Shown here piece by piece: positions 1 through 64,000 of a stretch of 64,000 nt of DNA. Both the position numbers and the translations under genes were made by a program. Every line of letters begins with the position of its first letter. Within the stretch, counting starts at the first letter, position 1. Source of the DNA: Rhizocola hellebori (GTDB lineage Bacteria; Actinomycetota; Actinomycetes; Mycobacteriales; Micromonosporaceae). The DNA lies in the NCBI RefSeq assembly GCF_016862955.1, contig NZ_BONY01000012.1:62001-126000 (forward strand), written 5' to 3'. The notes beneath the pieces were generated by a model. The model ran no database searches and was not told the origin of the DNA. It worked only from the letters and a program-made list of their open reading frames with translations.

Positions 1-991
1 CGATGCCGGAGGCTTTCAGCCGGGTCACCGGCGCCGCCGGCGAGTAGACGGCGAGCGGCTCGGCGCCGCTCAGCTGCCTGGCGATGACCCGAGCCTGCTC
101 CCAGGCCGGTGCCACCAGCCCGCCGACCTCGTTGCCGAGCTGGGCACAGTCACCGAGCGCGGAGATCCGGCGATCCGAGGTGCGCAACCGTTCATCCACC
201 ACAATTCCGCGGTCGACCACCAGCCCCGCCTGCTTGGCCAGCGCCACGTCGGGCCTTACCCCGCACGCCACCACCAACAGGTCGGCGCTCAGCACCCGCC
301 CGTCCGCCAGCGTCAGCTCCGCACCGGCGCCGGCGGTGGCGCCAGCGGTCGCGGTGGCACCGGCGGTGGCGGAAGCACCGGCCATGGCGGGGAAGCGGGC
401 GGAGGTGGTGGCGGCGGCGAGATGCACGGTGATGTGCAGCGCTTCCAGCGTGCGCTCCAGGACGCGCGAGGCGGCCGGATCGAGCTGGCGCTCCATCAGG
501 TGGCCGACGGCGTGGACGACCTCCACCCGCAGACCGCGCAGGGCCAGCCCGCGGGCGGCCTCCAAGCCGAGGAGACCGCCACCGAGGACTAGCGCCGACT
601 CCGCGGTGGCGGCCGCCTCGAGAATGCGGTGGCAATCGTCGAGCGTCCGGAAGGTGAAAGCGTGCTCCAGGCCGGGAACCGGGGGTACCAGGGCCTGCGA
701 GCCGGTGGCGAGCACGAGATGGTCGTAGGGAAGCAGCGTGCCGTCGGCCAGCCGCACGGTCTGCGCCGCGCGATCGATCGCGATCGCGGCGACACCCACC
801 CGGGCCTTGGCGCGCGTGGACATCGAGATGTCGGCCGGGCGGTGCTTACCGGCCAGCACCGAGGAGAGCAGGATGCGGTTGTAGGCGGAATGGATCTCCG
901 CTCCGACGACGGTGACGTCAGCGTCCATCGCGGAAAGCTCGTCGGCGAGACGAGCCCCGGCCATGCCGAAGCCAACAATGACGATTTTCAT
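1..991 (-). CDS. NirB/NasB-like FAD-dependent NAD(P)H oxidoreductase (3' end outside window)
   Basis: Flavoprotein expected to pass NAD(P)H electrons to nitrite or nitrate reduction. Reading runs from an ATG at 991 and is still open at base 1, so about 330 residues are visible. They show an FAD motif G7-F-G-M-A-G12, an NAD(P) motif LGGGLLGLEAA (136-146) and the second FAD motif ALGDCA (278-283). This order matches the N-terminal part of NirB/NasB and the related NasC-type reductases. Whether a sirohaem/Fe-S part follows cannot be seen. The start overlaps the nitrate reductase stop by 4 nt (ATGA), so the two are translationally coupled. Residues 203-224 are an Ala/Thr/Gly-only stretch encoded by a short imperfect repeat (about 318-386), probably a surface loop between strands. 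Confidence 0.85.
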   Translation of the reverse strand, partial: MKIVIVGFGMAGARLADELSAMDADVTVVGAEIHSAYNRILLSSVLAGKHRPADISMSTRAKARVGVAAIAIDRAAQTVRLADGTLLPYDHLVLATGSQALVPPVPGLEHAFTFRTLDDCHRILEAAATAESALVLGGGLLGLEAARGLALRGLRVEVVHAVGHLMERQLDPAASRVLERTLEALHITVHLAAATTSARFPAMAGASATAGATATAGATAGAGAELTLADGRVLSADLLVVACGVRPDVALAKQAGLVVDRGIVVDERLRTSDRRISALGDCAQLGNEVGGLVAPAWEQARVIARQLSGAEPLAVYSPAAPVTRLKASGI

Positions 992-3024
992 GATTGGGCT
1001 GCCTCCAGGCGGACCGCGCACACCTTGAACTCGGGCATCCGGGAGATCGGGTCGAGCGCATCGCTGGTCAGCGAATTGGCTCGGGCCGCCCCGGCGTAGT
1101 GGAAGGGCATGAAGACGGTGTCCGGCCGGATGGTGGCCGATAGCCGGGCGGGCGCGACGGCCTCGCCGCGGCGGCTTGTCACCCTCACGAGCTGGCCCTC
1201 GGCGAAGCCCAGATCGGGATGCAGCTCAATGAAAGGCTCGCCCCGCAACGACTTCACGCGTCTGCTCTGCGCCCCCGACTGGTACTGGGTGAGCACCCGT
1301 CCGGTCGTCAGATACAGCGGAAAGTCGGAGTCGATCTCTTCGGCCACGGGGCGGTGTTCCACCGCGACCATGCGGGCCCGGCCATCGGGCGTGGCAAAGG
1401 ATTTCTCGAAGAGCCGCGGCGTGCCTGCCCGGTCTGCGTCGGGGCAGGGCCAGAAAACGCCGCCCTCGGCGTCAACCCGCTCCCAAGTGACGCCTGCGTA
1501 ATCAGCCACCCCTCCCGCAGTGGCACGCCGCAGCTCCTCGAAGACAGTGTGCGGGTCAGAATCAAACCGCACACCTTTTTCTCCGCTGCCGAGCTTGGAG
1601 GCAAGCTCGGCAATCACCGCCAGATCCGTCCCTATCCCCGGCGGTGGCTCCCGGAGAGCGCGTCTTCTAAGAACACGGCCCTCCAGATTGGTCATAGTGC
1701 CATCTTCTTCGGCCCACTGGGTTACAGGCAGAACAACATCTGCTATGACAGCCGTCTCACTGAGGACAAAGTCGCAGACCACCAGGAGATCGAGACTTTC
1801 AAGGCGCTTGGTGATGTTGTTCGCATGCGGTGCTGAAACCACAGGGTTGGAGCCGAAGACAAGTAACGCTTTGACCTCTTTGCCCAGGCAATCTAGTAGC
1901 TCATAGGCGGAAAGACCAGGCCCGGGAAGGGATTCCGGCTCAACCCCCCAGACGGAAGCGACATGCGAACGGGCAACAGGATCATCTATTCGTCTATAAC
2001 CGGGAAGCTGATCGGCTTTTTGTCCGTGCTCGCGTCCGCCCTGTCCATTTCCCTGGCCGGTGAGACACCCGTACCCGGAGCCCGGCCGGCCCGGCAAACC
2101 CAGCGCCAGCGCGAGGTTGATGAGGGCGGTGACCGTGTCCACGCCCTTGCTGTGCTGCTCGGCTCCGCGCGCGGTGAGGATGATGGCCCGCCCGTTGGCA
2201 AGCGCGCGGGCGGTGGCTTCCAAGTCGGTGACCGGTACCCCCGTGATCCGTTCCACGCGGGCGGGCCAGTATCCTGCGGCGCTTGCCCGGACCGCCTCCC
2301 AGCCCGCTGTCCGCTCGTCCAGATAGGACTGATCGATCAGCCCTTCGGCGATCACGAGATGGAGAAGCCCAAGGGCGAGCGCCAGATCCGTCCCGGGGGT
2401 GGGCTGCAGATGAATGGTGGCGGCGCGCGCGGTCATGGTGGCGCGCGGGTCCACGACTATCTGCACGCCCCCGTTTTCCCTTTGCTCCGTCAGGTACCGG
2501 GCAAAAGGCGGCATGGTCTCGGCGACGTTGCCGCCCACGAGCAGAAGCGTGTCGGCCTTGGCGATGTCGGCCATCGGAAAGGGCAGCCCCCGGTCGATGC
2601 CGAAGGCGCGATTGCTCGCCGCCGCGGCCGAGCTCATACAGAAGCGGCCGTTGTAGTCGATGTTCTTGGTGCCCAGGGCAACCCGGGCGAACTTGCCCAG
2701 CGAATAGCACTTCTCATTGGTCAGCCCGCCGCCGCCGAACACGGCAACGGCATCAGGCCCATGGGTTAGCTGGATGTCCAGAATTTTCGCCACGATCAGC
2801 GAGTAGGCCTCATCCCAGGTGGCAGGCTGACCGGAGATCAGCGGCGTGGTAAGCCTTTCCGGATGATCGAGCAGCTCGGCCGCTGTCCAGCCCTTCTGGC
2901 ATAACCCGCCCCGATTTGTCGGAAAATCGCGGGAGCCCACCTCGACCCGGCCGTCGGCGCCTTCGCGCAGCATCATCCCGCACTGCAAAGCGCAGTAAGG
3001 GCAATGTGTCGCGACCTCTCGCAT
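988..3024 (-). CDS. nasA: Assimilatory nitrate reductase catalytic subunit (molybdopterin, 4Fe-4S)
   Basis: Reduces nitrate to nitrite in the cytoplasm using bis-MGD molybdenum and one 4Fe-4S cluster. The N-terminal cluster motif is C8-x2-C11-x3-C15-x26-C42. The Mo ligand is Cys129 in YNGRFCMSSA, as in Nap/Nas enzymes. The C-terminal molybdopterin dinucleotide-binding domain is present. At 678 residues it matches the compact NarB/NasA form without an extra C-terminal Fe-S or flavodoxin domain. An ATG start is preceded by GAAGGG. It is the first gene of an operon with the flavoprotein downstream, and a GlnR-like site array lies just upstream. The stretch about 1560-2020 uses codons rare in the neighbours (for example paired AGA), a possible recombination patch. 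A distant formate dehydrogenase is the alternative reading, less likely next to narK. Confidence 0.88.
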   Translation of the reverse strand: MREVATHCPYCALQCGMMLREGADGRVEVGSRDFPTNRGGLCQKGWTAAELLDHPERLTTPLISGQPATWDEAYSLIVAKILDIQLTHGPDAVAVFGGGGLTNEKCYSLGKFARVALGTKNIDYNGRFCMSSAAAASNRAFGIDRGLPFPMADIAKADTLLLVGGNVAETMPPFARYLTEQRENGGVQIVVDPRATMTARAATIHLQPTPGTDLALALGLLHLVIAEGLIDQSYLDERTAGWEAVRASAAGYWPARVERITGVPVTDLEATARALANGRAIILTARGAEQHSKGVDTVTALINLALALGLPGRPGSGYGCLTGQGNGQGGREHGQKADQLPGYRRIDDPVARSHVASVWGVEPESLPGPGLSAYELLDCLGKEVKALLVFGSNPVVSAPHANNITKRLESLDLLVVCDFVLSETAVIADVVLPVTQWAEEDGTMTNLEGRVLRRRALREPPPGIGTDLAVIAELASKLGSGEKGVRFDSDPHTVFEELRRATAGGVADYAGVTWERVDAEGGVFWPCPDADRAGTPRLFEKSFATPDGRARMVAVEHRPVAEEIDSDFPLYLTTGRVLTQYQSGAQSRRVKSLRGEPFIELHPDLGFAEGQLVRVTSRRGEAVAPARLSATIRPDTVFMPFHYAGAARANSLTSDALDPISRMPEFKVCAVRLEAAQS

Positions 3025-3047
3025 GCCCTTCAGCGTGGGTTATCGCG

Positions 3048-3085
3048 ATTTCACTGCCGCGTCCCATGTGTTTCGAGCACGCTAC
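3048..3085 (-). promoter_or_regulatory. GlnR-like binding site array upstream of nasA
   Basis: On the minus strand four 5-mers occur at exact 6-nt spacings: GTAGC, GAAAC, GACGC, GAAAT. The actinomycete GlnR consensus is gTnAC-n6-GaAAC, usually as two tandem sites. The second half-site is perfect, the first and fourth each have one mismatch, and the third is weak. The array ends 23 nt before the nasA start, in the right place for nitrogen control. The match is by eye only. Confidence 0.45.
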
Positions 3086-3214
3086 GGCCCCCGCACGTTC
3101 GAAGGATACCGATGTGCCCGAATGGCCGATTCACGCAATTCACACATCGGGTGACGATCAACTCACGGTGGGTAAAAGGTGCTAATCACTCATCTGCTTG
3201 GCACGAAGAAAAGG

Positions 3215-3229
3215 ATGACCGATGGTCAT
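3215..3229. promoter_or_regulatory. Dyad upstream of toxin-antitoxin pair, candidate operator
   Basis: ATGACC-gat-GGTCAT is a perfect 6-bp inverted repeat, 21 nt upstream of the antitoxin ATG at 3251. Ribbon-helix-helix antitoxins normally repress their own operon through such short palindromes. The site also argues against the longer reading frames that begin at 3179 or 3215. Confidence 0.4.
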
Positions 3230-3250
3230 ACCAAGCGTAGTGTTCATGGC

Positions 3251-3511
3251 ATGACTGCCAAGGTGACCCTCTCGTTTACGGACGAGACGATCGAAGACGC
3301 GAGGCGCTATGCCGAGCGCGATGGCTTATCGCTATCGGCCTGGATGGACCAGGCAGCTCGGGAGAAAGCGCAGCGAGAGCTCTTCACTGCACACGCCGCT
3401 GTGGTGCGGCGCGCCGGCTATGACCGGCTGGAAAAGCACGCTCTGGATGATGAGCGTGAAGTAGAGATGGTGCGCAACGAGATCCGGGGGCGGCGTGCTG
3501 CACAGAGGTGA
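3251..3511 (+). CDS. Ribbon-helix-helix antitoxin
   Basis: 86-residue antitoxin of a type II pair. The N-terminal half (VTLSFTDETIEDARRYAERDG) reads as strand-helix-helix of the MetJ/Arc fold that binds operator DNA. The charged C-terminal half would wrap the toxin. ATG 3251 is chosen because the conserved strand starts at once; the frame is open upstream to GTG 3179 with an intermediate ATG 3215. It overlaps the toxin gene by 17 nt, the usual arrangement. It contains a TTA leucine codon at 3326-3328, rare in high-GC actinomycetes and dependent on the bldA tRNA in streptomycetes. Confidence 0.75.
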   Translation: MTAKVTLSFTDETIEDARRYAERDGLSLSAWMDQAAREKAQRELFTAHAAVVRRAGYDRLEKHALDDEREVEMVRNEIRGRRAAQR

Positions 3512-3788
3512 GATCTGGCGCATAGAGGGAGCCCGAGAGCGGCTCGGCCTCGTGATCAGCTCTGACGTTTACAACGGCACGGACGTGCCGATTGTTCTCG
3601 TCGCTGAAGTCGTCGAGGAAGAGGAGCTCAGAGATTCGCCCTTAGCTGTTCCGATGGGCGAGTTCGTCATTATGCCGGACCGGGTCTCTTCCCCTATGAA
3701 ACGCTGGTTCACCGATATGGTCGACGTCGCGGACACCGACACCATGAACCGGGTCGGACGGGCCCTGAGGATTATTCAGGACCTATAG
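3495..3788 (+). CDS. MazF/PemK-like toxin
   Basis: 97-residue protein with the MazF/PemK opening (HRGEIWRI, then RLGLVISSDVYNGT) and the internal VPMGEFVIMPDRVSS region of SH3-barrel endoribonucleases that cut mRNA. The start is a GTG inside the 3' end of the antitoxin, giving coupled translation. The 3' end overlaps the convergent marR gene by 17 nt, so its terminator must lie inside marR. There is a TTA codon at 3642-3644. The family is inferred from the short N-terminal motif and the partner gene; the target sequence is unknown. Confidence 0.75.
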   Translation: MLHRGEIWRIEGARERLGLVISSDVYNGTDVPIVLVAEVVEEEELRDSPLAVPMGEFVIMPDRVSSPMKRWFTDMVDVADTDTMNRVGRALRIIQDL

Positions 3789-4266
3789 CGTCGTCATCTT
3801 TCGGGCATTGCTTACGGAGATCTTCCGCCATTGGAGCGAAGATCTCCGTAAGTGTTTGTACCTGCTCCGGCGTGAGCCGATCGATGAAAAAGGCGCGCAC
3901 CTGCTCGACGTGAAACGGCGCCACCTTCTCGATGGTGTCCCAGCCGTGCTCGGTGAGCACCGCGAACTGGCCACGCCGATCGCCCTCGCAGCTCTCCCGC
4001 CGCACCAGGCCGGCCCGCTCCATGCGGGTGATCTGATGGGATAGCCGGCTCTTCTCCAGCAGCGTTCCCTTGGCCAGCTCCCACATGCGAAGCCGGCGCT
4101 CAGGCGACTCGGAGAGCCGCACCAGCACCTCGTAGTCCGAACCGGACAGCCCGTGCTGCTGATGGCCACGCTCCAGCTCGACCGCGAGCAGGCGGTTGGC
4201 GGCAAGATAGCTGCGCCAGGCGCGCTGTTCCGCCTCGCTTAGCCATCGCGGTGCTGGGGCTGTCAT
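3772..4266 (-). CDS. MarR-family transcriptional regulator
   Basis: 164-residue winged-helix repressor. The HTH region is LRMWELAKGTLLEKSRLSHQITRMERAGLV, followed by the wing RRESCEGDRRGQFAVLTEHG, typical of MarR proteins that sense phenolics, quinones or oxidants. ATG 4266 gives the expected length; the frame is open 27 codons further upstream without support. It sits 22 nt downstream of the nitroreductase on the same strand, so the two form an operon. Two identical palindromes in front of that operon are the likely autoregulatory operators. Confidence 0.85.
   Translation of the reverse strand: MTAPAPRWLSEAEQRAWRSYLAANRLLAVELERGHQQHGLSGSDYEVLVRLSESPERRLRMWELAKGTLLEKSRLSHQITRMERAGLVRRESCEGDRRGQFAVLTEHGWDTIEKVAPFHVEQVRAFFIDRLTPEQVQTLTEIFAPMAEDLRKQCPKDDDAIGPE
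3811..3852. terminator. Perfect 15-bp hairpin inside marR, candidate terminator of the toxin operon
   Basis: CTTACGGAGATCTTC (3811-3825) and GAAGATCTCCGTAAG (3838-3852) are exact reverse complements around a 12-nt loop. It lies 23 nt after the toxin stop and is followed on the plus strand by a weak T-rich TGTTTGT. The same bases encode the marR C-terminus (LTEIF...EDLRK), so the hairpin is overlaid on coding sequence. Confidence 0.5.
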
Positions 4267-4288
4267 GGCTCCCACTCTAATGAGCGTC

Positions 4289-4882
4289 TCAGATTGTGCT
4301 GACGACGTCGTCGTACTCCAGACGCGGGCTGCGGGCGAACCAGGCATTCTCGCCGGGCTTGCCGATGTTCACGACCGCCAGCACCTCGTGCTCGCCGTCG
4401 GGGAAGAATTCCTTGTTGATGCCGGCCTTGTCGTAACCGGTCATCGGGCCGGCGTAGAGGCCAGCCGCGCGCACGCCCAGGATGAAGTAGCCGACCTGAA
4501 GCGCGCCATTGAATTTCGCCGTCTCGGCGCGGGCGTGGTCGTCGCCGGTGAACCAGTCGCGCACCCCGGGCACGTGCGGGAAGGTGCGGTGGAACTCATC
4601 GTGGAAGTGGGTGTCCGCGGCGAGGATGGCGGTAAGCGGCGCCGACGCGGTCTTGGGCTTGTTGCCCTCGCCCATGTGCGAGACGAGCCTCTCGCGCGCC
4701 TGCGGCGAGCGCACCAGAACGATACGCAGCGGCTGCATGTTCAGCGAAGTGGGCGCGAACTTCACCAGGTCGTAGATCGCCTGGATCTGATCATCCGAGA
4801 CGGGCTCGTCGGTGAAGGTGTTCGCGGTCCGGGCCTGACGGAACAGAAGGTCCTGGGCCGACTCGTCTAGCAAAAGGCTCAT
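4289..4882 (-). CDS. Nitroreductase family protein (RutE/HadB-like, malonic semialdehyde reductase type)
   Basis: 197-residue FMN-dependent NAD(P)H oxidoreductase. FAPTSLNMQPLRIVLVRS and the downstream FILGVRAAGLYAGPMTGYDKAGINKEFF match the RutE/HadB/YdfN branch of nitroreductases, whose members reduce malonic semialdehyde, nitro compounds or quinones. With a MarR partner, detoxification of a quinone or electrophile is a reasonable inference; pyrimidine catabolism is less likely because no other rut genes are nearby. ATG 4882 has no ribosome-binding site but lies 7 nt after a TAATCT -10 box, so the mRNA is probably leaderless. Confidence 0.82.
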   Translation of the reverse strand: MSLLLDESAQDLLFRQARTANTFTDEPVSDDQIQAIYDLVKFAPTSLNMQPLRIVLVRSPQARERLVSHMGEGNKPKTASAPLTAILAADTHFHDEFHRTFPHVPGVRDWFTGDDHARAETAKFNGALQVGYFILGVRAAGLYAGPMTGYDKAGINKEFFPDGEHEVLAVVNIGKPGENAWFARSPRLEYDDVVSTI

Positions 4883-4889
4883 ACCAGCT

Positions 4890-4918
4890 AGATTACGAGA
4901 AAGTTGAAGCTTCAACAA
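4890..4918 (-). promoter_or_regulatory. Leaderless promoter of nitroreductase-marR with overlapping operator
   Basis: On the minus strand TTGTTG (4918-4913), a 17-nt spacer and TAATCT (4895-4890) form a -35/-10 pair. The -10 box ends 7 nt before the ATG, placing transcription start at or within 2 nt of the start codon. The palindrome GTTGAAGCTTCAAC (4903-4916) covers the spacer and half of the -35 box, so a bound repressor would block RNA polymerase. Confidence 0.6.
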
Positions 4919-4942
4919 TGGTATGTGACCTGCTCAACCGTT

Positions 4943-4956
4943 GTTGAAGCTTCAAC
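4943..4956. promoter_or_regulatory. Second MarR-type operator
   Basis: Perfect 14-bp palindrome GTTGAAGCTTCAAC, identical to the copy at 4903-4916. Centres are exactly 40 bp apart, about four helical turns, so both would face the same side of the DNA. With the flanking TT the two form inverted 16-bp copies. It sits between the narK stop and the nitroreductase promoter. Confidence 0.65.
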
Positions 4957-4959
4957 GCG

Positions 4960-6267
4960 CTAGACGGTGGCGTGGGCGAGGCTGGGCAGGCGCTCCACCA
5001 GCACACGGCGGCGCAGGTAGCACCACCAGGTTACGGCGAGGCAGGTGCCGTACATGACGGCGAACCAGGTGAAGGCGGTGCTGATCCCACCCGTGGCCTT
5101 GATCGAGTCGCTGATCGCCCGGGGCAGGTAGAAGCCGCCCAGGGCGCCGATCGCGCCGGCTATGCCCAGGGTCGCGGCGGACTCGCGCTTGGCCGTGACC
5201 AGGTCGGCCGATTTGGCGGCGAAGATCGCCGGGATCATCCGATAGGTCGAGCCGTTTCCGGCTCCGGCGGCGGTGAACAGTACCCAGAAAGAAATCAGGA
5301 AAAGCGGCAAGCTCTTCGCGCCGACAGCGGTCACCACGCCATAGGAACCGAGCCCCATGAGCACGAAGCACACGGCGGTGACCCGGGCCCCACCGAATTT
5401 GTCAGACAGCCAACCGCCAACGGGCCGGATCAGCGAGCCGATCAGCGGGCCGGTGAAGGCCAGCGTGATCATCGCGGTGGCACCCACCTTCCACACCGGC
5501 GCTTGGGGGAACTGGAGCTTGAGCACCAGCGGGAAAGCGGCGGAGTAGCCCAGGAACGAGCCGAAGGTGCCGATGTACAGGAACGACATGATCCACGTAT
5601 GGGCCCGCTTCACGGTCGCGAACTGAGCCTTGAACGGGGCCTTGGCCACCGCGAGGTTGTTCATGAACAGGTAGGCGCAGGTGGCGGCGGCCAGGATCAG
5701 CGGCAGCCACATCAGGCCCCCGTAGACCAGCCCGGCCGCGAGCACCAGCGGGACGAAGAACTGCATCGTCGAGATGCCGATGTTGCCGCCCGCGGCGTTG
5801 AGGCCCAATGCCGTGCCCTTCTCCCGCTCGGGGTAGAAGAACGAGATGTTGGTCATCGAGGAGGCGAAGTTTCCGCCGCCGAATCCCGCGGTGGCGGCGC
5901 ACAGCAGCACCACCCAGTAAGGGGGCTGCGTGGTGACCGCGAAGATCAAACCGCTTACCGGGATCAACAGGAGCAAAGCACTCATCGTGGTCCAGACGCG
6001 TCCCCCGAAACGGGTCACCGCGAACGTGTAGGGCAGGCGCATCAGTGCGCCGATCAGGTTGGGGAGCGCCACCAGCCAGAACTTCTGATCCACCGAGTAG
6101 GGGAACAGCGCGGGCGGGAGAGCGACCACCACCACGCTCCACAGCGTCCACACGGAGAAGCCCAGATGCTCAGCGAAGATCGAAAAGATGAGGTTCCGCC
6201 GGGCGATGCGGCGGCCGGTCGAGGCCCAGAACTCGCGATCCTCGGGATCCCATGCAGACAAAGTCAT
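4960..6267 (-). CDS. narK: Nitrate/nitrite transporter, MFS family
   Basis: 435-residue inner-membrane permease with about 12 membrane segments. It carries the nitrate-porter signature AGFGGGNFASSMTNISFF in the middle and GLNAAGGNIG after it, plus a second glycine-rich segment GIAGAIGALGGFYLP near the end. It supplies nitrate to the reductase encoded at 988-3024. ATG 6267 is preferred over a start 27 codons earlier because the conserved protein begins there and TACCGT lies 6 nt upstream, giving a leaderless promoter. It is separated from nasA by the toxin and marR genes but runs in the same direction. Confidence 0.9.
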   Translation of the reverse strand: MTLSAWDPEDREFWASTGRRIARRNLIFSIFAEHLGFSVWTLWSVVVVALPPALFPYSVDQKFWLVALPNLIGALMRLPYTFAVTRFGGRVWTTMSALLLLIPVSGLIFAVTTQPPYWVVLLCAATAGFGGGNFASSMTNISFFYPEREKGTALGLNAAGGNIGISTMQFFVPLVLAAGLVYGGLMWLPLILAAATCAYLFMNNLAVAKAPFKAQFATVKRAHTWIMSFLYIGTFGSFLGYSAAFPLVLKLQFPQAPVWKVGATAMITLAFTGPLIGSLIRPVGGWLSDKFGGARVTAVCFVLMGLGSYGVVTAVGAKSLPLFLISFWVLFTAAGAGNGSTYRMIPAIFAAKSADLVTAKRESAATLGIAGAIGALGGFYLPRAISDSIKATGGISTAFTWFAVMYGTCLAVTWWCYLRRRVLVERLPSLAHATV

Positions 6268-6360
6268 GTCCGGACGGTACAAAGCGTTAATTGCTGTGAC
6301 ATGAATTGAGCCGCACCGTCGGCTCGGGTAGCCTGTGAGGCGGGCCATTCCGCCCCGGTT

Positions 6361-6464
6361 TTGCCCTGTGCCGGGGGCACGGGTATCGTTAACCGCTGTT
6401 GCGCGAGCGACTGCTTAACAGTGCGCGAGCAACCCACTCATCCGACGACAGACAAGGTAAACCT
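6361..6464 (+). promoter_or_regulatory. rplM-rpsI promoter and structured leader
   Basis: TTGCCC (6361-6366), a 17-nt spacer and TATCGT (6384-6389) predict a start near 6396 and a 69-nt leader. The leader opens with two alternative pairings: CTGTT (6396-6400) with AACAG (6417-6421), or GTTGCGCG (6398-6405) with CGC...GCAAC (6424-6433). TGCGCGAGC is directly repeated at 6400 and 6422. Ribosomal-protein leaders often bind one of the encoded proteins; such a role here is inference. Confidence 0.5.
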
Positions 6465-6908
6465 GTGCGTACGTTCAGCCCGAAGCCGGGTGATATCGAG
6501 CGTCAGTGGCACGTCATCGACGCTTCTGACGTCGTGCTGGGCCGGCTCGCCTCCCACGCCGCGACGCTTCTGCGCGGCAAGCACAAGCCCATGTTCGCGC
6601 CTCACGTCGACACTGGTGACTTTGTGATCGTCGTGAACGCTGCCAAGGTTGCCCTTACCGGCAACAAGCGCGCGACCAAGTTCGCCTACCGCCACTCCGG
6701 TTACCCGGGTGGTCTGCGGGCGACTTCCTACGAGGAACTGCTCACCAAGAACCCTGAGCGCGCCATCGAGCTCGCCGTCAAGGGCATGATCCCTCACAAC
6801 AAGCTCGGCCGTCAGGTCATGACCAAACTGAAGGTCTACGCCGGCCCGGAGCACCCGCATGCGGCGCAGCAGCCGAAGCCGTTCGAGATCAAGCAGATCG
6901 CGCAGTGA
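6465..6908 (+). CDS. rplM: 50S ribosomal protein L13
   Basis: 147 residues, the normal L13 length, a core protein of the large subunit that binds 23S rRNA early in assembly. Recognisable segments are [16 protein letters not shown] near the N-terminus, [25 protein letters not shown] and [10 protein letters not shown]. The GTG at 6465 follows an AAGG motif and starts the conserved [15 protein letters not shown]; the frame is open further upstream but that part is leader. rpsI follows 20 nt downstream, the nearly universal pairing. Confidence 0.97.
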
Positions 6909-6928
6909 GCGCGGGCGAAGGAAACACC

Positions 6929-7411
6929 ATGACCGACACCGTGCCGACTCCCGCCGCTGTTGCCGAGGCCGCCGAGCCCGCAGCTGCGCCAGTCGTGACG
7001 AAGGCTCCGCCGAAGTTCCGCGGCGAGCGTCCGATCCAGACCGTGGGCCGCCGCAAGCAGGCCATCGTCCGGGTTCGCCTGGTGCCTGGCACCGGCAAGA
7101 TCACGTGTAACGGCCGGGAGCTGGCCGCGTACTTCCCGAGCAAGGTCGCGCAGCAGGCCGTGCGCGAGCCGCTCGTCATCGCCGACAAGGCCGAGCAGGT
7201 CGACGTCATCGCCAACCTGCGTGGTGGCGGCATCACCGGTCAGGCCGGTGGGCTGCGTCTGGCCATCGCCCGCGCGCTCATCGAGCTCGAGATCGACGAC
7301 CGCCCGGCGCTGAAGAAGGCCGGCTTCCTCACCCGTGACTCCCGGGTCAAGGAGAGCAAGAAGTACGGTCTCAAGAAGGCCCGTAAGGCTCCTCAGTACT
7401 CCAAGCGTTGA
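6929..7411 (+). CDS. rpsI: 30S ribosomal protein S9
   Basis: 160 residues. A low-complexity Ala/Pro/Glu N-terminal extension, common in actinobacteria, precedes the S9 domain ([42 protein letters not shown], and the basic tail [12 protein letters not shown] that reaches the P-site tRNA). ATG 6929 follows GAAGGA at good spacing. Cotranscribed with rplM and closed by the hairpin at 7428-7477. Confidence 0.97.
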
Positions 7412-7427
7412 TCTATACGAACTAAGC

Positions 7428-7477
7428 GCCGGGTCTGCTTCCACGTTCCTCGCCGGAAGCGGCCCGGTGCATTTTTT
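7428..7477 (+). terminator. Intrinsic terminator after rpsI with possible alternative pairing
   Basis: GCCGGG and GCTTCC (7428-7442) pair with GGAAGC and CCCGGT (7455-7468); six T follow at 7472-7477. A second GCTTCC (7493-7498), just before the glmM start, could pair with the same GGAAGC, so the terminator and a structure near the glmM ribosome-binding site would be mutually exclusive. Confidence 0.7.
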
Positions 7478-7501
7478 GCACTCAATGGAAAGGCTTCCGC
7501 G

Positions 7502-8842
7502 ATGGGGCGTCTGTTCGGCACCGATGGGGTGCGCGGCCTGGCCAACGCCGACCTGAGCCCCGAGCTGGCGATGGCCATCGCGGTGGCCGCAGTGCGCACC
7601 CTGGTCGACGCCGACAGCAGCCATCAGCCGCTGGCCCTGGTGGGCCGGGACCCGCGGGCGAGCGGGGAGATGCTGGAGGCCGCGGTAGCGGCCGGGCTGT
7701 CCAGCGCGGGGGCCAACGTGGTGAGGGTGGGCGTGTTGCCCACGCCCGGCGTCGCGTTCCTGACCGCCGAGGTGCGCGCCGACCTGGGCGTGATGGTTTC
7801 GGCGAGCCACAACCCCATGCCCGACAACGGGGTCAAGCTCTTCGCGGCGGGCGGGCACAAGCTGCCCGACGACATCGAGGACGCCATCGAGAAGCGTCTA
7901 CACGAGACCTGGACCAGGCCGACCGGTTCGAAGATCGGCCGCATCCACGATCTGCTCGATGGTGCCGAGCACTACCAGAAGCACCTGTCCGCGGCCTTCC
8001 CGCAGCGCCTGGACGGCCTGAAGGTGGTTCTCGACTGCGCCAACGGGGCGGCCAGCGAGATCGGCCCCGAGGTCTTCCGGGAGGCCGGCGCGGAGGTCAT
8101 CGCCATCCACGCCGAGCCCGACGGGCTGAACATCAACGACAACTGTGGGGCGACCCACCTGGAGTCGGTGAAGGCTGCCGTCCTTGAGCACGGCGCCGAT
8201 CTCGGCGTGGCCGTGGACGGCGACGCAGACCGCTGTCTGGCCGTCGACGCGCTCGGGGTCGAGGTCGACGGCGATCAGCTGATGGCGATCCTGGCGCTGG
8301 CCATGCGCGAAGCGGGAACGCTGACCGACAACACGCTCGTCGCCACCGTGATGAGCAACCTCGGGCTGAAGATCGCCATGCGGGAAGCCGGCATCAACCT
8401 GGTGGAAGCCGCGGTCGGTGACCGCTACGTGCTGGAAGAGCTGCGCGCCCGCCAGCTCGCGCTGGGCGGTGAGCAGAGCGGCCACGTCATCATGCCGTCC
8501 TACGCCACCACCGGTGACGGATTGCTTGCCGGGCTTGCCGTGGTGGCCAGGATGGCGCAGACCGGGCAGAGCCTCGCCGATCTGGCGAGCGTGGTGAAGA
8601 GGTTGCCGCAGGTGCTCATCAACGTCCGGGTGGGCGACAAGACCGTGACCCGGGCGTCCGCGGTCGCCGACGCGGTGGCCGCCGCCGAGGCGCAATTGGG
8701 CGCTACCGGACGGGTGTTGCTGCGCCCCTCCGGGACCGAGCAACTCGTTCGGGTGATGGTCGAGGCCTCCTCCGCCGACATCGCCCAGAAGATCGCTGAA
8801 GGGCTGGCCGCCGAGGTGCGCTCAGCCAGCCCCGTCGCCTAA
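7502..8842 (+). CDS. glmM: Phosphoglucosamine mutase
   Basis: 446 residues. Converts glucosamine-6-phosphate to glucosamine-1-phosphate for UDP-GlcNAc, feeding peptidoglycan. Phosphoserine motif [14 protein letters not shown] with Ser102 as catalytic residue, metal loop DGDADRC in the middle, sugar-binding GGEQSGH, and phosphate-binding [12 protein letters not shown] near the C-terminus. Start ATG 7502 is preceded by GGAAAGG. Its substrate is made by GlmS, encoded 370 bp downstream. Confidence 0.97.
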
Positions 8843-8865
8843 CGGTCACTCACTATGGGTGCGTT

Positions 8866-9114
8866 CTAGTTTTTGGGCGCTGCGGTGGGGAAGTCGGTGG
8901 GAAAGTCTGTGGGGAGGTTGTCCACGATTTCGTTCACCTTGTCATTGGCCCACCAGGTGAAATAGGCGAAGGCACCGCCACAGACGACGCAGCCGAGCAG
9001 CAGCACGCCCAGGATGATGCCGATGATCGGGCCTGCCTTGCTCTTGACGACAGGCTGCTGGGGCGGCGGAACCGGCCCGCCGTATTGCGGGCTGGGAGGA
9101 GGGGGGTAACTCAT
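8866..9114 (-). CDS. Small proline-rich membrane protein
   Basis: 82 residues: a Pro/Tyr/Gly-rich cytoplasmic N-terminus (about 1-28), one hydrophobic segment (GPIIGIILGVLLLGCVVCGGAFAYF) and a short acidic tail with a PTDFPTDF repeat. I do not recognise a family; the shape is common among actinobacterial single-pass proteins. The ATG at 9114 is 7 nt after TAGGAT on the minus strand, suggesting a leaderless transcript. It is divergent from glmS and convergent with glmM. Confidence 0.6.
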   Translation of the reverse strand: MSYPPPPSPQYGGPVPPPQQPVVKSKAGPIIGIILGVLLLGCVVCGGAFAYFTWWANDKVNEIVDNLPTDFPTDFPTAAPKN

Positions 9115-9177
9115 GTCGCGCATCCTATGGGCGAGTGCAACCCCCAAGTGCGCAAAATCTCTGCGTAAAAGTTTGGC

Positions 9178-9206
9178 TTTCGCGCACGCCTCTTGCGCGA
9201 TATGGT
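9178..9206 (+). promoter_or_regulatory. glmS promoter with embedded dyad
   Basis: TATGGT (9201-9206) lies 6 nt before the glmS ATG, giving a leaderless start. A perfect dyad TCGCGCA (9180-9186) / TGCGCGA (9194-9200) fills the space directly upstream of the -10 box, where a repressor would block the promoter. The -35 region is weak (TTTCGC). Confidence 0.45.
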
Positions 9207-9212
9207 GCCTGC

Positions 9213-11063
9213 ATGTGTGGAATCGTTGGCTACGTGGGAGATCAGCCCGCGCTCCAGGTAGTGCTCGATGGGCTGCGGCGGCTCGAATATCGCGGATATG
9301 ACTCCGCCGGTGTCGCCATCCTGACCGAAGGTGAGCTGCGCCTGGCCAAGAAGGCAGGCAAGCTGACCAACCTGGAGAAGGCGCTGCAGGACGAGCCGGG
9401 CCGTTTCGACGGTGGCACCGGCATCGGGCACACGCGCTGGGCCACGCACGGTGGGCCCACCGACCGCAACGCCCACCCCCATGTGTCCAGCGACGGGCGC
9501 ATCGCCGTGATCCACAACGGCATCATCGAGAACTTCGCCAGGCTGCGCGCCACGCTCGAGGCCTCCGGCATCGAGTTCGCCAGCGACACCGACACCGAAT
9601 GTGTGGCACACCTGCTGGCTTTCGAATTCGCCGTCGTCGGCGACCTGGCCGAGGCCATGCGCCGCACCTGCATTCAGCTCGAAGGGGCCTTCACCCTGCT
9701 GGCCGTCGAGGCCGGGCAGCCCGGCCGGGTGGTCGGCGCCCGCCGCAACTCGCCGCTGGTCGTCGGCCGTGGGAAGGGCGAGAACTTCCTCGCCAGCGAC
9801 GTGAGCGCCTTCATCGCCCACACCCGCGACGCCATCGAGCTGGGCCAGGATCAGGTGGTCACGATAACGGCCGATGCCATTGAAATAACAGACTTTTCCG
9901 GGGTACCGGTAACAGGCCGCGACTTCCACGTCGACTGGGATCTGGCTGCCGCCGAAAAGGGCGGCTACCCGTGGTTCATGCTCAAGGAGATCGAGGAGCA
10001 GCCGCAGGCGGTCGCCGACACGTTGCGCGGACGCCTGGGCGACCAGGGCGAGATCCTGCTCGACGAGGTGCGCCTGACCGACCAGGACCTGCGCGACGTC
10101 GACAAGATCTTCATCGTGGCGTGTGGCACTGCCTATCACGCGGGGCTGGTGGCCAAGTACGCCATCGAGCACTGGACCCGGATCCCGTGTGAGGTCGAGC
10201 TGGCGAGCGAGTTCCGTTACCGCGACCCGGTTCTCGACCGCTCCACGCTGGTGGTGGCGATCTCCCAATCGGGCGAGACCATGGACACGCTGATGGCGCT
10301 GCGGCATGCCAAGGACCAGAAGGCGCGGGTGCTGGCGATCTGCAATACCAACGGCTCCACCATCCCGCGCGAGTCCGACGCGGTGCTCTATACGCACGGC
10401 GGTCCGGAAATCGCGGTCGCGTCGACCAAGGCGTTTCTCACCCAGGTGGCGGCGTGCTTCCTGGTCGGGCTGCATCTGGCGCAGGTGCGTGGGGTGAAGT
10501 TCGCCGACGAGGTGGGCGCCATCGTCGACCAGCTGCAGGCCATGCCCGGGCTGATCAAGCGGGTTTTGTCCACCATGGACGGAGTGCGCGAGCTGGGGCG
10601 TTCCCTTGCGTCGCAAAGCACTTTCATCTTTTTGGGGCGGCACGTGGGGTACCCGATAGCCCTGGAAGGCGCGCTCAAGCTCAAGGAGCTGGCCTACGTG
10701 CACGCCGAAGGCTTCGCGGCCGGCGAGCTGAAACACGGCCCGATCGCGCTCATCAGCGAGGGCACGCCGGTGGTGGCGGTGGTTCCGTCTCCGGCCGGGC
10801 GCGGCTTCCTGCACGACAAGGTAGTCAGCAACATCCAGGAGGTGCGGGCGCGCGGCGCGATGACCATCGTGATCGCGGAGGAGGGAGACGAGGCGGTCGT
10901 GCCCTACGCCGATCACCTCATCCGGGTGCCGCGCACACCGACGCTGCTCGCGCCGCTGGTCACCACGGTGCCGCTGCAGGTGCTGGCGGCGTCCATTGCG
11001 GACGCCCGCGGCCACGACGTCGACCAGCCCCGCAACCTCGCCAAGTCGGTCACGGTCGAGTAG
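9213..11063 (+). CDS. glmS: Glutamine-fructose-6-phosphate aminotransferase (isomerizing)
   Basis: 616 residues. Makes glucosamine-6-phosphate from fructose-6-phosphate and glutamine, the first step of amino-sugar synthesis. It starts MCGIVGYVG, with Cys2 as the N-terminal nucleophile of the glutaminase domain once Met is removed, followed by GIGHTRWATHG and HNGIIENF. The C-terminal half has two SIS sugar-isomerase domains (ISQSGETMDTLMAL; LKELAYVHAEGF; C-terminal DQPRNLAKSVTVE). ATG 9213 is fixed by the invariant MCG. No glmS ribozyme can fit, because only 98 bp separate it from the divergent gene. Confidence 0.97.
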   Translation: MCGIVGYVGDQPALQVVLDGLRRLEYRGYDSAGVAILTEGELRLAKKAGKLTNLEKALQDEPGRFDGGTGIGHTRWATHGGPTDRNAHPHVSSDGRIAVIHNGIIENFARLRATLEASGIEFASDTDTECVAHLLAFEFAVVGDLAEAMRRTCIQLEGAFTLLAVEAGQPGRVVGARRNSPLVVGRGKGENFLASDVSAFIAHTRDAIELGQDQVVTITADAIEITDFSGVPVTGRDFHVDWDLAAAEKGGYPWFMLKEIEEQPQAVADTLRGRLGDQGEILLDEVRLTDQDLRDVDKIFIVACGTAYHAGLVAKYAIEHWTRIPCEVELASEFRYRDPVLDRSTLVVAISQSGETMDTLMALRHAKDQKARVLAICNTNGSTIPRESDAVLYTHGGPEIAVASTKAFLTQVAACFLVGLHLAQVRGVKFADEVGAIVDQLQAMPGLIKRVLSTMDGVRELGRSLASQSTFIFLGRHVGYPIALEGALKLKELAYVHAEGFAAGELKHGPIALISEGTPVVAVVPSPAGRGFLHDKVVSNIQEVRARGAMTIVIAEEGDEAVVPYADHLIRVPRTPTLLAPLVTTVPLQVLAASIADARGHDVDQPRNLAKSVTVE

Positions 11064-11165
11064 GCCGGTAATTCTGGCTCCTGCTAAAGCAAGCTGCGGC
11101 GTGTCGGGAACGGCTCCGTGTGTCGTGCTGGGTCACGTCGGATCTCGACGCATAGGATGACGCAC

Positions 11166-11393
11166 ATGCCAACGCTGAATATCACGCTGTCGTTGCCGCA
11201 ACACGAGATTGACAGCATTCGGGAGGCAGCCGGCTCGGAGTCCCTCGCCGCCATGACTGCGCAGGCCTTGCGCAGGGAGCTGCGAGCCCGCAGCGCTGCA
11301 GCCTATTCGGCGTGGAATGAGGCGTTGCCCGAGGAGGTCAAGGCAGACCTCGACGCATGGGATGCCGCCCCGATGCCGGGGTGGGAGGCTTGA
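11166..11393 (+). CDS. Ribbon-helix-helix-like antitoxin (second TA pair)
   Basis: 75-residue antitoxin. The N-terminal strand and helices ([20 protein letters not shown], then [18 protein letters not shown]) resemble ribbon-helix-helix DNA-binding antitoxins. The acidic, Trp-containing tail ([14 protein letters not shown]) would bind the toxin. ATG 11166 is 7 nt after TAGGAT, a leaderless start. The toxin frame overlaps the 3' end. This pair sits between the housekeeping genes glmS and acpS. Confidence 0.65.
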
Positions 11394-11695
11394 GGCGCGG
11401 CGACGTCCACGAATATGCGATCGGCTCAAGAGTCGTTCGCGCGGTCATCGTCTCGGCCGGTCAATATGCTCCCGGCCGCATAGCCATGGCGCCCGTCGCC
11501 GAGGTCGACCCCAAAGGCAAAGCGTTCGGGCTGGCCGTGCCGACCGGCGCCGCCGATCCGCTGCTCGGCAGCGTGGATGTCGGCCGGATTCGCCCGGCCG
11601 ACCCCGAGCTGATCAGAGCCCGGGTAGGCACCATGTCCGCGGTCACCATGGGCCGGATTTCGGCTGCCCTCAAAGATTTTCTGGATCTGGACTGA
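11381..11695 (+). CDS. MazF/PemK-like toxin (second TA pair)
   Basis: About 104 residues. The opening [24 protein letters not shown] has the (R)RGDV...R.V.VVS pattern of MazF-like toxins. The later [31 protein letters not shown] corresponds to the C-terminal helix region. The start is uncertain: GTG 11381 or TTG 11390 (which would make a TTGA overlap with the antitoxin stop). Activity is inferred from fold-like motifs and the antitoxin partner. It is only distantly similar to the toxin at 3495. Confidence 0.6.
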
Positions 11696-11808
11696 AACAT
11701 TGGCGCGTGCGAAGCAACGCGCGGCAGCGCCGCTCGAGAGCCGGCGCGGTGCTGCGGGCGTGCGAGTGTCGACCACCGGCGGTGGGCGCAGGGGTTATCG
11801 TCAGCGGC

Positions 11809-12183
11809 GTGATTGTGTCGGTGGGCAACGATGTCGTCCTGGTGGAACGCTTTGATGCGGCGCTCAAGCGGACCCCGTTGCTGGCGGAGCGGCTGTTCAC
11901 GGACGCCGAGCGGCGTACCGCGTCGGGGCATCCGCGTGCGGCCGACTCGCTGGCGGCTCGCTTCGCGGCGAAGGAGGCGGTCGCCAAGGCGCTTGGGGCA
12001 CCACCCGGCCTGCAATGGCACGATTGCGAAATCGTGGTCGATCCCGATGGCAGGCCATGGCTGACCATCACCGGCACCGTCGCCGCGGCCGCCGCCGAGC
12101 GCGGCATCGAACGATGGCATCTGTCGCTTTCCCACGACGGCGGGATAGCCTCTGCCGTGGTCATCGCGGAGGCTGGTCTGTGA
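11809..12183 (+). CDS. acpS: Holo-[acyl-carrier-protein] synthase
   Basis: 124 residues, normal AcpS length. Transfers phosphopantetheine from CoA to ACP. Motifs: [11 protein letters not shown] near the N-terminus (the Asp binds Mg2+), [13 protein letters not shown], and [17 protein letters not shown] at the end. GTG 11809 lies 7 nt after TATCGT and lacks a ribosome-binding site, so a leaderless start. The frame stays open upstream but without family sequence. Conserved position before nnr. Confidence 0.93.
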
Positions 12184-12225
12184 TCGGGGCCTGGCTAGCG
12201 TGAGCGGGCGCGGGGAGGGCATGGC

Positions 12226-13647
12226 ATGAGGGCTGTTTATCGAGTCGCCGAGGTGCGAAGCGCCGAGGAGAGGCTGATGCGCGAGCTGCCGCCGGGCACG
12301 CTCATGCAGCGGGCCGCGTTCGGGCTGGCCCGTCGTTGTGCGCTGACGCTTTCGCCCGTCTACGGGTCGCGCGTTCTGCTGCTTGTGGGCTCGGGCAACA
12401 ACGGCGGTGACACGCTGTATGCCGGGGCGTTGCTGGCTCGCCGGGGCGCGGTCGTCAATGCCGTGCTGGTGGGAAGCAAGGTGCACCTGGAAGGGCTGAC
12501 CGCCTTCCGCTCGGCCGGAGGGCTCGTCGTGCAAGAGGTGCCCGAGCAGGCCGACCTGGTGGTCGACGGGCTCGTGGGGATAGGCGCCAGCGGGCCACTC
12601 GGCGCCGCGGCGGCCTCACTGATCCAGCAGCTGCCCGAGGCGCCGGTGATCGCGGTCGATGTGCCATCCGGCGTGGAGGTCGACACCGGCGATGTGCCGG
12701 GCGCCGCACTGCGCGCGGACGTGACTGTCGCCTTCGGCTGTCTGAAGCCCGCGCACGTGATCGGGGCGGCCGTGCCCTACGCCGGGCAGGTGGAGCTGGT
12801 CGACATCGGGCTCGAGCCCTACCTCGCCGGCGGTCCCGCGCTGATGGTGGCCGACGCGCCCGACATCGCGGGGTGGTGGCCCAAACCCGGCCCGGAGTCG
12901 GACAAATACTCGCGCGGGGTGGTCGGGCTGGCCACCGGTTCCGACGCCTACCCGGGGGCGGCTCTGCTGTCCGTGTCGGGTGCGGTGGCCGGGCCGGCCG
13001 GGCTGATCCGCTACGCGGGAAGCGCGTATCCGCTTGTGGCCGAGAGGTTTCCGAGCTCGGTAGTGACGTTGCGGGTGGCCGACGCCTTGCGCGTGCAGGC
13101 TTGGGTTTGCGGATGCGGGCTGGGCACCGGCATGGAAGCACAGGCCGAATTGCGTTCCGTGCTGGCTTCTCCGGTACCAGTCATAATCGATGCCGATGCG
13201 ATAACGATGCTTGTCGACGGAACGATGTCGCACGCGCTGCGCGGTCGGGACGCCCCCACGATTCTCACCCCGCACGACCGCGAATACACCAGGCTGGCGG
13301 GCGAGACCCCCGGCCCGGACAGGGTCGCAGCCGCCCTGAAACTGGCCGCCTGGACCAAATCGGTGGTAGTCCTCAAAGGACACCGCACGGTTGTCGCCGC
13401 ACCCAACGGCGAAGCCTGGGTGAACCCGACCGGATCACCGGCGCTGGCCACCGGCGGCACAGGCGATGTGCTTGCGGGGCTTATGGGTTCGCTGCTGGCC
13501 GCTGGCGTCCCTCCGGTGCGGGCTGCGGTCATGGCCACCTACGTGCACGGTCAAGCCGGACGCGAGGCGGCCCGGCAAGGCCCGGTCACCGCTGTCGAGG
13601 TGGCCGCCGCCCTGCGCCCCGTGATCGCGGACATACAGCACGCTTGA
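12226..13647 (+). CDS. nnr: Bifunctional NAD(P)H-hydrate epimerase / ADP-dependent dehydratase
   Basis: 473 residues. Repairs hydrated NAD(P)H: the N-terminal YjeF_N domain epimerises NAD(P)HX (phosphate-loop GSGNNGGDTLYAG, about 56-68; VDGLVGIGASG; DVPSGVEVDTG). The C-terminal ribokinase-like domain dehydrates it with ADP (LTPHDREYTRLAG; GTGDVLAGLMGSLLAAG around 410). It follows acpS by 42 nt, the usual actinobacterial order. Most genomes continue to alr here, but this one has an island instead. Confidence 0.95.
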   Translation: MRAVYRVAEVRSAEERLMRELPPGTLMQRAAFGLARRCALTLSPVYGSRVLLLVGSGNNGGDTLYAGALLARRGAVVNAVLVGSKVHLEGLTAFRSAGGLVVQEVPEQADLVVDGLVGIGASGPLGAAAASLIQQLPEAPVIAVDVPSGVEVDTGDVPGAALRADVTVAFGCLKPAHVIGAAVPYAGQVELVDIGLEPYLAGGPALMVADAPDIAGWWPKPGPESDKYSRGVVGLATGSDAYPGAALLSVSGAVAGPAGLIRYAGSAYPLVAERFPSSVVTLRVADALRVQAWVCGCGLGTGMEAQAELRSVLASPVPVIIDADAITMLVDGTMSHALRGRDAPTILTPHDREYTRLAGETPGPDRVAAALKLAAWTKSVVVLKGHRTVVAAPNGEAWVNPTGSPALATGGTGDVLAGLMGSLLAAGVPPVRAAVMATYVHGQAGREAARQGPVTAVEVAAALRPVIADIQHA

Positions 13648-13707
13648 GCCCGGCCGCTGTCGTAGGCCGCCGCTACAGTTGGGCGTCGCTGGGGGATGGA
13701 GCGCTCA

Positions 13708-15054
13708 ATGGGGAAGAACAGCCGGGAACGCCATAGGGCCAAGCAGAAAGCTGCCGCCCACGCCAAACGTCGCTCCCACTCGGCGGGTGCCCCCATCGTC
13801 GGCCCAGCCGATATCCCGGCTCAGCACCAGCCCCTAGCGGAGATCATTTCCGATGCTCTCCGCGCCCGGCAGCGGCGGCATGCCGCCGATCTGAAGCGTT
13901 GCCGCACTTTGCTGACCGACGGTCCGGGCGGCGCGGTCGGCGTCCAGACCGTGAACCGCACCCTGTTCACGGCGCTGCTGCGAGAGGTGCGCCAGGCTTG
14001 GGAGCGTGGCTGGCAGCCGGCCGAGCTGGTGCGGATGGCCCGCCGCGAGCACACCGCCCGCCATGCCAGGCAGATGGTCGATGCCATCGCGGCCCAGATG
14101 CGCGTCTATGCCAAGGCCACCGTGGAGCCGCGCTGGCAGGCGCAGCTGGCAGCCCTTGACGCCCAGGTCTGGTGGGACCACGACGACCACTACGTAGACG
14201 TCTGGGGTGAGCAGGAGAAGCTCGACCGTGCCGCGGCCATCGACCATCTGCTCGACCTGATGCACCTGCTGAAGAGCCTGCCGCCGATCGAGCCAACGGG
14301 GCCTATGCCTGGAGGCGCACAGCAGATCTGGCAGGCGAGCCCGAGCCGAGACACCGATGTCGATCAGCGGATGCTCGACCGGGTGCGCGCGTTGCTTGCC
14401 AAGGCCGAGTCCACGGACTTCCCGGAGGAGGCGGAGACGTACACGGCCAAGGCGCAACAACTGATGGCGCGCTACAGCATCGACCATGCTCTGCTTGCCG
14501 CCGGGTCGGGCGGAAAGGACAAGCCGATCACTCGGCGCATCGGCATCGACAATCCTTACGAGGCACCAAAAACGTTGCTGCTGCAGGTGGTCGCCGAGGC
14601 GAACAGGTGCCGCGCCGTGTGGATGAAGCGATTCGGCCTGACGACCGTCGTCGGTTTCCCGGCCGACCTCGACTCGACGGAGCTGCTGTTCACGTCCCTG
14701 CTTGTCCAGGCCACCAGGGCGATGACCGCCCTCAATCCCAGGCCCGACCGATATGGGCGCAACAACACCCGCTCATTCCGCCAGTCGTTCCTCACCGCCT
14801 ACGCCTCGCGGATCGGGGAAAGGCTCAACAGCACCACCGAAGAGGTAGACCGCGAGATGGCGGCTTCCGCCGGCGGCGCCAACCTGCTACCCGTGCTGGC
14901 GGCCCGAAGCGAAGCGGTAGAAAATGTCTTCGCCGCCCAGTTCCCCGAGCTGACCAGCTTCGAGACGCCGATCAGCAACCGCGAGGGCTGGGCATCCGGC
15001 CGCGCCGCCGCCGACCGCGCCACCCTGCAAGGCAAGCAAGCGGTCGCCCGCTGA
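13708..15054 (+). CDS. DUF2786 domain protein
   Basis: 448 residues, function unknown. A very basic N-terminus (GKNSRERHRAKQKAAAHAKRR) could contact nucleic acid. A helical middle follows. A DUF2786 domain spans about residues 216-260 (DQRMLDRVRALLAKAESTDF, then EEAETYTAKAQQLMARY), continuing into the region that accompanies DUF2786 in phage and actinobacterial proteins. ATG 13708 is chosen because GGAG lies 6 nt upstream; an ATG at 13696 is also in frame. It is the first gene of the accessory stretch between nnr and tsaE. Confidence 0.7.
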   Translation: MGKNSRERHRAKQKAAAHAKRRSHSAGAPIVGPADIPAQHQPLAEIISDALRARQRRHAADLKRCRTLLTDGPGGAVGVQTVNRTLFTALLREVRQAWERGWQPAELVRMARREHTARHARQMVDAIAAQMRVYAKATVEPRWQAQLAALDAQVWWDHDDHYVDVWGEQEKLDRAAAIDHLLDLMHLLKSLPPIEPTGPMPGGAQQIWQASPSRDTDVDQRMLDRVRALLAKAESTDFPEEAETYTAKAQQLMARYSIDHALLAAGSGGKDKPITRRIGIDNPYEAPKTLLLQVVAEANRCRAVWMKRFGLTTVVGFPADLDSTELLFTSLLVQATRAMTALNPRPDRYGRNNTRSFRQSFLTAYASRIGERLNSTTEEVDREMAASAGGANLLPVLAARSEAVENVFAAQFPELTSFETPISNREGWASGRAAADRATLQGKQAVAR

Positions 15055-15109
15055 TAGGACATGGAAATGGATAAGCGGGGGCTATCCGTCCGGCTTCGCT
15101 TCGGCTTGT

Positions 15110-15763
15110 ATGTGCTGTATGCCGGGACTCGACTACTCGCTGTTGTTTGAAGCAACCACTGCGATCGCCACTTTGGCGGTGCCCATCATCGTGGCGATCA
15201 TGGCTCATCGCTTCAGCAATCGCCTTAAAGCATGGGAAGCGAGCCAGTGGCGAAATCAGGAACTAATCAAGGCCAGACTTGAGTACTACCGGCAATTGGT
15301 ACCCAAACTCAACGATCTGATGTGCTACTTGACCTTCATCGGCAGCTGGAAGGAATTCACCCCGCCGGCAATGGTTGGTTCGAAGCGGGAGCTTGACCGA
15401 GAATTCTTCTGTGCCGCACCGCTTTTCGATGATGATGTTTATGAGGCTTACAACCAGTTCATGAGCCAATGCTTTGTCACGCACGGCGGTTGGGGTACGG
15501 ATGCCCAGCTAAGGACGAGCTACCGCGGCAGAAGATCGGTGGCCAGTCAATGGAATCCGGCATGGGAAGGGCTATTTGCCTACCAAGCCGACCAAACGAT
15601 CCCCAAGGGGGAACTGGAAAAGACCCTCGCCCGCTATAACGCGTTGATCGCCGCGTTCGCGCGGAACATCGATCTGTCCAATACGCACGATCGTTATGTG
15701 GGCGCCAACATACTCTTCGAGCCCGTCATTGACGCGGAGCGGACCTCTCCGCCGGGGAAGTGA
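15110..15763 (+). CDS. Membrane-anchored protein of unknown function
   Basis: 217 residues. One N-terminal hydrophobic segment (about 14-32, ATTAIATLAVPIIVAIMAH) is followed by a soluble helical domain rich in aromatic residues, beginning with an amphipathic helix (AWEASQWRNQELIKARLEYYRQL). No family recognised; the shape resembles single-pass island proteins that precede a coiled helix. Start at ATG 15110 or 15119. Lower GC than the core genes around it. Confidence 0.6.
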   Translation: MCCMPGLDYSLLFEATTAIATLAVPIIVAIMAHRFSNRLKAWEASQWRNQELIKARLEYYRQLVPKLNDLMCYLTFIGSWKEFTPPAMVGSKRELDREFFCAAPLFDDDVYEAYNQFMSQCFVTHGGWGTDAQLRTSYRGRRSVASQWNPAWEGLFAYQADQTIPKGELEKTLARYNALIAAFARNIDLSNTHDRYVGANILFEPVIDAERTSPPGK

Positions 15764-15778
15764 CAGTGCTGTCGCGCC

Positions 15779-16321
15779 TCAGATCGTGGCGAGGTCGATC
15801 GTTGCCGGGAACGGCACAGTCATATTGACCACTCCGCTGAAGATCTCGGTGTCTCGGTAGGCGTCGCTGGCCATATCGAGAGAGTAGGTATAGATGATCG
15901 GCACGTCGGTCATCGCCTGCTCGACTCTCCAATAGAATTGAATCCCTGCCTGGGCGTACTGATCCAACTTAATCTCGCGGTCAGTGGTCTCCGAGCCGGG
16001 CGAGATGACTTCGATGACCATAAGTACGTGCTCTGGGCGTGTCGGTGAAATGTCGATCGTCTCTGCTCGGTAGATGAAGACATCTGGTCGCCGGTCACAC
16101 AATGGGTCATCCTGGAGCCTTAGGACGCACCCGATAGCGGCGTACCACTGGTTCCCGGCTGCCGCCTCCAGCGCGTTCGCGAGCAATCGTGCTATTCGCC
16201 GGTGTCGCTGGGGGGCGCCGTGACTTAGGGCCGTCATCGCGTCCACGATATCTCGAACGCGAGCCATAGGGGCGTCGCCCTTAGGCAGCACGACAAGGTC
16301 GCACATACGTCGCACGGCCAT
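15779..16321 (-). CDS. Uma2-family protein (PD-(D/E)XK nuclease fold)
   Basis: 180 residues of the Uma2/DUF820 family. Signature: RRPDVFIY, then VLMVIEVISPGSETTDREIK with the spaced Asp, Glu and Lys of a restriction-like nuclease active site, then LDQYAQAGIQFYWRVEQ. Uma2 genes are numerous in actinomycetes and cyanobacteria and often accompany mobile or accessory DNA; the physiological role is unknown. It converges with the membrane-anchored protein gene and is divergent from the broken regulator, with 19 nt between starts. Confidence 0.8.
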   Translation of the reverse strand: MAVRRMCDLVVLPKGDAPMARVRDIVDAMTALSHGAPQRHRRIARLLANALEAAAGNQWYAAIGCVLRLQDDPLCDRRPDVFIYRAETIDISPTRPEHVLMVIEVISPGSETTDREIKLDQYAQAGIQFYWRVEQAMTDVPIIYTYSLDMASDAYRDTEIFSGVVNMTVPFPATIDLATI

Positions 16322-16340
16322 TGCCAGATCTGCCCCTGAT

Positions 16341-17523
16341 TTGCGTCAATGTCGGAGAATGCGCACAACGACGTCGGCGCGAGAGGTGATCGTGAAACGA
16401 ATTCGCTTGGCGCGGCGGCGCAGAACCGTGGGCCTGAGCCAAGAAGCGCTCGCTGAACAACTCGGTGTGGACCGAACCACTGTGATCCGCTGGGAACGGG
16501 GGCAGTCCGAGCCGCAGCCATGGCAGCGGCCGAATCTGGCCATGGCACTCAAGGTGTCTGTTGAGGAGCTGGCTGTTTTGCTTGATTCATGGGATCTTGT
16601 GGTTCCGCAGGCACCGGCTGTCTTGGCAGCCAACGAGAGTTGCGAGCTGGGCTTTGACGTCGTCATGAGTGCTCGCGTTCACTACGAGAAGATGTATCGA
16701 AATGCGCGGTGTTCCGGTAAAGCCGCACATCGAGTCCTTTCTCGGCCGCCGTGTCAGTCCGGCTCTGCGTTCCAGTCGTGACAACCAATCAGGACGAAAT
16801 CTGCGGCGAGCGGCAGCCAGCCTGATCGCCATCGCCGGGATATGCGCCTACGACGCCGAGCAGCACCAAGTAGCTGATGGGCATTTCAGCAAGGCGCTTC
16901 ATCTCGCCAAAACCTCGGGCGACGTACCGCTATCCGGGTACGTGACTGCGTTGATGGCCAACCAGGCGCTTTGCCTCGGCAAGAATGAGACCACGATTCT
17001 CCTGGTGGAAAGCGCATTGCGTTGCGGAGAACGGTTCCTATCAGCAGCTTTGCAAGCAGATCTTTACTCGATGCAGGCAAAAGCACATGCCCAACTGGGC
17101 GCGTATGCGGATTGTCGCCAGCAGATGCGCATCGCCGAGCGTTGTGTTGAGTTGATCAATCCGGCAGATGAGCCCAGTGAGACGAGCTACGTGCACCCTG
17201 GGCTTATGGAACTCAAGAGCGCCGAGTCCCTGCTGAAGATCGGGGAGCTCGATGCGGCCCACGCCTTCGCCGAGGCCTCGATTCGTCTGGGTCCTGCAGA
17301 TGATCCGCGGGGTCGGTTCTACAGCCACGCCATACTGGCGATAGTCCTCGGCGAGCAACGGAAGGTCGAGGAGGGGTGCCCTGACAATTTCGCAAGGCAT
17401 GGACTCTCATCGTGTACGGGACCAGCTCGGCCGTTTGATCAGGACTTTCCTTCCCTCTGGCGACAATTCTGAAGTTCAAGACTTCCTAGCCAACGTCAGA
17501 CACTTCCTGGCTGTGGCCTCCTA
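16341..17523 (+). pseudogene. Frameshifted XRE-HTH/TPR transcriptional regulator
   Basis: Three consecutive frames together encode one protein of about 394 codons, the usual size of streptomycete-type XRE regulators with a C-terminal TPR-like domain. Frame 1 gives the HTH (RLARRRRTVGLSQEALAEQL, VDRTTVIRWERGQSEP) to about 16700. Frame 2 gives the helical repeats (IAGICAYDAEQHQVADGHFS, ALMANQALCLGK, HAQLGAYADCRQQM). Frame 3 from about 17378 gives the family-like tail (MDSHRVRDQLGRLIRTFLP) and a stop at 17521-17523. Both shifts are +1. Two sequencing errors would be the alternative. A NUDIX gene starts 18 nt later, the partner often seen with these regulators. Confidence 0.72.
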
Positions 17524-17541
17524 GCTGGCATACTCGGCGCT

Positions 17542-18072
17542 GTGAAGTGGCATGTTCACTCGGAGCGTGAGCTGTACCGTGACCGTTGGGTCGATCTTCG
17601 ATGCGCCGACGTAGAACTTGACGATGGGCGCCGCCTCGACCACCGGTTCATCAACGTGCAAGCTGGCGCGGGGGCGGTCGTCCTCAACGACCACGATGAA
17701 GTACTCCTGATTTGGCGGCATAGATTCATTACCAACGCCTGGAACTACGAGATCCCTATGGGCGCAATAGAACCGGCCGAAGCCCCCATAGCCGCTGCCG
17801 CTCGTGAAACAGAGGAGGAGACCGGCTGGCGGCCAGGGCCGCTCAGATTCCTGATGTACGACGAGCCGATGAACGGACTTCTCAATACCTGCAACCACAT
17901 CTATCTGGCCGAGACAGCAGATCATATCGGCTCGCCGAGCGAAGGCTTCGAATCGGATCATGTTGCTTGGGTGCCTCTCGCCAAGCTTCCAGATCTGATT
18001 CGTGATCGGCAGATTGTCGGCGGTACCACTATCGCGGCTCTGCTCATGGCCGCTAGGGAGCACGGAGTCTGA
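17542..18072 (+). CDS. NUDIX hydrolase
   Basis: 176 residues with an intact Nudix box: the G of GAIEPAE, then RETEEETGW, matching Gx5Ex7REUxEExGU. The surrounding sequence (HSERELYRDRWVDLRCADVELDDGRRLDHR; IWRHRFITNAWNYEIPMG) resembles ADP-ribose/ADP-sugar pyrophosphatase-like members. Substrate unknown. GTG start, with CATACT 7 nt upstream as a possible leaderless promoter. It follows the broken regulator directly. Confidence 0.85.
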   Translation: MKWHVHSERELYRDRWVDLRCADVELDDGRRLDHRFINVQAGAGAVVLNDHDEVLLIWRHRFITNAWNYEIPMGAIEPAEAPIAAAARETEEETGWRPGPLRFLMYDEPMNGLLNTCNHIYLAETADHIGSPSEGFESDHVAWVPLAKLPDLIRDRQIVGGTTIAALLMAAREHGV

Positions 18073-18133
18073 CCTGTGGCCGCCAGGGATAAGAGCGTGC
18101 TATCGGTGTTGCTCTCGTCTAGGCTCGCGTTTC

Positions 18134-18595
18134 GTGGTTGTGGAGATACGGCGGTTGGGGCCGGCGGAGGTGACGCCTGAGCTGATGGCGGCGGTGGCGC
18201 ACAAGCGGGTGTGGGCGCAGGATCCGGAGGGCTCGATGGCGCGCGCCAAAGAGCTTTGCAGCGCTGAAGACCGGGTGATCCTGATCGCTTACGTGGAAGG
18301 CAAGCCGGTGGGAATGGCCGAGGTTCAGGATTATGGCCAGTCGGTGTGGCGGGGTTTCAGCGTCGCGCGGCTGCACAACATTCAGGTTGATGCGGCTTGT
18401 CGCAGGCAAGGTATAGGGCGCAAGCTGTTTGACGCGGTGGTGGCGTGGGCCGCGGGGAGGCCGCATCCGGGACATCTTGAGTGGCAGGCGAGTCCGGCCG
18501 CGATCGAGTTTTATCGCAGTCTGGGGCTGGAGCCTGACTACGAGTCGGATTTGAAGGAGTATCCGTTCTACGACATCGACTTACGTCTGAGGTAG
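18134..18595 (+). CDS. GNAT-family N-acetyltransferase
   Basis: About 153 residues. The acetyl-CoA loop is VDAACRRQGIGRKLFDAVVAWA, preceded by the central strand VGMAEVQDYG and followed by WQASPAAIEFYRSLGLEPDYES, a standard GNAT C-terminus. Substrate unknown. GTG 18134 or 18140 gives the natural N-terminus (VVVEIRRLGPAEV); the frame is open to 18002 but that part overlaps the NUDIX gene. The 3' end overlaps convergent tsaE by 15 nt. Confidence 0.8.
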   Translation: MVVEIRRLGPAEVTPELMAAVAHKRVWAQDPEGSMARAKELCSAEDRVILIAYVEGKPVGMAEVQDYGQSVWRGFSVARLHNIQVDAACRRQGIGRKLFDAVVAWAAGRPHPGHLEWQASPAAIEFYRSLGLEPDYESDLKEYPFYDIDLRLR

Positions 18596-19030
18596 CAGCG
18601 GGGCGAGGCGATCGGCCCAGTCGCCGCGGTGGGCCACCAGCTCGATCTCGCGGGTGTCGTCGTCGCGGCGGGAGATGAGGACCTCCAGATAGGAGTCGGC
18701 GAGGCGTTCGGCCATGCCGTGTCCCCATTCGACGACGGTTACCGACTCGTCGACGGAGGCGTCCAGGTCGAGGTCGTCGACTTCGAAGTCCTTGAGGCGG
18801 TAGGCATCCACGTGCACCAGCGGCACCGGGCCACGATGGACGCGGGAGATGACGAAGGTGGGCGAGGTGACGTCGCCGGTCACGCCCAGGCCCACGCCGA
18901 TGCCTTGGGTCAGCGCGGTTTTCCCGGCGCCGAGCGGGCCGTTGAGGATGATGAGGTCGCCTGGGCGAAGCAGCTTCGCCAGGCGCGCACCGAAAGCACG
19001 GGTGTCATCGGGAGTCGTCAGCAGGATCAA
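18581..19030 (-). CDS. tsaE: tRNA t6A biosynthesis ATPase TsaE
   Basis: 149 residues. Small P-loop ATPase that resets the TsaBD complex making threonylcarbamoyladenosine on tRNA position 37. Walker A GPLGAGKT (about 30-37), TSPTF switch segment, HVDAYRL and VVEWGHGM as the Walker B region. TTG 19030 forms a TTGA overlap with the hydrolase stop and has GGAG upstream; the longer frame would intrude on the hydrolase gene. Third gene of the minus-strand alr operon; its partners TsaB and TsaD are encoded 2.3-4.4 kb away on the other strand. Confidence 0.92.
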   Translation of the reverse strand: MILLTTPDDTRAFGARLAKLLRPGDLIILNGPLGAGKTALTQGIGVGLGVTGDVTSPTFVISRVHRGPVPLVHVDAYRLKDFEVDDLDLDASVDESVTVVEWGHGMAERLADSYLEVLISRRDDDTREIELVAHRGDWADRLAPLLPQT

Positions 19031-20121
19031 AACTGCTCCAGAAAATCGGTGATCGCCGCGTTGACCTCGTCTGCGCATTCGAGCATCACCACGTGTCCAC
19101 TGTTGGGCAGTTTGACATAGGTGGCCCGGGGCAGCAGCCGAGCTATCTCTTCGGAATGGGTGACTGGCGTGACCATGTCCTTCTCGCCCGCAATCAGCAG
19201 CAGCGCGGCGTCTTCGAGGGTTCTCAGCGCTGGGTACCGGGCGTGGCTGTAAAGCGTGCGCAGGTAACGCGCCACGGTGTCGGTGCTGGTGCGCGAGTTC
19301 ATTCGCTCCACATAGGACACCAAGGCCGGGCTCGGCTTCTCACTGCCGAACCCGTAGCGCCGGGTGAGCACGAAAGCCAAGTCGGTGCTGGCTTTGCGCA
19401 GCTTGTCGATGCCGCCGCCGGTGAGCCGGGAAGCCCCGTTGACGATGTTCATCACGCCCGGGGCGGCGCGGGTGATCAGATCGGGCAGCCCGAACAGGCG
19501 CGAGCCGTTGATCTGCCCGCCGGAGGTGGCGATGAGCACCACGCCACAGACCCGGCTGGAGAACAGCTCCGGTGCCTGTTCCGCGCACGCCATGATGGTC
19601 ATGCCGCCCATCGAGTGTCCGATCAGGACGATCTGACCTTCGGGGACGGTGGCCTTGATGACGTCGTGCAACGCGTCCCCGAGCGCGGGCAGCTCGTACT
19701 CGCCCTCGGTCAGGCTGCTGGACAGGCCATGGCCGGGCTGGTCGTAGAAGACCATCCGATGCTTGCCCGCCTCGTCCAATGCCTTGCGCTGGAAGTGAAA
19801 GGTGCCCTGATCGAGACAGAACCCATGGACGAAGACGAGCGTCGGCTTGGCCGAGGTGTGCATCGGCTCCACGATCTCGACGTGCAGCTCGATGCCGTCG
19901 TCGGTGGTGACCGTGAGCGTCTCGTCGTAGGGGAGCATGCCGAAGGGTTCCTCGGCGAACGCGTCGTCGCGCCGGTTGCGGCGCACCAGGGTGCGTTCGA
20001 CGGCGACCCCGGCGGCGATGCCCGCGGCGGCGACACCGACCACGGCTCCGATCAGTGACGCTCGCTTGCGCCGTGAAGCCTGCGGTGCCTTGGCGCCCGT
20101 CTGCTCGTCCGCCTCAGACAT
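19027..20121 (-). CDS. Alpha/beta hydrolase, membrane-anchored
   Basis: 364 residues. A basic N-terminus and one hydrophobic segment (LIGAVVGVAAAGIAAGVAVE) precede a cap-bearing alpha/beta hydrolase domain: oxyanion HGFCLDQGTF, nucleophile GHSMGG, acid in GEKDMVTP and catalytic His in NSGHVVMLE. The conserved neighbour of alr and tsaE in actinobacteria; substrate unknown. The start ATG lies inside the end of alr (8-nt overlap). Confidence 0.88.
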   Translation of the reverse strand: MSEADEQTGAKAPQASRRKRASLIGAVVGVAAAGIAAGVAVERTLVRRNRRDDAFAEEPFGMLPYDETLTVTTDDGIELHVEIVEPMHTSAKPTLVFVHGFCLDQGTFHFQRKALDEAGKHRMVFYDQPGHGLSSSLTEGEYELPALGDALHDVIKATVPEGQIVLIGHSMGGMTIMACAEQAPELFSSRVCGVVLIATSGGQINGSRLFGLPDLITRAAPGVMNIVNGASRLTGGGIDKLRKASTDLAFVLTRRYGFGSEKPSPALVSYVERMNSRTSTDTVARYLRTLYSHARYPALRTLEDAALLLIAGEKDMVTPVTHSEEIARLLPRATYVKLPNSGHVVMLECADEVNAAITDFLEQF

Positions 20122-21220
20122 AGGTTCTCGGGACACGCGCGCTGCCGAAGCGGGTGACTATCTCGTAGTTGATGGTGCCGCAGGCGCGGGCCCAATCGTC
20201 GGCGGTCGGCTCGCCGTGCTCGCCGGTGCCGAACAGGATCACCTCGTCGCCCTCGGTCACCTGCGCGTCGCCGACGTCGACCACGAACTGGTCCATGCAG
20301 ACCCGACCGGAAACCTTGTACCGCTTGCCATTGATCTGAACCGGCCCGGACGAGGACGCGTGCCGGGGAACCCCATCGGCATAACCCAACGGCACCAGGA
20401 CCACGTTGGCCTGCGCGGCGGTGAAGTAGGTGTGCCCGTAGGAGATGCCCTGCCCCTGCGGGATCCGCTTGACCAGCATGGCCTGCGCCCGGGCGGTCAT
20501 GGCGGGGCGCAGCCCGAAGCTCTGGCCCTCCACCGGCGACAGCCCGTAGCTGGCCACGCCCGGCCTCACCAGATCGAAGTGGGTGTCGGGCCGGGTCAGC
20601 GTGGCGGCGGAGTTGGCGATGTGGCGCAGCTGCGGGTCGAGGCCGTGCCGCTTGGCGATTTCGAGGCCGTCATGGAAGACGTCGAGCTGGCGATCGATGG
20701 TCTCGTGCCCCGGCTCGTCGGCGTAGACGAAGTGACTCCACACCCCTATCGCCTTGACGAGACCTTCCTTCTGGGCTCTCGCGGCGGCCTCGACAAGCGT
20801 GGGCCAGTCGGCGGGAGTGGCGCCACTGCGGCTCAGGCCGGTATCAATCTTGAGGTGGATCCGGGCCGGTTGACCAGTCTCACGAGCGGCGTCGATCACG
20901 GCCTTCAGATGTCCGATACTCGACACGCCCAGATCGATGTCCTGCTTTATCGCGCTGGCCACCGGCTGGCCCGGCATCCACAGCCAGGCCATGGTCGGCG
21001 TGGTGAGCCCCGCCTCGCGCAGCTCGAAAGCCTCACCCAGCGTGCAGACCCCGAGCCACGTTGCGCCTCCGGCCAGCGCGGCCCGCGCCGACGGCACGGC
21101 GCCGTGCCCATAACCGTCGCCTTTGACCACCGCCATCACCTGCGCGCTGGTGCCACTCGCCAACAGCGCGATGTTGCTGGTGATCGCTCCCAGGTCGATC
21201 TGTACCTCGGCCTGCCACAT
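20114..21220 (-). CDS. alr: Alanine racemase
   Basis: 368 residues, PLP enzyme converting L- to D-alanine for peptidoglycan. PLP lysine is Lys33 in VVKGDGYGHG (usually KADGYGHG), second active-site Tyr in LGYADGVPR, and the C-terminal beta domain contains VCMDQFVVDVG and FGTG. The ATG at 21220 is 6 nt after TAGTCT on the minus strand, a leaderless promoter. It heads the alr-hydrolase-tsaE operon and is divergent from tsaB with 65 bp between. In Mycobacterium and Streptomyces these genes run the same way as tsaB, so this segment is inverted here. Confidence 0.95.
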   Translation of the reverse strand: MWQAEVQIDLGAITSNIALLASGTSAQVMAVVKGDGYGHGAVPSARAALAGGATWLGVCTLGEAFELREAGLTTPTMAWLWMPGQPVASAIKQDIDLGVSSIGHLKAVIDAARETGQPARIHLKIDTGLSRSGATPADWPTLVEAAARAQKEGLVKAIGVWSHFVYADEPGHETIDRQLDVFHDGLEIAKRHGLDPQLRHIANSAATLTRPDTHFDLVRPGVASYGLSPVEGQSFGLRPAMTARAQAMLVKRIPQGQGISYGHTYFTAAQANVVLVPLGYADGVPRHASSSGPVQINGKRYKVSGRVCMDQFVVDVGDAQVTEGDEVILFGTGEHGEPTADDWARACGTINYEIVTRFGSARVPRTYV

Positions 21221-21285
21221 GCGCCAAGACTACCTATAAGTAGGCAGACAGCCGCTGAAGGTGTAGGTGGTTTAGGCTGAACTAC

Positions 21286-21963
21286 GTGCTTGTGCTGGTC
21301 CTGGACACTGCGACGCCCGCGATCACAGCTGCCGTAGCCGACCTCGGCGACGGGGGGATCGAGCTGCGCGCGCAGCGCGTGACGGTCGACGGACGCGCCC
21401 ACGGCGAGCTGCTCGCGCCGTCGATCGATGCCGTGCTGACGGAGGCTGGGGTGAAACCCTTCGACCTTTCCGCCATCGTGGTGGGCGTCGGGCCGGGCCC
21501 GTTCACCGGTCTGCGCGCCGGGCTGGTGACCGCCGCCACGATGAGTTCGGCGCTGGGCATCCCGGCCTACGGTGTGTGCACGCTGGATGCTCTCGGAGCG
21601 GCGACGGTCGGCACCGTCCTGGTGGCCACCGACGCTCGGCGACGTGAGATCTACTGGGCCGTTTATCGGGATGGCTTGCCTGGTACCCCACCAAAAGTGG
21701 CGAAACCAGCGGAGGTGGCGATCGCCATTGCGAGCGAAGGCGTGCTGCGCGCTGTGGGTGAGGGCGCTGAGAAATACGCCGAGCTGCTCGGGGTGAGCGC
21801 GGAAGCGCCGAGCTTTCCGCCGCCGATCGAGTTCGCCCGGCTGGCCGCCGACCGGGTGCGGGCCAAGGCGCCGAGCGAGCCGCTCACGCCGCTTTACCTG
21901 CGCCGGCCCGATGCGGTCGAGCCGGCCACCCGCAAACCGGCCCTCGCCGCGGGTGAGCGATGA
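21286..21963 (+). CDS. tsaB: tRNA t6A biosynthesis protein TsaB
   Basis: 225 residues, ASKHA-fold partner of TsaD. N-terminal LVLDTATPAITAAVA, then HGELLAPSIDAVLTEAG and the conserved VGVGPGPFTGLRAGLVTA. GTG 21286 lies 7 nt after TAGGCT, a leaderless start. It overlaps rimI by 4 nt, heading tsaB-rimI-tsaD. Confidence 0.94.
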   Translation: MLVLVLDTATPAITAAVADLGDGGIELRAQRVTVDGRAHGELLAPSIDAVLTEAGVKPFDLSAIVVGVGPGPFTGLRAGLVTAATMSSALGIPAYGVCTLDALGAATVGTVLVATDARRREIYWAVYRDGLPGTPPKVAKPAEVAIAIASEGVLRAVGEGAEKYAELLGVSAEAPSFPPPIEFARLAADRVRAKAPSEPLTPLYLRRPDAVEPATRKPALAAGER

Positions 21964-22406
21964 ACATCGAGCGCCTCCGCTGGTGGCAGATCGAGGATCT
22001 GCTGCCCATCGAGAACGACCTCTTCGGCAAAGAGGCGTGGACAGCGGCGATGTTCTGGAACGAGCTGGCCAACGGGCATCACTATCTGGTGGCCACCGAA
22101 GACGATGGCTCGGTGCTCGGCTACGCCGGGCTGGCCGTCGGCAAGGACGAGGCCTGGATCAACAACATCGCGGTGCGCCGGGACGCCCAGCGGCGCGGAA
22201 TAGGCCGAGCCCTGCTCAATGCGCTGCTCGATGAGGCGAGGCGGCATCACGCGAGCCAGGTGCTGCTGGAGGTGGCCTCGGAAAACGTGGCCGCACAACA
22301 TCTGTACGGAAGCTACGGCTTCGAGACCATCGGGCTGCGCCGCGGCTACTACCAGCCGAGCAACACCGACGCCCTCGTGATGCAGTTGGAGCTAAGGGAT
22401 GCGTGA
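21960..22406 (+). CDS. rimI: Ribosomal-protein-S18-alanine N-acetyltransferase
   Basis: 148 residues, GNAT fold. Acetyl-CoA loop [19 protein letters not shown], then [28 protein letters not shown], the RimI signature. Acetylates the N-terminus of S18; the gene sits in its usual place between tsaB and tsaD, overlapping both (4 and 8 nt). Confidence 0.92.
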
Positions 22407-23442
22407 CGAGCCGCTCGTTCTCGGCATAGAGACAAGCTGCGACGAGACTGGGGTCGGCATCGTACGCGGGCACACCCTGCTGGCCGATGCGCTGGCCTCC
22501 AGCGTCGACGAGCATGCCCGCTTCGGCGGCGTGGTGCCCGAGGTGGCCAGCCGTGCCCACCTCGAGGCTCTGGTGCCGACCATCAACCGGGCACTCGACG
22601 ATGCGGGCGTCAAGCTGGCCGACCTCGATGCGATCGCGGTCACCGCCGGTCCGGGTCTGGCGGGCGCCTTGCTGGTCGGGGTGGCCGGGGCCAAGGGGTT
22701 GGCGCTCGCGACGGAGAAGCCGATCTTCGGCGTCAACCATCTGGCCGCGCATGTGGCGGTGGACACGCTGGAGCACGGCCCATTTACCGGGCCCGCCATC
22801 GCGCTGCTGGTCTCCGGCGGGCATTCGTCGCTGTTGCGGGTCGACGATCTCAGCGCCGGGGTCACCCCGATGGGCGCCACCATTGACGACGCCGCGGGGG
22901 AGGCCTTCGACAAGGTGGCCCGGTTGCTGGGCATGCCCTTCCCGGGCGGGCCGCCGATCGATCGCGCCGCGCGCGAAGGCGAGGCCACCGTCAGCTTTCC
23001 GCGTGGCCTGACCACAGCGCGCGACCTGCAGTCGCATCGGTTCGACTTTTCGTTCTCGGGCCTGAAGACGGCGGTCGCGCGGTGGGTGGAGGCCCGCGAG
23101 CGGGACGGCTCGCCGGTGCCGGTCAACGATGTGGCGGCCTCGTTCCAGGAGGCGGTCTGCGATGTGCTGACTATGAAAGCGATCGATGCCTGTCGGCATG
23201 CTGGGGTGCAGACGCTCGTGATCGGTGGCGGGGTCGCGGCCAACTCGCGGCTGCGCGCCATGGCGCAGGAGCGGGCGGCCAAACATGGCATCACCGTCCG
23301 GGTACCAAGGCCGAAGCTCTGCACAGACAATGGCGCGATGGTGGCCGCCCTCGGCTCCCACCTGGTCGCGGCCGGCCGGCGACCGTCCAAGCTGGACTTC
23401 CCAGCGGACTCCGCCATGTCGCTGAGCCTGATCGGCGTGTAG
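22399..23442 (+). CDS. tsaD: tRNA N6-adenosine threonylcarbamoyltransferase TsaD
   Basis: 347 residues. Transfers the threonylcarbamoyl group to A37 of ANN-decoding tRNAs. N-terminal [11 protein letters not shown], iron ligands His114 and His118 in [25 protein letters not shown], and [11 protein letters not shown]. Depends on TsaB and TsaE, both in this window. ATG overlaps the rimI stop. Confidence 0.96.
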
Positions 23443-23453
23443 CTTTGCCAGAC

Positions 23454-23705
23454 GTGATCGTGCGGATGTGGGAGGTGCGGGCCTATCCCCGCACGTTCGA
23501 TCAGTTGCTGCAATGGGTTTGCGAGGTCGCTGTCCCCGAGTTGGAGGAGCGCCTCAACCATGTGAGCAGCGAGGTGTTCTCCTCCACCGATCTGCGCGTG
23601 GTGGTGATCTCCCGCTGGCACCGCGATCCGACCGAGGCGCCCGTGGTTCCGGCCGGCCTGGCTCGGTCGGCGCAGTCGTGGGACTTCACCCCAGTAGATC
23701 GATGA
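23454..23705 (+). CDS. Small conserved-type protein downstream of tsaD
   Basis: 83 residues beginning VIVRMWEVRAYPRTFDQLLQWVCEVAVPEL, with a strand-helix-strand look (HVSSEVFSSTDLRVVVISRW) that resembles dimeric alpha/beta-barrel (ABM-like) proteins. I do not recognise a family. Start is GTG 23454, 23460 or ATG 23466. It follows tsaD by 11 nt, so it is probably cotranscribed, and overlaps the convergent HAD gene by 20 nt. Confidence 0.55.
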   Translation: MIVRMWEVRAYPRTFDQLLQWVCEVAVPELEERLNHVSSEVFSSTDLRVVVISRWHRDPTEAPVVPAGLARSAQSWDFTPVDR

Positions 23706-24345
23706 TCTCGCGCAGTTTGCCGATGGTTTCGCCTGTCCAGGTGGGATCGGAGTAGGCGTACTCCAGCGTTCGCACGGTGCGCATGCCGATCGCGCTGGCC
23801 CCGCGCAGCTCGCCGTCGGAGCCGTCGCCGACGTAAAGGCATTCCGCGGGCGTGACTTCGAGCGCCTCGCACGCCTTGAGGTAGATGGCGGGTTCCGGCT
23901 TGAGCAGGTGTTCCTTACACGAGAAGATGACCGCGTCCATCCGGGCCGCGAGCGGCTGCTTGGGCCATTGGATCTCGGTTTCCTGGCTGCAGTTGGTGAC
24001 CACGGCCAGCTTGAAACCCCGGCTGCGCAGCACGTCGAGGGTGGCCAGGATGGTCTCGGCCGGCCACAGGATGGAGTGGTGAAGCCGTTGCCAGGTAAGG
24101 GTTGCCAGCCTCACCTCGCTCTCGGACGGGTCGGCGCCGAGCTGCTGGGCCAGGGCGTCGAGGGTCTCCTCGATGGTGCCCAGGGTGCCGCGCATGCGTT
24201 CGTTGGCGCTGGCGTTGAACAGCTCCACAAACGCGGGGCCGTCGAGGCCCAGGGATCGGGCCATCTCGTTCAGCGCCACCTCACGTCGCGGACCGCCGCC
24301 ACGTACCAGGGTTCCGTAGAGGTCCAACACCACCGCGCGAATCAT
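23686..24345 (-). CDS. HAD-superfamily hydrolase
   Basis: 219 residues. Motif I DLYGTLVRGG (nucleophile Asp at residue 8), motif II VVTNCS, motif III Lys in KPEPAIYLKACEAL, and motif IV VGDGSDGELRGA. An alpha-helical cap lies between motifs I and II, as in phosphoglycolate-phosphatase-like HAD enzymes. Substrate unknown. The ATG is 6 nt after TAACCT on the minus strand, a leaderless start divergent from the ABC exporter. Confidence 0.88.
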   Translation of the reverse strand: MIRAVVLDLYGTLVRGGGPRREVALNEMARSLGLDGPAFVELFNASANERMRGTLGTIEETLDALAQQLGADPSESEVRLATLTWQRLHHSILWPAETILATLDVLRSRGFKLAVVTNCSQETEIQWPKQPLAARMDAVIFSCKEHLLKPEPAIYLKACEALEVTPAECLYVGDGSDGELRGASAIGMRTVRTLEYAYSDPTWTGETIGKLREIIDLLG

Positions 24346-24413
24346 GTTCGCAGGTTAGCGTGTGGAAAATCGGTGGCGTCACCCGCAACCCGTAGAGTAA
24401 GGTCGCTCCCGCT

Positions 24414-26114
24414 ATGCGACCCTTACCAGTTGCCGATCCGGGCACCCCCGAAGTCAGGTCTGCCACTCGCTATCTCTGGTGGCTGGCTGGTCACCAGCTG
24501 GGAAACCTCGCCTACGGCATGTTCTTCGGGATCGCCTGGATGCTCTCGGGCGCGTTGATGCCCTACGTTCTCGGCCGCGGCGTTGACGCGGGCGTAGTCC
24601 ACCGTGATCTGACCTCCCTGGCCCAGTGGGCCGGGGTTTTTATTTTGCTCGCGGCCACCCAGACCACCTGCGGTCTGCTGCGGCACCGCAACGCGGTCTT
24701 CAACTTCCTCTCCGCGTCGTTCCGCACCGTCCAATCGGCCATCGCCCACGCCGGCAAGCTCGGCGCGACCCTGCCCAAGCGGCTCGCGACCGGCGAGGTG
24801 GTGGCGATCGGCGCCTCCGACACCAACCACATCGGCAACGCCCTGGACATCACGGCCCGCTTCGCCGGCGCGATCGTCACCGTCATCGTGGTTTCGGTGA
24901 TCCTCCTCAACGCCTCGGTCACCCTCGGTCTGGTGGTCGTGCTCGGCGTCCCGGTGGCTATCGCCATCACGAGCCTGCTGGTGAAACCCTTGCATCACCG
25001 CCAGGTCGCCTATCGGCACCAGCAGGGCGCGCTCACCGGGCGGGCCGTCGACATCGTCTCCGGTCTGCGGGTGCTTCGCGGCATAGGTGGGGAGTCGGTC
25101 TTCTCCTCCCGTTTTCGCACCGAGTCACAGAAACTGCGCGACACCGGGGTCAGCGTGGGCCGGGTCGACTCGCTGCTGGAGGCCTCGAAGATCACCGTGC
25201 CGGCGCTGCTGATGATCCTGGTGACCTGGCTGGGCGCCCGTCAGGTGATCGCCGGGGAGATCTCGGTCGGGCAGCTGGTCTCCTTCTACGGCTACGCCAC
25301 CTTCATGGTGGTGCCGCTGCGCACCTTCGGCGAGGCGCTCGACAAGTTCATCCGCGGCCACGTCGCGGCCACCCGGGTGCTGAAACTGTTGCAGCTGCAG
25401 CCCGAAATCGCCGACCCGGCCACGCCTGTCCAGCTGCCGGTCAGCGGGCCGCTGGCCGACGTCAAATCCGGGCTGACCCTGCAGCCCGGAATATTCATGG
25501 CACTCGTGTCGGATCGTCCCGACGACGCCATCGACATCGCCGACCGGCTCGGCCGCTACACCGACGGCGAGGTCACCCTCGCCGGTGTCCCGCTCAGCTC
25601 CGCCACACGGGAGCAGGTGCGTCAGCGAATTCTGGTTTCCGACAACAACTCACGGCTGTTCAGCGGCGCGCTTCGGGAGGAGCTCGACCCGACCGGCCGC
25701 TGCGACGATGAGGAGCTGCGCAGGGCGATCACCGCTGCCAGCGCCGAAGACATCGTGGAGGCGTTGCCAGAGGGGCTCGACGCATTCGTCGCCGAGCGCG
25801 GCAGGGAGTTCTCCGGCGGGCAGCAGCAGAGGTTGCGGCTGGTGAGGGCGCTCATGACCGACGTGCCGATCCTCATCCTGGTCGAGCCGACCAGCGCCGT
25901 CGACGCACACACCGAAGCCCGCATCGCCGCGCGCCTGGGCGCTTACCGTCAGGGCCGCACCACGCTGATCACCAGCACCAGCCCGCTCGTGCTCGACCGC
26001 GCCGAACGCGTTGCCTTCGTCGAAGACGGCAAGGTGATCGCCGAGGGCACCCACCGCGAGCTGATGGCCAACGAGCCCAGATATCACGCTGTGGTGACGC
26101 GAGGGGAGGACTGA
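24414..26114 (+). CDS. ABC exporter half-transporter with degenerate nucleotide-binding site (subunit A)
   Basis: 566 residues: six-helix type IV exporter membrane domain (to about 330), then an ATPase domain. The Walker A position reads FMALVSDRPDDAIDIA (about 361-376), with neither the glycines nor the Lys. The signature FSGGQQQR (about 465) is perfect. Walker B is LILVEPTSAVD, keeping the Glu but losing the preceding Asp, and the H-loop His is replaced (TSTSP). It can therefore only work with subunit B, contributing its signature to B's ATP site. The stop overlaps B's ATG by 1 nt (TGATG). Substrate unknown. Confidence 0.9.
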   Translation: MRPLPVADPGTPEVRSATRYLWWLAGHQLGNLAYGMFFGIAWMLSGALMPYVLGRGVDAGVVHRDLTSLAQWAGVFILLAATQTTCGLLRHRNAVFNFLSASFRTVQSAIAHAGKLGATLPKRLATGEVVAIGASDTNHIGNALDITARFAGAIVTVIVVSVILLNASVTLGLVVVLGVPVAIAITSLLVKPLHHRQVAYRHQQGALTGRAVDIVSGLRVLRGIGGESVFSSRFRTESQKLRDTGVSVGRVDSLLEASKITVPALLMILVTWLGARQVIAGEISVGQLVSFYGYATFMVVPLRTFGEALDKFIRGHVAATRVLKLLQLQPEIADPATPVQLPVSGPLADVKSGLTLQPGIFMALVSDRPDDAIDIADRLGRYTDGEVTLAGVPLSSATREQVRQRILVSDNNSRLFSGALREELDPTGRCDDEELRRAITAASAEDIVEALPEGLDAFVAERGREFSGGQQQRLRLVRALMTDVPILILVEPTSAVDAHTEARIAARLGAYRQGRTTLITSTSPLVLDRAERVAFVEDGKVIAEGTHRELMANEPRYHAVVTRGED

Positions 26115-27853
26115 TGGCCAGGGTCGCGCTGCCCGTTGCCGATTCGGCCGAGGTGAAGCGGTACGCCAAATTCCTTATGCGCAAACACTATGCACGCCTG
26201 ATCGAAGTCGTCGGCCTGCACGGCCTCGCCGCGCTGGCCGGGCTCGGCGCCCCGCTCGTCTTCGGCCAGCTGATCGACCGGCTTCGCGCGGGGACCAGCT
26301 TCGCGACGGTGGACAAGCTCATTCTCGCGCTGCTGGCCTTCGCGCTCACCCAGGCGGTGCTCACCCGTTTCGCGGCACTGGCTTCAACGAAGCTGGGCGA
26401 GCTGGTGCTGGCTGAGCTTCGGGAAGATTTCGTCGACCGGGTGCTGTCCATCCCGCTGTCCACGGTCGAGCGGGCCGGCACCGGCGACCTGGTCACCCGG
26501 ACGAGCCGGGACGTAGCCGCGCTGTCGCACACCGTGCGTCGTGGCGTGCCGGAGACCCTCATCGCGATGGTTTCCATCCTGGTCACCGGCGGCGCGCTGG
26601 TGTGGCTCTCCCCGCTGCTTGCCTTGCCCTGCTTGGTCGGCGTGCCGTTCCTTGTCGCCGGCACGCGGTGGTACCTGCGCCGAGCCGTCAAGGCCTATCT
26701 GCGGGAGAACGCGTCCAACTCCGAGCTTCTCGATGGGCTCACCGAGGCGGTCGAGGGTGCCCGTACCACCGAGGCGTTCGGGGCTGACAAACGGCGCAAG
26801 GTGCGCACAGACAACGACCTGCGCGAAAACTACCGCGCCGAGCGGGCAACGCTAGGTCTGCGAACGGTTTTCTGGCCGATCGCCGACATGGGCTTCATGC
26901 TGCCGATCGCCTCGACGCTGTTCTTCGGCGGCTGGTTCTTCATGCAAGGCTGGGCAACGGCGGGCGCGGTCGTCTCCGCGGTGCTGCTGGTGCAGCAGCT
27001 CGTCGATCCGGTGGACAGGCTGCTGAGCTGGATGGACGAGCTGCAGGTGGGCGGAGCTTCACTGGCCCGGCTGCTGGGTGTGTCGATGGTTGGCGACGAT
27101 CGCAAGGTCACCGGGGTGGCCGCGGCCGACGAGCGGCTTGACGCGCGGGGCGTTCGATACTCCTATGTGGACGATCGCGATGTGCTGCACGGGGTCGACC
27201 TGTCCATCGCGCCCGGCGAGCGGCTGGCCATGGTGGGCCCCTCGGGAGCGGGCAAGTCGACGCTGGGCCGCCTGCTGGCCGGCATCGACGGCCCACGCAC
27301 GGGAGCGGTGACCGTCGGTGGCGCGCCCCTGGTTGAGCTGCCCCTGGAAGAGCTCCGCGGCCACGTCGCTCTGGTCACTCAGGAACACCATATTTTTCTG
27401 GGTACCCTGCGGGAGAACCTGGCGCTGGCCAAACCCACCGCCGACGACGAGGAGATCAAGGCTGCGCTGCAGGCGGTCGATGCCCTCGACTGGGTGGAGG
27501 AGCTGCCCGAAGGCTTGGACACCGTGCTCGGCAGCGCCAAGCACAACGTCTCGCCGGCCCAAGCCCAGCAGCTCGCCCTTGCCCGCCTGGTGCTGGCCGA
27601 CCCGCACACGCTGGTGCTCGATGAGGCGACCTCACTGATCGATCCCCGGTCGGCCCGGCATCTCGAAAGATCGCTGGCCGCGGTCTTGGAGGGCCGGACG
27701 GTGGTGGCCATCGCCCACCGGCTCTTCTCGGCACACGACGCCGACCGGGTCGCCGTGGTCGAGGAGGGCAAAATCGCCGAGTTGGGCTCACACGACGAGC
27801 TTGTTGCGGCGAACGGGTCATACGCGGCACTCTGGCGCTCGTGGCAGGCTTAG
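26114..27853 (+). CDS. ABC exporter half-transporter with intact Walker A but degenerate signature (subunit B)
   Basis: 579 residues: six-helix exporter domain, then ATPase. Walker A GPSGAGKST (about 375), Walker B LVLDEATSLID (about 499) and H-loop AIAHRL (about 532) are intact. The signature reads VSPAQAQQ (about 479) instead of LSGGQ. This complements subunit A exactly: one competent site (B Walker motifs with A signature) and one dead site. Such asymmetry is known in heterodimeric exporters; here the dead site is unusually eroded. The HTH gene overlaps its end. Confidence 0.9.
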   Translation: MARVALPVADSAEVKRYAKFLMRKHYARLIEVVGLHGLAALAGLGAPLVFGQLIDRLRAGTSFATVDKLILALLAFALTQAVLTRFAALASTKLGELVLAELREDFVDRVLSIPLSTVERAGTGDLVTRTSRDVAALSHTVRRGVPETLIAMVSILVTGGALVWLSPLLALPCLVGVPFLVAGTRWYLRRAVKAYLRENASNSELLDGLTEAVEGARTTEAFGADKRRKVRTDNDLRENYRAERATLGLRTVFWPIADMGFMLPIASTLFFGGWFFMQGWATAGAVVSAVLLVQQLVDPVDRLLSWMDELQVGGASLARLLGVSMVGDDRKVTGVAAADERLDARGVRYSYVDDRDVLHGVDLSIAPGERLAMVGPSGAGKSTLGRLLAGIDGPRTGAVTVGGAPLVELPLEELRGHVALVTQEHHIFLGTLRENLALAKPTADDEEIKAALQAVDALDWVEELPEGLDTVLGSAKHNVSPAQAQQLALARLVLADPHTLVLDEATSLIDPRSARHLERSLAAVLEGRTVVAIAHRLFSAHDADRVAVVEEGKIAELGSHDELVAANGSYAALWRSWQA

Positions 27854-28764
27854 GAATCGTGGGGATCACTCCTGGTTCCGAGCTGGAGCGTGCGTTGCGG
27901 CACGGGCCGTTCTCGCGTGCGCTGCGCGCCGCCATCGCCGCGCGCGGCCAATCGCTGGACCGGATTCACCGGCGTCTGGCCGCCCACGGCGTCCAGGTCA
28001 GCCCGACCACATTGAGCTATTGGCAGCGCGGCAAGTCGGTGCCGAAGCACGACGAGTCCATGGCCGCGGTGAAGCTGCTCGAACAGCTGCTCTCCGTGCC
28101 CGAGCACTCGCTGACCGGGCTGTTGCGGCCGTGGGTGAAGACCGACTTCATCGACAGGCAACTTTGGTCCAATGTGGACAGTCTGGCGGTGATGCTGGAG
28201 GGCATGGACACCTCCGGGGCGGATCAGCTGGTACGCCTGGCGGTGCACGACCACTACCAGGTCGATGCCGATATGCGCGAACGCGCCGGCTGGACCCGCA
28301 GCGTGTTCCGGGCTCTCAGCGATGGTGTAGACCGCCTCGTCACCGTCTTTCGCTCCGATGACGAAGGTGGGCCGGTGCCGGCCCTCAGCGACGTCCGCTT
28401 CTGCACCCTCGGCCGGGTCCTGCGCGACCGCGAGTCCGGCTTCCTGGCGGCAGAGCTTCTGTTCGACCACATGCTCAACGCGGGCGAGACAGTCGTCATC
28501 GAGTTCAGCACCGTCTACGAGGACGAGGCGCCGCCCGCCCGCAACTTCGACCGCCGCTTCGGCCACCCGGTTGGCCACTACGTCCTGCAGGTCTCGTTCG
28601 ACCCACAGGTGGTGCCGAGCCGGTGCTTCAGCTACTCCCGCGACGCCGACGACGCCCCGCAGCGCGATCGGCGTGAGCTGACCGTGGGCGCTTCGGCCTC
28701 GGTACATCTGGTGGCGAACAATGTGACCCACGGTATCTGTGGCATCGACATCGATTGGGGTTAG
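27841..28764 (+). CDS. XRE-type HTH DNA-binding protein
   Basis: 307 residues. An N-terminal helix-turn-helix (about 28-75: QSLDRIHRRLAAHGVQVSP, TTLSYWQRGKSVPKHDESMA) precedes an uncharacterised domain of about 220 residues (VYEDEAPPARNFDRRFGHP, SASVHLVANNVTHGICGIDIDWG). The GTG start overlaps the exporter stop by 13 nt; GTG 27859 is the alternative. Cotranscription with the exporter suggests it controls the exporter or senses its substrate; the C-terminal domain could be the sensor. Confidence 0.75.
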   Translation: MAGLGIVGITPGSELERALRHGPFSRALRAAIAARGQSLDRIHRRLAAHGVQVSPTTLSYWQRGKSVPKHDESMAAVKLLEQLLSVPEHSLTGLLRPWVKTDFIDRQLWSNVDSLAVMLEGMDTSGADQLVRLAVHDHYQVDADMRERAGWTRSVFRALSDGVDRLVTVFRSDDEGGPVPALSDVRFCTLGRVLRDRESGFLAAELLFDHMLNAGETVVIEFSTVYEDEAPPARNFDRRFGHPVGHYVLQVSFDPQVVPSRCFSYSRDADDAPQRDRRELTVGASASVHLVANNVTHGICGIDIDWG

Positions 28765-28770
28765 CCCGCC

Positions 28771-29079
28771 ATGATGGTCTACTCAGTGCGCAGCGAATTC
28801 TCCGACCCGCAAACCCGCCAGCGCTACCTTGACTGGCTCACCGGCGGGCACGCCCAGGCCTTGATCACCCAGGGCGGCGCTCTGCGCGCGGAGGTGGCGC
28901 TGCTGGACGACGGCTGCGTCGAGACGCGTTACCTGTTCGCCTCCCGCGAGGCGTTCGCCGCCTACGAGGCGGGTCCCGCGGTGGCCCTGCGCGCCGACAG
29001 CGTCGCCAAGTTCCCGCCCTCGGCCGACATCCGCACCACGCGATCCACCGGCGATCTCGCGGGTCTGTACGATTCCTGA
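28771..29079 (+). CDS. DUF4286-like protein
   Basis: 102 residues, ferredoxin-like alpha/beta layout with the pattern of DUF4286: MMVYSVRSEFSDPQTRQRYLDWLTGGHAQ at the start, then VALLDDGCVETRYLFASREAFAAYEAGPA and ALRADSVAKFPP. Function unknown. It follows the HTH gene by 6 nt and ends at a hairpin, so it closes the exporter operon. Confidence 0.7.
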   Translation: MMVYSVRSEFSDPQTRQRYLDWLTGGHAQALITQGGALRAEVALLDDGCVETRYLFASREAFAAYEAGPAVALRADSVAKFPPSADIRTTRSTGDLAGLYDS

Positions 29080-29107
29080 CATCGAAAAGCTTTTGGCCTT
29101 CGATGTC
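29078..29107 (+). terminator. Hairpin terminator of the exporter-HTH-DUF4286 operon
   Basis: GACATCGAA (29078-29086) and TTCGATGTC (29099-29107) pair perfectly around a 12-nt loop containing TTTT. The left arm overlaps the DUF4286 stop codon. No strong T-run follows, as is usual in actinomycetes. Confidence 0.65.
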
Positions 29108-29167
29108 CCAGGTGCTCATGCCTTCGAACGCGCTCCATCCGTGAGCGCGCCTTGCGAAGGGAGCACC

Positions 29168-30013
29168 ATGAGCACCAAACTGCTCGCCCGGGTCGCCCTG
29201 CTCGGCCTGGCCGCCATGGCCGCGCTGACCTCGGTCGCCGCCCCGGCAACCGCCGTGCCCAACCTCACGCGCACCAGCGCGACCTCGGTCGCCGACTCCA
29301 CCCAAACCAAGGAGGCGCTGGCCCAATGTCCCGCCGGGACAAGGGTTCTGGGTGGAGGCGGAACCATCAACGGTGGCGGCGGCAACGTCCACTTCATCCG
29401 CCTGCAGGCACTCGGCAGCACTGACCGTTTCGCCGCCGCGGCCATGGAAGACGGAAACTATCCGGGTTCCTGGTCGGTGACCGCTTGGGCGATCTGCGGC
29501 CAGCAACCGGCCGGGCTCACCTACGTGTCCTTCGTCTCGCCCGACAACCCCGATGAGCACAAGGACGCCGCGGTCGAATGCCCCGATGGCACCGTCGCGA
29601 TCAGCCACGGCGTCCGCGTCGTCGGCAGCACCGGCCACGTGGTCATCGGCGGTTTCGGGCCGTTGGCGCCCACCGGTACCAAGGCAAACGCCACCGAAGA
29701 CCAGCATGGCGAACCGGCCGACTGGGACCTGTGGGCGCATGCCGTCTGTGCCAGCTCACTGCCCGGCCAGCAACTCGTCTGGGCCGACGACATCCCGGCC
29801 GACTCCAACCCGGACATCGTCACCGTCAACTGCCCCACCGGAAAGCGCGTCCACGGTCTCGGTAGCACCATCAACCAGAGCTTCGGCGAAGTCTTTCACG
29901 TCGCGCTCGTCCCCAACGCGGCCCTGACCGCGGTCACCGCCACCGCGATCGAAGACAGCAGCGGAGCCGCCTTCAACTGGTGGACCCGCGTCTACGCCAT
30001 CTGCGCCTTCTAA
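29168..30013 (+). CDS. Secreted protein with three cysteine-bounded repeats
   Basis: 281 residues with a Sec signal peptide (LLARVALLGLAAMAALTSVAAPATA). Mature part: three repeats of about 70-85 residues. Each opens with C-P-x-G (QCPAGTRVLGGGG; ECPDGTVAISHG; NCPTGKRVHGLG), has a (A)xxED motif (AAMEDG; NATEDQ; TAIEDS) and closes with W-x4-5-A-(I/V)-C (VTAWAIC; WAHAVC; VYAIC). One disulphide per repeat is likely. No enzyme motif seen; an extracellular beta-rich structural or adhesion role is a guess. The ATG follows GAAGGGAG. Confidence 0.78.
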   Translation: MSTKLLARVALLGLAAMAALTSVAAPATAVPNLTRTSATSVADSTQTKEALAQCPAGTRVLGGGGTINGGGGNVHFIRLQALGSTDRFAAAAMEDGNYPGSWSVTAWAICGQQPAGLTYVSFVSPDNPDEHKDAAVECPDGTVAISHGVRVVGSTGHVVIGGFGPLAPTGTKANATEDQHGEPADWDLWAHAVCASSLPGQQLVWADDIPADSNPDIVTVNCPTGKRVHGLGSTINQSFGEVFHVALVPNAALTAVTATAIEDSSGAAFNWWTRVYAICAF

Positions 30014-30028
30014 CAGCGGCTCGACCAT

Positions 30029-30060
30029 CGCAGGGGGTCAGCCTTTTACGGCCCCCTGCG
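30029..30060. terminator. Bidirectional terminator
   Basis: CGCAGGGGG (30029-30037) and CCCCCTGCG (30052-30060) pair, extended by one wobble and one C-G pair, with a loop holding TTTT. It lies between the secreted-protein gene and the convergent sugar permease, and overlaps the permease stop codon. Confidence 0.65.
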
Positions 30061-30865
30061 TGAAGCCGGTGATGAAGCGGTCGAGGAAAAGGTTGAAGAC
30101 AAACGCTATCGGGAGCGCCACCAGGACGGTGGCCGCTTGGAGCGACTGCCAGAAGAAGACGTCGCCGCGGATCAGCTCGGTCGGCACTCCGGTGGAGATG
30201 ACTTTTTCCGACGACGGCGACACGAAGGCCAGCGCGTAGATGAACTCGCTGGCGGTCAGGGTGAAGGCGAAGACGATGACCGCCACGATGCCCGGGAAGG
30301 TAAGCGGGACAACGGCTCTCCAGAAAGCGCCGAGGCGGCTGTAGCCGTCGACCATGGCCTGCTCTTCGATGTCACGCGGGACAGCTTTGAGGAACCCGAT
30401 GAGCAGCCAGATGGAGACGGGGATGGTGATGGTGGGGTAGATCAGCACCAGGGACCAGGTGGAGTCCTGCAGGCCCGCCGCGACGACTATTCGGGACAGG
30501 GAAAGGAACAGCAGGCTGGGCGGGACGAGGTAGACCAGGAAGATGGCGATGCCGAACCAGCCGGCCCACGGGCGGTCGAGCCGCGCCAGCGCATAGGCCG
30601 CAGGGAGTCCTAACAGGAGGGTGATGCCGACGACCAGAACGCCGACCCACAACGTGTTCCAGGCGAAGGTACCAAATGATGCATTGGTGAAAAGGTAAGT
30701 GATGTGATCGGGCGTCGGCGGACGGTTGTACAGAAACGGGTTGTTGTCCGGGTTGTAGAGGTCGCGATTCTGCTTGAACGCCGTGACCAGACTCCACAGG
30801 AAAGGCGCCGCGCTGCAGAGGGCGACCATGATGGCGGCAAGGTAGAGCGGGGCACGGCGCATCAC
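30038..30865 (-). CDS. Carbohydrate ABC transporter permease (MalG type)
   Basis: 275 residues, six predicted membrane segments, with the coupling motif EQAMVDGYSRLGAFWRAVVPLTFPGIVAV (the EAA loop). Type I importer permease of the CUT1 family. Last gene of binding protein-ATPase-permease-permease; its ATG overlaps the previous stop by 4 nt. Sugar specificity cannot be read. Confidence 0.92.
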   Translation of the reverse strand: MMRRAPLYLAAIMVALCSAAPFLWSLVTAFKQNRDLYNPDNNPFLYNRPPTPDHITYLFTNASFGTFAWNTLWVGVLVVGITLLLGLPAAYALARLDRPWAGWFGIAIFLVYLVPPSLLFLSLSRIVVAAGLQDSTWSLVLIYPTITIPVSIWLLIGFLKAVPRDIEEQAMVDGYSRLGAFWRAVVPLTFPGIVAVIVFAFTLTASEFIYALAFVSPSSEKVISTGVPTELIRGDVFFWQSLQAATVLVALPIAFVFNLFLDRFITGFTQGAVKG

Positions 30866-31764
30866 CGAACCTCCAATCGCCGCACGGCTCGCAGGATGGC
30901 AATGGCCGCGGCCAGCAGGAGGGGGAAGAGGAACAGCGCGATCGCCGCGCCCTGGCCGACGTCGCCACCGTCGATGCCGCGGAAGAAGGCCCAGCTGGTC
31001 AGCACCTGGGTGGCGTTGTTGGGACCACCGTTGGTGAGCACGTCGACAACGGCCATGTCGGTGAAGGTGAAGATGGCGCCGAAAAGGGCCGACACCGCGA
31101 TGACCGGCATGGTCATCGGAATGGTCACCTCGAACATGCGCCGCCAGTAGCCGGCGCCGTCCATGCGCGCCGCCTCATCCATGTCCTTGGGGATGGCCAC
31201 CAAACCGGCCATCATGATGACGGCGGCCAGCGGGGTGAGCCGCCACACGTGCACGGCGATGACCGAGGCCATGGCCAAGGCGGGCTCGCCGAGCCAATAC
31301 ATGTTGGAGCCGTTACCCGCCTCCGCCAGGAAGCCAAGCTGGCGAAGCACCCAGTCGATCGGGGAGTAGATCGAGTCCAGCAGCCAGAGCCAGGCGACCG
31401 CGCCGAGCGTGGCCGGGGTGGTCCAGGGCAGCAACACCAGAAAGCGCACCACCCACTTGCCCCGAAAGTCGGCGACCAGAATGTTGGCGACGATCTTTCC
31501 CAGTACCACGATGAGAAGCATCGAAATCGCGGTGAAAAGGAACGTGTTGCCCAGCGACTGCCAGAAGACCGGATCGTCGAAGATACTCCGGAAGTTATCC
31601 ACCCCAACGAAATCGAAACTCGGATCGCCGGACGTGACGTCGGAGAAGGCGAGCCCGACCGCAAGCACGAAGGGGACTCCGACGAGCGCGAGGATGTACA
31701 CCACGCTGGGCATAAGGAAGATCCAGGCCAGCGCGCCATCGCGGTCGGCGACTCTGGTCCTCAT
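30862..31764 (-). CDS. Carbohydrate ABC transporter permease (MalF type)
   Basis: 300 residues with six membrane segments. EAA loop DEAARMDGAGYWRRMFEVTIPMTMPVIAVSAL; N-terminal WIFLMPSVVYILALVGVPFVLAVGLAF. Pairs with the MalG-type permease to form the channel. 4-nt ATGA overlaps on both sides show tight coupling. Confidence 0.92.
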   Translation of the reverse strand: MRTRVADRDGALAWIFLMPSVVYILALVGVPFVLAVGLAFSDVTSGDPSFDFVGVDNFRSIFDDPVFWQSLGNTFLFTAISMLLIVVLGKIVANILVADFRGKWVVRFLVLLPWTTPATLGAVAWLWLLDSIYSPIDWVLRQLGFLAEAGNGSNMYWLGEPALAMASVIAVHVWRLTPLAAVIMMAGLVAIPKDMDEAARMDGAGYWRRMFEVTIPMTMPVIAVSALFGAIFTFTDMAVVDVLTNGGPNNATQVLTSWAFFRGIDGGDVGQGAAIALFLFPLLLAAAIAILRAVRRLEVR

Positions 31765-32783
31765 GGCTGGGTCCGCAGGCCGGTGCTCGCGTCGAAGTAC
31801 CGCAACCTGTTGCGGTTGATGGCGAAGTCGTAGGTCTCGCCCGCGTGCACCTCGGAGGTGACGGTGGCGGGAAGGCGAGCGATGACCCGGCTCTTCTCGC
31901 CTGCCCCGGTGGCGGTGCCGTAGAGGTGACGGTCGCCGGAGAGGTATTCCATGCGGTCAACGGCCAGCTTGACTTGCAGCGCATCGGCGCCGACGACCGA
32001 GGCCGGAAGCAGGTGCTCGGGCCGGAAGCCGACGAGCTTCCCGTCGTTGGGCACGAGGTTCATCGGCGGCGAGCCGATGAAGGTCGCGACAAAGGTGTCC
32101 GCTGGATCGTCGTAAACCTCGGTCGGCGGGCCTACCTGGCGTACGGTTCCGTTGTTCAGCACGGCGATCCTGTCGCCCAGGCCCATCGCCTCCACCTGAT
32201 CGTGCGTTACGTAGATGGTGGTGGTCGCCACCTCCTGCTGGAAGCGCTTGAGCTCGTCGCGGGCAGAGGCGCGCAATTTTGCGTCCAGATTGGACAGAGG
32301 CTCGTCGAGCAGGAAGACCTGCGGGTCGCGCACCAAAGCACGGGCCAGCGCCACCCGTTGCTTTTCGCCGCCGGAGAGCTGGCGGGGCTTGCGGTCAAGC
32401 AGATGGCCGATGCCGAGCAGCTCGGCCGCCCAGGTTGTTTTGCGTTCCCGCTCGGCGGGCGCCATCTTGGCCGCCCGCAACGGGAACACGATATTTCCGC
32501 GCACTGTCTTATGTGGATAGAGCGCGTAGCTCTGGAACACCATGGCGATCTGCCGTGCCCTGGGCGGGAGCGCGGTCACCACCTGGCCGTTGATCAGCAC
32601 GTCACCCGAGGTCGGCTGCTCCAACCCGGCGATCGTGCGCAACAGGGTCGTCTTGCCGCAGCCCGACGGCCCCAGCAGCACCAGGTATTCGCCTTCGTTC
32701 GTGGCAAGGCTCACGCCATCGATGGCGCGAACCTTGCCCGAGTCGAACTCTTTGACCAGCTGAGCGACCTCAACGATCGCCAT
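31761..32783 (-). CDS. Carbohydrate ABC transporter ATPase (MalK/MsmK/UgpC type)
   Basis: 340 residues. Walker [11 protein letters not shown]-loop QSYALYPH, signature [15 protein letters not shown], Walker [16 protein letters not shown]-loop THDQ, and a C-terminal OB-type regulatory domain ([26 protein letters not shown]). ATG 32783 shares its A with the binding-protein stop (TGATG). Such ATPases sometimes energise several sugar importers. Confidence 0.93.
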
Positions 32784-34183
32784 CAGCCACCCACCAGGCC
32801 CCTCGCCCGCCACTTCGCGAAGATCGGGGTGATCAGGCCCTCGGCCTCGGTGACCGCCTGTTTGGCAGTCAGCTCACCACGAGCCGCCTTGGCGAACATG
32901 TTGGGGATGATGAACGTGCTGAACACCTCGCCCTCGGCCGGGCTGGCCGGGCCGGGATGCCCGATGTTGGTGCTCCACTTGGTGCCGTCGGCCAGCAGCT
33001 TGAGCTTGTCGGATGGCTTGGAGCCGAACGGATCGCTGGCCAGCCATGCGTTCAGGTTTGGCGTCAGCTTGTCCCACGCGCAGAAGTCGTAGAGCTTCGA
33101 CGCGTAGGTGGCCGCGGCGTAGTTGGTGGTGTAGTGCAGCAGGAATTCCTTTGCCGCATCGGCATTCTTGGCGTGCTTGGGCACCACCCAGTTGTACATG
33201 ACGTGTTGCGCTGCCAGCGCGCCCTGCGTGCCGCGCAAGGCCGACACGAAGTGGATGTCGTCGGCGACCTCGGGCGCGGTGCCCTGGGCCGTGCGGTAGG
33301 CCGAAATCGAGTTCACGGCGTAGGAGAGCTTGCCCGCCACCAGACCCTGGTTGTTGCTCGCCGCGTTCCACGAGAACACCTCGTTGGTCATGGTCTGCTT
33401 GAACAGTTTGGCCATATATTCCACGGCGGCGACCGTCTGGTCGGAGTTGATGACGACCTTTTCGCTCGCGTCCTGAATCGACGAGCCGAACGACCACATC
33501 AGCGCCCGCAGGACCATGTTGGAGTCGATCTCTTGCGACATCCCCAGGCCCATCTGGATATTCTTTGACTTCATTATCTCTGTCCCGCCCGTGAGCAGCT
33601 CGTCCCACGTCGACGGACCGTTGGGCAGGCCCACGCCCGACCACAGGGTCTTGCGATAGTTGCCCGGGTCGGGCACCCAGCCGGGCGAATAGGCGTAGAA
33701 CTTCCCGGTTTTCGGGTTGAGGCTTGACTTGCGGCACAGCTCCAACTGCGGGCCGTGGCGCTTGACCGCTTCGTCGGTCACGTCCTTGAGGTCGAGCACG
33801 CCTTCCTCGAAGCTGGACAGGCAGGCGATGAACTGGACCAGGTCGTGACCCTGCCCAGCCGAGATCTCGGCGGCAAGACGGGTGGTGATCTGCGCCTGGT
33901 CAATGTGGTCGACGGTAACCTTGACCCCGGTCTTGCCGCCCCAATCAGCGCAGAACTTGTCGAACCAGGTGTCGTGACTCGGAACAAAATGGCTCCACAG
34001 CAGGATCTTCAGCTCGCCGGAGATCTTGCGGGTCGGTTCCGCAAAGGTTTCAGCGGGTGCTCCGACGGAGCCGGTGGGACCCCCCGGGCCTGGGTCCTCT
34101 TCGGACGCGCAGGCCGCCAGTGCGGCTCCGAGTCCGAGTGCGCCAACACCGTGCAACACTGCGCGCCTAGATATTTCGGACAT
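32783..34183 (-). CDS. Sugar-binding lipoprotein of ABC importer
   Basis: 466 residues, MalE-like solute-binding protein. The N-terminus SRRAVLHGVGALGLGAALAAC combines a twin-arginine pair and a lipobox (LAAC), so export by Tat followed by lipid attachment is likely. Body motifs: ILLWSHFVPSHDTWFDKF, HDLVQFIACLSSFEEGVLDL, VPKHAKNADAAKEFLLH. Its own promoter is likely, since TAGCCT lies 7 nt before the ATG in the 23-nt gap after ybaK, giving a leaderless message for the four-gene importer operon. Ligand unknown. Confidence 0.9.
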   Translation of the reverse strand: MSEISRRAVLHGVGALGLGAALAACASEEDPGPGGPTGSVGAPAETFAEPTRKISGELKILLWSHFVPSHDTWFDKFCADWGGKTGVKVTVDHIDQAQITTRLAAEISAGQGHDLVQFIACLSSFEEGVLDLKDVTDEAVKRHGPQLELCRKSSLNPKTGKFYAYSPGWVPDPGNYRKTLWSGVGLPNGPSTWDELLTGGTEIMKSKNIQMGLGMSQEIDSNMVLRALMWSFGSSIQDASEKVVINSDQTVAAVEYMAKLFKQTMTNEVFSWNAASNNQGLVAGKLSYAVNSISAYRTAQGTAPEVADDIHFVSALRGTQGALAAQHVMYNWVVPKHAKNADAAKEFLLHYTTNYAAATYASKLYDFCAWDKLTPNLNAWLASDPFGSKPSDKLKLLADGTKWSTNIGHPGPASPAEGEVFSTFIIPNMFAKAARGELTAKQAVTEAEGLITPIFAKWRARGLVGG

Positions 34184-34206
34184 GCAATTGAGGCTAACCG
34201 GTCAGC

Positions 34207-34683
34207 TCAGCGCGCGATAGAGGCGACCTTGGCTCCGGTTAGGCGGATGAGATCCTCGGCCGATAGTTGGACCTGCAGACCGCGTTTACCAGCCGATACA
34301 TAGATCAACCCATTATCCAAAGCAGACTGATCGACTATGGTTGGCAGGCGTTTACGCTGGCCCAACGGGCTGATTCCACCTCGGACATATCCCGTCACCC
34401 GCTCGGCCAGCTCCCGCTCAGCCAGCGCCGCCTTCTTGCCTCCCGCCGCCGACGCGAGCGCTTTGAGGTCTATGTCCCCGGTAACCGGAACCACCGCGAC
34501 TGTCAGATTTCCGTCCACTTCGGTCACTAAAGTCTTAAAGACCCGGCCCGGCTCGGCCCCCAGCGCCTCCGCGACCACGGCACCATAGTTAGGAGTGTCG
34601 GCGTCCACCGAATAGGGGTGAAGCGTGTGCGCCACCTTCTGCTTGACCAACAAAGCGGTCGCGGGAGTTCCCTGACTAGCCAC
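34207..34683 (-). CDS. ybaK: Cys-tRNA(Pro) deacylase (YbaK/EbsC)
   Basis: 158 residues. Hydrolyses Cys mischarged on tRNA(Pro). Family segments: TPATALLVKQKVAHTLHPY, GRVFKTLVTEVDGNLTVAVVPV with the substrate-site Lys, and TGYVRGGISPLGQRKRLPTIVD. GTG 34683 lies 7 nt after TAGGAT on the minus strand, a leaderless start; a longer upstream frame is low-complexity and rejected. Confidence 0.9.
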   Translation of the reverse strand: MASQGTPATALLVKQKVAHTLHPYSVDADTPNYGAVVAEALGAEPGRVFKTLVTEVDGNLTVAVVPVTGDIDLKALASAAGGKKAALAERELAERVTGYVRGGISPLGQRKRLPTIVDQSALDNGLIYVSAGKRGLQVQLSAEDLIRLTGAKVASIAR

Positions 34684-35165
34684 ACCACAAATCCTATTTC
34701 CACACTTTGCGCCGCGCCGTCGTGGCCGCCCGCCGTATCTCCCGGCGGCGAACGACATGCCCGTGCGTGGTCACCCTCCCAGCGGCTCCGCCGCCCCACC
34801 CGCCACCTTCGGGCCCCCATGCCGCTGCCGCCCATGCCCGTGTGCGGCAGCGTAGCCGCCGGGCAGGACCAAGCACGCTGCTGCGGCTGCCTCCACCTGC
34901 TGCTTTCACGGCGCCTGGATCTTTGCGTTAGGGGAGTGAGGCAGAGGTGTAGGTGCCGTGGAAGTGGACGGGCGGCCGTCGGTGACTGGTGTGATCGGGG
35001 CGGTGGGGTTGGGGCGTTGTTTGCGGAGGTTGCTGTGCTGGTCGGCGGCGTAGCCGCCGGGCGCGACCGAGCACGGAGGTGGCGTTGCCGCCCGGGAGGT
35101 GCGGCGGATGACCACGACGGGCCGGCGTGGAGAGAAAGAGAAAGAAGTCGCAGGTATGGGGGTGA
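34684..35165. other. 482-bp intergenic stretch with a repeated hairpin element
   Basis: No convincing gene: open frames here are arginine/proline-rich and resemble no family. A segment of about 45 bp is repeated directly and imperfectly at 34849-34893 and 35045-35089 (roughly four-fifths identical). Each copy starts with a small hairpin, GGCRGC-GTA-GCCGCC, perfect in the second copy. The rest is purine-biased sequence up to the methyltransferase stop. Confidence 0.4.
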
Positions 35166-36323
35166 TTAGGTGGTGGGGGTGGCGATTATGGCGACGGGGG
35201 CACCGGCTATGCGGGTGAGGATTAGGGAGGCGGGGTTGGGGCCGTCTAGGCGGAGATCTTTGCGGAGTGAGTCGACGTCGAGGGCGGAGCCGCGCTTGAG
35301 GATTTCGAGGCGGCCCACTGCGCGTGTGCGCAGGGCTGCTCGTAAACGCTTGAGGGAGAACGGGAGGATCTCGTCGACGGCGAAGCAGCGGCCGAATGGG
35401 GTCGGTGTGGGACGGTCGGCCCAGACGTAGGCGATGTCTGGGTCGGCGAGGGTGCCGTCGACGAGATTGGCGAATTCGGCGACCAGGTGGGCGCGGACCA
35501 CGGCGCCGTCGGGGTCGTAGAGGTAGCCGCGGGGATCGGCTACTGCCGCCCGGGCCAGGCCGGTTCCGGTCAGCTCGTGTGCTTCGGGGCCGCGGATCAC
35601 GGTGGCCCGGCAGGCGACCTCGGCCAGGGGGCCGCACCAGGCGGCGGCCTCGACCACCTCGCCGTCGACGGAGACGAGCTCCAGCTCGGCGCCGGACGGG
35701 AGTAGGGCCTGGTCGATGCCAGGCGCGAGTTTGAGCACGGTGCTGGGCACACGTTCGGCTAGCGACACCACCCAGTCCCAGGGCGGCGAGTAGTCGGCCG
35801 GGCGGAAGATCCGTCGTGAGCCCGAGCGCCGGGCCGGGTCACAAAACGCCGCGCCGACCAGGCTGAGATCGAAGTCACGGGCGTCGCCGACCGTGATCGA
35901 GGCGGTCGGCGCGTTGAGCGCGGCGCACGCCGCCGTCACTGGGTCGGCCTCGACGCCGTATGCGGTCAGACCGGCCCGGATAAAAGCACGAAGATCGGCA
36001 CCGAGCCCGCATCCCAGATCGGCCACGCTGACCGCGCCACTGCGGCTCAGCCGCTGCGCCCGGCGGGTCGCGACCGCCAGCCGGGTGGCCTGTTCGAGGC
36101 CGGCACGGGTGAGGTACATCTCGTGCGCGGCTGGACCGAACTTCGCCTCGCCCTTGCGTCGTAGGGTCGCCTGGGTCAGCGCGGCGGCCGCCAGCGACGG
36201 GCCGAATCGCGCTCGCAGGCTTGATGCGGCAGCGAGCCGATCGCCTTCGACAAGCGCGTCGGCGGCTGCCAAAGCCTGCTCCCCGGCGGGCTCCCGCAAT
36301 AGTGCGAGCTGGGCTAAGTCCAC
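35166..36323 (-). CDS. Class I SAM-dependent methyltransferase (THUMP-like C-terminus)
   Basis: 385 residues. Central Rossmann domain with motif I VADLGCGLGADLRAF, YGVEADP as motif II and FCDPARR at the motif IV position. The C-terminal part (LPFSLKRLRAALRTRAVGRLEILKRGSALDVDSLRKDLRL) matches the THUMP-like domain of actinobacterial methyltransferases commonly found beside groES. An RNA base is the probable target by analogy. The GTG start faces the groES CIRCE region. Confidence 0.85.
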   Translation of the reverse strand: MDLAQLALLREPAGEQALAAADALVEGDRLAAASSLRARFGPSLAAAALTQATLRRKGEAKFGPAAHEMYLTRAGLEQATRLAVATRRAQRLSRSGAVSVADLGCGLGADLRAFIRAGLTAYGVEADPVTAACAALNAPTASITVGDARDFDLSLVGAAFCDPARRSGSRRIFRPADYSPPWDWVVSLAERVPSTVLKLAPGIDQALLPSGAELELVSVDGEVVEAAAWCGPLAEVACRATVIRGPEAHELTGTGLARAAVADPRGYLYDPDGAVVRAHLVAEFANLVDGTLADPDIAYVWADRPTPTPFGRCFAVDEILPFSLKRLRAALRTRAVGRLEILKRGSALDVDSLRKDLRLDGPNPASLILTRIAGAPVAIIATPTT

Positions 36324-36332
36324 CGAGACATC

Positions 36333-36359
36333 CTGGCACTCTCCTTGACGGAGTGCTAA
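36333..36359. promoter_or_regulatory. CIRCE operator 1 with groES -35 box
   Basis: CTGGCACTC-N9-GAGTGCTAA, two mismatches in the left arm from the CIRCE consensus TTAGCACTC-N9-GAGTGCTAA bound by HrcA. Inside it TTGACG (36345-36350), 17 nt before TAGTCT (36368-36373), forms the groES promoter, so bound HrcA would cover the -35 box. Confidence 0.85.
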
Positions 36360-36378
36360 AGGCGACCTAGTCTGGCGA

Positions 36379-36405
36379 TTAGCACCCTCACTAGTAGAGT
36401 GCTAA
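36379..36405. promoter_or_regulatory. CIRCE operator 2
   Basis: TTAGCACCC-N9-GAGTGCTAA, one mismatch from consensus. It starts 5 nt after the -10 box TAGTCT, at the predicted transcription start. The two CIRCE elements are centred 46 bp apart and bracket the -10 box. Confidence 0.92.
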
Positions 36406-36500
36406 CTAAGACCGCCCCGGCAGGGCCGACACCCGCGACGACGGTGCTGCTCCGGGCGGTGAATTGGGACAAGTTTTCGATACCCCAGGAGGGTATGCTC

Positions 36501-36809
36501 GTGACTACCGCGACGAAGGTTGCGATCAAGCCGCTCGAGGACCGCATTGTGGTCCAGGCAAATGAGGCTGAGACCACCACCGCGTCGGGTCTTGTTATTC
36601 CCGACACCGCCAAGGAGAAGCCGCAGGAGGGCACTGTCCTCGCTGTTGGCCCCGGCCGCATCGATGACAAGGGCAACCGCGTCCCGCTTGACGTGGCAGT
36701 GGGTGACACCGTCATCTACTCCAAGTACGGCGGCACCGAGATCAAGTACCGCGGCGAGGAGTACCTCGTGCTCTCCGCCCGTGACGTGCTCGCGGTCATC
36801 GAGAAGTGA
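36501..36809 (+). CDS. groES: Co-chaperonin GroES
   Basis: 102 residues, normal length. Lid of the chaperonin: [14 protein letters not shown] at the N-terminus, the mobile loop about 17-32 ([16 protein letters not shown]), and [33 protein letters not shown] 36501 has AGGAGG 8 nt upstream; ATG 36495 is only 2 nt from it. HrcA/CIRCE controlled. Confidence 0.96.
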
Positions 36810-36815
36810 CCTGAT

Positions 36816-36854
36816 CAGTGGTCCGGCTTCCCTCACGGGTTGGCCGGACCACTG
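36816..36854 (+). terminator. Intercistronic hairpin between groES and groEL
   Basis: CAGTGGTCCGGC (36816-36827) and GCCGGACCACTG (36843-36854) pair perfectly around a 15-nt loop, followed by TCTATTAAGGAG that leads into the groEL ribosome-binding site. It could attenuate or mark an mRNA processing site setting the groES:groEL ratio. Confidence 0.6.
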
Positions 36855-36873
36855 TCTATTAAGGAGATTATGA

Positions 36874-38520
<1,647 letters not shown>

Positions 38521-38541
38521 GCCGAAAGCCGACAGACACTT

Positions 38542-38570
38542 TGCCCCGGCGGGGATAACCTGCCGGGGCA
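38542..38570 (+). terminator. Terminator after groEL
   Basis: TGCCCCGGC (38542-38550) pairs with GCCGGGGCA (38562-38570); the stem continues inward through a G-T wobble and two G-C pairs to a 5-nt loop. T-rich TTGTCGTGTC follows. Confidence 0.75.
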
Positions 38571-38589
38571 TTGTCGTGTCTGGAGGCCT

Positions 38590-39396
38590 ATGCAAGCCGC
38601 GGTTCGCACCAGGGGTCTTGGCTGGTCGATGTTTTGGGCGCTGGTCAGCTATCTCGTGACCACCGTCGGCACCATGCTCGCCAACTATCTGACCCCGGCC
38701 GAGGTGACCCCGCTGCAGGGGTCACTCATCTCGACCGGCGTCGGTCTCGTGGTGGTCATGGCCGGGGTCTTCATCGATCGGGCGAAATCTGGTCGCCCAC
38801 AAGAGCTTCCGCCTCCCGCGCCGGTGTATCCGGGCTATAGCGTGCCGCGGAGCAGCCCTCGACCGCGCACGATGCCATGGGTGCTGGCGATTGTCGTGGT
38901 GCTGTTGCTGTGTGGGTGCGGGGGAGTCGGCGTCACCTACGCCGCCCAGTGGATCGGCGGCAAGATCGTCACCGATGTCGAGTGCATGCAGCATCCCGAC
39001 CGGTGTGTGGAGAAGGGCCCGAGCGTCTCCCGCTTGGCGCAGCCGGTCTCCAAGTCGGCCGGCTATGTCACGGTGACCATCACGAAGCTGGCCGTGGCCG
39101 AGAAGAACGTGCTGGTGACCATCACGGTTAAGAACGGCGGGCCGCGGGAGATCGTCATGCCCTCGATCCAGCTGACCATTCCGGGTGCGCGCACCCTGCA
39201 GCGCGACAGTCTGGCCGGCGATTGGTCGGAGGGAAGCGTGCCGGCCAATGGCGAACGCACCGGGCTGCTCTTCTTCGACGGCGTGATCGCGGGCGACGTC
39301 ACCAAGGTCACGCTGGCCTTCACGCAGATCTTCAGCGGCGACTTCAACGCGCCTAGAAACATAGCCGTCGATCTCCCGTTGATCACCACTTCGTAA
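38590..39396 (+). CDS. Membrane protein with extracytoplasmic Ig-like domain
   Basis: 268 residues. Two hydrophobic segments in the first 65 residues, a Pro-rich loop, a third at about 95-118 (MPWVLAIVVVLLLCGCGGVGVTY), then an external domain of beta pattern (VTVTITKLAVAEKNVLVTITVKNGG, TGLLFFDGVIAGDVTKVTLAFT), reminiscent of DUF4352-like immunoglobulin folds. Function unknown. Two cysteines at the domain start (VECMQHPDRCVEK) may pair. GGAGG precedes the ATG. Confidence 0.65.
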   Translation: MQAAVRTRGLGWSMFWALVSYLVTTVGTMLANYLTPAEVTPLQGSLISTGVGLVVVMAGVFIDRAKSGRPQELPPPAPVYPGYSVPRSSPRPRTMPWVLAIVVVLLLCGCGGVGVTYAAQWIGGKIVTDVECMQHPDRCVEKGPSVSRLAQPVSKSAGYVTVTITKLAVAEKNVLVTITVKNGGPREIVMPSIQLTIPGARTLQRDSLAGDWSEGSVPANGERTGLLFFDGVIAGDVTKVTLAFTQIFSGDFNAPRNIAVDLPLITTS

Positions 39397-39413
39397 GAAC
39401 TTTTTGAGGCTCC

Positions 39414-41027
39414 ATGGCGCAGACTTACGCCATGGTGTCGAAGGGTCGGGCCGCGCTCGCTGGGGTCGTCGCGGCAGCGGTAGCGCTGGGTGTCGCCGAG
39501 GTGGTGGCGGCCCTGATCGGGCCGCAATCCGCGCCGCTGATCGCGGTCGGCGGGGTGGTCGTGGATTCCATCCCGGAGCCGGCCAAGCAGTTCGCCATCT
39601 CCATTTTTGGGGTCTACGACAAAGTCGCACTTCTGGTGGGTACCAGTCTGCTGCTGGCCATTTTCGCGGCGCTGATCGGCATCGGGGCAAGTCGCGACCG
39701 CCGCTGGGGCTACGCCGGCATCGCCGTCTTCGCCGCGATCGGCATCGCCGCCGCCCTCACCCGCCACAACGCCACCTGGCTCTGGGTCCTGCCGACCCTG
39801 ATCGGCAGCGCCGCCGCGCTCTTCGTTCTGTTCCGCCTCTTGGACCTCGCGGAAACCACCTCGCCCGCCGGTGCAGACACCGCACCGCGTGCGACGGCAG
39901 GAGGCTGGCCCGACGAGGAGGGAACGGAAACCCGCGCCGCGGCAATGGCGCCACGCGGCGAGCAAAGGCGAAGTTTTCTCGGCTGGGCCTTGGGAACGGC
40001 CGCCGTGGCCGTGGTCGCCGGGCTTGGCGGGCGCTGGCTCAGCAGCCGCCGCACGGCCGAGCTCGCCCGCAAGGAAGTGGTGCTGCCACCGGCTTCCAGC
40101 CCTGCTCCGGCGCTGCCGGCCAACATCGATCCGCCGGTGGGGAGCCTGGAGAAGTATGTGACCCCCAACCCGTACTTCTACCGGATCGACACCTCGCTGG
40201 TCACGCCGCAGGTGGATCCGGCCGCATGGAGGTTGAAGATCCATGGGCGGGTGCGAAACCCTTTCACACTCACGTTTGACCAACTCATGGCCCGGCCGAT
40301 GATTGAGCGCTACGTGACCCTGGCCTGTGTGTCCAATGAGGTCGGTGGTGACCTCATCAGCAACGCCAAGTGGTTGGGGGTACCCGTAAAAGACCTGCTC
40401 GACGAGGCCCAGCCTGAGGACGGAGCCGACCAGGTGGTGAGCCGCTCGGTGGACGGCTGGACCTGTGGCACCCCGACTTCGGTGTTGCGCGACGGGCGGG
40501 ATGCGATGCTGGCCGTCGGCATGAACGGTGAGCCACTACCGGTGGAGCACGGCTTCCCGGTGCGGATGGTGACCCCCGGCCTGTACGGCTACGTGAGCGC
40601 CTGCAAGTGGATTACCGAGATCGAGCTCAGCTCCTTCGCCGACTTCGACGCCTACTGGATCCGGCGGGGCTGGTCCGCGCAGGGGCCTATCAAAACCCAG
40701 TCGCGCATTGACGCCCCAAGGGACGGGGCGAAGGTGACCGCGGGGGAGACGGTGGTGGCCGGCATCGCCTGGGCGCAGCATCGCGGCGTCAGCGTGGTCG
40801 AGGTAAGCACCGACAACGGGGCCACCTGGCAGCAGGCCGAGCTGAAAGGCGCTGTGTCAGCCGATACCTGGCGCCAGTGGACCCTGCCCTGGAAAGCCGC
40901 GCCTGGCAAGCACACGATCATCGTGCGGGCCGCGGACAGCACCGGTGAGCTTCAGCCGAGCCGCCCTGTGCCGGTGGTGCCGGACGGGGCCGAGGGCTGG
41001 CATTCGATCACCGTGACGGTGTCGTAA
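39414..41027 (+). CDS. Membrane molybdopterin oxidoreductase, sulfite oxidase fold
   Basis: 537 residues: about four membrane helices (to ~150) and a further hydrophobic segment at about 190-210 preceded by RR (RRSFLGWALGTAAVAVVAGLGG). Then the SUOX molybdopterin domain (NPYFYRIDTSLVTPQVDPAAWRLKI), Mo-ligand Cys in VTLACVSNEVGGDLISNAKW, and a C-terminal Mo-co dimerisation Ig-like domain (TVVAGIAWAQHRGVSVVEVSTDNGATW). YedY/sulfite-oxidase-like; natural substrate unknown. The 3' end overlaps whiB by 20 nt. Confidence 0.88.
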   Translation: MAQTYAMVSKGRAALAGVVAAAVALGVAEVVAALIGPQSAPLIAVGGVVVDSIPEPAKQFAISIFGVYDKVALLVGTSLLLAIFAALIGIGASRDRRWGYAGIAVFAAIGIAAALTRHNATWLWVLPTLIGSAAALFVLFRLLDLAETTSPAGADTAPRATAGGWPDEEGTETRAAAMAPRGEQRRSFLGWALGTAAVAVVAGLGGRWLSSRRTAELARKEVVLPPASSPAPALPANIDPPVGSLEKYVTPNPYFYRIDTSLVTPQVDPAAWRLKIHGRVRNPFTLTFDQLMARPMIERYVTLACVSNEVGGDLISNAKWLGVPVKDLLDEAQPEDGADQVVSRSVDGWTCGTPTSVLRDGRDAMLAVGMNGEPLPVEHGFPVRMVTPGLYGYVSACKWITEIELSSFADFDAYWIRRGWSAQGPIKTQSRIDAPRDGAKVTAGETVVAGIAWAQHRGVSVVEVSTDNGATWQQAELKGAVSADTWRQWTLPWKAAPGKHTIIVRAADSTGELQPSRPVPVVPDGAEGWHSITVTVS

Positions 41028-41340
41028 GCCGCGCTTCAAGCCCGCGCACATCGAGCTCGCCGCTCCAGCCCTCGCGGAGGATCTGTAAGCGCTCGTGCTC
41101 GGTAAAACCGCCCCATACCCCGTAGGGCTCTCTTGTGCTCAGCGCGTAAGCCGCGCATTGCGCCCGCACTGGGCAGCGTTCACAAACACGTTTTGCCGCG
41201 TTTTCGCGCCGACCACGGGATGCGCCTCGTTCTCCATCTGGGTGGAAGAACTGGGCGCTGTCGCGGTCTCGGCAAGCGCCACGGTGCTGCCAGGCCCAAA
41301 TGTCGGCTATCGGACCGGGAAGTCTATGGAAGTGAGCCAC
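41008..41340 (-). CDS. whiB3: WhiB-family Fe-S regulator (WhiB3/WhiD type)
   Basis: 110 residues. 4Fe-4S ligands Cys23, Cys53, Cys56 and Cys62, turn motif GVWGG, and LPGPIADIWAWQ...DSAQFFHPDGERG, nearly the WhiB3/WhiD pattern. These proteins bind the principal sigma factor and respond to redox, NO and development. AAGGAGG lies 4 nt before the GTG. Position between groEL and the guaB region, on the opposite strand, equals whiB3 in Mycobacterium; whiD sits next to bldM in Streptomyces. Confidence 0.93.
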   Translation of the reverse strand: MAHFHRLPGPIADIWAWQHRGACRDRDSAQFFHPDGERGASRGRRENAAKRVCERCPVRAQCAAYALSTREPYGVWGGFTEHERLQILREGWSGELDVRGLEARLTTPSR

Positions 41341-41380
41341 CTGACCTCCTTGGGGGATGGGAGGCTGTTTTGCGCAACGT

Positions 41381-41402
41381 ACGCACGTTACTCCTCGTGC
41401 GT
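41381..41402. promoter_or_regulatory. Dyad in the whiB3-bldM divergent region
   Basis: ACGCACG (41381-41387) and CGTGCGT (41396-41402) form a perfect 7-bp dyad with 8-nt centre in the 185-bp divergent region. It could be an operator for either regulator; no match to a known WhiB or BldM site is claimed. Confidence 0.3.
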
Positions 41403-41525
41403 CCAGTTGTCGTCACCCGTTGGATGATCAGGTAGTACTAGCCCAAGTTTTCGTACACATTCCCCGAAAGTGCGTAATGATCTGGCTAACTCGTGGTCTT
41501 CTTCGCAGGAGAGAGGGGGATCACC

Positions 41526-42245
41526 GTGCAGACCGTCCTCGTATGCGTCAGGACAGCACAGAGCGCGGCGACAATCGCATCGTGTGCTGAAAGGCTTGGC
41601 GTCGGTGCGGGTGTCCGCACCGCGACCAGCGCGGCAGATGCCATAGCTCAGCTTGGCACCTTTCCGGCCGGGATAGTCTTCGCCGATACGGCATTGACTA
41701 AGCCCGACACGGTTGGCTTCACCCGCCGGGTGCTGGCCATCGCCCCACAGACTCAACTGGTGCTCTTTGGGCCAGAGGAGCCCGCGGTGGCGCAGGGTGC
41801 TATTCGGGCTGGAGCGCGCGGATTGATCGGTGGCACCGATCTCGATCCGGCCAGCGCGGCTGCGAAGGCTCTGCTTTTGGTGGCTCGGCTTGCCGCGCCG
41901 CCCGCGCCTTCGCTTCCCCCGCCGCAATTGCCCAAGGGGCGCACCCAGGTGGCCACCTATCCGGCCACCGCGGTCGTTCCCGCGCAACGTGTCGACGTGC
42001 CCATCACGGCGGCCGCCCGCCTCGGTCCGCTGGCGCGGCCGGTGCGCTCGGTGACGCTCACCGAACGTGAGCTTCAGGTGTTGCGTGGGATGGCCGACGG
42101 ACAGAGCAACGCGGAGATCGGCCGTGAGCTCTTCGTGTCGGAGGACACCGTCAAAACACACGCCCGGCGCCTGTTCCGCAAGCTGGGCGCCCGTGACCGC
42201 GCCCACGCGGTGGCGGCCGGCTTCAGAGCAGGATTGGTCAGCTAA
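41526..42245 (+). CDS. bldM: BldM-like LuxR-family regulator with degenerate receiver
   Basis: 239 residues. The C-terminal HTH (LTERELQVLRGMADGQSNAE, IGRELFVSEDTVKTHARRLF, RKLGARDRAHAVAAGF) is nearly that of streptomycete BldM, an aerial-development regulator, and the gene lies beside whiD/whiB3 as bldM does. The N-terminal receiver has lost its acidic pair after strand 1 (VLVCVRT), the Thr/Ser after strand 4 (LVLFGP) and the Lys after strand 5 (RGLIGG); one Asp remains (FADT). Phosphorylation is unlikely. A Pro/Ala linker of about 60 residues joins the domains. GTG 41526 is preceded by a purine run. Confidence 0.75.
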   Translation: MQTVLVCVRTAQSAATIASCAERLGVGAGVRTATSAADAIAQLGTFPAGIVFADTALTKPDTVGFTRRVLAIAPQTQLVLFGPEEPAVAQGAIRAGARGLIGGTDLDPASAAAKALLLVARLAAPPAPSLPPPQLPKGRTQVATYPATAVVPAQRVDVPITAAARLGPLARPVRSVTLTERELQVLRGMADGQSNAEIGRELFVSEDTVKTHARRLFRKLGARDRAHAVAAGFRAGLVS

Positions 42246-42313
42246 AACACCCACCATGAGACGCACGGGTCGTGGCCCAGCACACCGAGCCACGCCCCTG
42301 CGGGTGATTTAGC

Positions 42314-42352
42314 GCAAGGTGGGCTGAACGCGAAGCGTTCAGCCCACCTTGC
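42314..42352. terminator. Strong bidirectional terminator
   Basis: Perfect 18-bp stem GCAAGGTGGGCTGAACGC (42314-42331) with its complement (42335-42352) and a GAA loop, between convergent bldM and the DUF5319 gene. Confidence 0.88.
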
Positions 42353-42358
42353 TGCCAG

Positions 42359-44283
<1,925 letters not shown>

Positions 44284-44285
44284 TC

Positions 44286-45398
44286 ATGCGGGACATGGTC
44301 GAGGTTGGACTCGGCAAGTCAGCACAGCGTGGGTTTCATTTGGACGACATCGCGATCGTGCCCACCCGCCGCACCCGCGATGTCGACGATGTGTCGACCG
44401 CTTGGCAGCTTGACGCCTACCGGTTCGGCATTCCGTGTGTGGCGCACCCCTCCGACGCCACCATGAGCCCCGACACGGTCGTCGCCCTGGGCCAGGCCGG
44501 CGGCCTCGGAGTGCTCAATGTCGAGGGTCTGTGGACCCGGTACGAAGACCCGACCAAGCTGCTCGCCTCGGTGAAGGAGAGCGAGAACCCGACGGTCACG
44601 CTGCAGGAGCTCTACTCCGAGCCGATCAAGCCGGAGCTCATCGCGGAGCGGGTCCGCGAGATCCGCACGGGTGGGGTGACCGTCGCCGTGCGCGTCTCGC
44701 CACAGCACACGCTCAAGCTGGCGCCCGTCATCCTCGACGCCGGGGTCGACCTGCTGGTCATTCAGGGCACGCTGGTCTCGGCCGAGCATGTGTCCACGGT
44801 GGACGAGCCGCTGAACCTCAAAGAGTTCATCGCCGACCTCGACCTGCCCGTGATCGTGGGCGGGTGCACCAACTATCAGACCGCGCTGCACCTGATGCGG
44901 ACAGGCGCGGCCGGGGTCATCGTGGGCATCGGCGCGGATGATCTGTCCAGTACGGACACTGTGCTCGGGATCAGGGTGCCGATGGCGACCGCGATCGCCG
45001 ACGCGGCCGCTGCCCGTCGCGACTATCTGGATGAGACCGGCGGGCGTTACGTGCACCTGATCGCCGACGGTGACGTGCACACCTCCGGTGACATCGCCAA
45101 ATCGCTGGCCTGCGGGGCAGACGCGGTCATGCTCGGCATGCCGCTGACCATTGCGGCCGGCAGCCCCGCGGGCGGGTTGTGGTGGCATCCTTCGGCGAGC
45201 CACCCCAAGCTCCCGCGTGGGCACGTGGGGACGATCGACGATGCTCCTTCGGTACCCCTCGAAAAGCTTTTATTTGGCCCCTCAGACGACGCCGGCGGAG
45301 GGCTCAATCTCTTCGGTGGCCTCAAACGAGCCATGGCCAAGTGTGGCTATCGTGATCTAAAAGAGTTCCAGAAGGTTGGGTTGATGCTCGATCGCTGA
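44286..45398 (+). CDS. guaB3: GuaB3 family IMP dehydrogenase-like protein
   Basis: 370 residues, IMPDH/GMPR barrel without CBS domains. RGFHLDDIAIVPTRRTRD at the N-terminus, HPSDATMSP, VGGCTNYQTALHLMRTGAAG, and ADGDVHTSGDIAKSLACGADAVM near the phosphate site. The position of the catalytic Cys loop reads VGIGADDLSSTDTVLGI, with no Cys. The conserved partner of guaB in actinobacteria; its exact reaction is not settled by sequence. GAGGTAATC precedes the ATG. Confidence 0.92.
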   Translation: MRDMVEVGLGKSAQRGFHLDDIAIVPTRRTRDVDDVSTAWQLDAYRFGIPCVAHPSDATMSPDTVVALGQAGGLGVLNVEGLWTRYEDPTKLLASVKESENPTVTLQELYSEPIKPELIAERVREIRTGGVTVAVRVSPQHTLKLAPVILDAGVDLLVIQGTLVSAEHVSTVDEPLNLKEFIADLDLPVIVGGCTNYQTALHLMRTGAAGVIVGIGADDLSSTDTVLGIRVPMATAIADAAAARRDYLDETGGRYVHLIADGDVHTSGDIAKSLACGADAVMLGMPLTIAAGSPAGGLWWHPSASHPKLPRGHVGTIDDAPSVPLEKLLFGPSDDAGGGLNLFGGLKRAMAKCGYRDLKEFQKVGLMLDR

Positions 45399-45413
45399 GG
45401 TAGCTTTCCCGCC

Positions 45414-46847
<1,434 letters not shown>

Positions 46848-46863
46848 GAAATACTAAGGTTTT

Positions 46864-46897
46864 CAGCGCGGCGCTGCACATTCGCAGCGCCGCGCTG
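46864..46897. terminator. First of two tandem bidirectional hairpins
   Basis: CAGCGCGGCGCTGC and GCAGCGCCGCGCTG, 14 bp perfect, 6-nt loop, just after the M1 peptidase gene. Confidence 0.85.
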
Positions 46898-46912
46898 GTG
46901 TCTGGACTGAGC

Positions 46913-46947
46913 GATCTTGAAGCCCCGCTCTTTGGGGCTTCAAGATC
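46913..46947. terminator. Second tandem bidirectional hairpin
   Basis: GATCTTGAAGCCCC and GGGGCTTCAAGATC, 14 bp perfect, 7-nt loop with TTT, between the convergent peptidase genes. Confidence 0.85.
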
Positions 46948-46992
46948 CCGAGGGAAGACGCCAGCTTGAGGCGGCGCTGCCCGCTTGTCGCT

Positions 46993-48900
46993 TTAGCGCA
47001 AGCTCAATGTCACAGAGTTGATGAAGCCGGTGTCTGCTGAGGCAGCGTCGCGGGCGCGTAGCCGCCAGGTGCCGTTGGCGACCTCACCGCCGAGGTTCAC
47101 GGTGTAGGTCTGATTGATGTTGTCGGCACTGCCGCCTGTCCGGTTGTGCAGGAGGTAGGCACTTCCGTCCGGGGCGATGAGGTCCACGACGAGGTCACCC
47201 TTGAAGGTGTGGACGATGTTCACCGCGACCGTGCTGGCCGTCGACGCGTTGCCGGCGCAGCCGGAGATGACGATGTCACTGAACACGTTGGTGTTGTTGT
47301 CGGGAATGGACACATCAGTTCCGTTGGTACCGGTGCAGGAACCGCCCGTCGTGTTCACGGTCCAGGTGAATCCGGCCGAGCCCGTGCCGCCGCCGGAAGC
47401 GGTGACGGTCACGCTGTAGGTGCCGACAGTTGTTGGCGTGCCTGAGATCTGGCCGCTACCCGAGTTGATGGACAGGCCGGGCGGAAGCCCGGTGGCCGAC
47501 CAGGTGTAGGGCGTCGTGCCACCCGTGGCGCTGTTGTTGAGCGTGACCGCGGTGCCGACCGCGGTCGTCTGGTTGCCCGGGTTGGCGACAACGGGTGCCC
47601 CTGGGGCGCCGCAGTATTGGGCTTCCTTGCCGATCGCGCGGTAGGGACAGTCCGCGTACTCGGACAGGATCAGCACCGCGGTCTTGTTCCGTGAGGTCTG
47701 CGCGGGGATCACCTCGTCGGGCGGGTAGAAGCCGCCGCCACCCGAAGCCGGGTACATCTCGAAGGTGTAGGTCCAGATCTGCTGGTTGCCCCACAGCCAG
47801 TCGGTGATGTCGCCATCGGTGATGTAAAGGTCGCTGCCCTGCATCGGGGTGTAGCCGTTGGTGTTGGCCATCTGGATGCCGATGGTGCGGAAGGTGGCCT
47901 CCTGGTCGGCGTTCAGGCCCGGCGCGGTGTTCGCCGTGGTGTAGCCGTAGGGCCAGAGCACCAACTCCGAGTAGGTGTGGAAGTCGATATTCGCTTTGAT
48001 CTGCTGGACGCCGCCGATGCGCCGGCTGAGTACGAAGTCGCGGACGACCGCGGTCTCGGGCGCGGAGAAGGCGGACGGGCCGCGGTAGGTCTCCGAAGAG
48101 GTGCTGCCGCTGGAACCGCCGCAGCAGCCCCAGTTGTAGCCGAAGTTGCGGTTCAGATCTGTGCCCACATTGGACGATCCGGAGTTGGGCTGACGGTTCT
48201 TGCGCCACGATCGGTAGGAGCCGGTCGCGATGTCGTACTCGCCGCCGTCCGGGTTGAGGTCGGGCAGGATCCAGATCTCGCGGCTGTCCACGACGTTGCG
48301 CACGCGGGAGTCGGTGGCGTACTGGCCGGTGAAGGTGTTGAGCAGGTAAAGGGCCATCTCCACGGTCAGGTGCTCGCGGGCGTGGAGGTGGGCGTTGAGC
48401 AGGATTTCCGGCTCGTTCTCGTCGGTGGCGACGTTGTCCGAAATCTTGATCGCGTAGATGGCGCGGCCTTGGTAGGACTGCCCAATGGTGGAGACGCGCA
48501 CCAGGTTCGGGAAGGCTGCGGCCACATTGTTGATCTCGGTGACCATCTCGGCGAAGTTGTGGTAGGCCGAGTCGGCCGAGGGGAAGTCCTGAATGCTGAT
48601 GTCACCGGTGGTGGCCGCCGGCGGGATCAGTTCCAGGCCGAAGCCGAGCTTCTCGATGGCCCGCGCTTCGGTGCGCGTGGCGCTCACGTAGATCTTGCCG
48701 TGCTCGATGGAATCGATGGCTGCACCCGTACGGGCCACCGCGTTGCGATCGGCAAACGTCTTCGGCCCGATGATCATGTACTGGGCGGCGGTGTCGGTGC
48801 CGCCGTCCGGTGCGTCAGGCGCCCCCGTGGCCGGACCGTTCAGAACCATCGCCGCCCCGATGGCTATGACGGACACGAAAATCGCGACTTGTCGTCGCAT
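46993..48900 (-). CDS. Secreted M14 zinc carboxypeptidase with Ig-like and P domains
   Basis: 635 residues. Signal peptide ([23 protein letters not shown]), propeptide-like region, then the M14 domain with zinc ligands His173 and Glu176 in HLHAREH, substrate segment NPDGGEYD, and a Gly/Ser-rich disulphide loop ([14 protein letters not shown]). After about residue 430 comes a putative Ig domain ([20 protein letters not shown]), then a proprotein-convertase P domain ([39 protein letters not shown]). Extracellular protein turnover. ATG 48900 follows GGGAGG. Confidence 0.92.
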
Positions 48901-48985
48901 TGAGACCTCCCTATTGGTGAAGCGAGTCCTCACCAGGGGATCACGAAGCTTTAGGTCATATCAATACATCAATTTTCAGCGATGG

Positions 48986-49013
48986 TTGCGCTAGGGTTAC
49001 CAGCTGGTAATAA
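48986..49013 (+). promoter_or_regulatory. Promoter with 14-bp palindromic operator before the GMC oxidoreductase
   Basis: TTGCGC (48986-48991), a 16-nt spacer and TAATAA (49008-49013), the latter 7 nt before the ATG. The perfect palindrome TTACCAGCTGGTAA (48997-49010) overlaps the spacer and the -10 box, the position of a repressor site. It does not fit the KstR consensus. Confidence 0.5.
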
Positions 49014-49020
49014 TCACGAC

Positions 49021-50601
49021 ATGCGGTTTGACGTGGTCGTCATCGGTTCGGGGTTCGGTGGGAGTGTGGCCGCGCTCCGGCTGGCCGAGAAGGGCTATTC
49101 GGTCGCGGTGCTCGAGGCCGGGCAGCGGTTCGAGGACAAGGATTTCCCCAAAACCAGCTGGCGGGTACGCAAGTTCCTGTGGGCCCCCGCGCTGGGGTGC
49201 TACGGCATCCAGCGCATCGCCCTGCTTCGCTCCTCCACCAAGGGTGCCAGCGTCCTGGTCCTGTCCGGGGCCGGGGTGGGCGGCGGCTCGCTCGTCTATG
49301 CCAACACCCTGTACCGGCCATTGCCCGCCTTCTACGACGATCCACAGTGGAGGGACATAGCGGACTGGCGCGCCGAATTGGCTCCGCACTATGACACCGC
49401 GGAACGAATGCTCGGTGTCGTCACCTACAACCGGACCACTCCCATGGACGAGGCCATGCGCAAGGTGGCCGAGCGGATGGGAGTCGGGGAGAGCTTCCAC
49501 CCCACGCCGGTCGGCGTCTTCCTTGGCACACCGGGTGTCCGCGTCGAGGACCCGTACTTCGACGGCGCCGGCCCGGCCCGCAGCGGTTGCCTGCACTGCG
49601 GCAGCTGCATGACCGGTTGCCGGCACAACGCCAAGAACACCCTGGTGAAGAACTACCTCTACTTCGCCGAAAAGCTTGGCGTGCAAGTGTTCGCGCGCAC
49701 CGAGGTGACGTCGGTCAAACCGCAGGGGGCGGGTTATCGGGTGACCGCGAAACGTGGCCGGGTCTTCGAGGCCGACCAGGTGGTCTTCGCCGCAGGAGCC
49801 CTTGGTACACAACGTCTTCTGCACAAGATGAAGGCCTCGGGCGATCTTCCGAGGCTCTCCAGGAGGCTCGGCATGCTCACCCGCACCAACTCCGAGTCGT
49901 TGCTCGGCGCGACGGTGCTCCCGCGTGAGGCACGACGCCGCAAGCTCGACTACACCGAGGGCGTGGCGATCACGAGCTCGTTCCATCCCGACGAGCGGAC
50001 CCACATCGAGCCGGTTCGCTACGGCAAGGGATCCAACTCGATGGGGCTGCTGCAGTCGGCGCTGACCGACGGGGGCAAAGGCCGCTTCGGGCGGTGGCTC
50101 AAAGCCATGTTCAGCTGGCCTTTTGTCTACCTTCGGGCGATCTCGGTCAGGCGCTGGTCGGAGCGGACCATCATCGCGCTGGTCATGCAGTCGCACGACA
50201 CCTCCCTCAACGTGCACTACAAGCGGGGCCGGCTGCGCTCGGCGCAGGGGCATGGCGCACCGAACCCGACCTGGATTCCGGAGGGCAACACGGCCGCCCG
50301 GCTGCTGGCCGAGGAGATCGGCGGCGTCCCGGGCGGATCCTTGCCGGAGATGGCCGACATCCCGGTCACCGCGCACATTCTCGGCGGGGCGGTCATCGGG
50401 GCCGACCCTGAATCGGGCGTGGTCGACCAGTACCACCGCGTCTACGGTCATCCCGGCCTGCACGTCGTCGATGGCGCCGCGGTGTGCGCGAACCTGGGCG
50501 TGAATCCGTCGCTAACCATTGCGGCACAGGCAGAACGGGCCTTCTCCCACTGGCCGGCCAAGGGTCAACCCGATCCCCGGCCGAGCCTGCCGGTCAGCTG
50601 A
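49021..50601 (+). CDS. choD: GMC-type FAD oxidoreductase, ChoD-like cholesterol oxidase
   Basis: 526 residues. FAD motif VVIGSGFGGSVAALRLAEKG, SGAGVGGGSLVYANTLY, cysteine-rich CLHCGSCMTGCRHNAKNTL typical of the ChoD branch, and the C-terminal GADPESGVVDQYHRVYGHPGLHVVDGAA. In mycobacteria choD lies beside guaB3 as here. True sterol oxidation is not proven for this branch. No ribosome-binding site; leaderless start likely. Confidence 0.85.
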   Translation: MRFDVVVIGSGFGGSVAALRLAEKGYSVAVLEAGQRFEDKDFPKTSWRVRKFLWAPALGCYGIQRIALLRSSTKGASVLVLSGAGVGGGSLVYANTLYRPLPAFYDDPQWRDIADWRAELAPHYDTAERMLGVVTYNRTTPMDEAMRKVAERMGVGESFHPTPVGVFLGTPGVRVEDPYFDGAGPARSGCLHCGSCMTGCRHNAKNTLVKNYLYFAEKLGVQVFARTEVTSVKPQGAGYRVTAKRGRVFEADQVVFAAGALGTQRLLHKMKASGDLPRLSRRLGMLTRTNSESLLGATVLPREARRRKLDYTEGVAITSSFHPDERTHIEPVRYGKGSNSMGLLQSALTDGGKGRFGRWLKAMFSWPFVYLRAISVRRWSERTIIALVMQSHDTSLNVHYKRGRLRSAQGHGAPNPTWIPEGNTAARLLAEEIGGVPGGSLPEMADIPVTAHILGGAVIGADPESGVVDQYHRVYGHPGLHVVDGAAVCANLGVNPSLTIAAQAERAFSHWPAKGQPDPRPSLPVS

Positions 50602-50679
50602 GCGCGCAGACCTGTGGCTCAAACATGAAACTGGCCTGATCTTTACCTGAATTTGACTTTTGAGCCTCAGCCTGTGGGC

Positions 50680-51066
50680 ATGTCCTCGCCGAAGGGAAAC
50701 GTCGTTTTCGTCCTGCTGCTGGTGCAGGCGGCAACGATCTTATTGGCCACCGTAGGCGAGCTGCTCTTCATGAGCGGCCTGTTCTTCTACGCGCTCGTGC
50801 CGCTCGCGCGGGCCGTCCTGCTGATCACTTTCGGCTCGCTCGCCCTGCGCGGCCACCGTGGCGCGCTCATCGGGCTGGTGGTGCTGGAAGCGTTGTCGTT
50901 GCTGGGGTTTGTGCTCAGTGTCGGGGTGGGCCTGCTGCCCACGCTTGACTTCACGCCCACCCTCACCGGGCTGTTCACCACCGGCTTCCTGCCCATAGTG
51001 GTGATCGTGTACTGCGCGCAGATGCTGACCAGGCCCAAATCCAAGACGGTGGGGGTGGCCGCATGA
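50680..51066 (+). CDS. Small membrane protein
   Basis: 128 residues with four hydrophobic segments and a short basic tail. I recognise no family. ATG 50680 is used; the frame is open nine codons earlier. Overlaps the next gene by 4 nt (ATGA). Confidence 0.6.
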   Translation: MSSPKGNVVFVLLLVQAATILLATVGELLFMSGLFFYALVPLARAVLLITFGSLALRGHRGALIGLVVLEALSLLGFVLSVGVGLLPTLDFTPTLTGLFTTGFLPIVVIVYCAQMLTRPKSKTVGVAA

Positions 51067-52190
51067 AGACCCTCTTGGTGGGGATAGCACCGGAGCACGC
51101 GGCGGCCTTCGTAGCCGGGTTGCTCGCTCTCGTGATCGTGCCACTTCTCAAGGGCGGATCCCGTTCCACAGTGGACAGATGGGCGGCCGCGCTGCTGGGC
51201 TATTCGGCCGCGGTGCACCTCTTCCTTCCGCTGGGTCACCGCGACGGCGCGCTCCTCACGGCCGGGATGCTCGCCAGCGGGATCCTCTTCGCGGCGCTGA
51301 CCTGGCGGGCCCACCTCGGCCGGGGATGGCGCATCGGCACCGCGATCCTGGCACCGGTCACCGTTCTCGCCTACCTGATCAATGGCGAGGACGCGGACCA
51401 GGTCGGCATCCTCACCGCGCTACTGGAGCTGACCGCTTTCGGGCTCGCGGTCGCGACGACCCGCCGGGTGGGCCGGGTCTTCGGGGCGATCGGGACGATA
51501 TTCGCCGTCTTCTTGGCGGGCGCGGTGATCTGGGTCGAGTCCTTCGTCGCGCACCAGGCCGGGTCGACCGATGCGCAATCCCCGTCGGTGGGGCACAGCC
51601 ACGAAGGTCAGCATGAGCATCTGGCACGCGCTCAGGCCGGTGTCATCATGCGCCCACTGACCGGCGACCATCATGCGACGGCGGAACAGACGGCGGCCGC
51701 GATCGCCCTGGCGAACGCGACCAAGGCGGCGGTGGCTCGGTATAGCAAGCTTTCCGCGGCTTTGGCCGCTGGCTACAAGTACCCGCTCGGATCCCGGACG
51801 GGCATGGATGTGCACATGGAAAATCCGGAGTACAAAAAGGACGGTCGGGCGGTCGATCCGGAACGCCCTGAGATGCTCGTCTATGCGATCGACGGCGGCA
51901 AGGCCACCCTCCTCGGCGTGGTTTACGTGATGGAGAAGGCCGGCGAGCCCGGGGTGGCGCCGGGCGGCCCGATCACGCGATGGCACGCGCACAATCTATG
52001 CGTCTCGCTGCTTCCGCCCGGGATAGGAATCGTCACCCCGTATGGCGGTTGCCCCTCTTTCTCCGTAACGATCACGATCGCGGAGATGATGCACGTCTGG
52101 ATCGTGGAGAACAAGGACGGCCCCTACGCCGAGGGCTTGGATAAGAAGTGGGTGAGCGACTACCACGCGGCGCACGGTATCGTCCTGTAA
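51063..52190 (+). CDS. Membrane protein with His-rich extracytoplasmic domain
   Basis: 375 residues. Five to six membrane segments in the first 160 residues, a His-rich stretch (GHSHEGQHEHLARA, about 180-192; DHHAT) and a C-terminal domain (KYPLGSRTGMDVHMENPEYK, DPERPEMLVYAIDGGKATLLGVVYVMEK, RWHAHNLCVSLLPPG, MHVWIVENKDGPYAEG). The 'H..NP...DPERPE.L.Y...L.GV.Y' pattern recurs in uncharacterised secreted proteins. His, Met and Cys content suggests metal binding, perhaps copper; inference only. Confidence 0.6.
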   Translation: MKTLLVGIAPEHAAAFVAGLLALVIVPLLKGGSRSTVDRWAAALLGYSAAVHLFLPLGHRDGALLTAGMLASGILFAALTWRAHLGRGWRIGTAILAPVTVLAYLINGEDADQVGILTALLELTAFGLAVATTRRVGRVFGAIGTIFAVFLAGAVIWVESFVAHQAGSTDAQSPSVGHSHEGQHEHLARAQAGVIMRPLTGDHHATAEQTAAAIALANATKAAVARYSKLSAALAAGYKYPLGSRTGMDVHMENPEYKKDGRAVDPERPEMLVYAIDGGKATLLGVVYVMEKAGEPGVAPGGPITRWHAHNLCVSLLPPGIGIVTPYGGCPSFSVTITIAEMMHVWIVENKDGPYAEGLDKKWVSDYHAAHGIVL

Positions 52191-52913
52191 ATGCGTGTCC
52201 CCCTCGTGTTGTTGGCCTGCTTGGCGCTTGCGGCGTGCTCCCCGGGCAAGGGGGAGCCGGTCGCGTTCCCATCGGCATCGTCGACCGCTTCGGTCTCGGC
52301 GTCACCAGCGCCCGCGCCGTCGCCTTCGCCCATGCCGCCGGCCACTAGCCGCCCTCCGGTCAAAGCCAACGGCACGGGCGTCTTCACCCGCACAGCGGCG
52401 GGCGGGACAGGGGTGTTCGGGACGGCCGGGAGCTTGAAGAAATACTGCGTTCAGGTCGAGGAGGCCATCGACTTCTCGCCCGACGAGTTCGCGTCGGTGA
52501 TCGATGTGGTGCTGGCCGGGGACAAGAGCTGGATAGCCAGCAAGAAGTGGATGTTCCAGCGGGTGCCCAGCTGCGATGGCGCCAATCTGCGCATCAAACT
52601 TGCCATACCCAAGACGGTGGACCGGCTCTGCGCGCCGGTGGCGCAGACCGTGGGCAAGTTCTCCTGCCGCAACGGCAGCAACATTTACATCAACCTTGAC
52701 CGCTGGACGCTGGGCGTGAAACATTTCCCCGACCTTGGCGTCTATCGGCAGATGGTGATCAACCATGAGGTGGGCCATTTCCTCGGCCACTCTCACGTGG
52801 CGTGCGGAGGCGCGGGCCAGCTGGCCCCGGTGATGCAGCGCCAGAGCGACACCTTGGACGGCTGTGTGCTCAACCCCTATCCGTACCCAGATGGGGTCCA
52901 TTACCTCGGCTGA
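52191..52913 (+). CDS. DUF3152 lipoprotein, putative zinc-metallopeptidase fold
   Basis: 240 residues. Lipobox LAAC, Ser/Pro/Ala linker, then DUF3152 with YCVQVEEAIDFSPDEFASVI, cysteine-bearing segments and zincin-like HEVGHFLGHSH (around residue 192). Common in actinobacteria; substrate unknown. Its ATG directly follows the previous stop. Confidence 0.85.
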   Translation: MRVPLVLLACLALAACSPGKGEPVAFPSASSTASVSASPAPAPSPSPMPPATSRPPVKANGTGVFTRTAAGGTGVFGTAGSLKKYCVQVEEAIDFSPDEFASVIDVVLAGDKSWIASKKWMFQRVPSCDGANLRIKLAIPKTVDRLCAPVAQTVGKFSCRNGSNIYINLDRWTLGVKHFPDLGVYRQMVINHEVGHFLGHSHVACGGAGQLAPVMQRQSDTLDGCVLNPYPYPDGVHYLG

Positions 52914-52928
52914 AATATCCTTTGACCT

Positions 52929-54467
52929 ATGACCACGCCGCGTCCAGTCCTTGTCGTTGACTTCGGAGCGCAGTACGCGCAGCTGATCGCCCGCCGGGTA
53001 CGCGAGGCGCGGGTCTACTCCGAAATCGTCCCGCATTCGATGCCCGTCGACGAGATGATGGCCCGCAACCCGGCCGCCATCATCCTTTCCGGCGGGCCGT
53101 CAAGCGTTTACGAGCCCGGAGCGCCGCAGGTCGATTCCAAGCTCTTCGACGCGGGAACGCCGGTCTTCGGGATCTGCTACGGCTTCCAGGCAATGGCCGC
53201 GGCGCTGGGCGGCACGGTGGCGCACACGGGTTCCCGCGAGTTCGGCGGCACCGCGCTGGCCACGGTGGCCCAGGGCGGTCTGCTCTTCGCCGGGCTGCCC
53301 GACGCGCAGAATGTGTGGATGAGCCACGGCGACTGTGTAACCGTTGCGCCGGCTGGATTCACGGTCACCGCTTCCTCGGCCGGGGCGCCGGTGGCCGCTT
53401 TCGAGCATGTCGCCCAGGGCTTCGCCGGGGTTCAGTTCCATCCCGAGGTGGCGCACACCCCCTACGGTCAGCGATTGCTGGAGCGCTTCCTCTACGACGT
53501 GGCCAAGATTGAGCCCACCTGGACCATGGGGAACATCATCGATGACCAGGTCGAGGCGATTCGCGCGCAGGTCGGGTCCGCGTCGGTGATCTGTGGCCTG
53601 TCCGGCGGGGTCGATTCCGCGGTCGCCGCCGCGCTCGTGCACAAGGCCGTGGGCGACCAGCTGACCTGTGTCTTTGTCGATCATGGGCTGCTTCGCGCCG
53701 GTGAGGCGGAACAGGTTGAGCGCGACTATGTCGCCGCCACCGGCATCAAGCTCAAGGTGGTGGAGTGCTCCGATCGCTTCCTTGGCGCGCTCGCGGGGGT
53801 GACCGATCCGGAGGAGAAGCGCAAGATAATCGGCCGCGAATTCATCCGCGTCTTTGAACAATCCGTGCCTTCCGACGTCCGATTCCTTGTGCAGGGAACG
53901 CTTTACCCGGACGTGGTGGAGTCCGGCGGCGGCACCGGCACCGCGAACATCAAGAGCCATCACAACGTTGGCGGGCTTCCGTCCGACATGCAATTCGAGC
54001 TTGTCGAACCGTTGCGCACTCTTTTCAAAGACGAAGTTCGCTCTCTTGGTACGGCGCTCGGCCTGCCCCCGGCGATGGTGTGGCGTCACCCGTTCCCGGG
54101 CCCGGGTCTGGCCATCCGCATCATCGGTGAGGTGAATCGAGCCAACCTTTCCATCCTGCGGGCCGCCGACCTCATCGCGCGGGAGGAGCTGACAGCGTCC
54201 GGGTTGGACGGTGAGGTCTGGCAGTTCCCCGTGGTGCTCCTGGCCGACGTGCGTTCGGTGGGGGTTCAGGGCGACGGGCGCACCTACGGTCATCCCATCG
54301 TGTTGCGCCCGGTGTCCAGCGAGGACGCGATGACCGCCGACTGGTCACGCCTTCCCTATGAGCTCATCGCCCGGATTTCGACCCGAATCACCAATGAGGT
54401 CAAGGATGTGAACCGGGTCGTCCTCGACGTGACGTCCAAACCCCCTGGCACTATTGAGTGGGAGTGA
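52929..54467 (+). CDS. guaA: GMP synthase (glutamine-hydrolysing)
   Basis: 512 residues. Amidotransferase domain with catalytic Cys83 in FGICYGFQ and His/Glu in [11 protein letters not shown]-pyrophosphatase loop [14 protein letters not shown] (about 220); C-terminal dimerisation [13 protein letters not shown]. Converts XMP to GMP after GuaB. ATG 7 nt after TATCCT (leaderless). Confidence 0.97.
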
Positions 54468-54500
54468 ACGGCATTCATGAAATCGGACATCTTGCCCTGA

Positions 54501-54518
54501 TCTTCCCGGTCGGGGAGA
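54501..54518 (+). terminator. Short hairpin after guaA
   Basis: TCTTCCC / GGGGAGA with a GGTC loop, 33 nt after the guaA stop and 10 nt before the next start. Weak candidate. Confidence 0.35.
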
Positions 54519-54528
54519 ATGATGATCT

Positions 54529-55476
54529 GTGACCGCGATCGAGCCTGGAGAAGCACTGCGGCGCATCGCGGCGTACGCAGTGATCAACGACGAGTCGCAG
54601 CAGGTGCTGCTGGTCCGAGCTTCTCCCCTCTCGGCAACGCCGGGGGTGTGGTCGCTTCCGGGCGGTGCGGTGGCGCACGGGGAACATCCGAATGAGACCG
54701 TCGTGCGTGAGACGGCGGCCGAAACCGGTCTGAGCGTTGCCGTCACGGGCCTCAAAGACGTGCTGGCCGACATGCGCGCGCTGCCCAGGCGCGGCCTGAC
54801 CATCCACACCGACCGCGTGATCTACACCGCGCGCGTGCGCGGCGGAGCGTTGCGGGATCGGGTCGATCAGCCCACCGATCTGGTGCGCTGGGTCGACCTG
54901 GCGCAGGCCCGCGGGCTTCCCCTGCGCCCTTTCACCGCGAAAGCGCTGGGGCTTCCCGCGGTCGCCGAGCAGACGCCCGACGAGGTTCCCGAGTTCCCCT
55001 CGTTTCACGCCGCGCCCGGGCCTGACGGGCTGCATCGCGCACAGCGTTTCGCCGCCTATGCGGTGGCGGTCGATGGCCGCCAGCGCATCCTGCTCACCCG
55101 GGTCGCGCCCAACTACCCGGGCGCCGGCCGGTGGCACCTACCCGGCGGGGGCACCGACTACGGCGAGCAGCCGGGGGCGGCGCTGATCCGTGAGCTGGTC
55201 GAAGAGACCGGTCAACGGGGCCGGTTGATCGAGCTGCTCGGCGTGGCGAGCCATCGCGACCCGGCCTCGCTGGGGCCTGAGGGCTATCCGATCGACTGGC
55301 ACGGTGTGCGGGCGTTCTACCGGGTCAAGGTCGATCGCGCCACCCGGCCGAAGGTCCACGACCGGGGCGGCTCCACCTCCGAAGCACGCTGGGTATCCGC
55401 GCAGGAAGTGGCCTCTTTCGGTCCCGATGAGGTGACTGAGGTCACCGCCGAGGCGATCAGGGCTGCCTTCCCGTAG
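54529..55476 (+). CDS. Double-NUDIX protein, first of tandem pair
   Basis: 315 residues with two NUDIX domains (about 10-140 and 170-310). Box 1 begins at Gly46 (GAVAHGE, RETAAETGL): Ala64 replaces one metal-binding Glu, so this domain may be inactive. Box 2 (GGTDYGEQPGAALIRELVEETGQ region) is intact. The second domain resembles the second domain of the next gene (WHLPGGGTD, GPEGYPIDWHGVRAFYRV). Substrate unknown. GTG start, 61 nt after guaA. Confidence 0.85.
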   Translation: MTAIEPGEALRRIAAYAVINDESQQVLLVRASPLSATPGVWSLPGGAVAHGEHPNETVVRETAAETGLSVAVTGLKDVLADMRALPRRGLTIHTDRVIYTARVRGGALRDRVDQPTDLVRWVDLAQARGLPLRPFTAKALGLPAVAEQTPDEVPEFPSFHAAPGPDGLHRAQRFAAYAVAVDGRQRILLTRVAPNYPGAGRWHLPGGGTDYGEQPGAALIRELVEETGQRGRLIELLGVASHRDPASLGPEGYPIDWHGVRAFYRVKVDRATRPKVHDRGGSTSEARWVSAQEVASFGPDEVTEVTAEAIRAAFP

Positions 55477-55513
55477 ACCTGCTCGCCTAGCTAAGGGTCA
55501 GTAGCCTTGCAGT

Positions 55514-56455
55514 GTGGAGAAACGTCGCCGGATAGGCGCCTACGGTGTCGCACGGGATGAGACGGGCCGTGTGCTGCTTGTCCGGTCCTCGCCGAGATCG
55601 AACAATCCCGGTCGATGGGCTCTGCCCGGTGGCGGGCTCGATCACGGCGAAGATCCCAACGTGGGTGTGGTACGCGAGTTCCGCGAGGAGACCGGCCTGG
55701 AGGTGGCCATCGCCGGCCTGCACGACGTCTTCTCCGACGTCGTCGAGTTTCCGTGGCGCGGCGTCCAGCTGCACCACGATCGGATCATCTTCGATGTGAA
55801 GGTGGTCGGCGGCGAGCTGCTCGCCGAGACCGACGGCACCACCGATCTGCCCGCCTGGATAGCCGAGGCCGACCTGCCCAACCTGAATCTGAATCCCTTT
55901 GTGGCCAAGGTTTTGGGAGTGTCCAAAGCGGAGCTTGGCGATGACGAGCGCCCCGTCCGTCCAGATGAGAACAACGAGGTCGGCGTCAAAGGTCAGGCGC
56001 TGTCGGGCGAGAAGCGGGTCACCCGCTTCGGCGCCTACGGGGTGGTGACCGATGCGAGCGGCCGGGTCCTTCTCTCGCTTGTCTCGCAGGGTTACCCCAG
56101 CGGGGGCAACTGGCATCTGCCCGGCGGTGGCACCGATTTCGGCGAACAGCCCGCGGAGGGCCTGCTTCGCGAGATCTACGAGGAGACCGGCCAGTCGGGC
56201 GAGGTCACCGGGTTGATCCGGGTGGGCGCGAGACACAATCCGGCCGCGATGGGGCCTGAGGGGGAGCCGTGGGACTGGTACACGGTCCGGGCGGTGTTCC
56301 AGGTTCACATTCCCGAGCCATCCGAGCCACGGGTGACCGAGGAGGCCGGCGGCTCGACCGCCGACGCGCGATGGTTCACGCGCACCGAGCTGACCTCGAT
56401 CAAGCTGAGTGACCTGGCCCGTCGTGAATTGCTTCACATCGATCTACCAGGCTAG
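55514..56455 (+). CDS. Double-NUDIX protein, second of tandem pair
   Basis: 313 residues, same layout as its neighbour, with both boxes intact (GGLDHGE, REFREETGL; GGTDFGE, REIYEETGQ). Shared segments (RWALPGGGLDHGE, NWHLPGGGTDFGEQPAEGLL, GPEGEPWDWYTVRAVFQV) show the two genes arose by duplication of an already fused double domain. GTG 6 nt after TAGCCT (leaderless). Confidence 0.87.
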   Translation: MEKRRRIGAYGVARDETGRVLLVRSSPRSNNPGRWALPGGGLDHGEDPNVGVVREFREETGLEVAIAGLHDVFSDVVEFPWRGVQLHHDRIIFDVKVVGGELLAETDGTTDLPAWIAEADLPNLNLNPFVAKVLGVSKAELGDDERPVRPDENNEVGVKGQALSGEKRVTRFGAYGVVTDASGRVLLSLVSQGYPSGGNWHLPGGGTDFGEQPAEGLLREIYEETGQSGEVTGLIRVGARHNPAAMGPEGEPWDWYTVRAVFQVHIPEPSEPRVTEEAGGSTADARWFTRTELTSIKLSDLARRELLHIDLPG

Positions 56456-56460
56456 TCGGG

Positions 56461-56626
56461 TAGACTGCGGAAGTCCGGTCAGTTTCCTCTTAATGAGTTA
56501 TGCGCGTAGTGTCCGCTTCTTGGCTATCGCCAAGGCACATGTTCTTGTGCGATGGTGTAGCCGCAAGAGCCGGACGGTCCGCTGAGGCGGCGGAAAGGAA
56601 CCGAACCGGTCATGGAGGGACGACAC
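56461..56626 (+). promoter_or_regulatory. Structured leader of pssA
   Basis: TAGACT (56461-56466) as -10 predicts a start near 56473. An outer stem GTCCGG (56473-56478) / CCGGAC (56570-56575) could enclose a long arm, 56522-56562: 5 bp, bulged T, 5 bp with one G-T, 2x2 internal loop, 5 bp, 6-nt loop. GCGGA/TCCGC (56467-56471/56512-56516) is a further pairing. No known riboswitch class recognised. Confidence 0.45.
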
Positions 56627-57589
56627 GTGCCGAGAGCCATTTGGCGTCGGCGTCGATCGACGGACAGCCCGCGACCCGCGGGACGGCAGTGGACTGGCCG
56701 GCTCCGGGCCGGCGGCACCAAGGCACGGCAGATGTTGCTGGTGCCGGTCGGGCGGCTTCGCCGCCCCAACCACGGTCTCGTCGACACGCCACATGCTCTT
56801 CCCGGTCTAGACGCCGCCGAGATGCGCGAAATCGAGGCGGCCGCGACCTCACCAGAGAGTTCGCCGGCCACGCCGAGCACCATCCCATTGCTTCCCGGCG
56901 AGCGCACCATGTCGCGCCGCATCAAGTTCGGCCTGGTCCAGGCGTGCACCTTGAGCAGCCTGTTCCTCGGCATGACCGCGATCTTCCTGGCCGTGACCGG
57001 CACCGACCCCCGGGTCGGCGCCCTGTGCCTGCTCGCCTGCATCACCTTCGACGGCCTCGACGGCGCCCTCGCCCGTAAGTTCGGCGTGGCCAGCCCGTTT
57101 GGTGTCCAGATGGACTCGCTGGGCGATATGACCTCGTTCGGCATCGCCGCTCCGGTGGTGATCTATTCGGCGCTCGCAGGCAAGGTGGCGACGCCGATGC
57201 TGGTCCTCGCCTGCGCCATGGTGGCGGCCTGTGCCGCCATCCGGTTGGCCCGCTTCAACGTGTCGCCGAAAGACGGCCGGTTCTTCTGCGGAGTGCCAAC
57301 CACTATGGCCGCGACGGTGCTCGCCATCAGCGTGCTCATCGGCCTCTCCCTGCCGCCGGCCATGATGGTCGTCGGCGTGGTGCTGCTGGCCGTGGCGATG
57401 GTCTCCAGCTTCCCCTACGCGAAGCTGGCCAAGGTCTTCCGCCTGCCGCTGTGGCTGCTGATCGTCCCGGTGCTGGGCATCGTGGCAAACCTCCAGCTCA
57501 CCTTCGGCCTCATCGTGCTGGCCTACCTGGTAAGCGGCCCAATCCTCTGGGCCCGCGCCAAAGCAACCCGCCAGCAGATCGCTGTGTAG
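56627..57589 (+). CDS. pssA: CDP-diacylglycerol-serine O-phosphatidyltransferase
   Basis: 320 residues. Makes phosphatidylserine. CDP-alcohol motif intact: D-G-L-D-G-A-L-A-R, then G...D...D in FGVQMDSLGD; seven or so membrane segments from about residue 100. The first 95 residues are a basic, disordered-looking extension. GTG 56627 has GGAGGG 7 nt upstream; ATG 56612 and a start near 56906 are alternatives. The decarboxylase that uses its product is encoded convergently next door. Confidence 0.9.
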   Translation: MPRAIWRRRRSTDSPRPAGRQWTGRLRAGGTKARQMLLVPVGRLRRPNHGLVDTPHALPGLDAAEMREIEAAATSPESSPATPSTIPLLPGERTMSRRIKFGLVQACTLSSLFLGMTAIFLAVTGTDPRVGALCLLACITFDGLDGALARKFGVASPFGVQMDSLGDMTSFGIAAPVVIYSALAGKVATPMLVLACAMVAACAAIRLARFNVSPKDGRFFCGVPTTMAATVLAISVLIGLSLPPAMMVVGVVLLAVAMVSSFPYAKLAKVFRLPLWLLIVPVLGIVANLQLTFGLIVLAYLVSGPILWARAKATRQQIAV

Positions 57590-57615
57590 CTGAGCGCGCG
57601 CTAAAGCTGAAGCAA

Positions 57616-57655
57616 CGTGGGCAGGCCGCCTTAGGCGACCTGCCCACGGCTTTTT
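57616..57655 (+). terminator. Intrinsic terminator of pssA
   Basis: CGTGGGCAGG pairs with CCTGCCCACG (arms 57616-57630 and 57634-57648, with an inner GCC/GGC after a 2x2 mismatch), loop TTA, then TTTTT at 57651-57655. Confidence 0.9.
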
Positions 57656-58895
57656 AGATCCAGCGGGCGATTACGGTGGAGCCGCCTACTACCTTGTCGC
57701 CGGGGGCGACGGTGGCTTCGGCGCGGTCGGCGGGGAGGTAGACGTCGGTTCGGGAGCCGAAGCGGATGAGCCCGAAGCGTTCGCCCTTGGCCAGCAGCGC
57801 GCCGATCGGGGCGCGTTGCACGATGCGCCGGGCGATCAGCCCGGTCCGCTGGGCGACCACGACGCGGTGATTCTCCGGGGTGTCCAGGACGGTGTAAGCG
57901 GCGACGTTGTGCTCGGCCGCGGCGGTCATCGCGTTGGCGTAACCGCCGTCCTCCACGAAGTAGTCGACGACCTTGCCGGCCACCGGCGACCGGTTGACGT
58001 GCACGTCCAGTACCGAAAGGAAGACCGCGATACGCAGGAACTCCTCGTCGGCGAAGCGCTCGTCGTGGAGCCTTTCGACGCTTAGCACCTTGCCGTCGCT
58101 GGCGGCGACCACGGCGCTCGGATCGGCCGGGATCTCCCGCTCGGGATCGCGGAAGAACGCGGCCACGGGCGCGGCGAGCAGGGCCGGTACCAGCCAAGCC
58201 CTAGATCTTGGGCGCACCAACTTGAGTAGAGCGGCTGCACCCAGGGTGATCCCGGCCGCGGCCACGCCGTTGGAGTCGATGTTCATGGTGCCGAACAGCG
58301 GCACGCTGGAGGGCCGGAACGCGGGGGAGAGCTTGGCCGCGGTGGCCGGGTCGGCCTCGGAGAAGCGCAGGCGGTGAATCCGCAGCGGGGGAGTATTGCG
58401 AAGCACCAGGTCCGAGCCGACGCCCTGGCGGGCGGCTATCCGGTCGAGTTCGTCGGTGGCGCCGCGGGCCAGACCGGGCAGCGCCACGGCCGCGATGACC
58501 AGCAGACCGCCCTCGGCGACCACCTTGCTCAACTGGTCGACCGTGCCCCGGGCCTCCTCGCCCGAGCCCACTACCGGCTCGGCGACGATGACTATCTCGG
58601 CCGGCTCAGCCTCGGACAGATCGGTGACGACCTTGACCCGCTCCCGGATGAAGCTGCCCATGGTGGCGACCTGAGTCGCGACCGCGTTATCGGCGGCGAC
58701 CACGGTCAGCCGGTCGCCGGGCATCATGGCGTCGAGCGCCTCGGTGAGCACCAGCGAGTCGGCTCCCGCGCCGACCAGCACAGCCGACTTAGGACCGGCG
58801 TGCCGGGCCAGCTCCGCAGTAAGCGCGCGGGCGGCCCGGTCACCGATGCTGATCTGGCCTAGCGGACCAAGGGGCGTGTTGGAAAGCTGACTCAT
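57654..58895 (-). CDS. psd: Methyltransferase-like domain fused to phosphatidylserine decarboxylase
   Basis: 413 residues. The C-terminal part (about 200-413) is a PSD-A type decarboxylase: FFRDPEREIP, DGKVLSVER, VFLSVLDVHVNRSPVAGKV, and the self-cleavage site FGLIRFGSRTDVYLP with the pyruvoyl Ser381, giving a 33-residue alpha chain. The N-terminal ~190 residues form a Rossmann-like domain (AVLVGAGADSLVLTEALDAM; GDRLTVVAADNAVATQVATM; EIVIVAEPV) resembling a SAM methyltransferase. Ordinary PSD-A is about 210-230 residues, so this is a fusion. The ATG is 6 nt after TATGCT (leaderless). Confidence 0.88.
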   Translation of the reverse strand: MSQLSNTPLGPLGQISIGDRAARALTAELARHAGPKSAVLVGAGADSLVLTEALDAMMPGDRLTVVAADNAVATQVATMGSFIRERVKVVTDLSEAEPAEIVIVAEPVVGSGEEARGTVDQLSKVVAEGGLLVIAAVALPGLARGATDELDRIAARQGVGSDLVLRNTPPLRIHRLRFSEADPATAAKLSPAFRPSSVPLFGTMNIDSNGVAAAGITLGAAALLKLVRPRSRAWLVPALLAAPVAAFFRDPEREIPADPSAVVAASDGKVLSVERLHDERFADEEFLRIAVFLSVLDVHVNRSPVAGKVVDYFVEDGGYANAMTAAAEHNVAAYTVLDTPENHRVVVAQRTGLIARRIVQRAPIGALLAKGERFGLIRFGSRTDVYLPADRAEATVAPGDKVVGGSTVIARWI

Positions 58896-58912
58896 TCCGC
58901 CAGCATATGCCG

Positions 58913-59164
58913 CTAGGGTCTGGGGTTCTCGTCGACCTCAACCGGGTCTTGGACGGGTGGGATTTCCGTGGGGTTCTGCTTGCGGTGTGGGAACAGGGCC
59001 GTGATCGCGATGACCCCGCCGAGCACCACCACGCCCGCGGCCACCAGAAGGCCCATGTCGGGCAGCTTCACATCGAAGGCACGGTTGGCGAGAAACGCCA
59101 CGGCGATGAGGACGAACAGCATTCCAAAGGCGAGGGACAGGGCGTCGGTGCGATGCGCTTTCAT
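58913..59164 (-). CDS. Small two-helix membrane protein
   Basis: 83 residues: hydrophobic segments at about 9-27 and 38-58, acidic/Pro-rich tail. No family recognised. A GGAGG motif precedes the ATG, which overlaps the stop of the PspC gene (ATGA), so it belongs to that envelope-stress operon. Confidence 0.65.
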   Translation of the reverse strand: MKAHRTDALSLAFGMLFVLIAVAFLANRAFDVKLPDMGLLVAAGVVVLGGVIAITALFPHRKQNPTEIPPVQDPVEVDENPRP

Positions 59165-60495
59165 CTCGTTACCTCCGCGTGGCCGAACTTCACGTCCAGG
59201 TTCAGCCGCAGGGTGCCCCCACCTGGGCCGTCAGATCCTTCGTTGTTTTCGGTGCGGTCCACTCCGGCGCCGCTGATGTTGTAGCCGAAGACGGTGGCGT
59301 CGCCGAGGCTGACGTCGGTGTCCACCACTACATCCACCTTCTCCGGCAGGATGACCCGCAGCTCGCCGAAGCTGATGTCCGCTTGGACAACGACGTCGTG
59401 ACCGGCGAAGTCGACGTTGCTCAGGTCCAGCGTCGCCTCGCCGAAGCGGTGCTCGTAGGAGTCGGAGATCTCTTGCGTGGTCAACGGCACCCAGCTGACC
59501 GTGCCCGGCCGTCCGAAGCGCTCCCGGTCGTGCTCGTCGGCCGCGATCGGCAACATGAGACTCAGGACGATGCCGAGGATGATGAAGCCTCTGGCCCGGC
59601 CGAACCAGGCGCCGACGATGAGACCCAAGCCGGTCACGATGAGGGCGGCTGTCACGTAGTTCTCGAAGGGCATCGAGGCGTCGTACATGAGGTCGGCGAT
59701 CGCCATCAGGCCGATGACCACCAGACCAAGGCCAAAGATCAACCGGCCCAGCCGGGAGGGCTCACGCTTTGGTCTGGCCACCCTTATCTGGGGTACCTGG
59801 ATAGGCGCGCTCGCATACGGCCCGTGCGGAGCGAACGGGGGCTGATATCCGCCCTGCACCACGGGAATGCTGGCCGTGGCCGCCTGGGATGCGCCCGGAT
59901 CCGATGGTGGCCTAAGCGGATCAGGCGGAATCGAGACCGGTTGGCGGGTTCTGGGGTTGGTGGCGAGGGCGGCGATCACCAGCCCGACGGCGGCGATCAG
60001 CGCTACCACGAAGCTGTCGGTGAGCGCGCCCAACAGGATGACGGCGACGACCGCCAAGCCGAGGGTGAGCCCGGTCGAGGTGCTGGAGTAGCCGCGTCCG
60101 AAGAGGGCTTCGATCGGCGACGCGGTGTCGCCCTCAGCGGGGATGAGCAGCCAGCCCGCGACGTAGAGCACGATGCCGACGCCGAAGATCGAGAGCACGC
60201 CGATGAGGACCCGCCATATCAGCGGATCGGTGTTGGTGGCGCGGCCGATGGCGGCGCAGACTCCGGCGACGACCCGGCCGTGGCGCGGCCGGACGAGGCC
60301 GAACCGGGCGGCCCAGGGCTGGTCGGCTCCGGGCGCGGTGGCCGGCGGCGGGTCGACCGGAGGCGGCGGACCGGCCGGCGGCGGGTCGACCGGAGGCGGA
60401 CCGGTCGGCGGCGGAGATGCCGGCGGCGGATAGGCCGGCGGATTGTTCGGCGGCGGTGCCGCGGCTGCCGGTGGGGGAGGTGTTTCCTCGGTCAT
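59161..60495 (-). CDS. PspC-domain membrane protein with C-terminal toast-rack domain
   Basis: 444 residues. N-terminal Pro-rich repeats (PPP-x2-3 units to about residue 50), PspC domain (RHGRVVAGVCAAIGRATNTDPLIWRVLIGVLSIFG), further membrane helices, and a C-terminal beta domain (ATLDLSNVDFAGHDVVVQADISFGELRVILPEKV; VDTDVSLGDATVFG) like LiaF/toast-rack adhesin domains. Likely a membrane-stress sensor or inhibitor for the divergent kinase. Confidence 0.87.
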   Translation of the reverse strand: MTEETPPPPAAAAPPPNNPPAYPPPASPPPTGPPPVDPPPAGPPPPVDPPPATAPGADQPWAARFGLVRPRHGRVVAGVCAAIGRATNTDPLIWRVLIGVLSIFGVGIVLYVAGWLLIPAEGDTASPIEALFGRGYSSTSTGLTLGLAVVAVILLGALTDSFVVALIAAVGLVIAALATNPRTRQPVSIPPDPLRPPSDPGASQAATASIPVVQGGYQPPFAPHGPYASAPIQVPQIRVARPKREPSRLGRLIFGLGLVVIGLMAIADLMYDASMPFENYVTAALIVTGLGLIVGAWFGRARGFIILGIVLSLMLPIAADEHDRERFGRPGTVSWVPLTTQEISDSYEHRFGEATLDLSNVDFAGHDVVVQADISFGELRVILPEKVDVVVDTDVSLGDATVFGYNISGAGVDRTENNEGSDGPGGGTLRLNLDVKFGHAEVTR

Positions 60496-60527
60496 GCCTT
60501 GATAGTGCTGCCGACATGAGCTGAGAT

Positions 60528-60614
60528 ACCTCAGGCGCGGACCCTGACCGGACCCTGAGAAAGCTAGTGGTGCCGGGTCCGGGGGTTACCTGTGGGCGCT
60601 CAAGCGCCTGAGGT
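60528..60614. promoter_or_regulatory. Inverted 11-bp sites in the PspC divergent promoter region
   Basis: ACCTCAGGCGC (60528-60538) and GCGCCTGAGGT (60604-60614) are exact inverted copies 76 bp apart, one near each gene start. The core CCTcAGG is itself a small palindrome. Possible sites for the LuxR-type regulator. Confidence 0.4.
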
Positions 60615-60628
60615 GGAACGATCTACCT

Positions 60629-61864
60629 GTGCCTGAAACCGTGCCCCGCGCCCGCCTCAGCCGCTCCCGGGAGGATCGCCTGGTAGCCGGGGTGGCTGCG
60701 GGCATCGCCGCCAACGTGAGGCTGTCGCCCACGGTGGTTCGGGCCTTATTCGTCTTGCTTGTCCCGGTCAACGGGCTGGGTGTCCTTCTCTATGCCGCCT
60801 TCTGGGCGGTCATGCCGTCGGCGGAAGGTCAGCAGACCAAGCGCCGCGAGTGGTACCGGCTGCTGCCCTTCGTGCTGGCCGCGCTGGGCTTGATGGCGGC
60901 CGCGGGCTTATTCAATCGGGAAGATCCGTTCTCGATGACGGTCGGCTGGCTGGTGGCGCTCATCGCGATCGGCGCCGGGATCATCTGGCATCAGACCCAA
61001 AGCTCCACCACCGCACCGTGGTTCAGCGTGCTGACCGAGACCAAGAACCGCCGCACCTATCTGATCCGCTTCCTCGCCGGCGGGGTGCTGGTGGTGGCCG
61101 GGGTAATAGGCCTGTTGGTGGTCTACTCGCCGCTGAGCGGGGTCACCTGGTCGGAGTTGTGGCAGGCGCTGGCCTTCGCCCTGGTGGCCCTCGCCGGCGT
61201 CGGGCTGGTCGCCGCGCCGCTGTTGTGGCGCACCCTGGCCGCCCTGCGTTCCGAGCGCGAGGGACGCATCCGCGAACAGGAACGCGCTGAGCTGGCCGCG
61301 ATGGTGCACGACCAGGTGCTGCACACGCTCGCGCTGATCCAGCGCAACGCCGCGGATCCGGCCACCGTGGTCAGAATTGCCCGTGGCCAGGAAAGATCGC
61401 TGCGTAACTGGCTCTATCAACCGACGGGCTCACCGAACGAGCATTTCGCTGCCGCTCTGGAGCAGGCGGCGGTCGAGGTCGAGGACACCTACGGGATCGC
61501 GGTGGAGGTGGTCGTCGTGGGCGATCGCGCCTTCGACGACAAGGTGGCCGCTCTGGTGGCCGCGGCACGCGAAGCAATGGTCAATGCGGCACGCCACGCG
61601 GGAGTCAAGACAATCTCGCTCTACGCTGAGGCCGAGCCGGGCCAGCTGAGCGTTTTCGTGCGAGACCGCGGCGCCGGTTTCGATCTGGACTCCCTTGACG
61701 GTGAACATCGCGAAAACCTGAGGCACGGCGTGAAGGGCTCGATCGTCGGCAGAATGACAAGGCACGGTGGCGAGGCCGAGATCCGCACGGCGCCGGGCGA
61801 AGGCACCGAGGTCCGGCTGATCCTGCCGGTGCCCCTGGTTAAAGAGGAGTCGGGTCGTGACTGA
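60629..61864 (+). CDS. PspC-domain sensor histidine kinase
   Basis: 411 residues. PspC domain (RLSRSREDRLVAGVAAGIAA onward, residues 8-65), about four more membrane helices, HisKA_3 dimerisation helix with phospho-His226 in MVHDQVLHTL, and HATPase (AAREAMVNAARHAG; VRDRGAGFDL; EGTEVRLILPV). Resembles MacS/LiaS-like kinases. The stop overlaps the regulator start by 8 nt. Confidence 0.92.
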   Translation: MPETVPRARLSRSREDRLVAGVAAGIAANVRLSPTVVRALFVLLVPVNGLGVLLYAAFWAVMPSAEGQQTKRREWYRLLPFVLAALGLMAAAGLFNREDPFSMTVGWLVALIAIGAGIIWHQTQSSTTAPWFSVLTETKNRRTYLIRFLAGGVLVVAGVIGLLVVYSPLSGVTWSELWQALAFALVALAGVGLVAAPLLWRTLAALRSEREGRIREQERAELAAMVHDQVLHTLALIQRNAADPATVVRIARGQERSLRNWLYQPTGSPNEHFAAALEQAAVEVEDTYGIAVEVVVVGDRAFDDKVAALVAAAREAMVNAARHAGVKTISLYAEAEPGQLSVFVRDRGAGFDLDSLDGEHRENLRHGVKGSIVGRMTRHGGEAEIRTAPGEGTEVRLILPVPLVKEESGRD

Positions 61865-62501
61865 GCGATTGAAGGTCTTTCTGGTAGACGACCACGGCAT
61901 GTTCCGGGCCGGGGTGCGGGCGGAGCTTGGCGATCACGTGGATGTGGTGGGTGAGGCGGCCACGGTCGCCCAGGCGATCTCGATGATCGCGGCAACCCAG
62001 CCCGACGTCGTGCTGCTGGACGTGCACATGCCCGATGGCGGGGGCCGGGCCGTGCTGGAGGGGATTCGTCGATCCCATCCCCAGGTGAAGTTCCTGGCAT
62101 TGTCGGTCTCCGATGCCGCCGAGGACGTGATCGGCCTGATCCGGGCCGGTGCTCGGGGCTATGTCACCAAGACGATTTCGCCCGAGGATCTGGTCGACGC
62201 CATCCGCCGGGTCGCCGATGGGGATGCGGTCTTCTCGCCGCGCCTGGCCGGGTTCGTGCTCGACGCCTTTGCCGCCCGCCCGGAGAGCGCGCTGGCCGAT
62301 CCCGAGCTTGACCAGCTCACCAATCGAGAGCGTGAGGTGCTTCGATTGCTGGCCAGAGGGTACGCGTACAAGGAGATCGCGCGGGAACTCTTCATTTCCA
62401 TCAAGACCGTTGAGACACATGTGTCTAATGTGCTTCGCAAGCTTCAGATGTCCAATCGCTACGAATTGTCACGGTGGGCGGCCGACCGCAGGCTGCTCTG
62501 A
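61857..62501 (+). CDS. LuxR-family response regulator
   Basis: 214 residues. Receiver with acidic pair DD (11-12), phospho-Asp55 in LLDVHMPD, and Lys in YVTKTISPEDL; C-terminal HTH LTNREREVLRLLARGYAYKE, ELFISIKTVETHVSNVLRKL. Partner of the PspC kinase; probably acts on the divergent PspC operon. Confidence 0.94.
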   Translation: MTERLKVFLVDDHGMFRAGVRAELGDHVDVVGEAATVAQAISMIAATQPDVVLLDVHMPDGGGRAVLEGIRRSHPQVKFLALSVSDAAEDVIGLIRAGARGYVTKTISPEDLVDAIRRVADGDAVFSPRLAGFVLDAFAARPESALADPELDQLTNREREVLRLLARGYAYKEIARELFISIKTVETHVSNVLRKLQMSNRYELSRWAADRRLL

Positions 62502-62749
62502 AACGATTGTTTCTCAATCCCTGGGACATGATAACGAGGCGTCACTGTGCTATTTGATCAAAGCAGGTGGCCACCCAGGCAAAGTTGCACGTCATTGCGG
62601 TGTCTTTCCATAAAGCGATCCGTTTTGAGCGGTATCGGGGATGGCCCGGGTAAGTAACGGGTTGGTATCAGGCCCTTCCGGTGCGTGGCCAGGGGTGTAA
62701 CAGTGTTGCCACCTCACACCCCCTCGTGAGCGCCTGAGGAGGCATTCGC

Positions 62750-64000
62750 ATGCGCGGGAAATCCCCCATGAAGGTGGCGGTCGCCGCGACCGCCATCGCA
62801 CTATTTGCGGCAGGTTGCCAAACGGATTCGACACCGGAAGCCCCCGCCGCGGGCGGCACCATCCGTGTCGGTAGCTCTGAGGCGGCTGGCTTGCTGCCTG
62901 GTTTCGACGACAGCCCATCAATCGTGGTTCTCCGGACCATTTACGCGGGTCTGGTGGAGAACGACAACAACGATGGCAAGGTTGTCAACCAGATCGCCCA
63001 GTCGATCACGTCCGACGACAACAAGACCTGGACGGTCAAGCTCAAGAACAACTACAAGTTCCACAACGGCGAGGCGGTCAACGCCGACTCGTTCATCAAC
63101 GGGTGGAACTACGTGGCATACGGCCCGAACGCGCAGCCGAACGCGCCGTTCTTCGGAAGCATCGTGGGTTGGAGTGACCTGCAGTCGGAAGACCCGGATG
63201 GTGAGGAAGGCCCGCAGAAGGCTCCCGAGCCCAAGGCCAAGACGATGTCCGGTCTTAAGAAGATCGACGACTTCAGCTTCACGGTGACCCTGGCCGAGCC
63301 GTTCGTCGGCTGGCCGGCGACTGTGGGCTACTCAGGCTTCTTCCCGTGGGCGAAGGCTTGCCTCGCGGACACCAAGGGCTGCAACGAGACCCCGATCGGT
63401 AACGGCCCCTACAAGATTGAGGGATCGTGGCGTCACAACGTCGGCGTGACCGTCGTTCGTAACCCCGACTGGGCCGGCGCTTCGAAGGGCAAGCCCGACA
63501 AGATCGAGTTCAAGATCTACGACAAGATCGACACCGGTTACGCTGACTTCGAGGCCGGCGAGCTCGACATCTGGGATGGCGTGCCGCCTGCGAAGTACAA
63601 GGAAGCCAAGGGCAAGTACGGCGAGCGGATGTTCGAGAACCCGAGCAACACGTTCACCTACGTCGGTCTGCCGCTTTACAACGACAACTTCAAGGAAGTC
63701 AAGGTCCGTCAGGCGCTGTCGCTGGCGATCGACCGTCAGGCCATCATTGACGCGGTGTTCGACGGCCGCTTCAGTGCCGCTCAGGGTGTCATCAGCCCGA
63801 ACTTCGAGGGTTACCGCCCGGGCGCCTGCGCCAACTGCAAGTACGACGCTGCCAAGGCGAAGGCTCTGCTGGCCGAGGCCGGCGGATGGAAGGGCGGCAA
63901 GATCGTCCTGTGGGCCAACGCTGGTGCCGGTCACGACAAGTGGCTCCAGGCTGTTGGTGACGGCTGGAAGCGCGACCTCGGAATCGACTACGAGCTCAAG
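62750..64000 (+). CDS. ABC transporter substrate-binding lipoprotein, family 5 (3' end outside window)
   Basis: 417 codons visible, still open at the window end. Signal and lipobox (VAVAATAIALFAAGC), then the SBP_bac_5 pattern: TIRVGSSEAAGLLPGF, SITSDDNKTWTVKLKNNYKF, HNGEAVNADSFINGWNY, GNGPYKIEGSW, FEAGELDIWDGVP and VRQALSLAIDRQAIIDAVF. Oligopeptide/dipeptide or similar ligands. GAGGAGG precedes the ATG by 8 nt. The 248-bp gap upstream holds a GGGGTGT/ACACCCC dyad (62692-62722). Confidence 0.92.
   Translation, partial: MRGKSPMKVAVAATAIALFAAGCQTDSTPEAPAAGGTIRVGSSEAAGLLPGFDDSPSIVVLRTIYAGLVENDNNDGKVVNQIAQSITSDDNKTWTVKLKNNYKFHNGEAVNADSFINGWNYVAYGPNAQPNAPFFGSIVGWSDLQSEDPDGEEGPQKAPEPKAKTMSGLKKIDDFSFTVTLAEPFVGWPATVGYSGFFPWAKACLADTKGCNETPIGNGPYKIEGSWRHNVGVTVVRNPDWAGASKGKPDKIEFKIYDKIDTGYADFEAGELDIWDGVPPAKYKEAKGKYGERMFENPSNTFTYVGLPLYNDNFKEVKVRQALSLAIDRQAIIDAVFDGRFSAAQGVISPNFEGYRPGACANCKYDAAKAKALLAEAGGWKGGKIVLWANAGAGHDKWLQAVGDGWKRDLGIDYELK

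Follow-up and report, generated by a model that had tools for sequence, protein, structure and literature searches.

A conserved N-terminal domain with the marks of a decayed PmtA/OlsG-type methyltransferase fused to phosphatidylserine decarboxylase in Micromonosporaceae

Introduction

Within the window, a stretch of 64,000 nucleotides of Rhizocola hellebori DNA, one open reading frame encodes a phosphatidylserine decarboxylase (PSD) preceded by about 200 further residues. A first-pass annotation had seen in these residues a methyltransferase-like domain, and proposed that one protein might both make phosphatidylethanolamine (PE) and N-methylate it, or alternatively that the domain is a degenerate regulator. 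Here we ask what this N-terminal domain is, where it came from and whether it methylates PE. The architecture is real, clade-wide and apparently undescribed, and a variant of a known enzyme. As for its novelty, which the annotation had suspected, the architecture is absent from the family databases, and no published description of this fusion was found in the openly licensed literature; it is not special to Rhizocola hellebori, however, but shared by a whole clade.

Results

A PSD-A decarboxylase with an additional domain

The gene and the features of its decarboxylase half are as follows.

57654..58895, minus strand: psd, PSD proenzyme with an N-terminal putative pseudo-methyltransferase domain, 413 amino acids plus stop, an intact single open reading frame.
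57657..58283, minus strand: PSD-A catalytic domain, residues 205-413, from Pfam and NCBIfam matches and catalytic residues.
57753..57758, minus strand: Gly380-Ser381, the self-cleavage and pyruvoyl-forming site in the sequence RFGSRTD, from a comparison of 77 proteins.
58149..58274, minus strand: a pair of hydrophobic helices that opens the PSD domain, residues 208-249, from the sequence and from AlphaFold2 helices at 208-227 and 232-249 (low confidence).

Pfam PS_Dcarbxylase (PF02666) matched residues 244-410 at E 2e-35, with 122.7 bits (cut-off 22). NCBIfam PSD models covered residues 211-411, and the best of them reached 191.3 bits, under its equivalog cut-off of 225; since the NCBIfam cut-offs are tuned to the short PSDs of particular lineages, membership of PSD-A rests on the Pfam match and the catalytic residues. 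Asp267, His299 and Asn301 are invariant in all 77 distinct fused homologues, and Gly380 and Ser381 are present in each of the 75 that extend to the site. Together with the Pfam match and the RFGSRTD sequence, these invariant residues bear out the annotation of a complete PSD-A with an FGS self-cleavage site. A PF02666 search of the Rhizocola hellebori genome found the fused psd as its sole PSD. We infer that the psd product is an active PSD-A decarboxylase making PE. PSD self-cleavage at Gly-Ser forms the pyruvoyl group, and by this established chemistry cleavage at Gly380-Ser381 would leave the N-terminal domain on the large beta chain. The hydrophobic helices of residues 208-249 probably serve as membrane attachment.

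The fused protein has in common with ordinary PSD-A (PF02666; PRK05305 models) the catalytic Asp/His/Ser, the GS self-cleavage site, hydrophobic N-terminal helices and a nearby pssA; it differs in the methyltransferase-fold domain of ~200 residues in front and in scoring under the NCBIfam equivalog cut-offs. It is practically inconceivable that the fusion stems from misassembly, misannotation or the reading of two genes as one: nothing was found in favour of this, and many independent genomes, Catellatospora and Hamadaea assemblies among them, show the same single open frame in 77 distinct sequences, which already refutes this explanation.

The N-terminal domain has a predicted class I methyltransferase fold

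58296..58895, minus strand: N-terminal domain, residues 1-200; predicted class I methyltransferase fold, related to PmtA/OlsG but lacking the catalytic residues.

A Pfam search with residues 1-200 of the Rhizocola hellebori protein alone gave no match, and among 36 family members ten matched Methyltransf_12 weakly (best E 6.9e-5). Against the PDB, phmmer with residues 1-200 found no significant match and the profile of the domain found weak methyltransferase matches only (E 0.003). Near-matches to ornithine-cyclodeaminase-like and uracil phosphoribosyltransferase NCBIfam models (E 0.005-0.08) were set aside as generic Rossmann noise. The AlphaFold2 model of the domain, built with ten homologues, shows the seven-strand order of class I methyltransferases including the beta6-beta7 hairpin (pLDDT 74, pTM 0.74), and Foldseek with this model against the PDB retrieved COMT, other methyltransferases and spermidine synthases at E ~2e-6. 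By these two predictions the domain has a class I methyltransferase fold, as the first-pass annotation had supposed. In a full-length AlphaFold2 model from ten close homologues the PSD half was poor (pLDDT 52), so that the domain interface is not readable from it.

Comparing Catellatospora-type and Hamadaea pairs, we obtained dN/dS values of 0.09-0.28 for residues 16-200, versus 0.06-0.17 for the PSD domain. The N-terminal domain is thus under purifying selection, and therefore a real part of the protein.

Probable kinship with the PmtA/OlsG methyltransferases

58362..58412, minus strand: beta6-beta7 hairpin with the PmtA-type RN-x-PP signature, residues 162-178, DLVLRNTPPLRIHRLRF, conserved in the fused proteins.

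Profile-profile comparison by hhalign placed the domain closest to PmtA-like proteins (94.9%, E 4.7e-8), in an alignment of residues 36-182 that spans the RN-x-PP motif; the scores for UbiE and KsgA were 13% and 0.3%. The signature occurs in 26 of 27 PmtA-like proteins, AtPmtA itself (PDB 9KO3) being another bearer, versus none of 70 control methyltransferases, and its strict form is found in 29 of 36 fused domains. Residue by residue, Pro169 and Pro170 are kept in 76 of the 77 fused proteins, Arg172 likewise in 76 and Asn167 in 70. Searching 299 genomes of the order with the domain profile, we found as the clearly best non-fused match (E 5e-11) a stand-alone methyltransferase whose GAGTG loop is intact and whose tail reads NLPPARV; its better matches to named families include OlsG and PmtA. 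A phylum-wide profile search for stand-alone versions of the domain gave weak partial matches only and no second family. The NCBIfam models for PmtA (NF045881) and OlsG (NF041658) did not match residues 1-200, and the kinship is seen through profile-profile comparison only. The domain likely descends, remotely, from the aminolipid N-methyltransferases of the PmtA/OlsG group; since its best profile match is to this group and runs through the C-terminal RN-x-PP, the ancestry guessed in the first-pass annotation looks right.

Intact relatives of the domain occur beside psd in other genomes. Four genomes from three further families (G044, G058, G591 and G733) have an intact PmtA/OlsG-like gene immediately before an ordinary psd and on its strand, overlapping the psd start in G044, and in a genome of another family of the class (G856, locus L221) a PmtA-like gene is divergent from psd within ~1 kb. 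OlsG (NF041658) and the genes of the four genomes have in common with the fused domain the place immediately before psd, the signature motif and the aminolipid methyltransferase group; they differ from it in that each stands as a gene of its own, its ELGxGTG loop, ribose Glu and Tyr intact. The PmtA/OlsG-like gene upstream of psd corresponds to the fusion in unfused form. At the loci L132, L050, L208 and L220, where an intact OlsG/PmtA-like gene directly precedes psd, a codirectional pssA follows in the first three; these organisms may be producers of N-methylated PE.

It is unlikely that the domain was recruited independently from another class I family, for example a COMT-like one, and that its likeness to PmtA is convergent. 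The COMT-type profile aligns too (82.7%, E 9.5e-6), and COMT, with spermidine synthase and other methyltransferases, fills the Foldseek top 50 against the PDB, from which PmtA is absent. The COMT alignment, however, stops at residue 144, before the beta6-beta7 hairpin, whereas that to PmtA spans the signature lacking from all the controls, and it is PmtA/OlsG-like genes that sit upstream of psd elsewhere.

Loss of the catalytic residues

58755..58784, minus strand: place of SAM motif I, residues 38-47, degenerate; AVLVGAGADS here, VGAxxxS in the fused family, E/DxGxGxG in PmtA.

To locate catalytic positions, we mapped residues from the AtPmtA structure (PMC12139422) and alignments, in AtPmtA numbering. 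Glu58, Gly62, Thr63, Gly64, Glu84 and Tyr161 are invariant in PmtA-like proteins and replaced across the fused family. None of the 77 distinct fused proteins has an acidic residue at the equivalent of Glu58 (SAM motif) or of Glu84 (ribose), the latter Glu in 27 of 27 PmtA-like proteins, and none has Tyr at the equivalent of the substrate residue Tyr161, which is also Tyr in all 27; the second glycine of the E/DxGxGxG motif is present in 8 and the third in 17 of the 77. In AtPmtA, E84A almost completely abolishes activity and Y161A severely reduces it (PMC12139422). We also looked among the 77 fused proteins for one whose SAM residues are intact, and found none. What the fused family retains is the first motif-I glycine, the RN-x-PP hairpin and the linker SSVPL. 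The Rossmann/SAM-type glycine motif of the first-pass annotation does not hold: the GAGAD in question (residues 42-46) is no feature of the fused family but a local coincidence.

Set against AtPmtA-type PmtA of Agrobacterium and Sinorhizobium (NF045881; PDB 9KO3, 9KO5), the domain has in common the predicted seven-strand class I fold, the first motif-I glycine, a conserved Pro after beta4 and the RN-x-PP hairpin at beta6-beta7. Unlike PmtA, it is fused to PSD and the equivalents of Glu58, Gly62, Thr63, Glu84, Asp106 and Tyr161 are gone; PmtA's N-terminal amphipathic helix and its GA-[VI]-x-P-[TS] (AIVPT) loop are not recognisable in it.

It is very unlikely, on these residues, that the protein is bifunctional, its N-terminal domain binding SAM in an unusual way and N-methylating the PE that the PSD half produces. 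The fold, the PmtA/OlsG kinship, the intact relatives adjoining psd and the purifying selection would all fit such an enzyme. Against it stand the SAM-motif acid, ribose Glu and substrate Tyr, missing from every fused protein, and the second glycine, missing from most. Micromonospora strains, moreover, are typed by PE as a diagnostic lipid of this genus of Micromonosporaceae, and methylated PE is not listed for them (PMC5765111, PMC6423291). Some fused genomes also carry separate PmtA/OlsG-like genes, which again speaks against a methylating fusion; a family search of the Rhizocola hellebori genome found no separate PmtA- or OlsG-like gene. The link to PE N-methylation drawn in the first-pass annotation thus stands for ancestry, through the profile match and the intact gene upstream of psd in four genomes, and is not supported for activity; a single protein making methylated PE is unlikely in view of the family-wide loss of these residues, and the degenerate regulator is to be preferred. 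The domain is best regarded, from its residues, as a conserved pseudo-methyltransferase in a protein that probably does not methylate PE. As the domain is kept across the family although its catalytic residues are gone, it is probably a non-catalytic helper rather than a maker of methylated lipid.

One clade carries the fusion and a rearranged locus

The domain-architecture search that the first-pass annotation had suggested revealed the fusion in 36 of the 37 Micromonosporaceae genera sampled, the 37th (genome G019) giving no PSD match, and likewise in three further families (f5, f11 and f13) of its order; among the close relatives that carry it are Catellatospora and Hamadaea. Of the two things named there as speaking against a methylating enzyme, a domain that lacks SAM binding and one that the PSDs of relatives commonly carry, the latter was indeed found. 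All of the fused proteins fall into a single clade of the PSD tree (support 100/98). Genome G046, whose PSD is without the domain, nests inside this clade, and we read it as a secondary loss. The fused clade joins the psd genes of the operons with PmtA/OlsG-like genes weakly (85/63) and on long branches, so that the operon may have arisen in parallel instead of being ancestral to the fusion.

That the domain is a passive relic, folding merely to spare PSD and without function of its own, is quite unlikely. In favour of a relic are the missing catalytic residues, the one clade member that does without the domain, and a dN/dS above that of the PSD domain; yet the domain persists in nearly every sampled genus of the family, its dN/dS is well below 1, and the hairpin and linker (residues 162-200) are strictly kept.

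The clade is also marked by a rearrangement of the locus.

56612..57589, plus strand: pssA (CDP-diacylglycerol-serine O-phosphatidyltransferase) open reading frame, tail-to-tail with psd; TIGR00473 E 3.5e-27.

The TIGR00473 match of pssA scored 95.4 bits, under the cut-off of 107, and the true start of the gene probably lies inside this frame. Ahead of the CDP-alcohol transferase domain the frame encodes an N-terminal stretch of ~60-100 residues (MLLVPVGRLRR...), conserved in Catellatospora L031. Wherever both genes were found in a fused-psd genome (~41 genomes), psd and pssA are convergent, as they also are in G046, the unfused genome nested among them; in unfused genomes outside the fused clade they are codirectional. 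Mycobacteria have a psd-pssA-cpa operon with psd and pssA codirectional (PMC6017811), which resembles the fused locus in keeping PE pathway genes close together but differs in that its psd is unfused and codirectional with pssA. Compared with the locus of an ordinary PSD-A, too, the fused locus has pssA convergent and no psd-pssA operon.

A proposed origin and role of the domain

Comparison of the sequences establishes the fusion, its single clade, the loss of catalytic residues, the retention of PSD residues and the purifying selection. The likely explanation, in our view, is an ancient fusion of a PmtA/OlsG gene with psd, in which the methyltransferase half decayed to a pseudoenzyme and became a non-catalytic module on an active PSD-A. 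A PmtA/OlsG-type gene, probably already beside psd, would have been joined to it in an ancestor that Micromonosporaceae share with a few related families; SAM binding and catalysis would then have been lost, the fold and the C-terminal beta6-beta7 RN-x-PP hairpin being kept. After self-cleavage the domain, on the beta chain, would lie at the cytoplasmic face of the membrane, where it may hold or gate the decarboxylase through substrate presentation, membrane contact or allosteric control. A more specific proposal, which we regard as rather doubtful, is that the decayed domain is a lipid sensor, which adjusts PSD activity by binding the headgroup of PE or PS in its former substrate groove. If so, a product-consuming enzyme would have become, family-wide, a built-in feedback device for PE synthesis.

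The decayed fusion would be a clear case of enzyme death following the fusion of pathway neighbours, a consumer of PE welded to its maker, with the pseudoenzyme kept throughout a large family of antibiotic-producing actinomycetes. It corrects the expectation from fold-based annotation that the fused proteins make methylated PE. The fused PSD would also offer a tractable entry to how bacteria set the level of PE, a poorly understood control point, and to the roles of pseudo-methyltransferases.

Other genes near psd

Beside psd, at 59161-62501, lie genes for a PspC/LiaF-like protein, a PspC-histidine kinase and a LuxR-type response regulator, in an order kept in Catellatospora L031; this cluster is a probable envelope-stress system next to PE synthesis genes. 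At 54529-56455, two adjacent open reading frames encode two NUDIX domains each and stand side by side in Catellatospora L031 as well.
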